DNA of 35,877 bases from Pseudomonadales bacterium (lineage in GTDB: Bacteria > Pseudomonadota > Gammaproteobacteria > Pseudomonadales > Azotimanducaceae), in assembly GCA_030728785.1 (NCBI GenBank), contig JANQYP010000065.1:75290-111166 (forward strand). The letters are read 5' to 3'. Below the pieces are notes generated by a model. The model saw only the letters and a program-made list of their open reading frames with translations. It did no database searches and was not told the origin of the DNA. The position numbers and the translations under genes are program-made. Below, piece after piece: positions 1 to 35,877 of this stretch (position 1 is the stretch's first letter; each line of letters starts with the position of its first letter).

Positions 1-3000
1 CCGGCAACTATGCCGGTACTTACGCAGAACTGCACTGCATCAGCCATTACTCCTTCCTGCGCGGCGCCTCCCATCCCGAAGAACTGGTAAGGCAGGCCGC
101 CAGGCTCGGTTACCATGCCCTGGCCATCACCGACGAATGCTCCATGGCCGGGATCGTCAAGGCCCATGTCGCAGCCCGGGAGCACGGCCTGAAACTGATT
201 GTCGGCAGTGAGTTTTACCTGGATGACAACACCCACCTGGTCCTGCTGGCGCCCAATCGTATCGGCTATGGGCAGATTTGCAATCTGATCACTGTCGGCC
301 GCCGGCGCGCCACCAAGGGTAGTTACGACCTGGGGCTCAAAGATACAGAATTTGGCCTCGACCAGTGTCTCGCTATCTGGCTGCCCGAGCCGGCCCGGCA
401 GGCCCCATCGGCCGACACGGGAAAGCAGCAGGGCGAGCACCTGCAAGCCGCCAGTGTCGGGCAGTTGCTGGCGCGACACTTCAGCAAGCGCCTCTGGCTG
501 GGCGTGCAGATTTACCCCGACGGCCAGGAGATGGCGACCTACCAGCAGGCTTTCAGTCTTGCCCGCACGCTTGACCTGCCCATGGTCGCCTGTGGTGATG
601 TGTATATGCATCACCCAAGCCGTAAGGCCCTGCAGGATGTGGTCTCTGCCATTCGCATCGGCCAGCCCCTGCGCCTGGCGGGCAAGCTGCTGCAGGCTAA
701 CCGGGAAAAATACCTGCGCCCGGCGGCGCTGCTGGCCCGCCTCTACCCGGCGGCCCTGCTGGCAGAAACCCTGCATATTGCTGACCTGTGTGATTTTTCC
801 CTGGATGAGCTGCGGTATGAATATCCTCAGGAGCTGGTACCAGCAACCCTCTCACCCGCCCAGTACCTGCGCCAGCTGGTCGAAGCCGGCGCCCGGCAAC
901 GCTGGCCAGGCGGCATCAAACCCCATGTCCAGGCGACCATTGAGAAAGAGTTGCAGCTGATCCGCGAGTTACAGTATGAGTATTATTTTCTGACAGTGTT
1001 CGACATAGTCCATTTTGCCCGCGAGGCTCGAATCCTCTGCCAGGGCCGTGGTTCCGCCGCCAACAGCGCCGTCTGTTACTGCCTGCAGATCACCGAGGTG
1101 GATCCAGCCAAAAGTGACCTGCTGTTTGAACGTTTTATCTCCAAAGAGCGGGATGAGCCACCGGATATTGATGTCGACTTTGAGCATGAACGGCGCGAGG
1201 AGGTGATCCAGTATATCTACAAAAAATATGGTCGCCACCGGGCCGCACTGGCCGCCAGTGTTATTACCTATCGCCCCAAGAGTGCCGTACGCGATGTGGG
1301 CAAGGCCCTGGGCATGGACCAGGGCCTGGTTGATCACCTGGCCAGTTCCCTCTCCTGGTGGGACAAGCGAGATGAATTGCTGACCCGCTTCGAGGCGGCG
1401 GGCATCAATCCCCGCAGCCCGATTATCGGCCAGTTTATTACCCTGGTGCAGTTGTTACTGGGCACACCACGGCACCTGTCGCAACATGTGGGTGGCTTTA
1501 TCATCGCCAGCGGCCCCCTGTCGCAGCTGGTGCCCATTGAAAATGCCGCCATGCCAGATCGCACCATCATCCAGTGGGACAAGGATGATCTGCAATCCCT
1601 GGGCCTGCTGAAAGTCGATATCCTGGCTCTGGGTATGCTCACGGCCATCCGCAAGAGCCTGGATATGGTGAACCAGTACCGCCACACCCAACTGGACCTG
1701 GCGAGTATTCCCACGGAAGACCCTCTCACCTACCAGATGCTGCAACGAGGTGACAGTATCGGCGTCTTCCAGGTGGAGTCCCGGGCCCAGATCTCCATGT
1801 TGCCACGCCTTAAGCCGGCCTGCTTTTATGACCTGGTGATTGAAGTGGCCATTGTCCGGCCCGGGCCTATCCAGGGCAATATGGTCCATCCTTACCTGAA
1901 ACGCCGTAACGGCGAGGAAGCGGTGACCTATGCCAACGAGGCCGTTAAGGCGGTACTTGGCCGCACCCTTGGCATTCCCATTTTTCAGGAACAGGTGATC
2001 AAGCTGGCCGTTGTCGCGGCAGGTTTTTCCCCCGGCGAGGCTGACCAGCTGCGGCGTGCCATGGCGGCCTGGAAACGTAAGGGTGGACTGGAAATATTCC
2101 AGCAGAAACTGGTTAATGGCATGCTTGAGCGCGGCCATGACCAGACGTTCGCCGAGCGCATTTTTGAACAGATTAAGGGTTTTGGTGACTATGGCTTCCC
2201 CGAGTCCCATGCCGCCAGCTTTGCCCTGCTGGTGTATTTTTCCGCCTGGCTGAAGTGCCATGAACCGGCGGCCTTTTATTGTGGCCTGCTTAACAGCCAG
2301 CCCATGGGCTTTTATTCACCCTCACAACTGGTGCAGGATGCCCGCCGCCATGATATTGAGATACGACCCGTGGATATCCGCCACAGTGATTGGGAGTCAA
2401 CCCTTGAGGCGCCACGCCAGCTGGGCCGGGTGGCACCCCGGCAGCCAGCCATACGGCTAGGCCTGCAGCGTATCAAAGGCCTCAAGACTGAAACTATATT
2501 CCGAATTCTGCACGCTCGCCGCGAGCAGCCCATCAGCGACCTTGAGGACATCGCCCGCCGCGCCCGCCTGGACCGAGGTGACCTGGCCCGCCTGACAGAG
2601 GGTGGTGCATTTAAAGGCCTGGCCGGACATCGCTACCAGAGCCATTGGCAGGCCCGAGGCCTGTTACCCGCAACAGCCCTTGAGCAGAGTGTTTTTACAG
2701 AGCGGTTTACAGAGCAGGTTGCCGAACAGGACGCGGTTTACCTGTCGCCTCCGGCAGAAGCTGATGACCTGCGCGCCGACTACCAGAGCCTCGGGCTGAC
2801 CCTGGGTCGCCACCCCATGGCCATGTTACGCGCCACGGGCAAACCCTTCAGCCAGTGCCAGAGCGCTGCTGACCTGCGGGACCTGAACCACGGCCGTTTT
2901 GTCCAGGTAGCCGGCATCGTCACCGGTCGCCAACGGCCCTCCTCGGCATCAGGCGTGCTGTTTTTGACCCTTGAGGATGAGACCGACAACATCAATGTGG

Positions 3001-3176
3001 TGATCTGGACCCGGGTACTCGAACAATACCGCACAGCCATCATCCAAGGCCGGTTGCTGAAGGTAAAAGGTATTGTTGAGCGCAACGCCGCTATCGTCCA
3101 TGTCATTGCCGGCCAGATAGAAGACTGGAGCCAGCATCTTGACCATTTTGCCTTACAGTCCCGGGACTTCAGGTAG
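1..3176 (+). CDS. dnaE2: Error-prone DNA polymerase DnaE2 (ImuC), 5' end cut by window edge
   Basis: Translesion polymerase of the C family, replicating damaged DNA in SOS mutagenesis. The frame is open from base 3, giving about 1057 visible residues, so only a few N-terminal residues should be missing from a usual length near 1000-1070. The PHP domain starts at once with the typical DnaE2 segment ELHCISHYSFLRGAS, so the methionine at 144 lies inside the domain and is not the start. The palm carries PDIDVDFEHERR, followed by HVGGFIIASGPL and YGFPESHAASFALLVYFSAW, characteristic of DnaE2. An OB-fold with VQVAGIVTGRQRP lies near the C-terminus. By family knowledge it works with ImuA and ImuB, probably encoded just upstream outside the window. 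Its last 8 bp overlap the end of the convergent Ca2+-ATPase gene. Identification is secure; the start is not visible. Confidence 0.96.
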   Translation, partial: GNYAGTYAELHCISHYSFLRGASHPEELVRQAARLGYHALAITDECSMAGIVKAHVAAREHGLKLIVGSEFYLDDNTHLVLLAPNRIGYGQICNLITVGRRRATKGSYDLGLKDTEFGLDQCLAIWLPEPARQAPSADTGKQQGEHLQAASVGQLLARHFSKRLWLGVQIYPDGQEMATYQQAFSLARTLDLPMVACGDVYMHHPSRKALQDVVSAIRIGQPLRLAGKLLQANREKYLRPAALLARLYPAALLAETLHIADLCDFSLDELRYEYPQELVPATLSPAQYLRQLVEAGARQRWPGGIKPHVQATIEKELQLIRELQYEYYFLTVFDIVHFAREARILCQGRGSAANSAVCYCLQITEVDPAKSDLLFERFISKERDEPPDIDVDFEHERREEVIQYIYKKYGRHRAALAASVITYRPKSAVRDVGKALGMDQGLVDHLASSLSWWDKRDELLTRFEAAGINPRSPIIGQFITLVQLLLGTPRHLSQHVGGFIIASGPLSQLVPIENAAMPDRTIIQWDKDDLQSLGLLKVDILALGMLTAIRKSLDMVNQYRHTQLDLASIPTEDPLTYQMLQRGDSIGVFQVESRAQISMLPRLKPACFYDLVIEVAIVRPGPIQGNMVHPYLKRRNGEEAVTYANEAVKAVLGRTLGIPIFQEQVIKLAVVAAGFSPGEADQLRRAMAAWKRKGGLEIFQQKLVNGMLERGHDQTFAERIFEQIKGFGDYGFPESHAASFALLVYFSAWLKCHEPAAFYCGLLNSQPMGFYSPSQLVQDARRHDIEIRPVDIRHSDWESTLEAPRQLGRVAPRQPAIRLGLQRIKGLKTETIFRILHARREQPISDLEDIARRARLDRGDLARLTEGGAFKGLAGHRYQSHWQARGLLPATALEQSVFTERFTEQVAEQDAVYLSPPAEADDLRADYQSLGLTLGRHPMAMLRATGKPFSQCQSAADLRDLNHGRFVQVAGIVTGRQRPSSASGVLFLTLEDETDNINVVIWTRVLEQYRTAIIQGRLLKVKGIVERNAAIVHVIAGQIEDWSQHLDHFALQSRDFR

Positions 3177-5814
3177 GCAGATGCTCGGCTCGGCGGCGGC
3201 ACAGGTATTTTTCCAGCTCCACAGCCACAAATACCAGGCTTGCCAGCAGGCCACACATACACAGAACCTCGGCAGACAAGGGCGTGAGGCTGAACAACTG
3301 GTTCAGCCAGGGGTTATAGACCAGCAGCAGTTGTATCACCACGGTGCCAGCGACTGTCGCCAGCAATGGTCGATTGCTGCCAAGACCAAGCTGCCACAAG
3401 GACAAGTGTTCGGAACGGATCGCCATGACGTGGGCCAACTGGGCCAGGGTCAACACCGTAAACACCGCCGTCCGGGCTTCGGCGTCACTGGCACCGCGGC
3501 CCAGCACCCAGGCTTGGGCGCACAGGGCAACGCCGCCAATCAAAAGTCCGACCCAGAGGATATGCTGCCACATGCCGGCGGCAAAAATACTCTCTGCTGT
3601 TGGCCTTGGTGGCTGTCGCATCGACCCGGCCTCTGCCGGCTCAACGGTCAGCGCCAGTCCGGGCAGGCCATCGGTGACCAGGTTGATCCAGAGAATATGC
3701 ACCGGCAACAGTGGCAGCGGCAAGCCCAGAAGCGGCGCAAGAAACAGTGTCCAGACTTCGCCGGCGTTACTGGTCATTGTGTATTTAATAAATTTACGGA
3801 TGTTGGCGTAGATACGCCGCCCTTCCCGTATGGCACTGACAATGGTGGCAAAGTTATCATCCAGCAGCACCATGTCGGCAGCCTCGCGCGCCACATGAGT
3901 ACCCATCTGGCCCATGGCGATGCCAATATCCGCCCGTTTGAGCGCCGGCGCATCATTCACCCCGTCACCAGTCATGGCACAGAATTCGCCCTGAGCCTGC
4001 AACGCCGCGACAATCCGCAACTTCTGCTGCGGCGAAACTCGCGCATAAACATGTATTTGGCCAACCTGCGCCTGCAGTTCAGCGTCGGTCCAGGCCGCTA
4101 CAACACTGCTGCTCACCACTTGATCTGCGCCATCACAGATCTGCAGGCGACGGGCGATGGCAAGGGCTGTTGCCGGATGGTCACCGGTGATCATTACCGG
4201 TCTAATACCCGCAGCGCGACACTCGGCAACGGCCTGCCGGGCTTCTGGTCGGGGCGGGTCAATCAGCCCCACCAGCGCCAGAAATTCCAGCTTCGACTCC
4301 ATGGCAGCGGCGCCAATATCTGCCGGCTTGTGGTCGAGGCGTTTTGTGGCCAGGGCCAGCACTCGGTACCCCTGCGCCGCCATCTCCTGCGCCCGGGCGA
4401 GCAGCGCCGCCCGCTCCAAAGGCTCGACACCACCGCGGGTGCGCACCTGTTCGCACAACGCCAGTATGGTTTCCGGCGCGCCCTTGGCATAGACCCGCAG
4501 GCCAGCGCCATCCTTATGCACGGTGGTCATGCGCTTGCGCTCAGCATCAAAATTAAATTCCGCCAGCCGCGGCCGCCGGCGCTCAGCGGCAGGTTTCAGC
4601 AGCCCGGCCTGTTGGCCGGCGGCGCACAGAGCAACTTCCGTCGGGTCACCCTGCAGCTCACCGGCACTGACAACAACATTGTTATTCAAGACCAGCGCCT
4701 CCTGCAGCCACAGCGCCCATTCATCCGTAGCAGCGGGCACCGCTGGCAACATTTGGTGGTCGGCGTACAAGCTGTCGAGGTGCATCTGGTTGAGGGTCAG
4801 GGTACCGGTTTTATCCGTGCAGATGACGGTCACCGAGCCCAGGGTCTCGACCGCCGGCAGGTGCCTGATCAAGGCTCGCTGGCGACTCATTTTTCTCGCC
4901 CCAAAGGCCAGCGCAACGCTGATGACCGCCGGCAAAGCCTCGGGAATGGCCGCGACTGCCAGACTCACCGCCACCAGAAACATCAACACCAGGGGTTCAC
5001 CACGGAGCAGGCCAGCCGCGAAAATAATGCCGCAGATGAGCAGCACAGCCAGCGCCAGACGCTGGCCAAACACTGCCAGGCGCTGCTGCAATGGCGTTAA
5101 CGGCGTCTTAGTATCCTCCAACAACCGAGCGATCTGGCCCATCTGGGTCGTCATGCCGGTGCGTGTCACTAACCCTCGGGCCCGGCCCCGCTCCACCTGC
5201 GTGCCGCTGAAGGCCATATTCAACCGGTCTGCCACGGGTTGTTCGCCCGCCAGTGGTGCAACAGACTTCTGCCTGGCCACTGACTCGCCGGTCAGGGCAG
5301 CTTCGTTAATCACCAGGTCCTGACTGGTCAGCAGCCGCAGGTCTGCCGGCACCACCATCCCGGCCTCAATGCTGACAATATCGCCTGGCACCAGTTCGGG
5401 GCTCGGCAGCAGGCAGACCTGGCCATCCCTGAGCACCTGGCTGTCGTTGCCGACCATGGCTTGCAGGGCAGCCACGGCGCGCTCGGCACGATAGGCCTGG
5501 ATGGCACCCACCAGCCCGTTAAGCAGCACAATCAGGAGGATAATCAGCATATCCAGCAGGTCACCAAGCAGGCCCGCGACCAGTGCCGCGGCAATCAACA
5601 CCAGGATCATGACATCACTGAACTGGCGCCCTAACAACCGCCAGAGCGGCTGCGCTCGGGTTTCCGCCAGACTGTTCAGCCCGGCCTGAGCGCGCCGTTG
5701 GAATACTTCGGCGGCAGCCAGACCAAGGTCCGGGTCAACCTTGTAGTGCTGCAACAGCTCGTCTGCAGATTGCAGGTAGCTCTGGTCAGCATCAATGCCG
5801 GGAACATCTGCCAT
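3169..5814 (-). CDS. P2A-type Ca2+-transporting ATPase
   Basis: An 881-residue cation pump of the inner membrane, related to SERCA and PMR1 and expected to export Ca2+ (possibly Mn2+) using ATP. Visible signatures are actuator motif TGES at 175-178, PEAL in M4 at 291-294, phosphorylation motif DKTGT with Asp334, and hinge motif GDGVND at 616-621. SERCA Ca2+ ligands are conserved: Glu292 in M4, Asn683 and Glu686 in M5 (SNAGE), Asn711, Thr714 and Asp715 in M6 (NLVTDGLP). This favours Ca2+ over Na+/K+ or heavy metals. ATG start at 5814, 10 bp after the stop of the CCC1-like gene, so it is likely the last gene of a DUF211-CCC1-ATPase operon. Its stop lies inside the 3' end of convergent dnaE2, with no terminator between them. 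Ion specificity is inferred from ligands only. Confidence 0.93.
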   Translation of the reverse strand: MADVPGIDADQSYLQSADELLQHYKVDPDLGLAAAEVFQRRAQAGLNSLAETRAQPLWRLLGRQFSDVMILVLIAAALVAGLLGDLLDMLIILLIVLLNGLVGAIQAYRAERAVAALQAMVGNDSQVLRDGQVCLLPSPELVPGDIVSIEAGMVVPADLRLLTSQDLVINEAALTGESVARQKSVAPLAGEQPVADRLNMAFSGTQVERGRARGLVTRTGMTTQMGQIARLLEDTKTPLTPLQQRLAVFGQRLALAVLLICGIIFAAGLLRGEPLVLMFLVAVSLAVAAIPEALPAVISVALAFGARKMSRQRALIRHLPAVETLGSVTVICTDKTGTLTLNQMHLDSLYADHQMLPAVPAATDEWALWLQEALVLNNNVVVSAGELQGDPTEVALCAAGQQAGLLKPAAERRRPRLAEFNFDAERKRMTTVHKDGAGLRVYAKGAPETILALCEQVRTRGGVEPLERAALLARAQEMAAQGYRVLALATKRLDHKPADIGAAAMESKLEFLALVGLIDPPRPEARQAVAECRAAGIRPVMITGDHPATALAIARRLQICDGADQVVSSSVVAAWTDAELQAQVGQIHVYARVSPQQKLRIVAALQAQGEFCAMTGDGVNDAPALKRADIGIAMGQMGTHVAREAADMVLLDDNFATIVSAIREGRRIYANIRKFIKYTMTSNAGEVWTLFLAPLLGLPLPLLPVHILWINLVTDGLPGLALTVEPAEAGSMRQPPRPTAESIFAAGMWQHILWVGLLIGGVALCAQAWVLGRGASDAEARTAVFTVLTLAQLAHVMAIRSEHLSLWQLGLGSNRPLLATVAGTVVIQLLLVYNPWLNQLFSLTPLSAEVLCMCGLLASLVFVAVELEKYLCRRRAEHLPT

Positions 5815-5824
5815 CGTCAGGACC

Positions 5825-6460
5825 TCAGGGCCATGCTGCGGCCCCCGCCGGGGTCGCCAGGAGAATGATGGCCCCCGTCAGCAGGGCGATGCACAACGTT
5901 CGCAACCCTGACCACAACCAGCCGTGACCGCCGATCCGGCCTAGATAGGCACCCAGCAGAAAGATCACCACCAGCCCCAGCAACATGGACGTTTCAAGTG
6001 GCGTGAAACCCAGCGCCGCCACCAGTGTCGACACCTGCGGCGGTACCCACAGCGGCAGGAGGATCAGCAGGGACAGACCAAAAGGTGCCAGACCATTGAC
6101 CAGTGCTACCACCACAGGTATCAGCCGCGCCGCAACCCCGTGGGCAGAGGATTGCAGGTCAGTTACCATGGCCGCCTCCAGTGTTTGCAGTGCCGCCCGC
6201 TGCTCCGCAGACTCGCTCAGATAAGCGCTGCTGAGACCACTCATACCCAAGGCTATGGCCGCGCCGACGCAAGCGCTGGTAATAACGGTCAAAGGTGCAG
6301 ATGTGTGCCCAGCAAGCTCCGCATGATAAAAGCCGACCAGCATGCCCAGCATGGTCAGGGCCCCGTCAAAACCATTCACCACAAAATACCGGCGCGCAAT
6401 ACCGGTGGCCCGGGTCAGTTGCATGATCAGCGCCAGCTTGCTGGCACCCTTCACAAACAC
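5825..6460 (-). CDS. CCC1/VIT1-like integral membrane protein (TIGR00267 type)
   Basis: A 211-residue membrane protein resembling the VIT1/CCC1 family of Fe2+/Mn2+ transporters, closest in pattern to the TIGR00267 branch known mainly from archaea. The family motif is RRYFVVNGFDGALTMLG near residues 23-39, followed by further hydrophobic segments including ACVGAAIALGMSGLSSAYLSE, a short charged helix SAEQRAALQTLEAAM, and two C-terminal hydrophobic hairpins. The long metal-binding insertion of plant VIT1 is absent. The start is GTG at 6460 without a clear Shine-Dalgarno; an ATG at residue 13 is a possible alternative. It lies 24 bp after the DUF211 gene and 10 bp before the Ca2+-ATPase gene, in one direction, suggesting co-transcription and a shared role in divalent cation handling. 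The substrate cannot be told from sequence. Confidence 0.8.
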   Translation of the reverse strand: MFVKGASKLALIMQLTRATGIARRYFVVNGFDGALTMLGMLVGFYHAELAGHTSAPLTVITSACVGAAIALGMSGLSSAYLSESAEQRAALQTLEAAMVTDLQSSAHGVAARLIPVVVALVNGLAPFGLSLLILLPLWVPPQVSTLVAALGFTPLETSMLLGLVVIFLLGAYLGRIGGHGWLWSGLRTLCIALLTGAIILLATPAGAAAWP

Positions 6461-6484
6461 ACGCCTGCCCAGGCAGCCACTGGG

Positions 6485-6757
6485 CTAGGAGTTATCCACA
6501 GCCATACAGACTGCCTCAACCTCATCAATACTGTGTAAGGCAGCACCCAGAGCCTGAATCGTCGCTGCCAGGGAACCCATGGGGATATCCTCACCAGTGA
6601 CCGTAATCTCGACGGACTCGGTATTTTCATCCACCTCAATCACCCGGTAGTTAACCCTGTGGCCAGGGCAACTTTCAGCAAGGCGACAACAGAAATCCAG
6701 GGCACTGGGTGTATGAGGCTTGAGGACATCAAGCACCAGACGTTTAATTGCCGCCAT
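6485..6757 (-). CDS. DUF211 family small protein, putative Ca2+-binding sensor
   Basis: A 90-residue soluble protein with the DUF211 pattern: RLVLDVLKPH at residues 6-15, an acidic middle (IEVDENTESVEITVTGEDI) and a C-terminal HSIDEV at 75-80. The family has a ferredoxin-like fold and is found mostly in archaea. I recall, without being able to check, that an archaeal member was reported to bind Ca2+ and form oligomers. The ATG at 6757 is preceded by GGGTGG. It is the first gene of a probable operon with the CCC1-like protein and the Ca2+-ATPase, which fits a sensor or regulator of cation transport. Family membership is fairly sure; function is inferred from context. No clear promoter was seen in the 239 bp upstream. 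Confidence 0.82.
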   Translation of the reverse strand: MAAIKRLVLDVLKPHTPSALDFCCRLAESCPGHRVNYRVIEVDENTESVEITVTGEDIPMGSLAATIQALGAALHSIDEVEAVCMAVDNS

Positions 6758-6915
6758 AGATCCACCACCCTATGCAACAGTACTTGGGACACACAAACGC
6801 ACAGACTGCACCGTAACCGCAGGACAAGCCCGGCAACAATGACGCAGCGCAGACAAACACTCAGTCAACGGGACCAGCGCTGGGGTTGGCGAGACTGGCC
6901 GGCAGGCAAAGGCGG

Positions 6916-6946
6916 GGCTGGCGGTGCTGCCAGCCGCAGGTGCGGC
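6916..6946 (-). terminator. GC-rich hairpins after gspM, possible terminator
   Basis: A perfect 7-bp stem (GGCTGGC 6916-6922, GCCAGCC 6929-6935, 6-nt loop) is followed by an overlapping 5-bp stem GCCGC/GCGGC (6933-6946). They lie about 60 bp past the gspM stop and upstream of the DUF211 operon. No T-run follows on the minus strand, so factor-independent termination is uncertain. Confidence 0.35.
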
Positions 6947-6958
6947 GGTAAAGATTAG

Positions 6959-7014
6959 TTATGGAGAACTAGTTTTGGAGAACTAATTTTGGAGAACTAA
7001 TTTTGAAGGATAAC
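6959..7014. repeat. 14-bp tandem repeat overlapping the gspM stop codon
   Basis: Units on the plus strand are TTATGGAGAACTAG (6959-6972), TTTTGGAGAACTAA (6973-6986), the same again (6987-7000), then a diverged TTTTGAAGGATAAC (7001-7014). The third unit holds the gspM stop codon (6997-6999, complementary strand), and the fourth is the last coding part. The unit length is not a multiple of three, and the copies extend into the untranslated side. Confidence 0.9.
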
Positions 7015-7494
7015 GCGGGCACTGACTGTGCCGGGCAAATCGTCTCTGTCGATGGAAATCTGGCGCACGGTAATACCCTGTTGCGCCTGCGCCTCCAGCC
7101 AGCGCACCAGGTTGTTGAAATTCACATCGTCGAACCAGACGCTCACCCCATCACTGCCTTCTGGCTGGAGGCGATTGGGTTTTATCTGGAAACCCTGGGT
7201 GGAACTTGAAATCTGCGACAACAGGGACTGGCCTGCCAGCGCGCTGGCCTTGCCGGAACCCAGGGCCCTGGCCTGGGCCTCGGTGGCATGCAGGTATTGG
7301 ATCAGGCTGAGCTGGCGCTCCCGTTGGGCCATGCTCGAGGCATAAAAATTGTTCACCGGTGCCCACACCAACAGGTAAAACAAAAGCCCGACGACAAACA
7401 CCACCAACAACTGCAAGGCACCGCGATCACGGGGCGGCAGGCCATGGTAGCGCGCAACAAGCTGCAATATTCGAGGATGTTCTGCCAGGCTCAT
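6997..7494 (-). CDS. gspM: Type II secretion system protein GspM
   Basis: A 165-residue inner-membrane assembly factor of the type II secretion system, which binds GspL and stabilises the platform. A short cytoplasmic N-terminus precedes one hydrophobic segment around residues 28-46 (LLVVFVVGLLFYLLVWAPV). A periplasmic coiled region and a ferredoxin-like C-terminal domain follow (DGVSVWFDDVNFNNLVRWL, then RQISIDRDDLPGTVSARVIL), as in GspM. The ATG at 7494 shares one base with the gspL stop (TGATG), implying translational coupling. It is the last recognisable gene of the secretion operon; no gspN follows. A 14-bp tandem repeat covers its stop codon. Confidence 0.92.
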   Translation of the reverse strand: MSLAEHPRILQLVARYHGLPPRDRGALQLLVVFVVGLLFYLLVWAPVNNFYASSMAQRERQLSLIQYLHATEAQARALGSGKASALAGQSLLSQISSSTQGFQIKPNRLQPEGSDGVSVWFDDVNFNNLVRWLEAQAQQGITVRQISIDRDDLPGTVSARVILQN

Positions 7495-8738
7495 CAAACG
7501 CCACCCACAGCTTTAATCTTGATACTGCCCTTGACCACATCTGCCTCCTGATTAATGGTTCCGATATCAGCCTGCAGCCCCGCACCCTTGAGGGTCTGAA
7601 CAAAACTCACCAGCAGATCACTGCGTGGCGCCTGAACCTGCAGGATCAGGTCACCACGACTGTCATTATAATTAACGCTGCCCAGCACCAGTTCCGTGCT
7701 CGGCAGACGTTGTACTGTGGCTGCCAGCAGCGGCAGAAAGCCCGCCGCACCGGCGTTGTCGGCATTACCCAGCCGGGCCCGCCATTGGCGCCGCAGGTCC
7801 TTGATATTCTTATCGTTGGGAAACACCTCTGTATACAAAGCCAGGGCCTCGGCTTCAAACTGCTGGGCCTGGCGCTTCAGGTAAATTCCCTGCGCCAGCA
7901 ACAGGCCAAGATGCAGGCACACAGCCAGAACTGCCAAACCCGCCACTGAGCGCCAGATGGCCGCAGGTCCGGCGGAAGATTGACGCGCTACTCGAAACTC
8001 ACCCTGCAGCAGATTCAACCCAGCCGGCTCAAGATGCCTGCAGATGAAGTCAAAGGCCGGCTCTTCGAGCTCGATAAGCTGACAAGCCATATTATGTTCG
8101 GCATTCACCTGGCTGATAGCCAGCTCGATGTCCTGGCGCTGCTCACGGGGGACAAAAATCACCAGGCCGGTGCGCTGTTCCGGCGTCAGCAGACCAATGG
8201 CCAGGGCCATCTGCGGCAGGGTAAAGGTGAAACCCGTGGCGTTGCTGGTGCGCACCAACAAGCGCTCACCATCCACCAGCAGGCTGCTGCCGCCGGGCTG
8301 GGGTAACTGCAGGACATCAACCAGCAGGCACTCAGGCGCCAGGCCTGCGGCCTTGATACTGTCAATCCAGCGACTCAGGGCGAGCCGCTCCATCACCGCG
8401 ACACTGATATCGCCATTAGCCTGGCGCTCGCCGACGGCAAAGTGACAGTCTTCGATATCGGCAGCAAGCTTTTCTTCCACCGCGTAAGGCACCGCCTGCA
8501 TAATCTGCCGAGGTTGTTTGCTGGGAATGGTGGCGCTGGTGAGCAGCAGCTCTTCAGTCTGGAGAATGGCATAGGTATGCCCGCTCCAGCTGATGCCTTT
8601 GAAGCGTTCCGCAAGTTCTGCCGGCGCGGCGCTGCCACGCAAACGCACTTCGTGGCTGACAGGGTCCTGCAGCAGCCATTCCACCAGGTCTTCGCCGGCG
8701 CTGCTGGTCCTCAGCCGCAAAAACAGATTATCTGCCAC
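7494..8738 (-). CDS. gspL: Type II secretion system protein GspL
   Basis: A 414-residue bitopic inner-membrane protein linking the ATPase GspE to the pseudopilus platform. The N-terminal part is an actin-like cytoplasmic domain (MQAVPYAVEEKLAADIED is the typical GspL segment near residues 79-96). It is followed by a transmembrane helix around residues 260-280 (VAGLAVLAVCLHLGLLLAQG) and a periplasmic ferredoxin-like domain. The start is GTG at 8738, supported by GAGGT five bases upstream. It overlaps gspM by one base and is 81 bp downstream of gspK, the largest gap in the G-to-M part of the operon. Length and architecture are normal. Confidence 0.93.
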   Translation of the reverse strand: MADNLFLRLRTSSAGEDLVEWLLQDPVSHEVRLRGSAAPAELAERFKGISWSGHTYAILQTEELLLTSATIPSKQPRQIMQAVPYAVEEKLAADIEDCHFAVGERQANGDISVAVMERLALSRWIDSIKAAGLAPECLLVDVLQLPQPGGSSLLVDGERLLVRTSNATGFTFTLPQMALAIGLLTPEQRTGLVIFVPREQRQDIELAISQVNAEHNMACQLIELEEPAFDFICRHLEPAGLNLLQGEFRVARQSSAGPAAIWRSVAGLAVLAVCLHLGLLLAQGIYLKRQAQQFEAEALALYTEVFPNDKNIKDLRRQWRARLGNADNAGAAGFLPLLAATVQRLPSTELVLGSVNYNDSRGDLILQVQAPRSDLLVSFVQTLKGAGLQADIGTINQEADVVKGSIKIKAVGGV

Positions 8739-8819
8739 CTGGCACCTCGGTACCTGCAGCTATGGGCGCCGCCGCTGGATTAAATTGCTGTCGAGTCACT
8801 GGGCCACCGCTTTGAGTCG

Positions 8820-9812
8820 CTACCCTGGATTATCCAGAGAGTCAGGATTGTCGGGATACACTTTTTTACTGAGATCACGGTAAATCACATACAGGCTGCC
8901 ATCGGTAGCATCCCGCTGGATAATACTGGTCAGATAGCCAAACCGCGCCTGATAGCGAGCTCTGATGCTGACCTGAAAGTAACCGGACTGGACACTCAAG
9001 CCGGCAACCGGAATATTCTGGCCAGCGAGGGCGTCATCCTGCATAAAAGCCTGCACATTATCATATCCGTCAATGCCCTGGCGACTGTCCGCCAGTGCTT
9101 CCGCCTGCTCGGCGGTCAATGCTGGCGCCAGCGCCTGCAGCAGCGCCGGCGCGGCAGTGTTAACGTTGATGCCGGCATTAGGGTCTGGCAGGGTAGAGAC
9201 TAAGGGTAACAACACCGCCAGCGTGTCCGGTGCCATGTCCAGCAACAGGCGCAACTCACTGCTGTCTGCCAGCAACCCGCCACTGGTGCGGTACGGCCGC
9301 TCCAGCCCCAAATAATCAAAATCCTCAGCGCCGAGGGGCCTGACAGTCTGGTTGTTATCAATCCAGTCTGCGACCCGGTCCACGAGGCTCGGGTCAAGGC
9401 CCTGCTGCAGCAGCAGATTTGTCAGCTGACCACGGGCAACCAGGTTGTTGGTGGCAGCATCACTGAGGGCATTAAGGTTAAATCGACCCTGCAGGTCTTC
9501 AATCCGCAGGTGCACCTCACCATCCTCAAACTCGAATGTCTGGCCGCGCTGGGCCCAGGTCTCCACCAGGGTATCTTTCTGCGGCGCATCAACAAAGTCT
9601 GCGTGCAGAATCTGCCGGGCCAGCTCTTCACCACCCATGGCATATTGCTGCACTCGGCTCTGCTCGAGAAACAGCCGCGCCCGAGTAATGGCATAGTTTT
9701 GTTCCCGGGACATGGCGACACCAAGCACCGTTGCCACTACCACTATCAGCAGCACCGAGATCAAGGCTACGCCGCGCTGCTGCCTGCGATTAAAAGTCGG
9801 CGGCAGGATCAT
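8820..9812 (-). CDS. gspK: Type II secretion system minor pseudopilin GspK
   Basis: A 330-residue pseudopilin that caps the tip of the type II secretion pseudopilus with GspI and GspJ. A basic leader of about 13 residues (MILPPTFNRRQQR) ends in a prepilin-peptidase site, G before VALISVLLIVVVATVLG. The usual Glu at mature position 5 is absent, as expected for GspK only. The body includes LRIEDLQGRFNLNAL and GINVNTAAPALLQALAP, typical of the GspK alpha domain. The ATG overlaps the gspJ stop by 4 bp (ATGA). Length agrees with the family. Confidence 0.95.
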   Translation of the reverse strand: MILPPTFNRRQQRGVALISVLLIVVVATVLGVAMSREQNYAITRARLFLEQSRVQQYAMGGEELARQILHADFVDAPQKDTLVETWAQRGQTFEFEDGEVHLRIEDLQGRFNLNALSDAATNNLVARGQLTNLLLQQGLDPSLVDRVADWIDNNQTVRPLGAEDFDYLGLERPYRTSGGLLADSSELRLLLDMAPDTLAVLLPLVSTLPDPNAGINVNTAAPALLQALAPALTAEQAEALADSRQGIDGYDNVQAFMQDDALAGQNIPVAGLSVQSGYFQVSIRARYQARFGYLTSIIQRDATDGSLYVIYRDLSKKVYPDNPDSLDNPG

Positions 9813-10690
9813 GGCTGCAGAACCTCATCGCGGCCATTATCCTGCGGCTCATTGTCCTGAGCCTCATTATCCTGGGTCTCATTGTCCTGGGTCTCATTGT
9901 CCTGCTCGCTGTCGTCCTGCTCGCTGTCATCCTGGTCAGCATTGTCGCCATCGCCGCCATTGCCAGTATCGGGGTCGCTCTGCGTTTCAATAACGGGTTC
10001 AATGATATTGTCGTCCTCAGCCCCACCAGGCTCGTCACCCGTTGGTTCGCTGCTATCGTTACCAGGACCCGGCTCGGCGAGCGGCGACCGCACCACAGCG
10101 ACACTGACCAAGGGGAATATACGGCGCAAGGATCCCATCGCGCTGGTCTCGATAGACAGCTCAATGCCAGCGGGCAAGGCGCTGTCTTGATTGGCTTGCG
10201 GCCAGGTCTCAAGCATTTCACCCTGGTCATTAACCACCTGCATGCGCAGGTCTCTGACCCCGTCCAGCAGCACCTGGGTCTGCATGGCAGAGTCCTGGGC
10301 ACGGTCCAGCACCAGCCAGAAGTGCCGCAGCAGCCTGCCATTGGCGTCCAGTTCATAGGCCACACGTTGCAAACCACTGCGTGATCGCTGTGCCGGATTG
10401 TTCCAGCCCGTGCGGGTAAACTCCAGTGGGTAAGTGCCGCTGGCTAACATCAGGCTTGGCAGCGGATCGCCGTACTCATCGCGCACCGGACGATTGACTA
10501 TCTGCACCAGATCGCGCTCCAGAAGCATAAACGCTCGAGCGACATGATTAAAGCTGGCTACTCTGTCCTGGGTGCGGTCATGGCTCTTGATCATGGTCCG
10601 CAGCATCTGCGTGGCACCCAGACCAATCACCGAAAAGATGGACATGGCCACCAGCACTTCCAACAAGGTAAAGCCCAACAAGCGGCGCAT
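9809..10690 (-). CDS. gspJ: Type II secretion system minor pseudopilin GspJ with long acidic repeat tail
   Basis: A 293-residue minor pseudopilin. The short leader MRRLLG precedes FTLLEVLVAMSIFSVIG, with Glu at mature position 5. A standard GspJ core follows up to about residue 205 (ending near FPLVSVAVVRSPL). The remaining 85 or so residues are unusual: a low-complexity, very acidic tail rich in Asp, Asn, Glu, Gln and Gly, ending in pentapeptide copies such as DSEQD and DNETQ encoded by a 15-bp tandem repeat. Most GspJ proteins are near 200 residues, so the tail is an addition. The ATG at 10690 shares one base with the gspI stop (TGATG); the preceding in-frame TTG is less likely. The tail might bind Ca2+ or lie exposed at the pseudopilus tip, but that is inference. 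Confidence 0.93.
   Translation of the reverse strand: MRRLLGFTLLEVLVAMSIFSVIGLGATQMLRTMIKSHDRTQDRVASFNHVARAFMLLERDLVQIVNRPVRDEYGDPLPSLMLASGTYPLEFTRTGWNNPAQRSRSGLQRVAYELDANGRLLRHFWLVLDRAQDSAMQTQVLLDGVRDLRMQVVNDQGEMLETWPQANQDSALPAGIELSIETSAMGSLRRIFPLVSVAVVRSPLAEPGPGNDSSEPTGDEPGGAEDDNIIEPVIETQSDPDTGNGGDGDNADQDDSEQDDSEQDNETQDNETQDNEAQDNEPQDNGRDEVLQP
9841..9945. repeat. In-frame 15-bp tandem repeat in gspJ 3' end
   Basis: Seven consecutive 15-bp units, each starting CCTG on the plus strand (9841, 9856, 9871, 9886, 9901, 9916, 9931). Two are identical (9871-9885 and 9886-9900). On the minus strand each encodes a pentapeptide of type D-N/D-E/S-x-Q, making the acidic tail of GspJ. The unit is a multiple of three, so copy-number change would keep the frame. 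Confidence 0.92.
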
Positions 10691-11070
10691 CAATAACGCC
10701 CCACAAAGCCCGTCAGGCTGACCTGCGGCTGGTCGGGCTCGGCCTCAATAAAAACCTTAACCACCACTCGCCGAACATCAGGGTTTTCTGTCGCGGCAAC
10801 TTCAACCAGTAACTCCCAGTCGCGCTCGCCGAGGGTCACTGGATAACGCTGCGAACCTGGCGGAGGGTAATTCTCCGCGGTTCGAGGCCGCAGACGCATG
10901 CTATGCAGCTGGTTTTCTGCAAGCCAGGTACCCAGGGCGCGTTCTTCCACCATACCGGTCTGGCGCACGGCCACGGCGGCATTACGCACCAGCGCCGCCG
11001 ACACGACGGCAAATACCGCCAGTGCAATCATGATCTCCAGCAGAGTAAAGCCACTCTGCCTAGGGCGCAT
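10690..11070 (-). CDS. gspI: Type II secretion system minor pseudopilin GspI
   Basis: A 126-residue minor pseudopilin which nucleates the pseudopilus tip with GspJ and GspK. Leader MRPRQSG is followed by FTLLEIMIALAVFAVVSAAL, with Glu at mature position 5. Further family features are the segment GTWLAENQLHSMRL and a C-terminal beta region. The ATG at 11070 is chosen over longer in-frame starts because it gives a canonical short basic leader and has GGGAA about six bases upstream. It overlaps the gspH end by 11 bp and the gspJ start by one base. Confidence 0.94.
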   Translation of the reverse strand: MRPRQSGFTLLEIMIALAVFAVVSAALVRNAAVAVRQTGMVEERALGTWLAENQLHSMRLRPRTAENYPPPGSQRYPVTLGERDWELLVEVAATENPDVRRVVVKVFIEAEPDQPQVSLTGFVGRY

Positions 11071-11698
11071 CAGCGGTTCCCGTCGAGCTTTCGCCTTGCC
11101 AGTGCAGATCACCAACACCATCGGTCAGCAAGGTTCTGGTCTGTTTATCTTTGCCCGTCAGGGTGATTTCAAAGGGTGTGATTTCACCGCTGGAGAGGAT
11201 CAGGATGGGCGGCGGACGTTTGCTCCTGGCAGCTATGCTGCCGCTGTCAGCAGCCGCGGGCGGACTGAGTGCCAGATCACTGTCTTCGATGCGGACAGCC
11301 AGCCTGAAGGCCGGCGGCAATTCACGCCGGGTAAAGGGTTTTTCCTTGTTCACCTGCCAGCTCTGGTCAAGCTCGCTGTACACCAGGAACTCATAACCCT
11401 CCTCACTGGGATTGAAACCCAATTCATCGGCCTGCACCTGGGACTCCAGTCGGGCCAGCTCCAGCAGTGTCTTCAGGCGCCGAGTCTCTGTGTCAAAATC
11501 GCCGCTTTGGGCAAACGATGGCAGGTTAGCTACCACCACCCCCGACATGATGGCGACAATAAACAGCACCACCAGAATTTCCACCAGAGTAAAGCCGGCG
11601 TCACGCCCGGCGCTCTGGCCGAGCAGGTCGGGGGCACGCCAGAACCAAGCGGGTCTGGTCGAATGGCGGCTAGAGGTCGGAATAGCGCAGGTCAGCAT
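11060..11698 (-). CDS. gspH: Type II secretion system minor pseudopilin GspH
   Basis: A pseudopilin of about 212 residues connecting the tip complex to the GspG shaft. The prepilin signature is AG before FTLVEILVVLFIVAIMSGVV, with Glu at mature position 5, then ANLPSFAQSGDFDTETRRLKTLLELARLES as in GspH. The first start giving the frame is ATG at 11698, preceded by GAAGG at a 5-base spacing. It lies inside the gspG end, so the genes overlap by 29 bp and the leader would be about 35 residues, long for a type III signal. No ATG, GTG or TTG lies in frame between the gspG stop and the signature, so the long leader appears real. Extending to a start at 11797 would overlap gspG still more and is less likely. 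Confidence 0.88.
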   Translation of the reverse strand: MLTCAIPTSSRHSTRPAWFWRAPDLLGQSAGRDAGFTLVEILVVLFIVAIMSGVVVANLPSFAQSGDFDTETRRLKTLLELARLESQVQADELGFNPSEEGYEFLVYSELDQSWQVNKEKPFTRRELPPAFRLAVRIEDSDLALSPPAAADSGSIAARSKRPPPILILSSGEITPFEITLTGKDKQTRTLLTDGVGDLHWQGESSTGTADAP

Positions 11699-12101
11699 CA
11701 ACGCCTTCACCACCTTCCTGGAGATCTGCGCCGAGGGAGGATACTTCAAAGGTACGATTCTCGCTGAAATACTGATAGGGCTGATCCCATGGGTCAACCG
11801 GCAGTTTCTTCAGGTAGCCATCGGCATTCCAACGGCGGGGCTCGGGATAGCCGGAAGGCTTGGTAACCAAAGCCTCCAGACCCTGGTCAGTGCTTGGATA
11901 GTTGCCATTGTCGAGCCGGTATAACTCCAGCGCATTGCCGATAGCCTCAATATCAGCGCGGGCCGCTGTTGCCCTGGCTTCGTCTGGCCGACCTATGATG
12001 TTAGGCACAATCAGCGAGCCGAGAATACCCAGGATGACCACAACCACCATAATCTCAATGAGGGTGAAGCCCCGTGAGCTGTGTAATTTATAAGACTGCA
12101 T
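11670..12101 (-). CDS. gspG: Type II secretion system major pseudopilin GspG
   Basis: A 143-residue major pseudopilin forming the piston shaft of the secretion machine. Leader MQSYKLHSSRG precedes FTLIEIMVVVVILGILGSLIVPN, with Glu at mature position 5. The GspG C-terminus is present: LDNGNYPSTDQGLEALV, LKKLPVDPWDQPYQYF and an Asp-rich end where the family binds Ca2+. ATG at 12101 is preceded by AGGAA. There is a 122-bp gap after gspF; TTGACT and TTGACA-like hexamers occur in it, but no convincing -10 element is placed for this start. It overlaps gspH by 29 bp. Confidence 0.96.
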   Translation of the reverse strand: MQSYKLHSSRGFTLIEIMVVVVILGILGSLIVPNIIGRPDEARATAARADIEAIGNALELYRLDNGNYPSTDQGLEALVTKPSGYPEPRRWNADGYLKKLPVDPWDQPYQYFSENRTFEVSSLGADLQEGGEGVDADLRYSDL

Positions 12102-12223
12102 AAGGTTCCTGTTTGTGTTTTGTCAATCGCCAAGACAGAGTCAAGGCTGGCGCGGCCGATGTTACACCAGTTGCGGCGGTACGGGCGACAACATCTGCCC
12201 AACTGCCAACCCCCTTAGAACCC

Positions 12224-13441
12224 TCAGCCGACCAATTGATTCAAATTAATAATGGGCAGCAGAATCGCCATGACAATGGTGAACACTGCACCACCCATGA
12301 TCAACAACATCATGGGACCAAACAGGTTGAGGATAATACCCAGCAGCATTTCCACGTCCTGCTGCATGTGGTTCGCAACCCGCACCAGCATGTTATCCAA
12401 TTCGCCGCTGGACTCACCGCTGGCAATCATGTGCAGCATCATCGGCGGAAAGTAGCCACTCTGGTCCAGGGCTACATGCAGGCTCGAGCCTTCACTGACC
12501 TTCACCGTCGCCTCCATTACCTTCAGCTTGAGCCAGGTGTTGGACAGCACCTGGCCCGCTATTCTCATGGCCTCTACCAGAGGCACACCACTGGCCGAGA
12601 GAATGCTGAGGGTGCTGGCAAACTGCGCCGTATTCAGGCCCCGGCTGACCTTCGCCACCAGCGGCAGGTGCAGCAGGCGGCGATCATATTGCAGGCGCAC
12701 AGCGGTCACCTGCAGCGCCCGGCTGACACCCAGAGCAAACAGGATGATAAATACCAGCACCAGCAACCCCCAGTCTTTGACAAAATCGCTGAGGTTGATA
12801 ATAAAAATCGTCAGTACCGGTAAGTCCTGGCCCACATCGGCAAACACTTTAACAATATCCGGCACCACGTAACCCAGCAGCCCTGCCAGGATCGCCACCG
12901 TCAGAGCAAACAGGATAATGGGATAGACCATGGCCTGCTGGACCCGCTGCCGGGATTCGAGCTCTGACTCGGTGAAATCAGCCAGGCGGTTAAGCACCAT
13001 ATCCAGATGGCCGGCGGACTCACCCGCGGCCACCGTCGCTCGATACAGGTCCGGAAAAGCCCGCGGATACTCAGCCAGGCCATTGGCCAGAGAAAAACCC
13101 TCCATCACTTTAGAGCGCACGGTGATGAGGATACTTTTAGTGCGTGGCTTCTCGCTTTGCCTGGACACCGCCAGCAAAGCTTCTTCCACCGGCAGGCCGG
13201 CAGCAATCAAGGTGGCAATCTGCCGGGTTACCAGGGCCCGTTCATGGACCGTCAGTGAGGGGCTGAACCAGTCAGCCCAGCGACTCTGGCCCGCCTGCTG
13301 CCTGCTGGTGACATCGACGGTCAAGGGCGACAGACCTTTGTCGCGGAGCAACTGACGCACCTGGCGCGAGCTGTCGGCCTCCAGAATCCCCTGCTCCTGC
13401 CGGCCACGATTATTTAATGCGGTATATTCAAAGGCTGGCAT
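12224..13441 (-). CDS. gspF: Type II secretion system inner membrane platform protein GspF
   Basis: A 405-residue polytopic protein at the centre of the secretion platform, contacting GspE and GspL. It starts with the standard MPAFEYTALNNRGRQEQGILEA. It has two GspF domains, each followed by hydrophobic segments (around residues 170-190 and 220-245, and a C-terminal one with GAVFTIVMAILLPIINLNQ). Family motifs such as LLAVSRQSEKPR and MIASGESSGELDNMLVRVA are present. ATG at 13441 with a weak AGAG upstream. It is separated from gspE by 216 bp filled mostly with tandem repeats, whereas these genes are usually adjacent. Confidence 0.96.
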   Translation of the reverse strand: MPAFEYTALNNRGRQEQGILEADSSRQVRQLLRDKGLSPLTVDVTSRQQAGQSRWADWFSPSLTVHERALVTRQIATLIAAGLPVEEALLAVSRQSEKPRTKSILITVRSKVMEGFSLANGLAEYPRAFPDLYRATVAAGESAGHLDMVLNRLADFTESELESRQRVQQAMVYPIILFALTVAILAGLLGYVVPDIVKVFADVGQDLPVLTIFIINLSDFVKDWGLLVLVFIILFALGVSRALQVTAVRLQYDRRLLHLPLVAKVSRGLNTAQFASTLSILSASGVPLVEAMRIAGQVLSNTWLKLKVMEATVKVSEGSSLHVALDQSGYFPPMMLHMIASGESSGELDNMLVRVANHMQQDVEMLLGIILNLFGPMMLLIMGGAVFTIVMAILLPIINLNQLVG

Positions 13442-13454
13442 CAGGCGTCTCTGG

Positions 13455-13524
13455 GGCTATGGGTTTTGCGGCTATGGGTTGTGTGGCTATAGGTTGTGTG
13501 GCTATGGGTTGTGTGGCTATGGGG
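13455..13524. repeat. 15-bp tandem repeat, family A, in gspE-gspF gap
   Basis: Four full and one partial unit of consensus GGCTATGGGTTGTGT, starting at 13455, 13470, 13485, 13500 and 13515. Units two and four are identical. They sit just before the gspF start, so they would lie in the gspF leader of a gspE-gspF transcript. Confidence 0.92.
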
Positions 13525-13614
13525 CTCTGTAACTTAGGTTTCTGTAGCTTAGGTTTCTGTAGCTTAAGTTTCTGTAGCTTAAGTTTCTGTAGCTGCGCTT
13601 TCTGCAGCTAGGCT
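13525..13614. repeat. 15-bp tandem repeat, family B, in gspE-gspF gap
   Basis: Six units of consensus TTCTGTAGCTTAGGT, starting at 13525, 13540, 13555, 13570, 13585 and 13600, decaying at both ends. They directly abut family A and share its 15-bp period but not its sequence. About 43 bp separate them from the gspE stop. Confidence 0.92.
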
Positions 13615-13657
13615 TGTCAGCCTCGACACTGGCAGCGTCGGCTGCTGGCGCTGGCGG

Positions 13658-15145
13658 TCAATCTGCCATGGTGACACGCACCACTTCGTCGGCGGAAGTG
13701 ACACCGGCCAACACCTTCTGGCAACCATCCTGGCGAATACTGGTGGTCTGGCTGCGAGCATGCAGTTCCAGGTCCAGTTCTGAGGCGTTAGCATGAATCA
13801 AACGCCGCATCTCGTCGTCTATCACCAGCACCTCAAAGATACCCACTCGGCCACGATAACCTTCATTGGCACATTTGTCACAACCCACGGGTCGATAAAG
13901 GGTAACTGGCGGCGTTTTTTCCACCATCAGCATCTCACACTCCAGATCACTGGCAATGTAGGCCTCGCGGCAATGTCTGCAGAGCACTCGAATCAGGCGC
14001 TGGGCAATCAGGCCAATGACGCTGTTGCTCAGCAGATAACTCTGGATACCCATGTTACCCAGCCGGTTGAAGGCCCCGGTGGCGGTGTTGGTGTGCAGGG
14101 TCGACAACACCAGGTGACCTGTAAGGCTGGCCTGGACTGAGATATCCGCAGTCTCGTGGTCGCGAATCTCCCCCACCATGACCACGTCCGGGTCCTGCCG
14201 CAATATGGCCCGCAGGCCGCGTGCAAAGGTCATCTCCGCCTTGGTGTTGACCTGGGTCTGGCCAACCCCTTCGACGTCGTATTCAATCGGGTCTTCGACG
14301 GTGAGAATGTTGCGGCTGCGGTCATTCAGTTGGTCCAGACAGGCATACAGGGTGGTGGATTTACCAGAGCCCGTAGGCCCTGTCACCAGGATAATGCCAT
14401 GGGGCTTTTGCAGCAGGCGCTGCATGGACTTCAGGTCACCAGGATTCATACCCATGTTCACCAGGCCGCGGCGGCTCTCCTGCTTGTCCAACAGCCGCAT
14501 CACGACCCGCTCTCCATTGCTGGCGGGAATGGTGGAGACCCGAACGTCCACTTCCTTGCCACCCACGCGCACAGATATACGGCCATCCTGGGGCAGGCGC
14601 TTCTCGGCAATATCCAGGCGCGCCATGACCTTGATCCGCGACACCAGCAGGGGCGCCAGTGCCCGCCTCGGGCTGACTACCTCGCGCAACACACCATCCA
14701 CTCGAAAGCGGATGACCAGCCGAGTTTCATAGGTTTCCACATGGACATCGGAGGCCCCGACATTGACCGCCTCCGTTAACAGGCTGTTGATAAGCTTGAT
14801 GATGGGCGCGTCGTCATCCTGCTCCAACAGGTCACCCATCTCGGGAATCATATCTGCGAGGCTGCTCAGATCCATGCCCTCACCCAGACCCTCAATCATC
14901 TGCATGGCCTCGCCCGCGTCATTCTGGTAGGTACTCGACAGCTGGCCGTCAAAAGTTGGGCCGTCAACCTGCTGCAGATTAACCCCTGCGCCCACATAGC
15001 GGCGCACCTCCATCAGCACGGCTGGCTCTATGCCCGCCTTGAACAGCACAGACACGGGACCGGCACCGGCGCTGGCCAAAAGCAACACACCATGACGCTT
15101 GGCAAACGAGAAAGGCAGCCTCAACTTTAATGCAGCTTGACTCAT
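13658..15145 (-). CDS. gspE: Type II secretion system ATPase GspE
   Basis: A 495-residue hexameric cytoplasmic ATPase powering pseudopilus assembly. Walker A GPTGSGKST is at 256-264, the Asp-box region TVEDPIEYDVEGVGQ is at 282-297, Walker B DPDVVMVGEIRD is at 318-329 and the His box LTGHLVLSTLHT is at 341-352. The zinc-binding tetracysteine is Cys389, Cys392, Cys422 and Cys425 (CRHC and CDKC). The N-terminal domain is of ordinary size. It is the first gene of the operon here; gspC and gspD, which often precede it, are absent. ATG at 15145. A 10-bp inverted repeat lies 44 bp upstream and may control expression. Confidence 0.97.
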   Translation of the reverse strand: MSQAALKLRLPFSFAKRHGVLLLASAGAGPVSVLFKAGIEPAVLMEVRRYVGAGVNLQQVDGPTFDGQLSSTYQNDAGEAMQMIEGLGEGMDLSSLADMIPEMGDLLEQDDDAPIIKLINSLLTEAVNVGASDVHVETYETRLVIRFRVDGVLREVVSPRRALAPLLVSRIKVMARLDIAEKRLPQDGRISVRVGGKEVDVRVSTIPASNGERVVMRLLDKQESRRGLVNMGMNPGDLKSMQRLLQKPHGIILVTGPTGSGKSTTLYACLDQLNDRSRNILTVEDPIEYDVEGVGQTQVNTKAEMTFARGLRAILRQDPDVVMVGEIRDHETADISVQASLTGHLVLSTLHTNTATGAFNRLGNMGIQSYLLSNSVIGLIAQRLIRVLCRHCREAYIASDLECEMLMVEKTPPVTLYRPVGCDKCANEGYRGRVGIFEVLVIDDEMRRLIHANASELDLELHARSQTTSIRQDGCQKVLAGVTSADEVVRVTMAD

Positions 15146-15188
15146 GATGGCGATGACACCTCAACTAAACAGCAAACAGACTCGGCCA

Positions 15189-15220
15189 TTGTACCCAATC
15201 GAACACCCCCTTGGGTACAA
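15189..15220. promoter_or_regulatory. Perfect 10-bp inverted repeat upstream of gspE
   Basis: TTGTACCCAA (15189-15198) and TTGGGTACAA (15211-15220) are exact complements with a 12-bp spacer. On the minus strand the proximal arm contains most of a -10-like TACAAT. This could be a repressor operator on the secretion operon, or a hairpin in the leader RNA. The binding protein is unknown. Confidence 0.6.
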
Positions 15221-15391
15221 CAGCGGATCACCCGGCTGATCTGGCAGGATAAACCGGGCAAGCACCTGGCAGCGATTCCGTGCCTCAGTACTTCTCATCA
15301 GGGGAAAACCAGCATAGTATAAGCCGCGTTTATCAAAATTTGAGTTTCGGATACAAAGGGATGATAACCTCTGGCCTGACGTTACGGCACC

Positions 15392-15415
15392 GGCACTTTT
15401 TATATGTTATGTGCC
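15392..15415. promoter_or_regulatory. Small inverted repeat with AT-rich centre upstream of the LysR gene
   Basis: GGCAC (15392-15396) and GTGCC (15411-15415) flank a 14-bp AT-rich centre, about 125 bp before the LysR start. The shape resembles a LysR-type autoregulatory site, but 5-bp arms can arise by chance. Confidence 0.3.
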
Positions 15416-15540
15416 AGCCTGTCTGCCAGGGTCTAAGAAAGAATTCAGCGCTTATATGGCAGGTGCAGCGCCTCGTGAAACTCAAACAAGAGTGGCAAAA
15501 CGTCGCCTGTGTTCAACCGCTCCAACCATGAAAACCAGCT

Positions 15541-16455
15541 ATGAAACTCAGCGATATTGACCTGAATCTGTTTGTTATTTTCGATGCCATCTATACGGAA
15601 GGCAACCTGACCCGCGCCGGTGAGATCATCGGCATCACTCAACCGGCGGTGTCAAACTCACTGTCGCGCCTGCGCAACCTGTTTGATGATCCTTTGTTTG
15701 TCCGCACCGCCGAAGGTATGGTGCCGACGCCGGTGTCACAGAATATTATCGGTTCAGTCCGCCAGGCCCTTGGCTTGATTCGCTCCAGCGTGCAGGAAAG
15801 TGAGTCGTTTGATCCCATGGTCTCTGACAAGCGGTTTCGCGTCAGCATGACGGACCTTTCACAATCCATTGTTCTGCCCTACCTGTTCGGTCGAATCAGG
15901 CCCGCAGCGCCCAAGGTTTCCATCGACTGCTACCATGTGCGGCGGCGCGACATGAATATTGAGCTGGCCTCGGGCAACCTCGACCTGGCGGTGGATATTC
16001 CCCTCACACCTGACCCCCAGATTCGCCAGGCGCCCCTGTTCTCGCACCCCCAGGTTTGCCTGATCCGCAACGACAATACCCTGATCAAAGACGATCTGGA
16101 CCTGGATACCTACCTGAGTATGAAACATATCCATATTTCCAGCCGTCGCGGTGGCCTTGGGCCCGTTGACCTGGCCTTGGGCAAGATGGGTAAACGCCGC
16201 CAGATCGCCCTGCGCACCCAGCATTACCTGGCCAGTCCGGAACTGGTGGCACGCACGGACATGGCGTTAACCGTACCGAGGATATTCGCCGACTTTCTGG
16301 TGGCACGCCTGCCGGTCAAGTACCTGCAACTGCCCTTTGATGTACCGAACCTCGAAACCTACCTTTACTGGCATGAAAGTACCGACCAGGACCAGGCCAA
16401 TCGCTGGATGCGGGAGTTGATACTGTCTCTGCCCGCTAAACTGCCCTTGCACTGA
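15541..16455 (+). CDS. LysR-family transcriptional regulator
   Basis: A 304-residue LysR-type regulator. The N-terminal winged helix-turn-helix is clear: DLNLFVIFDAIYTEGNLTRA then ITQPAVSNSLSRLRNLFDDP, ending near residue 60. A periplasmic-binding-protein-like effector domain follows from about residue 95 (FRVSMTDLSQSIVLPYLFGR). The pattern is of the NodD/LeuO/PA0477-like group. Divergent from gspE and 35 bp upstream of pyrB in the same direction. It might regulate either neighbour, but nothing in the sequence identifies its target or ligand. Confidence 0.9.
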   Translation: MKLSDIDLNLFVIFDAIYTEGNLTRAGEIIGITQPAVSNSLSRLRNLFDDPLFVRTAEGMVPTPVSQNIIGSVRQALGLIRSSVQESESFDPMVSDKRFRVSMTDLSQSIVLPYLFGRIRPAAPKVSIDCYHVRRRDMNIELASGNLDLAVDIPLTPDPQIRQAPLFSHPQVCLIRNDNTLIKDDLDLDTYLSMKHIHISSRRGGLGPVDLALGKMGKRRQIALRTQHYLASPELVARTDMALTVPRIFADFLVARLPVKYLQLPFDVPNLETYLYWHESTDQDQANRWMRELILSLPAKLPLH

Positions 16456-16490
16456 CCCCCACTTACCTGTGTAAACCCACTGAGGTGACA

Positions 16491-17507
16491 ATGAATTTTG
16501 TTGGCAGTCACGTACTTTCTGTGTCCCAGTTTGATCGCCCGGCCATTGAAAAGGTCTTCGCTGTGGCGGCGAAAATGGAGCCTTATGCCCAGCGCCGGCG
16601 CGTCACCCGTGTTCTGGAAGGCGCAATTTTAGGCAGCATGTTCTTTGAACCAAGCACCCGCACTCGAGTCAGCTTTGGCTGTGCTTTTAACCTGCTTGGT
16701 GGTGAGGTCCGCGAGACGACGGAGTTGAAGGCCACCTCAATTGCCAAGGGCGAGTCCTTTTATGACACTGCCCGCGTCTTGTCCGGTTACAGCGATGTCA
16801 TTGTCATGCGCCATGAACTCGAAGGCTCAGTGGCTGAGTTTGCCACCGCCAGCCGAGTACCGGTGCTGAATGGCGGTGACGGTGCCAATGAACATCCCAG
16901 CCAGGCGCTGCTCGACCTTTATACCATTCGCAAGGAATTACACGGTCGCGGTAAAGCCATTGACAACCTGCGCATCGCCCTGATTGGCGACCTGCGCTAC
17001 GGCCGTGCAGTCCACTCCCTGGTGAAGCTCCTGTGCCTGTTTAACAATGTCCAGTTTGTGCTGGTCTCGCCCCAGGAACTGGCCCTGCCCGAGCCTTACG
17101 TGGCCGCCATCCGTGCAGCCGGCCATAAGGTAGTCGAGTCAACCCAGTTGCAGTCCAGTATTGGCCAGGCCGACATCCTGTATGTCACCCGAACTCAGGA
17201 GGAGCGCTTTCCGAGCCTCGCCGAAGCCGCCAAATACAAAGGCCTGTTTCGCCTCAATCAATCAATTTATACGGAGTTCTGCGAGCCCAATACGGTCATC
17301 ATGCACCCCTTGCCTCGTGATTCACGTGGCGACGCCAATGAGCTCGATAACGACCTGAATGAAAATCCCAACCTGGCGATTTTTCGCCAGACGGACAACG
17401 GCATCACCATCCGTATGGCACTTTTTGCCCTGATCCTTGACGTTGCTGATGACGTCGACAAACATGCCCGGGATGTCAATTGGTATACCGCCAGGCGTTT
17501 CCAGTAG
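16491..17507 (+). CDS. pyrB: Aspartate carbamoyltransferase catalytic chain
   Basis: A 338-residue enzyme forming carbamoyl-aspartate from carbamoyl phosphate and aspartate, the first committed step of pyrimidine synthesis. Carbamoyl-phosphate motif STRTR lies in FFEPSTRTRVSFGCA, and other family motifs are VIVMRHELEG, NEHPSQALLDLYTI, GDLRYGRAVHSL and HPLPRDSRGD. The length matches the longer gammaproteobacterial form rather than the 311-residue E. coli form. ATG at 16491 is chosen because GAGG sits five bases upstream; a GTG two codons earlier overlaps that site. No pyrI regulatory-chain gene follows. cysK comes 64 bp later in the same direction. Ornithine carbamoyltransferase is unlikely given the aspartate-type C-terminal motifs. 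Confidence 0.92.
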   Translation: MNFVGSHVLSVSQFDRPAIEKVFAVAAKMEPYAQRRRVTRVLEGAILGSMFFEPSTRTRVSFGCAFNLLGGEVRETTELKATSIAKGESFYDTARVLSGYSDVIVMRHELEGSVAEFATASRVPVLNGGDGANEHPSQALLDLYTIRKELHGRGKAIDNLRIALIGDLRYGRAVHSLVKLLCLFNNVQFVLVSPQELALPEPYVAAIRAAGHKVVESTQLQSSIGQADILYVTRTQEERFPSLAEAAKYKGLFRLNQSIYTEFCEPNTVIMHPLPRDSRGDANELDNDLNENPNLAIFRQTDNGITIRMALFALILDVADDVDKHARDVNWYTARRFQ

Positions 17508-17571
17508 CCCGTTTTGACAACCGACAAAAAGCTCAGCCCTAAGACACAATAACCAGTAGGAGTAGATAACG

Positions 17572-18531
17572 ATGATTTACAACAGCATTCTGGACACCAT
17601 CGGCAAAACGCCTGTCGTCCGCCTGAACCACATAGCCCCCGCCAACCAGACCATGTATGTCAAGGTTGAGGCCTTTAACCCCATGGGGTCAGTCAAGGAT
17701 CGCCTGGCGATTGCCATCATCGAGGATGCCGAGCGTCGCGGCACCCTGAAGCCCGGCCAGACCGTGATTGAAGCAACTTCGGGCAACACCGGCATTGCCC
17801 TGGCCATGGTCTGCGCCGCCAAGGGCTACCCGTTTGTTGCCACCATGGTAGAAACTTTTTCCATCGAACGCCGCAAGATCATGAAAGCGCTTGGCGCTAA
17901 GGTGATTCTGACACCGGCTGCCGAGAAAGGCTCAGGGATGGTCAAGCGGGCTGATGACCTGGCAGAAAAATACGGCTGGTTCCGTGCTGACCAATTTGAG
18001 AACCCGGCCAATCCGGCCTTTCATCGCAACTCAACCGGCGCTGAAATCCTCTCGGACTTCGCTCGTCTGGAGCTGGACTATTTTGTCAGCGGCTGGGGTA
18101 CAGGTGGCACTCTCACCGGCGCCGGTGAAATCATCAAGGCTGGCAGGCCGAATGTAAAGATCATTGCCGCGGAGCCTGAAAATGCCCAGATGATGGCAGG
18201 CAAGCCATGGTCTCCCCACAAAATCCAGGGCTGGACACCGGACTTTGTGCCAGGCGTGCTCAACACCCATATTGCCGACCAGGTTGTTGGGGTGACTGAC
18301 GAGGCGGCTATGGCTACTGCGCAGAAACTGGCGAGCCAGGAAGGGATCTTCTGCGGCATTTCCTGCGGTGCCACCATGTGGGCGGCCCTACAGGTGGCCC
18401 ACTCGGCCCCGGCCAACAGCACTTTTGTCGTGATATTGCCGGATACAGGTGAGCGCTATCTGTCCACAGCCCTATTCGAGAATATCTCCATCGAGTCTGA
18501 TGACGCCTGGCTCGACAGCCTGCAGGGCTGA
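17572..18531 (+). CDS. cysK: Cysteine synthase (O-acetylserine sulfhydrylase)
   Basis: A 319-residue PLP enzyme making cysteine from O-acetylserine and sulfide. The PLP lysine is Lys42 in NPMGSVKDR (the family more often has AAS or GGS before VKDR). The substrate loop is TSGNTGIALA, the phosphate-binding loop GWGTGGTLTG, and IFCGISCGA and ILPDTGERYLS are further family motifs. The KIQGW segment suits the CysK rather than CysM type, though the split is not certain. ATG at 17572 follows AGGAG by nine bases. A strong terminator follows 43 bp after the stop. Confidence 0.93.
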   Translation: MIYNSILDTIGKTPVVRLNHIAPANQTMYVKVEAFNPMGSVKDRLAIAIIEDAERRGTLKPGQTVIEATSGNTGIALAMVCAAKGYPFVATMVETFSIERRKIMKALGAKVILTPAAEKGSGMVKRADDLAEKYGWFRADQFENPANPAFHRNSTGAEILSDFARLELDYFVSGWGTGGTLTGAGEIIKAGRPNVKIIAAEPENAQMMAGKPWSPHKIQGWTPDFVPGVLNTHIADQVVGVTDEAAMATAQKLASQEGIFCGISCGATMWAALQVAHSAPANSTFVVILPDTGERYLSTALFENISIESDDAWLDSLQG

Positions 18532-18574
18532 CAACCGGCGTTTGTTTAGTGCGCGCATAAAAACTGCGCGCATT

Positions 18575-18603
18575 AAAAAGGTCTCACATGGAGACCTTTT
18601 TTT
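18575..18603. terminator. Bidirectional intrinsic terminator between cysK and etfA
   Basis: Stem AAAAAGGTCTC (18575-18585) and GAGACCTTTTT (18591-18601) with a 5-nt loop, ending in a T-run on the plus strand and, by symmetry, on the minus strand. It lies between two convergent genes. Just before it, TGCGCGCAT occurs twice as a short direct repeat. Confidence 0.93.
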
Positions 18604-18647
18604 AGGGCGTCAATTGCGCGCGCCCGCTTGGCTGGTTTGATGGCCTG

Positions 18648-19577
18648 CTACAGCAGGACATCAAACTCTGGTACGGCCTTAAACAGGTCTGCAACCAGGC
18701 CATAATCGGCAACCTGGAAGATCGGCGCGTCAGCGTCTTTATTGATGGCGACAATCACCTTGCTGTCTTTCATGCCCGCCAGATGCTGAATGGCACCACT
18801 GATACCTACAGCAATGTACAGATCTGGTGCGACCAGCTTACCGGTCTGCCCAACCTGCATGTCATTCGGCGCAAAGCCGGCGTCCACCGCAGCCCGCGAG
18901 GCACCAATAGCAGCTCCCAGCTTGTCAGCAACAGATTCCAGCAACTTGAAGTTTTCCGCGCTCTGCATGCCGCGGCCTCCAGAGACAATAATGCTGGCGG
19001 CCGTCAGTTCCGGCCGATCCATCTTCGCAATCTCGTCTTTCACCCAGGTGCTCAGACCTGCGTCCTTGACGATGTCGAGGTTCTCGATGGTAGCACTGCC
19101 ACCCTCGGCAGACGCGGCGTCATAGGCAGTACCGCGGACAGTAAGCACCTTGATGGCATCGCTGGACTGCACCGTCGCGATAGCATTACCAGCATAGATG
19201 GGACGCTCAAACGTATCGGCACTGATGACCAGACTGATATCAGAGATCTGCGCCACATCCAGCAGGGCAGCAACACGCGGCATGAAGTTTTTGCCAGAGG
19301 TGGTAGAGACTGCGACGATATGACTGTAATCAGTACCTATGGCCACCACCAGGTCAGCTATGTTCTCAGCCAGACCGTGGGCATAGACGGCATTGTCAGC
19401 AACTCTGACCCGTGTCACGCCACCAATCCTGGCGGCCGCTGCTGCGGCATCCGCACAGTCGGCACCGGCAACCAGTATATCAATGTCACCGCCAATGGCC
19501 TGAGCAGCCGCAACAGCTACCAGAGTCGGCGCCTTGATCGCGCCATTATGATGTTCTGCAATTACCAGCGTACTCAT
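18648..19577 (-). CDS. etfA: Electron transfer flavoprotein alpha subunit
   Basis: A 309-residue FAD-binding subunit of ETF, which takes electrons from acyl-CoA and other flavin dehydrogenases. The N-terminal domain begins [20 protein letters not shown]. The C-terminal FAD domain has [47 protein letters not shown] and [19 protein letters not shown], the usual ETF alpha signature. The start overlaps the etfB stop by 4 bp (ATGA), implying coupled synthesis of the heterodimer. Length is normal. Confidence 0.97.
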
Positions 19578-20326
19578 GCAATCACCTTCGCTTCGTTCTT
19601 TAATTTATCCACTAACTGCTCAACGCTCTCAACTATAATACCGGCCTTGCGGGCTGCCGGCGGGGTCACTTTGAGGGTTTTAACCCTGGGAGTTACATCC
19701 ACGCCAAGGTCAGCAGGGGTCATGACATCAATGGGTTTTTTCTTGGCTTTCATGATGTTCGGCAGGGAGGCGTAACGTGGCTCGTTCAAACGCAGGTCGG
19801 TGGTCACAACGGCAGGTAACTTCACTGTGATTGTTTCCAGGCCGCCGTCAATTTCACGGGTTACTGTTGCCGAGTCATCGGTAAGCTCGATGTTAGAAGC
19901 GAAGGTCGCCTGTGGCAGGCCTGCCAGTGCAGCAAGCATCTGTCCGGTTTGGCTGTTATCGCCGTCGATGGCTTGTTTGCCGGTGATAATCAGGCCGGGC
20001 TGCTCTTTGTCGACGATGGCTTTGAGGCACTTGGCAATGGCCAGGGGCTGCATGTCTTCAGTGGTCTCAACCAAAATGCCGCGGTCCGCACCCAGCGCCA
20101 GGCAGGTACGAATCTGCTCCTGGCAGTTGCTGGCGCCAACAGAGACGACGATCACTTCCGTGGCTTTACCGGCTTCTTTAAGGCGCACTGCCTCTTCAAT
20201 GGCAATCTCATCAAAGGGATTCACCGACATTTTCACATTGTTTAGATCGACGCCGCTGTTGTCGCTGAGAACGCGAATACTCACGTTGTAGTCGACAACA
20301 CGCTTGGCAGTTACGAGAACTTTCAT
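19574..20326 (-). CDS. etfB: Electron transfer flavoprotein beta subunit
   Basis: A 250-residue AMP-binding partner of EtfA. It starts [19 protein letters not shown], as ETF beta proteins do, and contains [16 protein letters not shown] and the family signature around [24 protein letters not shown]. The frame stays open 50 codons further upstream, but ATG at 20326 has AGAGGAA at correct spacing and matches the family start, so the longer form is rejected. Its promoter region faces that of the ETF-ubiquinone oxidoreductase gene. Confidence 0.96.
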
Positions 20327-20413
20327 GAAATTCCTCTGCTGGTCACTGGAAAAAGGGGACAGCGTTTGGTAACCCTCAGAAGGCAGATGCTGTCGGAAAT
20401 ATTGAGAGCGCGT

Positions 20414-20442
20414 ATTCTGCCGTTTTATGGTTTTTTGGTCAA
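20414..20442 (-). promoter_or_regulatory. Candidate sigma-70 promoter for etfBA
   Basis: On the minus strand, TTGACC (20442-20437) and CAGAAT (20419-20414) are separated by 17 bp, matching five and four of six consensus bases. It predicts a leader of about 80 nt before etfB. Confidence 0.5.
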
Positions 20443-20559
20443 TAGCCATAATTTCTCCACAGGAATACCTAAGCAACTAATTTCATTGGAGTTATTTGCC
20501 GCAAATTCGCAGACACGGATTATTGCGCCCTATAGGCAACAGTGATGGGCCATAGTAAT

Positions 20560-20588
20560 TTCCTTTCACGCCAGAGTTTTCATACAAT
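20560..20588 (+). promoter_or_regulatory. Candidate sigma-70 promoter for the ETF-QO gene
   Basis: TTCCTT (20560-20565) and TACAAT (20583-20588), 17 bp apart. The -10 is good and the -35 weak. The start of transcription would be about 40 nt before the GTG start codon. Confidence 0.45.
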
Positions 20589-20636
20589 AGCCGTCTGATA
20601 TTTTGCCCAGCTCAACAGTGATCCAGGAGTAACACA

Positions 20637-22298
20637 GTGGAAAGAGAATCGATGGAGTTTGATGTCGTCATTGTTGGTGGCGGACCTGCCGGCCTGGCTA
20701 CTGCAATACGTTTCGCCCAGCTGGCGGCTGCTGCCGGTGAAGAGTACAGCGTTGCTCTGGTGGAAAAAGGCTCTGAGATTGGCGCCCACATTCTGTCCGG
20801 TGCGGTGGTTGAGCCTACCGCCTTAAACGAATTGTTTCCTGACTGGAAGAACATGGGCGCGCCCCTCACCAATCCCGTGACCGACGATGACCTCTATTAC
20901 CTGATAGATGATCACCAGGGTATGCGTCTGCCCTCCTGGCTGGTGCCAACGGCTCTGCACAACCATGGCAACTATGCCACCAGTCTGGCGAACCTGTGCC
21001 GCTGGCTTGGTGCCCAGGCAGAAGAACTGGGCGTCAACATTTTTCCGGGCTTTGCCGCCAGTGAAGTGCTCTATAACGACAATGGCGCCATCAAGGGTGT
21101 TGCCACCGGTGACATGGGTGTCAGTGCTGACGGCGAACATAAGGCGGCATACCAGGCTGGTTATGAGCTGCATGCCAAATACACCGTGTTTGCCGAGGGT
21201 TGCCGCGGCCATCTGGGCAAACAGCTGCTGGCCAGATTCAATCTGACAGCAGACTCAGGGACTCAGCACTACGGTATCGGTTTCAAGGAAATCTGGGACA
21301 TTGATCCTGCCAAACATGTTCCTGGCAAAGTGGTGCACACCGTTGGCTGGCCCCTTGGCCACTTTCCCGGCGAAACCCTCGGTGGCTCATACATTTATCA
21401 CCTGGAGGACAACCAGATTGCCATTGGCCTGATCGTCGATCTTGGCTACAGCAATCCACACCTGAGTCCCTTTGATGAATTCCAGCGCTTCAAACAGCAC
21501 AAATTTGTCAAACACTACCTGCAGGGCGGCAAACGTATTGCCTATGGCGCGCGGGCATTGATCAAAGGCGGCCTGACGGCCTTGCCAAAACTCATTATGC
21601 CCGGTGGTTTGCTCGTCGGTGACGACGCTGGCTTTCTGAATAACCTCAAGCAGAAAGGCACACACACGGCCATGAAATCCGGCATGCTGGCTGCCGAGTC
21701 TATCTTCAACGCACTCAAGGCTGGCTCTGCCGGTTATGACGAGCTGCAGAGTTATCCCGCTGCGGTCAAGAACTCATGGCTGCATGAAGAATTATTTGTG
21801 GCGCGCAATACCTCTTCCTGGCTGCATAAGTTTGGCTTGTTCCTGGGCTCGGCGATGACTTGGATCGACCAGTATATATTCCGCGGCCGCATGCCCATTA
21901 CCCTGGCGGATCAAAAACCCGACTATGCCAAGCTGAAGCCGGCCAATAAATCCGAGAAAATTGTCTATCCGAAGCCGGATGGAGTCATCAGCTTTGACAA
22001 ACTGTCTTCAGTTTTCCTGACCAACACCTACCACGAGGAGGACCAGCCCTGTCACCTGCAACTTCGTGACCCGGCGATTCCCATCGGCACCAACCTGCCC
22101 TTGTATGATGAGCCCGCCCAACGATATTGCCCTGCCGGCGTGTACGAAGTCATCGAAGAGCCAAACGGTGACAAGCGCTTCCAGATCAATGCGCAGAACT
22201 GCATTCACTGCAAAACCTGTGACATCAAGGACCCGGCCCAGAATATCAACTGGGTGGTTCCGGAAGGCACCGGTGGTCCCAACTATGGCAATATGTAG
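20637..22298 (+). CDS. Electron transfer flavoprotein-ubiquinone oxidoreductase
   Basis: A 553-residue membrane-associated flavoprotein that passes electrons from reduced ETF to ubiquinone. The FAD dinucleotide fold is VVIVGGGPAGLATAI near residue 10. Family segments include HILSGAVVEPTALNEL, GWPLGHFPGETLGGSYIYHL, GGLLVGDDAGFLNNLKQKGTH and the C-terminal 4Fe-4S domain with Cys498 and Cys522, Cys525, Cys528 (CIHCKTC). The start is GTG at 20637, supported by AGGAG seven bases upstream; an ATG five codons later is the alternative. Divergent from etfBA, its electron donor, so the three genes form one pathway. A 13-bp tandem repeat spans its stop codon. Confidence 0.97.
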   Translation: MERESMEFDVVIVGGGPAGLATAIRFAQLAAAAGEEYSVALVEKGSEIGAHILSGAVVEPTALNELFPDWKNMGAPLTNPVTDDDLYYLIDDHQGMRLPSWLVPTALHNHGNYATSLANLCRWLGAQAEELGVNIFPGFAASEVLYNDNGAIKGVATGDMGVSADGEHKAAYQAGYELHAKYTVFAEGCRGHLGKQLLARFNLTADSGTQHYGIGFKEIWDIDPAKHVPGKVVHTVGWPLGHFPGETLGGSYIYHLEDNQIAIGLIVDLGYSNPHLSPFDEFQRFKQHKFVKHYLQGGKRIAYGARALIKGGLTALPKLIMPGGLLVGDDAGFLNNLKQKGTHTAMKSGMLAAESIFNALKAGSAGYDELQSYPAAVKNSWLHEELFVARNTSSWLHKFGLFLGSAMTWIDQYIFRGRMPITLADQKPDYAKLKPANKSEKIVYPKPDGVISFDKLSSVFLTNTYHEEDQPCHLQLRDPAIPIGTNLPLYDEPAQRYCPAGVYEVIEEPNGDKRFQINAQNCIHCKTCDIKDPAQNINWVVPEGTGGPNYGNM

Positions 22299-22331
22299 CG
22301 GCAATATGTAGCGGCAATATGTAGCGGCAAG
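22287..22331. repeat. 13-bp tandem repeat overlapping the ETF-QO stop codon
   Basis: Three identical units GGCAATATGTAGC at 22287-22299, 22300-22312 and 22313-22325, then a partial copy. The first unit encodes the last residues and contains the TAG stop (22296-22298); the others lie just beyond. Thirteen is not a multiple of three, fitting expansion outside the reading frame. Confidence 0.93.
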
Positions 22332-22344
22332 CGGCGGCGCGACT

Positions 22345-22383
22345 GGCTGCTCAGGGTAACATCGCCTGTTACCCTAAGCAGCC
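22345..22383. terminator. Long hairpin between convergent ETF-QO and DUF1285 genes
   Basis: GGCTGCT (22345-22351) pairs with AGCAGCC (22377-22383) and AGGGTAACA (22353-22361) with TGTTACCCT (22367-22375). This makes a 16-bp stem with one C-A mismatch and a 5-nt loop. There is no T-run on either side, so it may be a bidirectional terminator of atypical kind or protect mRNA 3' ends. Confidence 0.65.
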
Positions 22384-22449
22384 TCGTCAACCCCTATCAA
22401 CCCTCATCAACTCTCATCAACTCTCATCAACTCTCGTCAACCTCATCAA
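22381..22449. repeat. 10-bp tandem repeat overlapping the DUF1285 stop codon
   Basis: Six degenerate 10-bp units of type CTCTCATCAA run from 22381 to 22440, then a 9-bp version (CCTCATCAA) inside the coding end. The stop (22427-22429, minus strand) lies within a unit. Within the gene the last residues VDEVDES come from the same sequence. Confidence 0.9.
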
Positions 22450-23083
22450 CCTCGCTGGCTCGTTGCACCGCAAAGAAACTGCCACTGCTCCAAACCCCGT
22501 ACCAGTCCTCACTCGGCCCTGCTGCAGGTCCGCCTGACGGCTGTTCTAATGGCTGTTCTGACGGCTGTTCTAATGGTAGCGGTTCAAGACTGAGCAAACC
22601 CATCAGTTGATAATAGACATTTCGGGCGAGCATGGCCTGCAGACCGTCGCGGACCTCAACAAATGGTGTCAGATCCGACAGCGCCGTAGCCCTGAAGCTC
22701 AGGGGATGCGCCGCATCTGCGGTCACCTCGTCAGCCACATTGGTGGTGAAAGTCAGCACCTGTTGCCGGCCATTACCCGTGACGGTCATCTGTATGGCAA
22801 CAAATGGCGCAATTTCGACCCGCACCCGACATTTTTCCGCAGGCGTGATCAGATAATACTCATCACCTTCACGCCGCAGGATGGTGGAAAACAGCCGGGT
22901 AAGGCGCTGCCGAGTAATGGCACTACCCTCGTGGTACCACCAGCCATCTGCCTTGATTTCCATATCCACGTCGCTCACCTGGGTCGGCTGCCAGAGATGC
23001 AGGGGTGGCAAGACTCTGGGCTCAAGACCAGCAAATTCACCTAACAGGGCATAGGCGAAGTCGGCAGATTTTGTGTCGTTCAT
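22427..23083 (-). CDS. DUF1285 domain protein with repetitive C-terminal insert
   Basis: A protein of about 218 residues matching DUF1285: PPLHLWQPTQVSDVDMEIK, WWYHEGSAITRQRLTRLFST, REGDEYYLITPAEKCRV, and APFVAIQMTV. A typical ending WYGVWSSGSFFAV follows. Function is unknown in the family. An insert of Gln, Glu, Pro and Ser residues built from LEQP/SEQP copies precedes that ending, and an acidic tail (EVDEVDES) follows it. The ATG at 23083 is preferred because AGAGA lies upstream and homologues begin similarly; ATG at 23095 or GTG at 23119 are possible. It follows moaA by about 50 bp on the same strand and is convergent with ETF-QO. Confidence 0.85.
   Translation of the reverse strand: MNDTKSADFAYALLGEFAGLEPRVLPPLHLWQPTQVSDVDMEIKADGWWYHEGSAITRQRLTRLFSTILRREGDEYYLITPAEKCRVRVEIAPFVAIQMTVTGNGRQQVLTFTTNVADEVTADAAHPLSFRATALSDLTPFVEVRDGLQAMLARNVYYQLMGLLSLEPLPLEQPSEQPLEQPSGGPAAGPSEDWYGVWSSGSFFAVQRASEVDEVDES
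22534..22574. repeat. In-frame 12-bp repeat in the DUF1285 gene
   Basis: CTGACGGCTGTT (22534-22545), CTAATGGCTGTT (22546-22557), CTGACGGCTGTT (22558-22569) and a start of a fourth copy. On the minus strand these encode alternating LEQP and SEQP. The unit keeps the reading frame. Confidence 0.88.
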
Positions 23084-23136
23084 AAGTTCTCTCATGCTCT
23101 TCAGTAGCCGCTGCACCACTGTTTGCTGGTCGTGAC

Positions 23137-24102
23137 CTAGCCGCCAATAAACTTCATTACGGTGGTTTCACCCTGAAAGGCGGCCAGTTGTTTGTCAGCC
23201 AGGGCACCCATCAGGATGTTCTGCAGTTTTGGCAGGGATTGATAAGACGGCAGGTCGAGCAGTGCCTGCATCGAATGGCGCCGGCTGTTGCTCAGGCAGC
23301 CATACAGGTAACCGTCTGATGACAGTCGCAGGCGGGTGCAGGTACGGCAGAAGGGTTCACTCTCGTTGGCAATAATGCCAAATACCCCGGCACCGGGGAT
23401 CTGGAACCGGGCCGCAGTAGAGTCGTAGGGCGCGTCTGTGCGCGCAAACTCGTACTTCTCACTGATAATATCCAGCAGCGCCGCCATGGACAGAAAGTCA
23501 GCCTGAAAGCCGTTGCCTGTCGCCAGGTGGCCCATCCGCATCAACTCGATGTAACGCAGTTCGATGCCGCGCTCGAGGCAATAATCAAGCATGGCCAGCA
23601 CATCCGCCTGATTCTGGGTGCGCAGCGGCACCATATTGATCTTCAGCCTGACGCCATCTTCCAGCATGGCGTCGATATTCTCGAGCACGGTGTGCAGGTC
23701 GCCGCCGCGGGCTATCTGCTTGAAGCGCATGGGGTTGAGGGTGTCGAGACTGACATTGATACGCTTGATGCCAGACTCACGTATGACCGCACGCTTCTTT
23801 CCCAGCAACTGGCCATTGGTGGTCAGACTGACATCTTCCAGGGGCAGTTGCATCACGCCGAGCAGAAAGTCATCAAACTTTGGGGTCACCAGCGGCTCGC
23901 CACCGGTAATCCGCAGCTTGTCGATGCCCGCTGCCTGCTGCAGCAGCTTGACTGCTTTTAACAGGTCGGTGGCTGGCATTTCATTCTTGGCCGGCACCAG
24001 GCGCTTACCGTCAGGCACACAATAGGTGCAGGCATAATTACAGGCGGCCGTGAGACTGACCCTGAGGTTGCGAAATCGTCTTCCCAGCTTGTCGACAATC
24101 AT
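23137..24102 (-). CDS. moaA: GTP 3',8-cyclase MoaA (molybdenum cofactor synthesis)
   Basis: A 321-residue radical SAM enzyme converting GTP to 3',8-cyclo-GTP, the first step of molybdopterin synthesis. The radical SAM cluster ligands are Cys21, Cys25 and Cys28 (CNYACTYC). RITGGEPLV and NVSLDTLNP are family motifs. The second cluster is formed by CRTC and a third Cys 13 residues later, overlapping TRLRLSSDGYLYGCL, and the C-terminus ends with Gly-Gly as expected. ATG at 24102 has AAGGTG upstream; the frame is open for 52 more codons, but these do not resemble MoaA. No moaB, C, D or E gene is nearby, so it stands alone between murF and DUF1285. Length is near the usual 325-330. Confidence 0.93.
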   Translation of the reverse strand: MIVDKLGRRFRNLRVSLTAACNYACTYCVPDGKRLVPAKNEMPATDLLKAVKLLQQAAGIDKLRITGGEPLVTPKFDDFLLGVMQLPLEDVSLTTNGQLLGKKRAVIRESGIKRINVSLDTLNPMRFKQIARGGDLHTVLENIDAMLEDGVRLKINMVPLRTQNQADVLAMLDYCLERGIELRYIELMRMGHLATGNGFQADFLSMAALLDIISEKYEFARTDAPYDSTAARFQIPGAGVFGIIANESEPFCRTCTRLRLSSDGYLYGCLSNSRRHSMQALLDLPSYQSLPKLQNILMGALADKQLAAFQGETTVMKFIGG

Positions 24103-24178
24103 AACGGCACCTTTGTGAATCGGCGGATTATTGCATGCTTTGAGATGCCTAAACAGCCAGAAATAGTGCGGCTTTAGG

Positions 24179-25612
24179 CTAGCGCCCGGCAGTGGCCGGC
24201 TGGCGCCGGCGTAACTGCTGTTTGAGTTGCGAGACAAAACCCTTGGCCCAGAAGACACGGTTGGAGCCCTTCACCAACACCTGGGTGCCGGGCGCCAGAC
24301 GCCGCACCAGCGCTTCAAGGTCAATATCCTCAGCCCTGGCATAGTGGCCCCAGAAACGCGCGCCCAGTGCTGCCTGATCCCACACTCGAAACCCATCACC
24401 GACTGTCATCACACCATCAATCGTGCCGCAGGCATCTTGCAGGCGCTGGTGCATGGCGGCGCTGTCGGCACCCAACTCCAGCATTTCACCCAGAATGGCC
24501 AGGGTCGGGCGCTGCTCACCACTGCGACCCAGCGCCTCCAGCGCATAACGCATACTCACGGGATTGGCATTATAACTGTCATCTACCAGGCTGATATCCT
24601 CAATCAACGTCTCATCGCCACGGCCGCCTGGCATGCCCAGGGTCGGCATCAAAGCCGCCGCCTGGGCCAGGTCTGCACCCAACGCCAGCAACACCGCAAA
24701 GCTCGCCAGGGAGGTCAAAACCCGGTGTTCGCCACCTGCATTGAGTCGATACTGCCAGTGCTGGTCACCGATAAACACATCCACCAATGTATGGTCCGGG
24801 AAATAGCGGGGCAGCCCTCGAACATCGGCTGCGGCACTAAAACCAAAACGCAGTATCTGCCTGGCAGTGACACCCTTCAGGTCCAGATCATCAGGCACCA
24901 CCAGTGTGCCACCGGGTTTCAGGCCACGGCAGATAGAGAGTTTCTCCTGGCGAATACCCTCAATACTGGCAAAGTAGCCCAGATGGGCCGGCAACACATT
25001 CAACACCAGGGCGACATCCATATGCACCAGTGACGCCAGCGGCGCTATTTCCCCAGGGTGGTTCATGCCGATTTCAAACACCCCGTAACGGCTGTCTGCC
25101 GGCATTCGTGCCAGTGACAAAGGCACACCCCAATGATTGTTCAAACTGCCCACTGAGGCATGGGTCGCGGCCTGGGCACCCAGCAGCGCCTGCAACCATT
25201 GGCGGGCAGTAGTCTTACCGCTGCTGCCGGTGATACCCACCACCTGCCCGGACATGCGCAAACGGCCATACCGCCCCAGCTGCCAGAGACCATCCAGTGT
25301 GTCGGCCACCGGCAGCTGCGGCAGGTCCGGTGGCGCCTGAAGCCGTGCGGGCACGACCATCAGGCCGCTGGCACCGGCGCCAACGGCGCTGTCGATAAAC
25401 TCATGGCCATCTCTGCCAGCACCTCCTGCCGTGCTGAATTTTGGTCCAGGATCACCAGCCAGGGCGATAAAAAGATCCCCTTCCCTGGCCTGCCGCGAAT
25501 CGATACAGATCCCCTGGATGGCTGGGCCCGGCACTGCCGCAAGGTCGCAGGCGGCACAGAGTTCTGCCCAGGTCCACAACGGCATGGCACTCATCTGCCG
25601 ACTTTCACTCAT
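24179..25612 (-). CDS. murF: UDP-N-acetylmuramoyl-tripeptide--D-alanyl-D-alanine ligase (MurF)
   Basis: A 477-residue Mur ligase which adds D-Ala-D-Ala to the UDP-MurNAc-tripeptide in the cytoplasm, the last soluble step of peptidoglycan precursor synthesis. ATP loop GITGSSGKTT is at 126-135, SLNNHWGVPLSL follows at 156-167, then EIGMNHPGEI, the likely carbamylated Lys224, and the MurF signature DDSYNANPVSM. The C-terminal domain has VKGSNRVFWAKGF where most have VKGSR. ATG at 25612 follows AGGAG at six bases. It is not next to murE, mraY or ftsW, so it is either a relocated single murF or a second copy. It shares direction with the upstream acyl-CoA ligase and downstream moaA. Confidence 0.92.
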   Translation of the reverse strand: MSESRQMSAMPLWTWAELCAACDLAAVPGPAIQGICIDSRQAREGDLFIALAGDPGPKFSTAGGAGRDGHEFIDSAVGAGASGLMVVPARLQAPPDLPQLPVADTLDGLWQLGRYGRLRMSGQVVGITGSSGKTTARQWLQALLGAQAATHASVGSLNNHWGVPLSLARMPADSRYGVFEIGMNHPGEIAPLASLVHMDVALVLNVLPAHLGYFASIEGIRQEKLSICRGLKPGGTLVVPDDLDLKGVTARQILRFGFSAAADVRGLPRYFPDHTLVDVFIGDQHWQYRLNAGGEHRVLTSLASFAVLLALGADLAQAAALMPTLGMPGGRGDETLIEDISLVDDSYNANPVSMRYALEALGRSGEQRPTLAILGEMLELGADSAAMHQRLQDACGTIDGVMTVGDGFRVWDQAALGARFWGHYARAEDIDLEALVRRLAPGTQVLVKGSNRVFWAKGFVSQLKQQLRRRQPATAGR

Positions 25613-25767
25613 TCAACTCTCCTGCCTGCTGACGCACTATTTTGCTCTCAATCGTCGCCTGCACCTGGCTTGCAGCGCCTGAAAAAACTCAAGGTCTACT
25701 TACCCGCATGCGCCCAAGCGCCTCGCCGGGCAACGCCAACCCAGAGCCAGACCCATTGATCATAAGT

Positions 25768-27447
25768 TTAGCCCGCGTTTCCGAGAGCTTCCGCCTGCTG
25801 CCGCAGCAGGTACTTCTGCACCTTACCTGTTGAAGTTTTGGTCAGCGGGCCAAAAATCACCGTTTTCGGTACCTTAAAGCCCGCCAGCTGGGTCTTGCAG
25901 TACGCCATGACTTCCGCTGCCGTCATGTCTGCGCCGGGCTTCAGGGTCACAAACGCGCAGGGGTGTTCGCCCCACTTGGGGTCCTGCCGGGCAACCACTG
26001 CGGCTTCAAGAATTTTTGGATGTTTGAACAGGGTGTCTTCCACTTCGATGCTGGATATGTTCTCACCACCACTGATAATAATGTCCTTGGATCGATCCTT
26101 GATCTGGATATAACCGTCGGCGTGGCAGACCGCCAGGTCACCAGAATGGAACCAGCCACCGGCAAATGCTTCGGCAGTGGTTGCCGGGTTTTTCAGATAG
26201 CCTTTCATGACGATGTTGCCGCGCATGAATATTTCTCCCTGGGTTACGCCATCCCAGGGGACAGGCACCAGCGTCTGCGGATCAGCTACCATCACCGCGC
26301 CACCCAGAATGGAGACAATGCCCTGCCGAGCCTTCAGCGCCGCCCGCGCCGACGCCGCCTGGTTATCCCACTCCGAGCGCCAGGCAGAGACAATCATCGG
26401 CCCGTAGGTCTCCGTCAAACCATAGACCTGAATCACCTCAAACCCCAGGTTTTCCATGCCTTCAATCACTGCCGCTGGCGGCGCCGCCCCGGCCGTCATG
26501 ACCTTGATGGGATGGGCGCTGTGCGGCTGGTTAATGCCCTGGTGCATGGCCTGCGGCGCGTTCACCAGCGTGTTAAGCACCACCGGCGCACCACAGAAGT
26601 GGGTCACGCCCTGTTCACGGAAGGCGGTAAACACAGCGTCTTCACGGACATGGCGTAAACACACCGTTGTGCCCACCGTAACCGCCAGGGTCCAGGGAAA
26701 ACACCAGCCATTGCAGTGGAACATGGGTAAGGTCCACAGATACCGGGGGTGCATACCCATCTCCCAGGTCAGGGCATTATTCACTGCATTAAGGTAGGCA
26801 CCGCGATGGTGATAGACCACCCCTTTGGGGTTACCCGTGGTGCCGGAGGTATAGTTCAGGGAAATGGCATCCCACTCATCCGCCGGTAGCTGCCAGTGAT
26901 ACGCCGGGTCGCCACTGCCAAGCAGCTGGTCGTAGGTCATGCTGCCAAGCAACTCGCCATCGGCATACAGCGGGTCCTCGACATCGACAACCAGCAAATC
27001 ATGCTCCCGCCCAGCATCTTTCAGTCTTGCATCTTTCAAGAGCGCCAGCGCCGCCTTCACCACCGGTGCAAACTCACGGTCGGTGAACAACACCTTGGCT
27101 TCAGCATGGGTCAGGATAAACGCCACGGTGGCTGCATCAAGGCGCGTATTAATGGCATTCAGCACGGCACCGCTCATGGGCACAAAAAAGTGCGCCTCAA
27201 ACATCTCGGGAATATTTGGCAACATCACCGCAACCGTATCACCAACGCCGATACCGTGTTTTGCCAGGGCCGCTGCCATCGCCACGCAGCGCCTGTACAT
27301 CTGCGCCCAGCTGCGATTCAGCTCACCATGGACAATGGCAGTAGCGTCCGGATAGAGGCTGGCGGCCCGAGCAAAAAAGCTCAAGGGTGTCAGTGCCGCA
27401 AAGTTAGCGGGGTTTTTGTCGAGATCCTGCTGGTAGATATTCTTCAT
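25768..27447 (-). CDS. AMP-dependent acyl-CoA synthetase (ANL superfamily)
   Basis: A 559-residue enzyme activating a carboxylic acid to its acyl-CoA through an acyl-AMP. ANL motifs in order are YTSGTTGNPKGVVYHH, TLPMFHCNGWCFPW, YGLTETYGP, GWFHSGDLAV, DRSKDIIISGGENISS and the catalytic lysine motif KTSTGKVQKY near the C-terminus. The pattern is that of medium/long-chain fatty acyl or related ligases (PRK08162-like); methylmercaptopropionate ligases (DmdB) are close relatives and cannot be excluded. ATG at 27447. A 15-bp palindrome lies 37 bp upstream. With the ETF genes nearby it may feed beta-oxidation, which is inference. The gap to murF is 155 bp, in which I see nothing clear. Confidence 0.93.
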   Translation of the reverse strand: MKNIYQQDLDKNPANFAALTPLSFFARAASLYPDATAIVHGELNRSWAQMYRRCVAMAAALAKHGIGVGDTVAVMLPNIPEMFEAHFFVPMSGAVLNAINTRLDAATVAFILTHAEAKVLFTDREFAPVVKAALALLKDARLKDAGREHDLLVVDVEDPLYADGELLGSMTYDQLLGSGDPAYHWQLPADEWDAISLNYTSGTTGNPKGVVYHHRGAYLNAVNNALTWEMGMHPRYLWTLPMFHCNGWCFPWTLAVTVGTTVCLRHVREDAVFTAFREQGVTHFCGAPVVLNTLVNAPQAMHQGINQPHSAHPIKVMTAGAAPPAAVIEGMENLGFEVIQVYGLTETYGPMIVSAWRSEWDNQAASARAALKARQGIVSILGGAVMVADPQTLVPVPWDGVTQGEIFMRGNIVMKGYLKNPATTAEAFAGGWFHSGDLAVCHADGYIQIKDRSKDIIISGGENISSIEVEDTLFKHPKILEAAVVARQDPKWGEHPCAFVTLKPGADMTAAEVMAYCKTQLAGFKVPKTVIFGPLTKTSTGKVQKYLLRQQAEALGNAG

Positions 27448-27483
27448 GTCACGGCCGTCAACTGCTGGTTTTGTCAGCCCCCT

Positions 27484-27498
27484 ATGCTACCGTAGCAT
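27484..27498. promoter_or_regulatory. Palindrome upstream of the acyl-CoA synthetase
   Basis: ATGCTAC-C-GTAGCAT, 7-bp arms around one base, 37 bp before the start codon. On the minus strand TAGCAT could serve as a -10 element. It may be an operator for a dimeric repressor of the TetR type common in fatty acid genes; the regulator is not identified. Confidence 0.5.
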
Positions 27499-27567
27499 GA
27501 CCTTTTTGCCAGCACATCTTTCTCCGCCAGGCCGTTCCAGGCCTTCACCAGACACGCGACCAAGGTA

Positions 27568-27870
27568 TTGCCGATGCCAGCAGCAACCTCCACCCTGCCC
27601 ACCCATCCGGACTTTGAAGTTGCCGCAGAACCCGGTTTTCTTGACTGCTTTGCTGACCGTTTTGTGTCCTTCGAGCTCGGCCTGATGAAACCTGACCTGG
27701 ATATTTTCCAGCACGTTACCCGGGTCCTGGGGGTTGATGCGCGGCGCATCCTGTTCCTTGATGACAATCAACTGAACGTCGACAGCGCCCGCCATGCCGG
27801 CCTGACCGCCGACCTGGCGGACACCCTGGAGGGCGTAAAACGCACCCTGCGGAATCGCGGAATATGGTAA
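27568..27870 (+). pseudogene. 5'-truncated HAD-family phosphatase remnant
   Basis: About 100 codons matching only the C-terminal half of a HAD-IA hydrolase (YihX-like): FELGLMKPDLDIFQHVTRVL contains the motif III lysine, and ILFLDDNQLNVDSARHAGL is motif IV. The nucleophile motif I (DxDx) and cap domain are missing. The frame is open only from 27496, after a TAG, and the sequence upstream does not look like the family; the only start near is TTG. It ends 36 bp before sppA. Most likely a decayed gene, possibly lost when the acyl-CoA ligase was placed upstream. A small independent protein is less likely because catalysis needs motif I. Confidence 0.72.
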
Positions 27871-27906
27871 CATGGCGCCTCGAGTCCTGACCAAAGGTCA
27901 AATGCC

Positions 27907-29757
27907 ATGAGACGTCTGCTGAGGGTTATGTGGAATAGCATCACCGCGCTCAAGAACTTTATGGGTAATCTGCTGTTCCTCGCCATCCTTATCGCGGTGC
28001 TGGTGGCAGTCTTCAGTCAGACCGGGCAGATGTCCATACCCGCTACCGCGGCTTTAGTGGTTGACCCGTCGGGTACTGTGGTGGAGCAACGTCGCGCCAT
28101 TGACCCCGTCGCCGATTTCCTTGGGGATGGCGGTGCCCAGGAAGCCGAGACACTGCTCAGCGACATTACCGAAGCCATTGATGCCGCAGCCGCTGACACG
28201 CGCATCAAGATCATGGTGTTGCGACTCGATGCCCTGCAGGACGTCAGCATGAGCCAGATGCAGGAAATTGGCCGCAGCATCACGGCCTTCAAGACCAGCG
28301 GCAAAGCGGTTTACGCGTTCGCCGACAGCTACAGTCAAAACCAGTATTACCTGGCGGCCCACGCCGACCATGTCTACCTGAACGACACCAGCTTCGAGGT
28401 TTTTGGTGGGGTCTTCATGACTGGCATGGGGGTCTACCCAACTTTCTTCAAGTCTGCCCTGGAAAAGCTCAAGGTGCAGTTCCATGTGTTTAAGGTCGGA
28501 ACCTACAAGGGTGCGGTGGAACCCTTCCTGCGGGACGATATGTCAGCAGAAGCCGAACAGGCCAACCTTGCCTGGCTGCAGGTATTGTGGGGCGACTACC
28601 TGACCCAGGTTGCAAGCCTGCGCAACCTTGAGACCAGCCACCTCAGTCAATATATCGACCAATATCCGCAACTGCTTGAAACTGCCGACAGCAACGCCGG
28701 CCAGTTGGCAGTGGAGCAGGGTCTGGTGGATCAGCGCATGAGCTACAAACAATGGCGGGAACTGATGCAGACTACCGTCGGCAGCGGCGACGCTGACAGT
28801 GACTACTCTCTGGTGACCTTTCGTGACTACCTGCAGTTGACTCGCCCGCCCCTGCCGGTGTTGAACCCCAGCGCTGAAAAAATTGCTGTTATCACCGCCA
28901 AAGGCAATATCTATGATGGCGAGCAACCCGCCGGCAGCATCGGCAGCGCCTCAGTCGTGACACTGATCAAACGTGCCCGTGAGGACGCCACCGTCAAAGC
29001 CCTGGTGGTGCGCATTGACAGCCCTGGCGGCAGCGCTACTGCTGCCGAGAAAATTCGCTACGAGCTGGAACTAACCCAGCTGGAAGGCAAGCCGGTGATT
29101 GTTTCCATGGGCACCTATGCCGCCTCTGGTGGCTACTGGATATCGGCAACAGCCAACCGCATCTTTGCGTCACCCACCACCATTACCGGCTCTATTGGCA
29201 CCTTTCTGATGTTTCCGTCTTTTGAGCAATCACTGGCGGAAATTGGGGTCTACTCTGATGGCGTCGGCACAACCAGCCTGAGCGGTGCGTTAAACCCTCT
29301 GCAAACCATTAATCCGGCCTTGAAGCGCATTCTTGAACTGTCCATCAACAATACCTATCGTCAATTTATTGAACTGGTGGCGCGGGGCCGCAACATGACA
29401 CCGGAGGCTGTTGACGAGATTGCTCAGGGACGTGTCTGGGCGGGCACCACGGCGCTTGAACTGGGGCTGGTGGATGCCATTGGCAATCTGGACGATGCTA
29501 TCGCATCCGCTGCTAACCTTGTCGGACTCAGCGAATACGAGATACTCCACCTTGAGCGCGAACTGTCGCCCAAAGAGCGCCTGCTGAGCGAACTGCTGAA
29601 AGGCAGCGCCAGCACCCTGGCGAGCCTTGGCGGCAGCCAGCTGCTGCAGACCAGTCTCGGCCTGGCAGTGCGCCTGACTGACGAGTTTGCGGCCGTCACC
29701 CAAATGAGTCGCACACCGGGTATCTACCTGCAGTGCCTGGCCTGCCGCCAACAATAA
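27907..29757 (+). CDS. sppA: Signal peptide peptidase SppA, 67-kDa type
   Basis: A 616-residue inner-membrane serine protease that degrades cleaved signal peptides in the periplasm. An N-terminal transmembrane segment lies near residues 20-36 (GNLLFLAILIAVLVAVF). Two tandem S49 domains follow, as in E. coli. The catalytic dyad is visible: Lys201 in FKVGTYKGAVEPF and Ser407 in YAASGGYWIS. Further S49 motifs are VVRIDSPGGSATAAEKI and TTITGSIGTF. ATG at 27907 is preceded by AAAGGTC, itself part of the small palindrome TGACC-AAA-GGTCA (27888-27900). Convergent with the helicase gene. Confidence 0.96.
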   Translation: MRRLLRVMWNSITALKNFMGNLLFLAILIAVLVAVFSQTGQMSIPATAALVVDPSGTVVEQRRAIDPVADFLGDGGAQEAETLLSDITEAIDAAAADTRIKIMVLRLDALQDVSMSQMQEIGRSITAFKTSGKAVYAFADSYSQNQYYLAAHADHVYLNDTSFEVFGGVFMTGMGVYPTFFKSALEKLKVQFHVFKVGTYKGAVEPFLRDDMSAEAEQANLAWLQVLWGDYLTQVASLRNLETSHLSQYIDQYPQLLETADSNAGQLAVEQGLVDQRMSYKQWRELMQTTVGSGDADSDYSLVTFRDYLQLTRPPLPVLNPSAEKIAVITAKGNIYDGEQPAGSIGSASVVTLIKRAREDATVKALVVRIDSPGGSATAAEKIRYELELTQLEGKPVIVSMGTYAASGGYWISATANRIFASPTTITGSIGTFLMFPSFEQSLAEIGVYSDGVGTTSLSGALNPLQTINPALKRILELSINNTYRQFIELVARGRNMTPEAVDEIAQGRVWAGTTALELGLVDAIGNLDDAIASAANLVGLSEYEILHLERELSPKERLLSELLKGSASTLASLGGSQLLQTSLGLAVRLTDEFAAVTQMSRTPGIYLQCLACRQQ

Positions 29758-29794
29758 GCAGCAAAAGGCCCAGGTAAACACCCTGGTGGCACCT

Positions 29795-29816
29795 GCCTGC
29801 ACCACATAATGCAGGC
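29795..29816. terminator. Hairpin between convergent sppA and helicase genes
   Basis: GCCTGCA (29795-29801) and TGCAGGC (29810-29816) form a 7-bp stem with an 8-nt loop. A smaller CCAGG/CCTGG stem lies just before. No T-run follows in either direction, so termination by this element is uncertain. Confidence 0.35.
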
Positions 29817-29879
29817 CATCAGCGCCCCAGCCAGACGAAGGCGCGCGCCAGGGAGCAGCGGATCACGGCGGCAGTCGAA

Positions 29880-32318
29880 TCAAACGTCACTGGGAATCAA
29901 GCCAACACTGGGCGGATCCCAGAAAGCTGCCACCGCTCGAGCCAGCATGTCACGGTTTCTCGCCGTCTTGACCTGCCAGCCAGCAGGCATTAACTGGCGG
30001 TAACGGGACTCATTGAAGCGGTTGTCGATCAGGCAGATAATACCCCGGTCAGTATCACTGCGAATGACCCGCCCGGCAGCCTGCAGCACGCGATTCATGC
30101 CAGGATACTGGTAGGCAAACTCAAAGCCCTGGCCACTGCTGCCGGATTGCTCAAAGTAGTCCTTGATGACATCACGCTCGATACCCAGCTGCGGCAGGCC
30201 GACACCCGCAATAATGACCCCAATCAGGCGCTTACCCTTAAGGTCTATACCCTCACCAAAGACTCCGCCCATCACGGCAAAACCCACCAGGGTTTTTCGG
30301 TGTTTATCGGCAGAGACATTTTCCTCGGCAGAACAGTCGTCAAACTGTTGCAGGAAATCCTGTCGCGCCTGCTCATCCATACCGGGCGTCTGGGTGACAC
30401 AGGGTACCGCGGCATAACGCTCGACAAATTTTTCCCGGACTTCATCAAGGTAATAAAAGGAAGGTAAAAACACCAGATAGTTGCCGGCCTGCTGCTCAAT
30501 AACCGTGGCGATGGTATCCACCAGTTCATACAGGCTGTTGCCTCGGTCACGATAGGTGGTGGAGATATAACTGGTGCTAAATACGCCAAGATTGGCGGGA
30601 TCAAAGGGCGATTCAATCTGGTACCATCGAGCATCCACTGCAATACCCATCAGGGTCTGGAAATATGCCTGGGGCATGAGCGTTGCAGAAAAGCCCACCA
30701 CACTCCTGACCCGACTCAGGGCAGTGGCCAGACCGGGCCCGGGGTTGATGTTATACAGTTTCACCACAATGCCACCCCGCTGTTGTAACACCAGGCAGGT
30801 GTAGTGTTTGTCATAGGCCTCGGCAATACGAATGAATCGCAGGCTGGCAAAATAAACCTGCAACAGACTGGTAGCAAAAGGCGCCTCCTGGTTTTGTTGC
30901 AGCCATGTTTCAGCAGCACTGCTGAAACGCCGTAATGCCTGCAGCAGTTTTTCCGGAGGTTCACTGCATTGCACCGCACCGGTCTGGTCAAATGTTGCGC
31001 GCAGCGGCCTCAGCAGCGCCATAATCTGGTTGTTAGCGGCACCTAAGGATCGCGCCACATCGGGCAAATGCAGCTGCAACTGCCGTTTTAAATCAAGTAG
31101 CTGGTCTTTACTGATGTCTGCCGAAAACATATCCCGGCCACGATCCACCAAATTATGGGCCTCATCAATCAACAGCCCGTAGCGCTGCTCAGGATTATCA
31201 AAATATCGTCGCAGGTAAACCGCCGGATCAAATACATAGTTGTAATCGCAGATCACAACATCAGCTAGCAAGGACAAGTCCAACTCCAGCTCAAAGGGAC
31301 AAAGCTGGTGGGCACGGGCCTTGGCTTCGATGTAACTGCGATCCAGCGACTGGTTATCGGCCATCACTTCCGCCATCACCGCCGCCAATTTATCGTAATA
31401 ACCCAGCGCATACTGGCAATGTTCAGCATCGCAGGGGGCACCCGGCGTAAAGCAGATTTTGTCCTTGGCGGTCAAGGTAATGTCACGCAACTGCAGGCCA
31501 GCACTGCGTAAGTCAGCAACAGCCCTGGCAGCCACCTGGTGCCCGGAGGTTTTGGCAGAGACAAAAAACAACTTGTCGTAGGTTGCTGCCGACAAAGCCT
31601 TGATGGCCGGAAACAGGGCACCCATGGTTTTGCCGATGCCCGTTGGTGCCTGCAGGATAAGCTGTGTACCGGCATGCATGGCGCGATAGATACTGACTGC
31701 CATATCCCGCTGGCCACTCCGGTATTGCGGATAGGGAAACACCATGGCCGTGATACTGGCATCCCGAACCGTTTGCCACCGAGCCAGACCTTGCAGGAAA
31801 GCCACATATCGGTCAACCAGCTGCTGGTAGTAGCCTGCCAATGCTGCCACGGTCCAGGTACTGGACAACAGGTATTCAGAGTCATCGTCGAGTTGCAGGT
31901 AACACAATCGCACCTCGATATTTTCGTCGGCAGCCAGGCCGTGATCCCGGGCCAGCAACCAGGCATAAACTCTGGCCTGACCCCAATGCAGGCTGCGCAC
32001 ACTCGCGGGGATCATGTCAGCCCGGCTGCGGATGGTTTTAATCTCCTCTACCAGCATCGGTTGCTGCTGCGGAAAATAACCATCCACCCGGCCACTGACC
32101 TGTAATACCAGCTCACCGCGCTCCACTAGATCCGTCAGTTTTTTTTCGGCAACGTAATCCTCACCCCGGGATTTTTGTACGCGCTGGTGGCCACGCAAAC
32201 CAGCCAGTGCTGAACTGCGGGTGGAAAACCGAAAATTGATATCGCCACTGCGCTCGACCTGCTCCACCAGATCTCGCACTGAAATTTTGAAAGCGGCTTT
32301 GTTCGCCGTTAACGCCAT
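29880..32318 (-). CDS. XPD/DinG-like DNA helicase with N-terminal PD-(D/E)XK nuclease domain
   Basis: An 812-residue superfamily 2 helicase. The first 125 residues form a RecB/Cas4-like nuclease fold with GRVDG (Asp79), LVEEIKTI (Glu92, Lys94) and QARVYAW (Gln114, Tyr118). The helicase has Walker A APTGIGKT at 224-231, DEAH at 385-388, SATLM in motif III and QAAGRVIRSDTDRG in motif VI. Four cysteines, 289, 296, 301 and 340, fit the 4Fe-4S domain of XPD and DinG. It thus joins DNA unwinding and probable cutting. ATG at 32318 overlaps the FAN1 stop by 10 bp, so the two are translated together. By family knowledge such helicases often accompany VRR-NUC proteins. A role in crosslink or stalled-fork repair is inferred from its partner and the LexA site upstream. 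Confidence 0.9.
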   Translation of the reverse strand: MALTANKAAFKISVRDLVEQVERSGDINFRFSTRSSALAGLRGHQRVQKSRGEDYVAEKKLTDLVERGELVLQVSGRVDGYFPQQQPMLVEEIKTIRSRADMIPASVRSLHWGQARVYAWLLARDHGLAADENIEVRLCYLQLDDDSEYLLSSTWTVAALAGYYQQLVDRYVAFLQGLARWQTVRDASITAMVFPYPQYRSGQRDMAVSIYRAMHAGTQLILQAPTGIGKTMGALFPAIKALSAATYDKLFFVSAKTSGHQVAARAVADLRSAGLQLRDITLTAKDKICFTPGAPCDAEHCQYALGYYDKLAAVMAEVMADNQSLDRSYIEAKARAHQLCPFELELDLSLLADVVICDYNYVFDPAVYLRRYFDNPEQRYGLLIDEAHNLVDRGRDMFSADISKDQLLDLKRQLQLHLPDVARSLGAANNQIMALLRPLRATFDQTGAVQCSEPPEKLLQALRRFSSAAETWLQQNQEAPFATSLLQVYFASLRFIRIAEAYDKHYTCLVLQQRGGIVVKLYNINPGPGLATALSRVRSVVGFSATLMPQAYFQTLMGIAVDARWYQIESPFDPANLGVFSTSYISTTYRDRGNSLYELVDTIATVIEQQAGNYLVFLPSFYYLDEVREKFVERYAAVPCVTQTPGMDEQARQDFLQQFDDCSAEENVSADKHRKTLVGFAVMGGVFGEGIDLKGKRLIGVIIAGVGLPQLGIERDVIKDYFEQSGSSGQGFEFAYQYPGMNRVLQAAGRVIRSDTDRGIICLIDNRFNESRYRQLMPAGWQVKTARNRDMLARAVAAFWDPPSVGLIPSDV

Positions 32319-33976
32319 AACACATTCACCACCTGGTGCGGGATCCGAGCCCCGGCAAAACAGCGTAACCAGCGCAACTGGTTGGCCTGCAACTTATCAT
32401 TCGGGGCTTTTACCTCCACCAACTCGTAGCCGCCTGCCGGAGGAAATATGACCAGGTCGGGAAAGCCGCTGCGATTGGCTCGCGGATCAGCCAGCAGGCG
32501 CTTAAATATCACCTGCAGGTGGTTCGTGGGAATCTGTGCCAGACCAAGTTCCAGCAACTGCAGACTGATGCCTGACCAGTTAACAAAGGGGTTGGCCAGG
32601 CCCTGTTTACATCCGTAGGCGTCCAGGACCCTGGCCCGCAACGCCGCTTTGCAGGCAACCTCTGCCAGCCGCGCGCGCAATGCGGCGGCGCGCTTCAGGG
32701 TGAAGTCAGGCGTAAAAAGATCGGCGGGCCGCCGCTGGAACGGATTAAAAAAAGCGCCTCGCACCGGGGCAAAAATAATATCCCAGAAGGCCAGGCCAAA
32801 CAGGGCCGTAAACAGGCTGTTTTCAACATAGTGCGCCTGACTGCCCGCGGCCTCAAAGTATTCCGCTACAGCTAGCTCTACCCGAGTACCCGGCACCTGC
32901 AGCAAGACCAGTTGTTGTTGCGGGTAAACTACTGGCGTCAGCAACGGCAATGCGGCGGGTACTGGCCGCGCCATTTTTTTATACAGCCGGGCGGCAAACG
33001 CCACAGCAAACTCGAGTTCAGCCTCACTCTCCGGCCCCTCGATAATCTGCCAGCAGGCTGCCAGCGCGGCCTTCGGGGCAACACCACTGACCCCTGCCAC
33101 CAGATCCGGCACCGTCGCCAGTAACCGGGCCTGGCGCTCGCGGGCCTCACCGCTGCAACTGCGGCGATAGATGGCCAGGGCTGCGGTCGGCTCAGCCAGG
33201 CGCTCCAGCTGGCGCGCAACACGATTGCTGAGGCGGTCCAGGCGCCGCTGCAGACCTGGCTCAACCGGGTCAGGCATATGTGTTGTATAGCCCAGCAACT
33301 GCTCGCGGTCATTGGTCTCAAGCCAACCCATAACCCGCTCGCCAAGGTCCGCCAGCTGCAGCGCCTGATCAATTATCAGGCGGCTCTCAAAGAATCGTGT
33401 ATTGGCATCTATGGCATAACGCTCATAAGGCATGATGCCGAGGTCATTGAGGACAAATTCAGTGAAGTCCTGCTGCAGGTTGCCAAAAAACAGCAGGCGA
33501 AAGGTCCGCAGTAACACCAGGTGGCAAGGTCGATAGACCTTAAAACTGATGCTGGCATGGAAGTCAGCCACAGTGGTGCTGGCCAGCAGGCTGGCCACCA
33601 ATGCGGCCCGGCCAGACCCAGCCAAGCCAGGCCCCAGGCGCCGCAATTCTGGCATTACCAGCAAACCCAGCAACACCTCGTAAGCAGCGTCAGCACCAGC
33701 ATCAACATAGCCGGCTGCCATCAGTTCAGCGGCCGCAGCAGCACATGCGGGAATTTCGGCATAGGCGATCTTATCGCTGCGAAACACCGGTCCCTTGCGC
33801 AACGCAAGGCGCACATAGAGGCGTTGGGCCGGCAGAGAGAGTCGCCCAAAGCCGCTGGCATAGGCTTGCTCGGCGGGGCTCAACAGGTCGGCATAACGTG
33901 CCAGCACAAAATCCAGCAGAAACTGGAAATTGTCGCGGTAGTAGCCCACCGGTAGATCATTCGCCAACGCTGCCAC
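32309..33976 (-). CDS. fan1: FAN1-family nuclease with VRR-NUC domain
   Basis: A 555-residue structure-specific nuclease related to human FAN1 and to Pseudomonas FAN1, of the same length as the latter. The N-terminal part has the SAP-like/winged-helix segment (LPAQRLYVRLALRKGPVFR). The middle is helical with repeat-like segments. The VRR-NUC domain holds FGLAFWDIIF near 393-402 and the catalytic PD-(D/E)XK motif: Pro506-Asp507 in GFPDLVIF and Glu521-Val-Lys523 in ELVEVKAPND. The family cuts 5' flaps and unhooks interstrand crosslinks. Start GTG at 33976; no ATG lies upstream in frame before a stop. A promoter with an overlapping LexA box lies about 60 bp upstream, and the helicase gene overlaps its end. 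Confidence 0.93.
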   Translation of the reverse strand: MAALANDLPVGYYRDNFQFLLDFVLARYADLLSPAEQAYASGFGRLSLPAQRLYVRLALRKGPVFRSDKIAYAEIPACAAAAAELMAAGYVDAGADAAYEVLLGLLVMPELRRLGPGLAGSGRAALVASLLASTTVADFHASISFKVYRPCHLVLLRTFRLLFFGNLQQDFTEFVLNDLGIMPYERYAIDANTRFFESRLIIDQALQLADLGERVMGWLETNDREQLLGYTTHMPDPVEPGLQRRLDRLSNRVARQLERLAEPTAALAIYRRSCSGEARERQARLLATVPDLVAGVSGVAPKAALAACWQIIEGPESEAELEFAVAFAARLYKKMARPVPAALPLLTPVVYPQQQLVLLQVPGTRVELAVAEYFEAAGSQAHYVENSLFTALFGLAFWDIIFAPVRGAFFNPFQRRPADLFTPDFTLKRAAALRARLAEVACKAALRARVLDAYGCKQGLANPFVNWSGISLQLLELGLAQIPTNHLQVIFKRLLADPRANRSGFPDLVIFPPAGGYELVEVKAPNDKLQANQLRWLRCFAGARIPHQVVNVLWR

Positions 33977-34029
33977 AACCTGCCCTTGCCCTGAATGAGG
34001 AGTGAGGATTCACCGAAATCCGTGGGGCT

Positions 34030-34058
34030 ATGGTACTCATGCGCTACTGTATATTCAA
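34030..34058 (-). promoter_or_regulatory. Candidate promoter for the fan1-helicase operon
   Basis: On the minus strand TTGAAT (34058-34053) and TACCAT (34035-34030), spaced 17 bp, each match four of six consensus bases. The start of transcription would be about 47 nt before the fan1 GTG. The -35 element lies within the LexA box. Confidence 0.6.
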
Positions 34059-34064
34059 CCAGTA
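34045..34064. promoter_or_regulatory. LexA (SOS) box upstream of fan1
   Basis: TACTGTATATTCAACCAGTA matches the gammaproteobacterial LexA consensus at 16 of 20 positions, including both CTG and CAG cores with exactly 10 bp between them. It covers the -35 element of the candidate fan1 promoter, where LexA would block RNA polymerase until DNA damage. Confidence 0.8.
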
Positions 34065-34074
34065 GCCGTCAGAC

Positions 34075-34431
34075 TCAGCGGACCCGAGTAAATCGATGCT
34101 CTGTGCCACTCAAGGGATCGATCTGGATCATCGCATCGGCGCCGTCAAAGCGCAGAATGCGGACCTGGCTGCCGCCGTTGGCAAAACTCAGCTGGTTACC
34201 GGTAATGGTGTAGGCGACGGGGGGCTGGCGATCAACACTGACTCCCGCGGCGGAATAGTCCACCAGCACGGCAAACCCGCCAAGCCGAGTCTGCCATTGG
34301 CCCAACAGGCGCTCAGCAGGCGGCTGGCTAAGACCCGCGCAACCCGCTGCCAGCAGCAGCAGCGCCATGGTTATGGCGGTTGACAACCGTTTGCAGACAA
34401 CAGCTGCCGGATCATTCAAGTTTGTTCCCAC
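34075..34431 (-). CDS. Small putative lipoprotein, function unknown
   Basis: About 118 residues. A signal peptide with basic start (KRLSTAITMALLLLAAGC) ends in the lipobox LAAGC, so it should be lipid-anchored on Cys31. The mature part of roughly 88 residues is beta-rich, with GQWQTRLGGFAVLVDY, VAYTITGNQLSFANG and MIQIDPLSGTEHRF, resembling small lipocalin-like or copper-resistance-like beta barrels only in general character. GTG at 34431 is chosen because GAGGTG lies seven bases upstream and gives an ordinary signal peptide; a TTG 14 codons earlier is possible. It lies 57 bp after the MATE gene and about 100 bp before fan1. I do not recognise the family. Confidence 0.7.
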   Translation of the reverse strand: MGTNLNDPAAVVCKRLSTAITMALLLLAAGCAGLSQPPAERLLGQWQTRLGGFAVLVDYSAAGVSVDRQPPVAYTITGNQLSFANGGSQVRILRFDGADAMIQIDPLSGTEHRFTRVR

Positions 34432-34488
34432 TCGCAGACACCTCAAGGGCCAGAGGGCCTCAGAATAACCCAAACCGGCGCCTGCCTG

Positions 34489-35853
34489 TCAGGTGTATTT
34501 TTCGAACTTCTTCTCTGAGTCAGAGAATGTCTGCTGCCACTTGCCAGACCTGAAGCGCCAGACCAGCATGGCAGCCTTGACAATATAGTCGCCGATTAAT
34601 GCGGCATAGATCCAGACAACGGTCAGTCCCAGCATAGTAAACAGGGCCGCAAGCCCGACCCTGGCGCCCACCAGGCCAGCCATGGTGGCCTTCAATGGAA
34701 AGCGCGTATCGCCGGCACCACGCAGGCAACCGCTTAAGGTGAACTCGATTGCCATCAGCGGCTGCGCAATCCCGAGAATATAGATGAAAATAACCGTCAG
34801 CCGAACCACTTCGTCATCATCAATGAGGAAGCGCGCGACATCTTCCGAGAAGTACATGATAAACAGACTGAGGATCACCATGCTGGCGACGGCCAGGCGG
34901 GTGGCACGCCAGCCATGGCGCATGGCGCCTGCAGGATCTTTGGCGCCCATATGCTGGCCGACGAGGGTCGCCCCGGAAATAGAAAAACCAAAACCAACGA
35001 CAAAAGACAGGGACAATATCTGCACGCCAATACCATAGGCCGCAAAGGCTGCGGTGCCGTAATAACCCACCAGCCACAGGAAAGCGATAAACCCAAACTG
35101 GAACACCAGTTGTTCGACGCCGGCCGGGTAGCCTATATCGATAAGCTGACGGACTCGCTTTTCCGACATGGAGCCAGGCCCGCCGACGCCAATCTTCAGA
35201 TAGCCAGCATACCAGAGGCCTAGGTACACCAGTGCCGCCAGACTGAATGCCACGCCATTGGCAATGGCGGCACCGGCAATGCCCATGGCCGGCATGCCGT
35301 AACCACCAAATACCAACCAATACACCAGGCCGACATTGACGATGTTCGTCAGCACGCCAATCCACAAAGGCGTGCGCGCGTCGCCGGCTGCCCGCAGGGC
35401 GGCACTGATAATCATGTTGACGGAAAAGGCCACGTTAAAGACGCTGATCCAACGAATAAAACTCGCGGCTCCGGCGGTGGTGGCCTCATCAAGACCAAAA
35501 ACACCTGCCACTTCGGTGGCAAAGAAGATACAGGGCAACATCAGCCCTACGGCCACCACATTGCCAATCCACAGGGATACGCTGGTGACCCTGGCCGCCT
35601 CAACATAATCTTTTGCACCAACAGATCGTGCTACCATGGCGGTTGTACCTGCCGAGATAGCCATTAAGATGGCCTGCAGAGCAAAAAAGATTCGGTTGCC
35701 AGTGGTCACCGAAGCCACGGCAGAGGCACCCAGGGAGCCGACAATCTTGATACTCACCAGGCCAATAACGGCGAACAGCAGGTTACTGACAATCGCCGGC
35801 CAGGCCAGCTGCCAAATGCTCAGCTGCAGTTTGTCGGTGATATCTGGCTCCAC
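34489..35853 (-). CDS. MATE-family multidrug/metabolite efflux transporter
   Basis: A 454-residue inner-membrane antiporter of the MATE family (NorM/DinF-like), exporting organic cations or metabolites with Na+ or H+. Twelve hydrophobic segments in two similar halves can be followed. Typical features include LAWPAIVSNLLFAVIGLVSI at the start, SAALRAAGDARTPLWIGV in the first half, and SGCLRGAGDTRFPLKATM at the matching place in the second half. GTG at 35853 is the only start seen, without a clear Shine-Dalgarno. The frame stays open to the window edge (35877), so the true start may lie outside. Substrate not predictable. Confidence 0.92.
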   Translation of the reverse strand: MEPDITDKLQLSIWQLAWPAIVSNLLFAVIGLVSIKIVGSLGASAVASVTTGNRIFFALQAILMAISAGTTAMVARSVGAKDYVEAARVTSVSLWIGNVVAVGLMLPCIFFATEVAGVFGLDEATTAGAASFIRWISVFNVAFSVNMIISAALRAAGDARTPLWIGVLTNIVNVGLVYWLVFGGYGMPAMGIAGAAIANGVAFSLAALVYLGLWYAGYLKIGVGGPGSMSEKRVRQLIDIGYPAGVEQLVFQFGFIAFLWLVGYYGTAAFAAYGIGVQILSLSFVVGFGFSISGATLVGQHMGAKDPAGAMRHGWRATRLAVASMVILSLFIMYFSEDVARFLIDDDEVVRLTVIFIYILGIAQPLMAIEFTLSGCLRGAGDTRFPLKATMAGLVGARVGLAALFTMLGLTVVWIYAALIGDYIVKAAMLVWRFRSGKWQQTFSDSEKKFEKYT

Positions 35854-35877
35854 TGGCGGAATAAGCGCCTGCGGCGG

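Follow-up and report, generated by a model that had tools for sequence, protein, structure and literature searches.

On balance, a DUF211 protein and a TIGR00267-like membrane protein with the VIT fold, encoded side by side in a gammaproteobacterium and in distant relatives, probably make up one functional Ca2+-handling unit, in which the VIT-like protein would move the ion and DUF211 would sense or deliver it. The linkage of this gene pair to calcium transport is well supported, and no published description of such a calcium-handling system was found. In the window, i.e., the whole stretch of 35,877 nucleotides analysed from a Pseudomonadales genome, the pair is followed by an ATPase gene. 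The three minus-strand open reading frames are separated by intergenic gaps of 24 bp (DUF211/VIT-like) and 10 bp (VIT-like/ATPase), exactly as the original prediction had given them:

6485-6757, minus strand: DUF211 (COG1888/arCOG04140) protein, 90 aa (PF02680 at 3.3e-23; structural model; conservation)
5825-6460, minus strand: TIGR00267-like VIT-fold membrane protein, 211 aa, GTG start (TIGR00267 at 2e-13, below cut-off; VIT1 fold, Z 16.3; residue alignment)
3169-5814, minus strand: P2-type Ca2+-ATPase-like pump, 881 aa, optional third gene of the module (PF00122, PF00702 and PF00689; TIGR01522 the best model, below cut-off; ligand columns)

A promoter scan predicted no promoters at 3000-7200. 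Terminator-like sites in the same region number 9 against 3.5 expected, several of them within genes, and were given no weight.

The three proteins

The first gene was correctly named: it is a clear DUF211 member, with a PF02680 match of 82.1 bits against a curated cut-off of 22.1. Its model (pLDDT 95.5) has a ferredoxin-like fold of the order beta-alpha-beta-beta-alpha-beta, with 3bpd (E 5.4e-9, TM 0.86), 2raq and 2x3d as best PDB matches, and in alignments D10, D43, S76 and D78 are invariant and H75 is near-invariant. The archaeal relative 3bpd is a toroidal homoheptamer (PMC9953691). Despite the three solved structures, no function of DUF211 was found in the literature: the family occupies one row among the uncharacterized conserved archaeal proteins tabulated in PMC6393860 and two rows in PMC9425974, and these rows name neither a VIT-like partner nor calcium. 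Text matches to “DUF211” turned out to be DUF2117, another family, in PMC3484140 and, beside the COG1888 rows, longer DUF names in PMC9425974. Among the viral contigs searched, no relatives of the DUF211 protein were found.

The middle gene, predicted to be “CCC1-like,” stays under the curated cut-offs of both profiles, scoring 18.3 bits against 28.1 for PF01988 (VIT1) and 50.4 bits against 156.95 for TIGR00267, of which it spans positions 1-165 of 171; the latter cut-off is passed in none of the 369 gammaproteobacterial genomes and in 2 of 14 of another set of DUF211-positive genomes. Its AlphaFold2 model (pLDDT 89.9) matches plant VIT1 with VIA Z 16.3 over 174 residues (16.3 and 16.2 for 6iu3 and 6iu4), and the next family reaches 7.7. 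Because VIT1 stands so far above the rest of the list, the name is valid for the fold; a fold match of a model alone demonstrates no transport. Between TM2 and TM3 the model lacks the cytosolic metal-binding domain: helix 57-98 is followed by helix 106-138, and the VIT1-like protein of locus L218 has a longer stretch there. Residues were mapped by the fold and by a profile alignment to 6iu3, weak taken as a whole (E 1.1) but ungapped from before E72 through M80. By this mapping, the TM1 aspartate D43 of VIT1 is kept as D32, A67 stands at E72, and M80 is replaced by G75. Glycine occupies the M80 column in all 35 aligned gammaproteobacterial proteins, but among 26 archaeal and Chloroflexota sequences its share is only 73%. 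Against the L218 VIT1, hhalign aligned only the C-terminal half of the 35-row VIT-like alignment (probability 24.8), and in a MAFFT alignment with it the gaps fall within TM2.

The pump is best matched by the PMR1-type Ca2+ ATPase model (TIGR01522; 668.7 bits, under the cut-off of 798.3), as are two haloarchaeal pumps. It does not keep every SERCA Ca2+ ligand, as had been claimed, but six of the seven (E309, N768, E771, N796, T799 and D800); the seventh, E908, is replaced by Q, as it is in all 12 further full-length pair-adjacent ATPases of the same clade. All seven are present in the 10 full-length haloarchaeal ATPases.

Pairing across genomes and linkage to calcium transport genes

DUF211 was found in 40 of 369 gammaproteobacterial genomes, and in 37 of these, from 29 families, the VIT-like gene is adjacent, counting one weak VIT-like match (L036) and one contig-end fragment (L075). 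The exceptions are a contig end (G215), a genome in which some 434 kb of the same contig separate the two genes (G323), and a DUF211 match that covers 36 positions and has no VIT-like neighbour (G273). In G286 the VIT-like gene lies at a contig edge and a DUF211 match is absent; the DUF211 matches of G600 (a frame of 950 aa, E 3.6e-4) and of G1031 (E 1.7e-4) were judged doubtful. With partial matches (less than about 150 of 171 positions) left out, a full-length TIGR00267-like match occurs in 38 of the 40 DUF211-positive versus 1 of the 329 DUF211-negative genomes. Co-occurrence also holds where the genes lie apart: among 108 Methanosarcinales genomes (two draws, of 109 and 108, taken as one sample less one), 38 have both, 4 DUF211 only, 7 TIGR00267 only and 59 neither, at a TIGR00267 threshold of E 1e-19; a coverage rule swaps G1023 for G1071 and leaves the counts unchanged. 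Fisher values for co-occurrence are only a guide because related genomes are not independent.

Furthermore, the pair is adjacent in 3/3 further relatives, in 5/5 cases in a family from another proteobacterial class (f218), and in 3/3 Chloroflexota loci, 8/30 Thermoproteota loci and 27/27 haloarchaeal plasmid records. The original prediction had named random neighbours of DUF211 elsewhere as evidence against it: in bacteria and on haloarchaeal plasmids the neighbours are not random, while 77 of 80 further loci, chiefly from methanogens and Archaeoglobi, have no VIT-like neighbour within the flanking DNA covered (64 of the 77 with at least 900 bp of flank on each side). By BLAST clustering, the VIT-like gene neighbours DUF211 at 11 of 110 archaeal loci, and the other recurrent neighbours tabulated are confined to single lineages. 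Order and strand of the pair vary, being convergent in L204 and reversed in L216, and a selection of the other neighbours of gammaproteobacterial pairs (by Pfam NAPRTase, TrkH, Cpn10, SelO, MCP and others) are each different. Large “hypothetical” genes by the pair in L249, L251 and L253 have no Pfam matches at E 0.001, and no fusion was seen in the loci examined. In trees of both genes, the Pseudomonadota sequences form one group, with G267 apart; the trees are compatible with a joint transfer from archaea.

Calcium transport genes join the pair repeatedly and from unrelated families. Of the 40 DUF211-positive gammaproteobacterial genomes, 11 (from 10 families) have a P2-type ATPase gene directly downstream, and 25 have no Ca2+-ATPase immediately beside DUF211 or the pair, one of these 25 (L041) having a pump of another clade one gene upstream. 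Close relatives of the window ATPase occur in 17/40 DUF211-positive and 10/329 DUF211-negative genomes. In L046 and L064 the ATPase has decayed and the pair is intact, so the pair is independent of that pump. The ATPase of L065 belongs to the same clade and lies 6 kb from the pair, and a test of a single clade for all linked ATPases depends on it (p-AU 0.002 with L065 as unlinked, 0.305 as linked). Of 25 haloarchaeal plasmid loci, 15 have a P2-type ATPase and/or a Na+/Ca2+ exchanger at a distance of up to about 5 kb, and the other 10 have no Ca2+ gene. Among these neighbours, 3 of the 11 ATPases and 3 of the 5 exchangers are encoded on the opposite strand; in Halorubrum PV6, for example, DUF211, VIT-like, ATPase and Ca/Na antiporter genes are consecutive. 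In Methanosarcinales, a Na+/Ca2+ exchanger is situated at most 1.5 kb from the TIGR00267 gene in 23 of the 30 best-scoring loci. An exchanger search of gammaproteobacterial and archaeal loci with one archaeal query, which other exchanger types could escape, found only L167/L178 and L044.

The interpretation of the locus as a three-gene calcium unit is thus partly supported, and the observation behind it partly confirmed: genomic context ties the genes to one another and to calcium transport, with the ATPase as a common though optional member, and by the neighbourhood counts the arrangement is not a chance one. The module was called unusual in a gammaproteobacterium, which it is not, being far from rare in this class, and so the original prediction is partly right; among the near relatives of the source, though, DUF211 is patchy (4 of 58 genomes, the window genome included).

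Proposed mechanism and alternatives

In the reading that we prefer, the VIT-fold protein, a five-helix VIT core, would carry Ca2+ (Mn2+ being less likely) through the cell membrane, probably from the cytosol outwards, the direction typical of VIT proteins. Its soluble partner would be DUF211, which may bind the ion or gate the transporter and so replace the missing metal-binding domain, and in many lineages a P2-type Ca2+-ATPase or Na+/Ca2+ exchanger would have joined as the main exporter. A more specific and tentative form is a new two-part archaeal and bacterial Ca2+ transporter, in which a heptameric, Ca2+-binding DUF211 ring might dock on a VIT-fold protein that, having given up both its metal-binding domain and its iron ligand, would have switched to Ca2+. 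The calcium assignment has its limits: the ATPase clade is also present in 10 of the 329 genomes without DUF211, Mn2+ or Fe2+ can likewise be substrates of PMR1-type pumps and VIT proteins, and in most non-halophilic euryarchaeal loci the genes are apart and the neighbours of DUF211 lineage-specific.

An alternative that we regard as unlikely is that the module handles manganese or iron like characterised VIT/CCC1 proteins and that the pump beside it is a PMR1-like Mn2+/Ca2+ ATPase. VIT proteins are described as carriers of Fe2+, Mn2+ and Co2+, and even plant VTL proteins, which lack the cytosolic loop, can complement iron transport in part (PMC7540006); PMR1-type is the best ATPase model, also for the two haloarchaeal pumps, and RefSeq assigns by rule a manganese GO term to most haloarchaeal VIT-like proteins. 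The partners, however, belong to two Ca2+ families without relation to each other, namely Na+/Ca2+ exchangers and P2 ATPases, and all 10 full-length haloarchaeal ATPases have a complete SERCA site. M80, which iron binding is reported to require, is glycine in all of the aligned gammaproteobacterial proteins. An Rfam search of the window and six loci gave no match, and therefore a Mn2+ riboswitch is absent there. A path for Ca2+ entry or leak, opened under DUF211 control and balanced by the adjoining exporters, likewise has a low probability; since this reading shares the role of Ca2+ with the preferred explanation and differs from it in direction, the odds of the two overlap. From locus to locus it is the exporter that varies and the pair that stays, and with exporters of two kinds already beside the pair a third would be redundant; known VIT-fold proteins, on the other hand, are described as exchanging protons for cations that they remove from the cytosol (PMC7540006, PMC11578967). 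Quite improbable is a role of DUF211 in regulation or housekeeping that has no tie to cations, its bacterial neighbourhood reflecting one old co-inherited gene pair. Lineage-specific, unrelated neighbours at most euryarchaeal loci examined, the single Pseudomonadota group in both trees (G267 apart) and ArsR neighbours in Thermococcales (a table row in PMC9425974) would fit it, but the pair recurs in distant phyla with differing order and strand, persists while its other neighbours change, and co-occurs in genomes even where the genes are apart.

The linkage of DUF211, the VIT-like protein and calcium turns the function of DUF211 into a testable question. Haloferax volcanii, which matched both families in control searches, is genetically manipulable. 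If true, the docked ring would give the uncharacterised arCOG04140 its function. The module would also extend to Ca2+ a transporter fold so far associated with iron and manganese, and supply a piece of the poorly understood Ca2+ homeostasis of prokaryotes.

Comparison with known systems

The window DUF211 protein has the same family and fold as the solved members of DUF211/COG1888/arCOG04140 (3bpd, 2raq and 2x3d). Its neighbouring pump matches the P2A Ca2+-ATPases (SERCA, PMR1/SPCA and Listeria LMCA1) over most of its length with six of seven SERCA ligands, and differs from them by Q at E908; LMCA1 is described as having one site, its Arg795 falling in the SERCA site I region (PMC11977196). 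With the plant and protozoan VIT1/CCC1 Fe2+(Mn2+)/H+ exchangers (PF01988; Eucalyptus VIT1, 6iu3/6iu4), the middle protein shares the VIT fold and the TM1 aspartate, whereas the metal-binding domain is absent, M80 is G75, DUF211 is encoded next door and Ca2+ transporters are neighbours. Bacterial MbfA combines a VIT-like membrane part, in which the VIT cytosolic loop is missing, with a fused ferritin-like domain. MbfA is reported as an iron exporter, and plant VTL proteins resemble the middle protein in having a VIT-like membrane part that lacks this loop (PMC7540006). Compared by description, the module differs from MbfA and VTL in its separate DUF211 partner and its calcium context.

The DUF211/VIT-like pair in gammaproteobacteria

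The original prediction took a DUF211 sensor, a CCC1-type transporter and a Ca2+ exporter at 3169-6757 for a calcium homeostasis operon. Its spacing is borne out by the gene coordinates, with all three genes on the minus strand, 24 bp between DUF211 and the VIT-like gene, and 10 bp between the latter and the ATPase gene.

144-3176, strand opposite to the ATPase: error-prone DNA polymerase (NF004225, 1349.7 bits)
3169-5814, minus strand: P-type ATPase, 881 aa
5825-6460, minus strand: VIT-like membrane protein, 211 aa
6485-6757, minus strand: DUF211
6997-7497, upstream of DUF211: GspM, type II secretion
13658-15145, upstream of DUF211: GspE, type II secretion

The polymerase gene runs towards the ATPase gene, and their ends overlap by 8 bp; its profile match starts at position 47, and the true start may be further upstream. 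Three repeat copies with a 14-bp period (6956-7008) directly follow gspM, on the upstream side of DUF211. The source genome (2.55 Mb, 72 contigs, 84.9% complete) has one DUF211 match.

DUF211 is present in 40 of 369 gammaproteobacterial genomes and in 4 of 58 relatives, window genome included. A neighbourhood survey of 42 fetched gammaproteobacterial loci upheld the association of the first two genes: the VIT-like gene adjoins DUF211 in 37 of the 40 genomes (29 families, window counted), two weaker cases being a divergent match (L036) and a fragment at a contig end (L075), and in 3/3 additional relatives. The three exceptions are G215, where the contig ends, G323, whose two genes are ~434 kb from each other on a single contig, and G273, which has a DUF211 fragment. 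A full-length TIGR00267-like match is found in 38/40 genomes with DUF211 vs. 1/329 without it, and close relatives of the ATPase (E ≤ 1e-200) in 17/40 (12 adjoining the pair, 5 elsewhere) vs. 10/329, figures that are inflated by shared ancestry, so that Fisher values are a guide only.

The pump is the optional member. In 11 of the 40 genomes (10 families) it lies directly downstream of the pair and on its strand; it adjoins the pair convergently in L049, while a pump of another clade is directly upstream in L047, and decayed ATPase remnants are found directly behind an intact pair in L046 (9670-10060) and L064 (9863-11016). The remaining 25 have no such pump directly beside the pair; one of them, L041, has an other-clade pump one gene upstream. 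One gammaproteobacterium carries a Na+/Ca2+ exchanger ~2.7 kb from the pair (L044, 4079-5326).

The pair in other bacteria and archaea

Among other Pseudomonadota, DUF211 is found in 8/249 genomes (two counted before, one doubtful); in f218, a family of another proteobacterial class, all five loci are paired, two with the ATPase within the locus. Chloroflexota have DUF211 in 2/201 genomes and 3/3 paired loci, L150 counted among them; the DUF211 match of one paired locus (L186) contains an in-frame stop. In Thermoproteota (77/151 genomes), 8 of the best 30 loci are paired, one convergently and one in reverse order. A genome collection gave at least 590 pattern matches, 583 of them confirmed; among the best 80, mainly Archaeoglobi and methanogens, 3 are paired and none has the ATPase, and 64 of the 77 unpaired loci have at least 900 bp on each side. 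A TIGR00267 match occurs somewhere in the genome in 13 of 14 DUF211-bearing genomes tested. Of 108 Methanosarcinales genomes, 38 have both genes, 4 DUF211 only, 7 TIGR00267 only and 59 neither. DUF211 is near TIGR00267 in none of the best 30 Methanosarcinales TIGR00267 loci, and 23 of these have a Na+/Ca2+ exchanger no more than 1.5 kb away (19 downstream on the same strand, 4 convergent), with PF01699 in all seven exchangers checked (L167 and six others). A universal stress protein gene is near TIGR00267 in 11 of the 30.

Haloarchaeal DUF211 and VIT-like matches share the same 27 plasmid records, on the same strand with 50-220 bp between matches in 27/27. In the 25 loci examined (two records with scores identical to a listed one were omitted), a P2-type ATPase lies within ~5 kb in 11 (8 same strand, 3 opposite) and a Na+/Ca2+ antiporter in 5 (2 and 3, respectively); 15 have one or both and 10 neither. 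In Halomicrobium urmianum, DUF211, the VIT-like gene and the ATPase follow one another as in the window, and in Halorubrum PV6 the same three genes are directly followed by a Ca/Na antiporter; the ATPase precedes the pair in Halomontanus rarus and, with one gene in between, in Halopiger. A VIT-like reading frame without annotation in the record separates DUF211 from the ATPase in L256 (NZ_CP085307.1). Genes for universal stress proteins often occur close to the haloarchaeal pairs (L249-L273).

The VIT-like tree (63 rows) unites its 43 Pseudomonadota rows (support 100/99), with f218 placed within gammaproteobacteria and archaeal lines weakly closest to the group; the DUF211 tree (97 rows, 83 columns) likewise groups 46 rows from Pseudomonadota (SH-aLRT 99). 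Both trees are compatible with the main pair having entered Pseudomonadota once. Locus L036 of the gammaproteobacterial genome G267 has a divergent DUF211, which falls among archaea, and a divergent VIT-like neighbour; it is possibly a separate transfer or a binning error.

The exporters and the ion handled

The top NCBIfam model for the window ATPase is the PMR1-type Ca2+ ATPase, under its cut-off. The claim that the pump keeps every SERCA Ca2+ ligand has to be corrected: E309, N768, E771, N796, T799 and D800 are retained, but E908 is replaced by Q. The same signature is found in 12/12 further full-length ATPases of this clade that adjoin a pair (convergent in L049), and a different one in the other-clade ATPases of L038, L041 and L047. 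All seven ligands, E908 included, are present in 10/10 full-length haloarchaeal ATPases; gammaproteobacterial and haloarchaeal ATPases may form one clade (p-AU 0.305).

The constant part is DUF211 and the VIT-like protein; what varies is the Ca2+ exporter, drawn from either of two unrelated families. This pattern speaks for Ca2+ as the shared element and against an operon formed by chance. The VIT-like protein would move Ca2+, and a DUF211 ring may sense, deliver or gate. The pair is possibly a Ca2+ entry path balanced by the neighbouring exporters. Or the ion handled may be Mn2+/Fe2+ rather than Ca2+. By profile alignment, VIT1 D43 is retained as D32, and M80 corresponds to a glycine, G75, that is invariant in the 35 gammaproteobacterial sequences aligned; D43 and M80 are reported as essential for iron binding (PMC10281983; PMC11578967). 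E72 (plant VIT1 numbering) corresponds to alanine. Across 26 rows from archaea and Chloroflexota, D32 never varies, and 73% have glycine at the position of G75.

Comparison with known proteins

The window DUF211 protein matches PF02680 (82.1 bits) and has PDB relatives 3bpd, 2raq and 2x3d; its predicted structure (pLDDT 95.5) has a beta-alpha-beta-beta-alpha-beta fold, and the first Foldseek match outside its own family is the nickel regulator NikR (E 2.5e-3). Across 85 bacterial and archaeal rows, a few of which duplicate the same gene, D10, D43, S76 and D78 never vary and H75 almost never does. In A. fulgidus the protein forms a toroidal homoheptamer (PMC9953691), arCOG04140 is a row under uncharacterized conserved proteins (count 252, without context; PMC6393860), and COG1888 rows have low variability and ArsR neighbours in Thermococcales (PMC9425974). 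Literature searches with the names and codes of the family, its members and their structures gave surveys, structure-geometry papers and unrelated matches, and no function; a description of the pair was likewise not found in the literature covered, which excludes most subscription journals and preprints.

The VIT-like protein matches TIGR00267 along its entire length at 50.4 bits, under the cut-off of 156.95, and is also under that of the VIT1 profile. For its AlphaFold2 model (35-row alignment, pLDDT 89.9), Foldseek placed plant VIT1 first (E 3.4e-3, probability 1.00; nothing below E 0.001), as did VIA (Z 16.3, rmsd 4.5, 174 residues; next family Z 7.7). A long helix, 57-98, is followed almost at once by another, 106-138; the protein therefore lacks the cytosolic metal-binding domain of VIT1. 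A VIT1 from the same class (L218) has a longer stretch at this place. Plant VIT-like proteins without the loop exist and still act on iron (PMC7540006); loop loss by itself is therefore not new.
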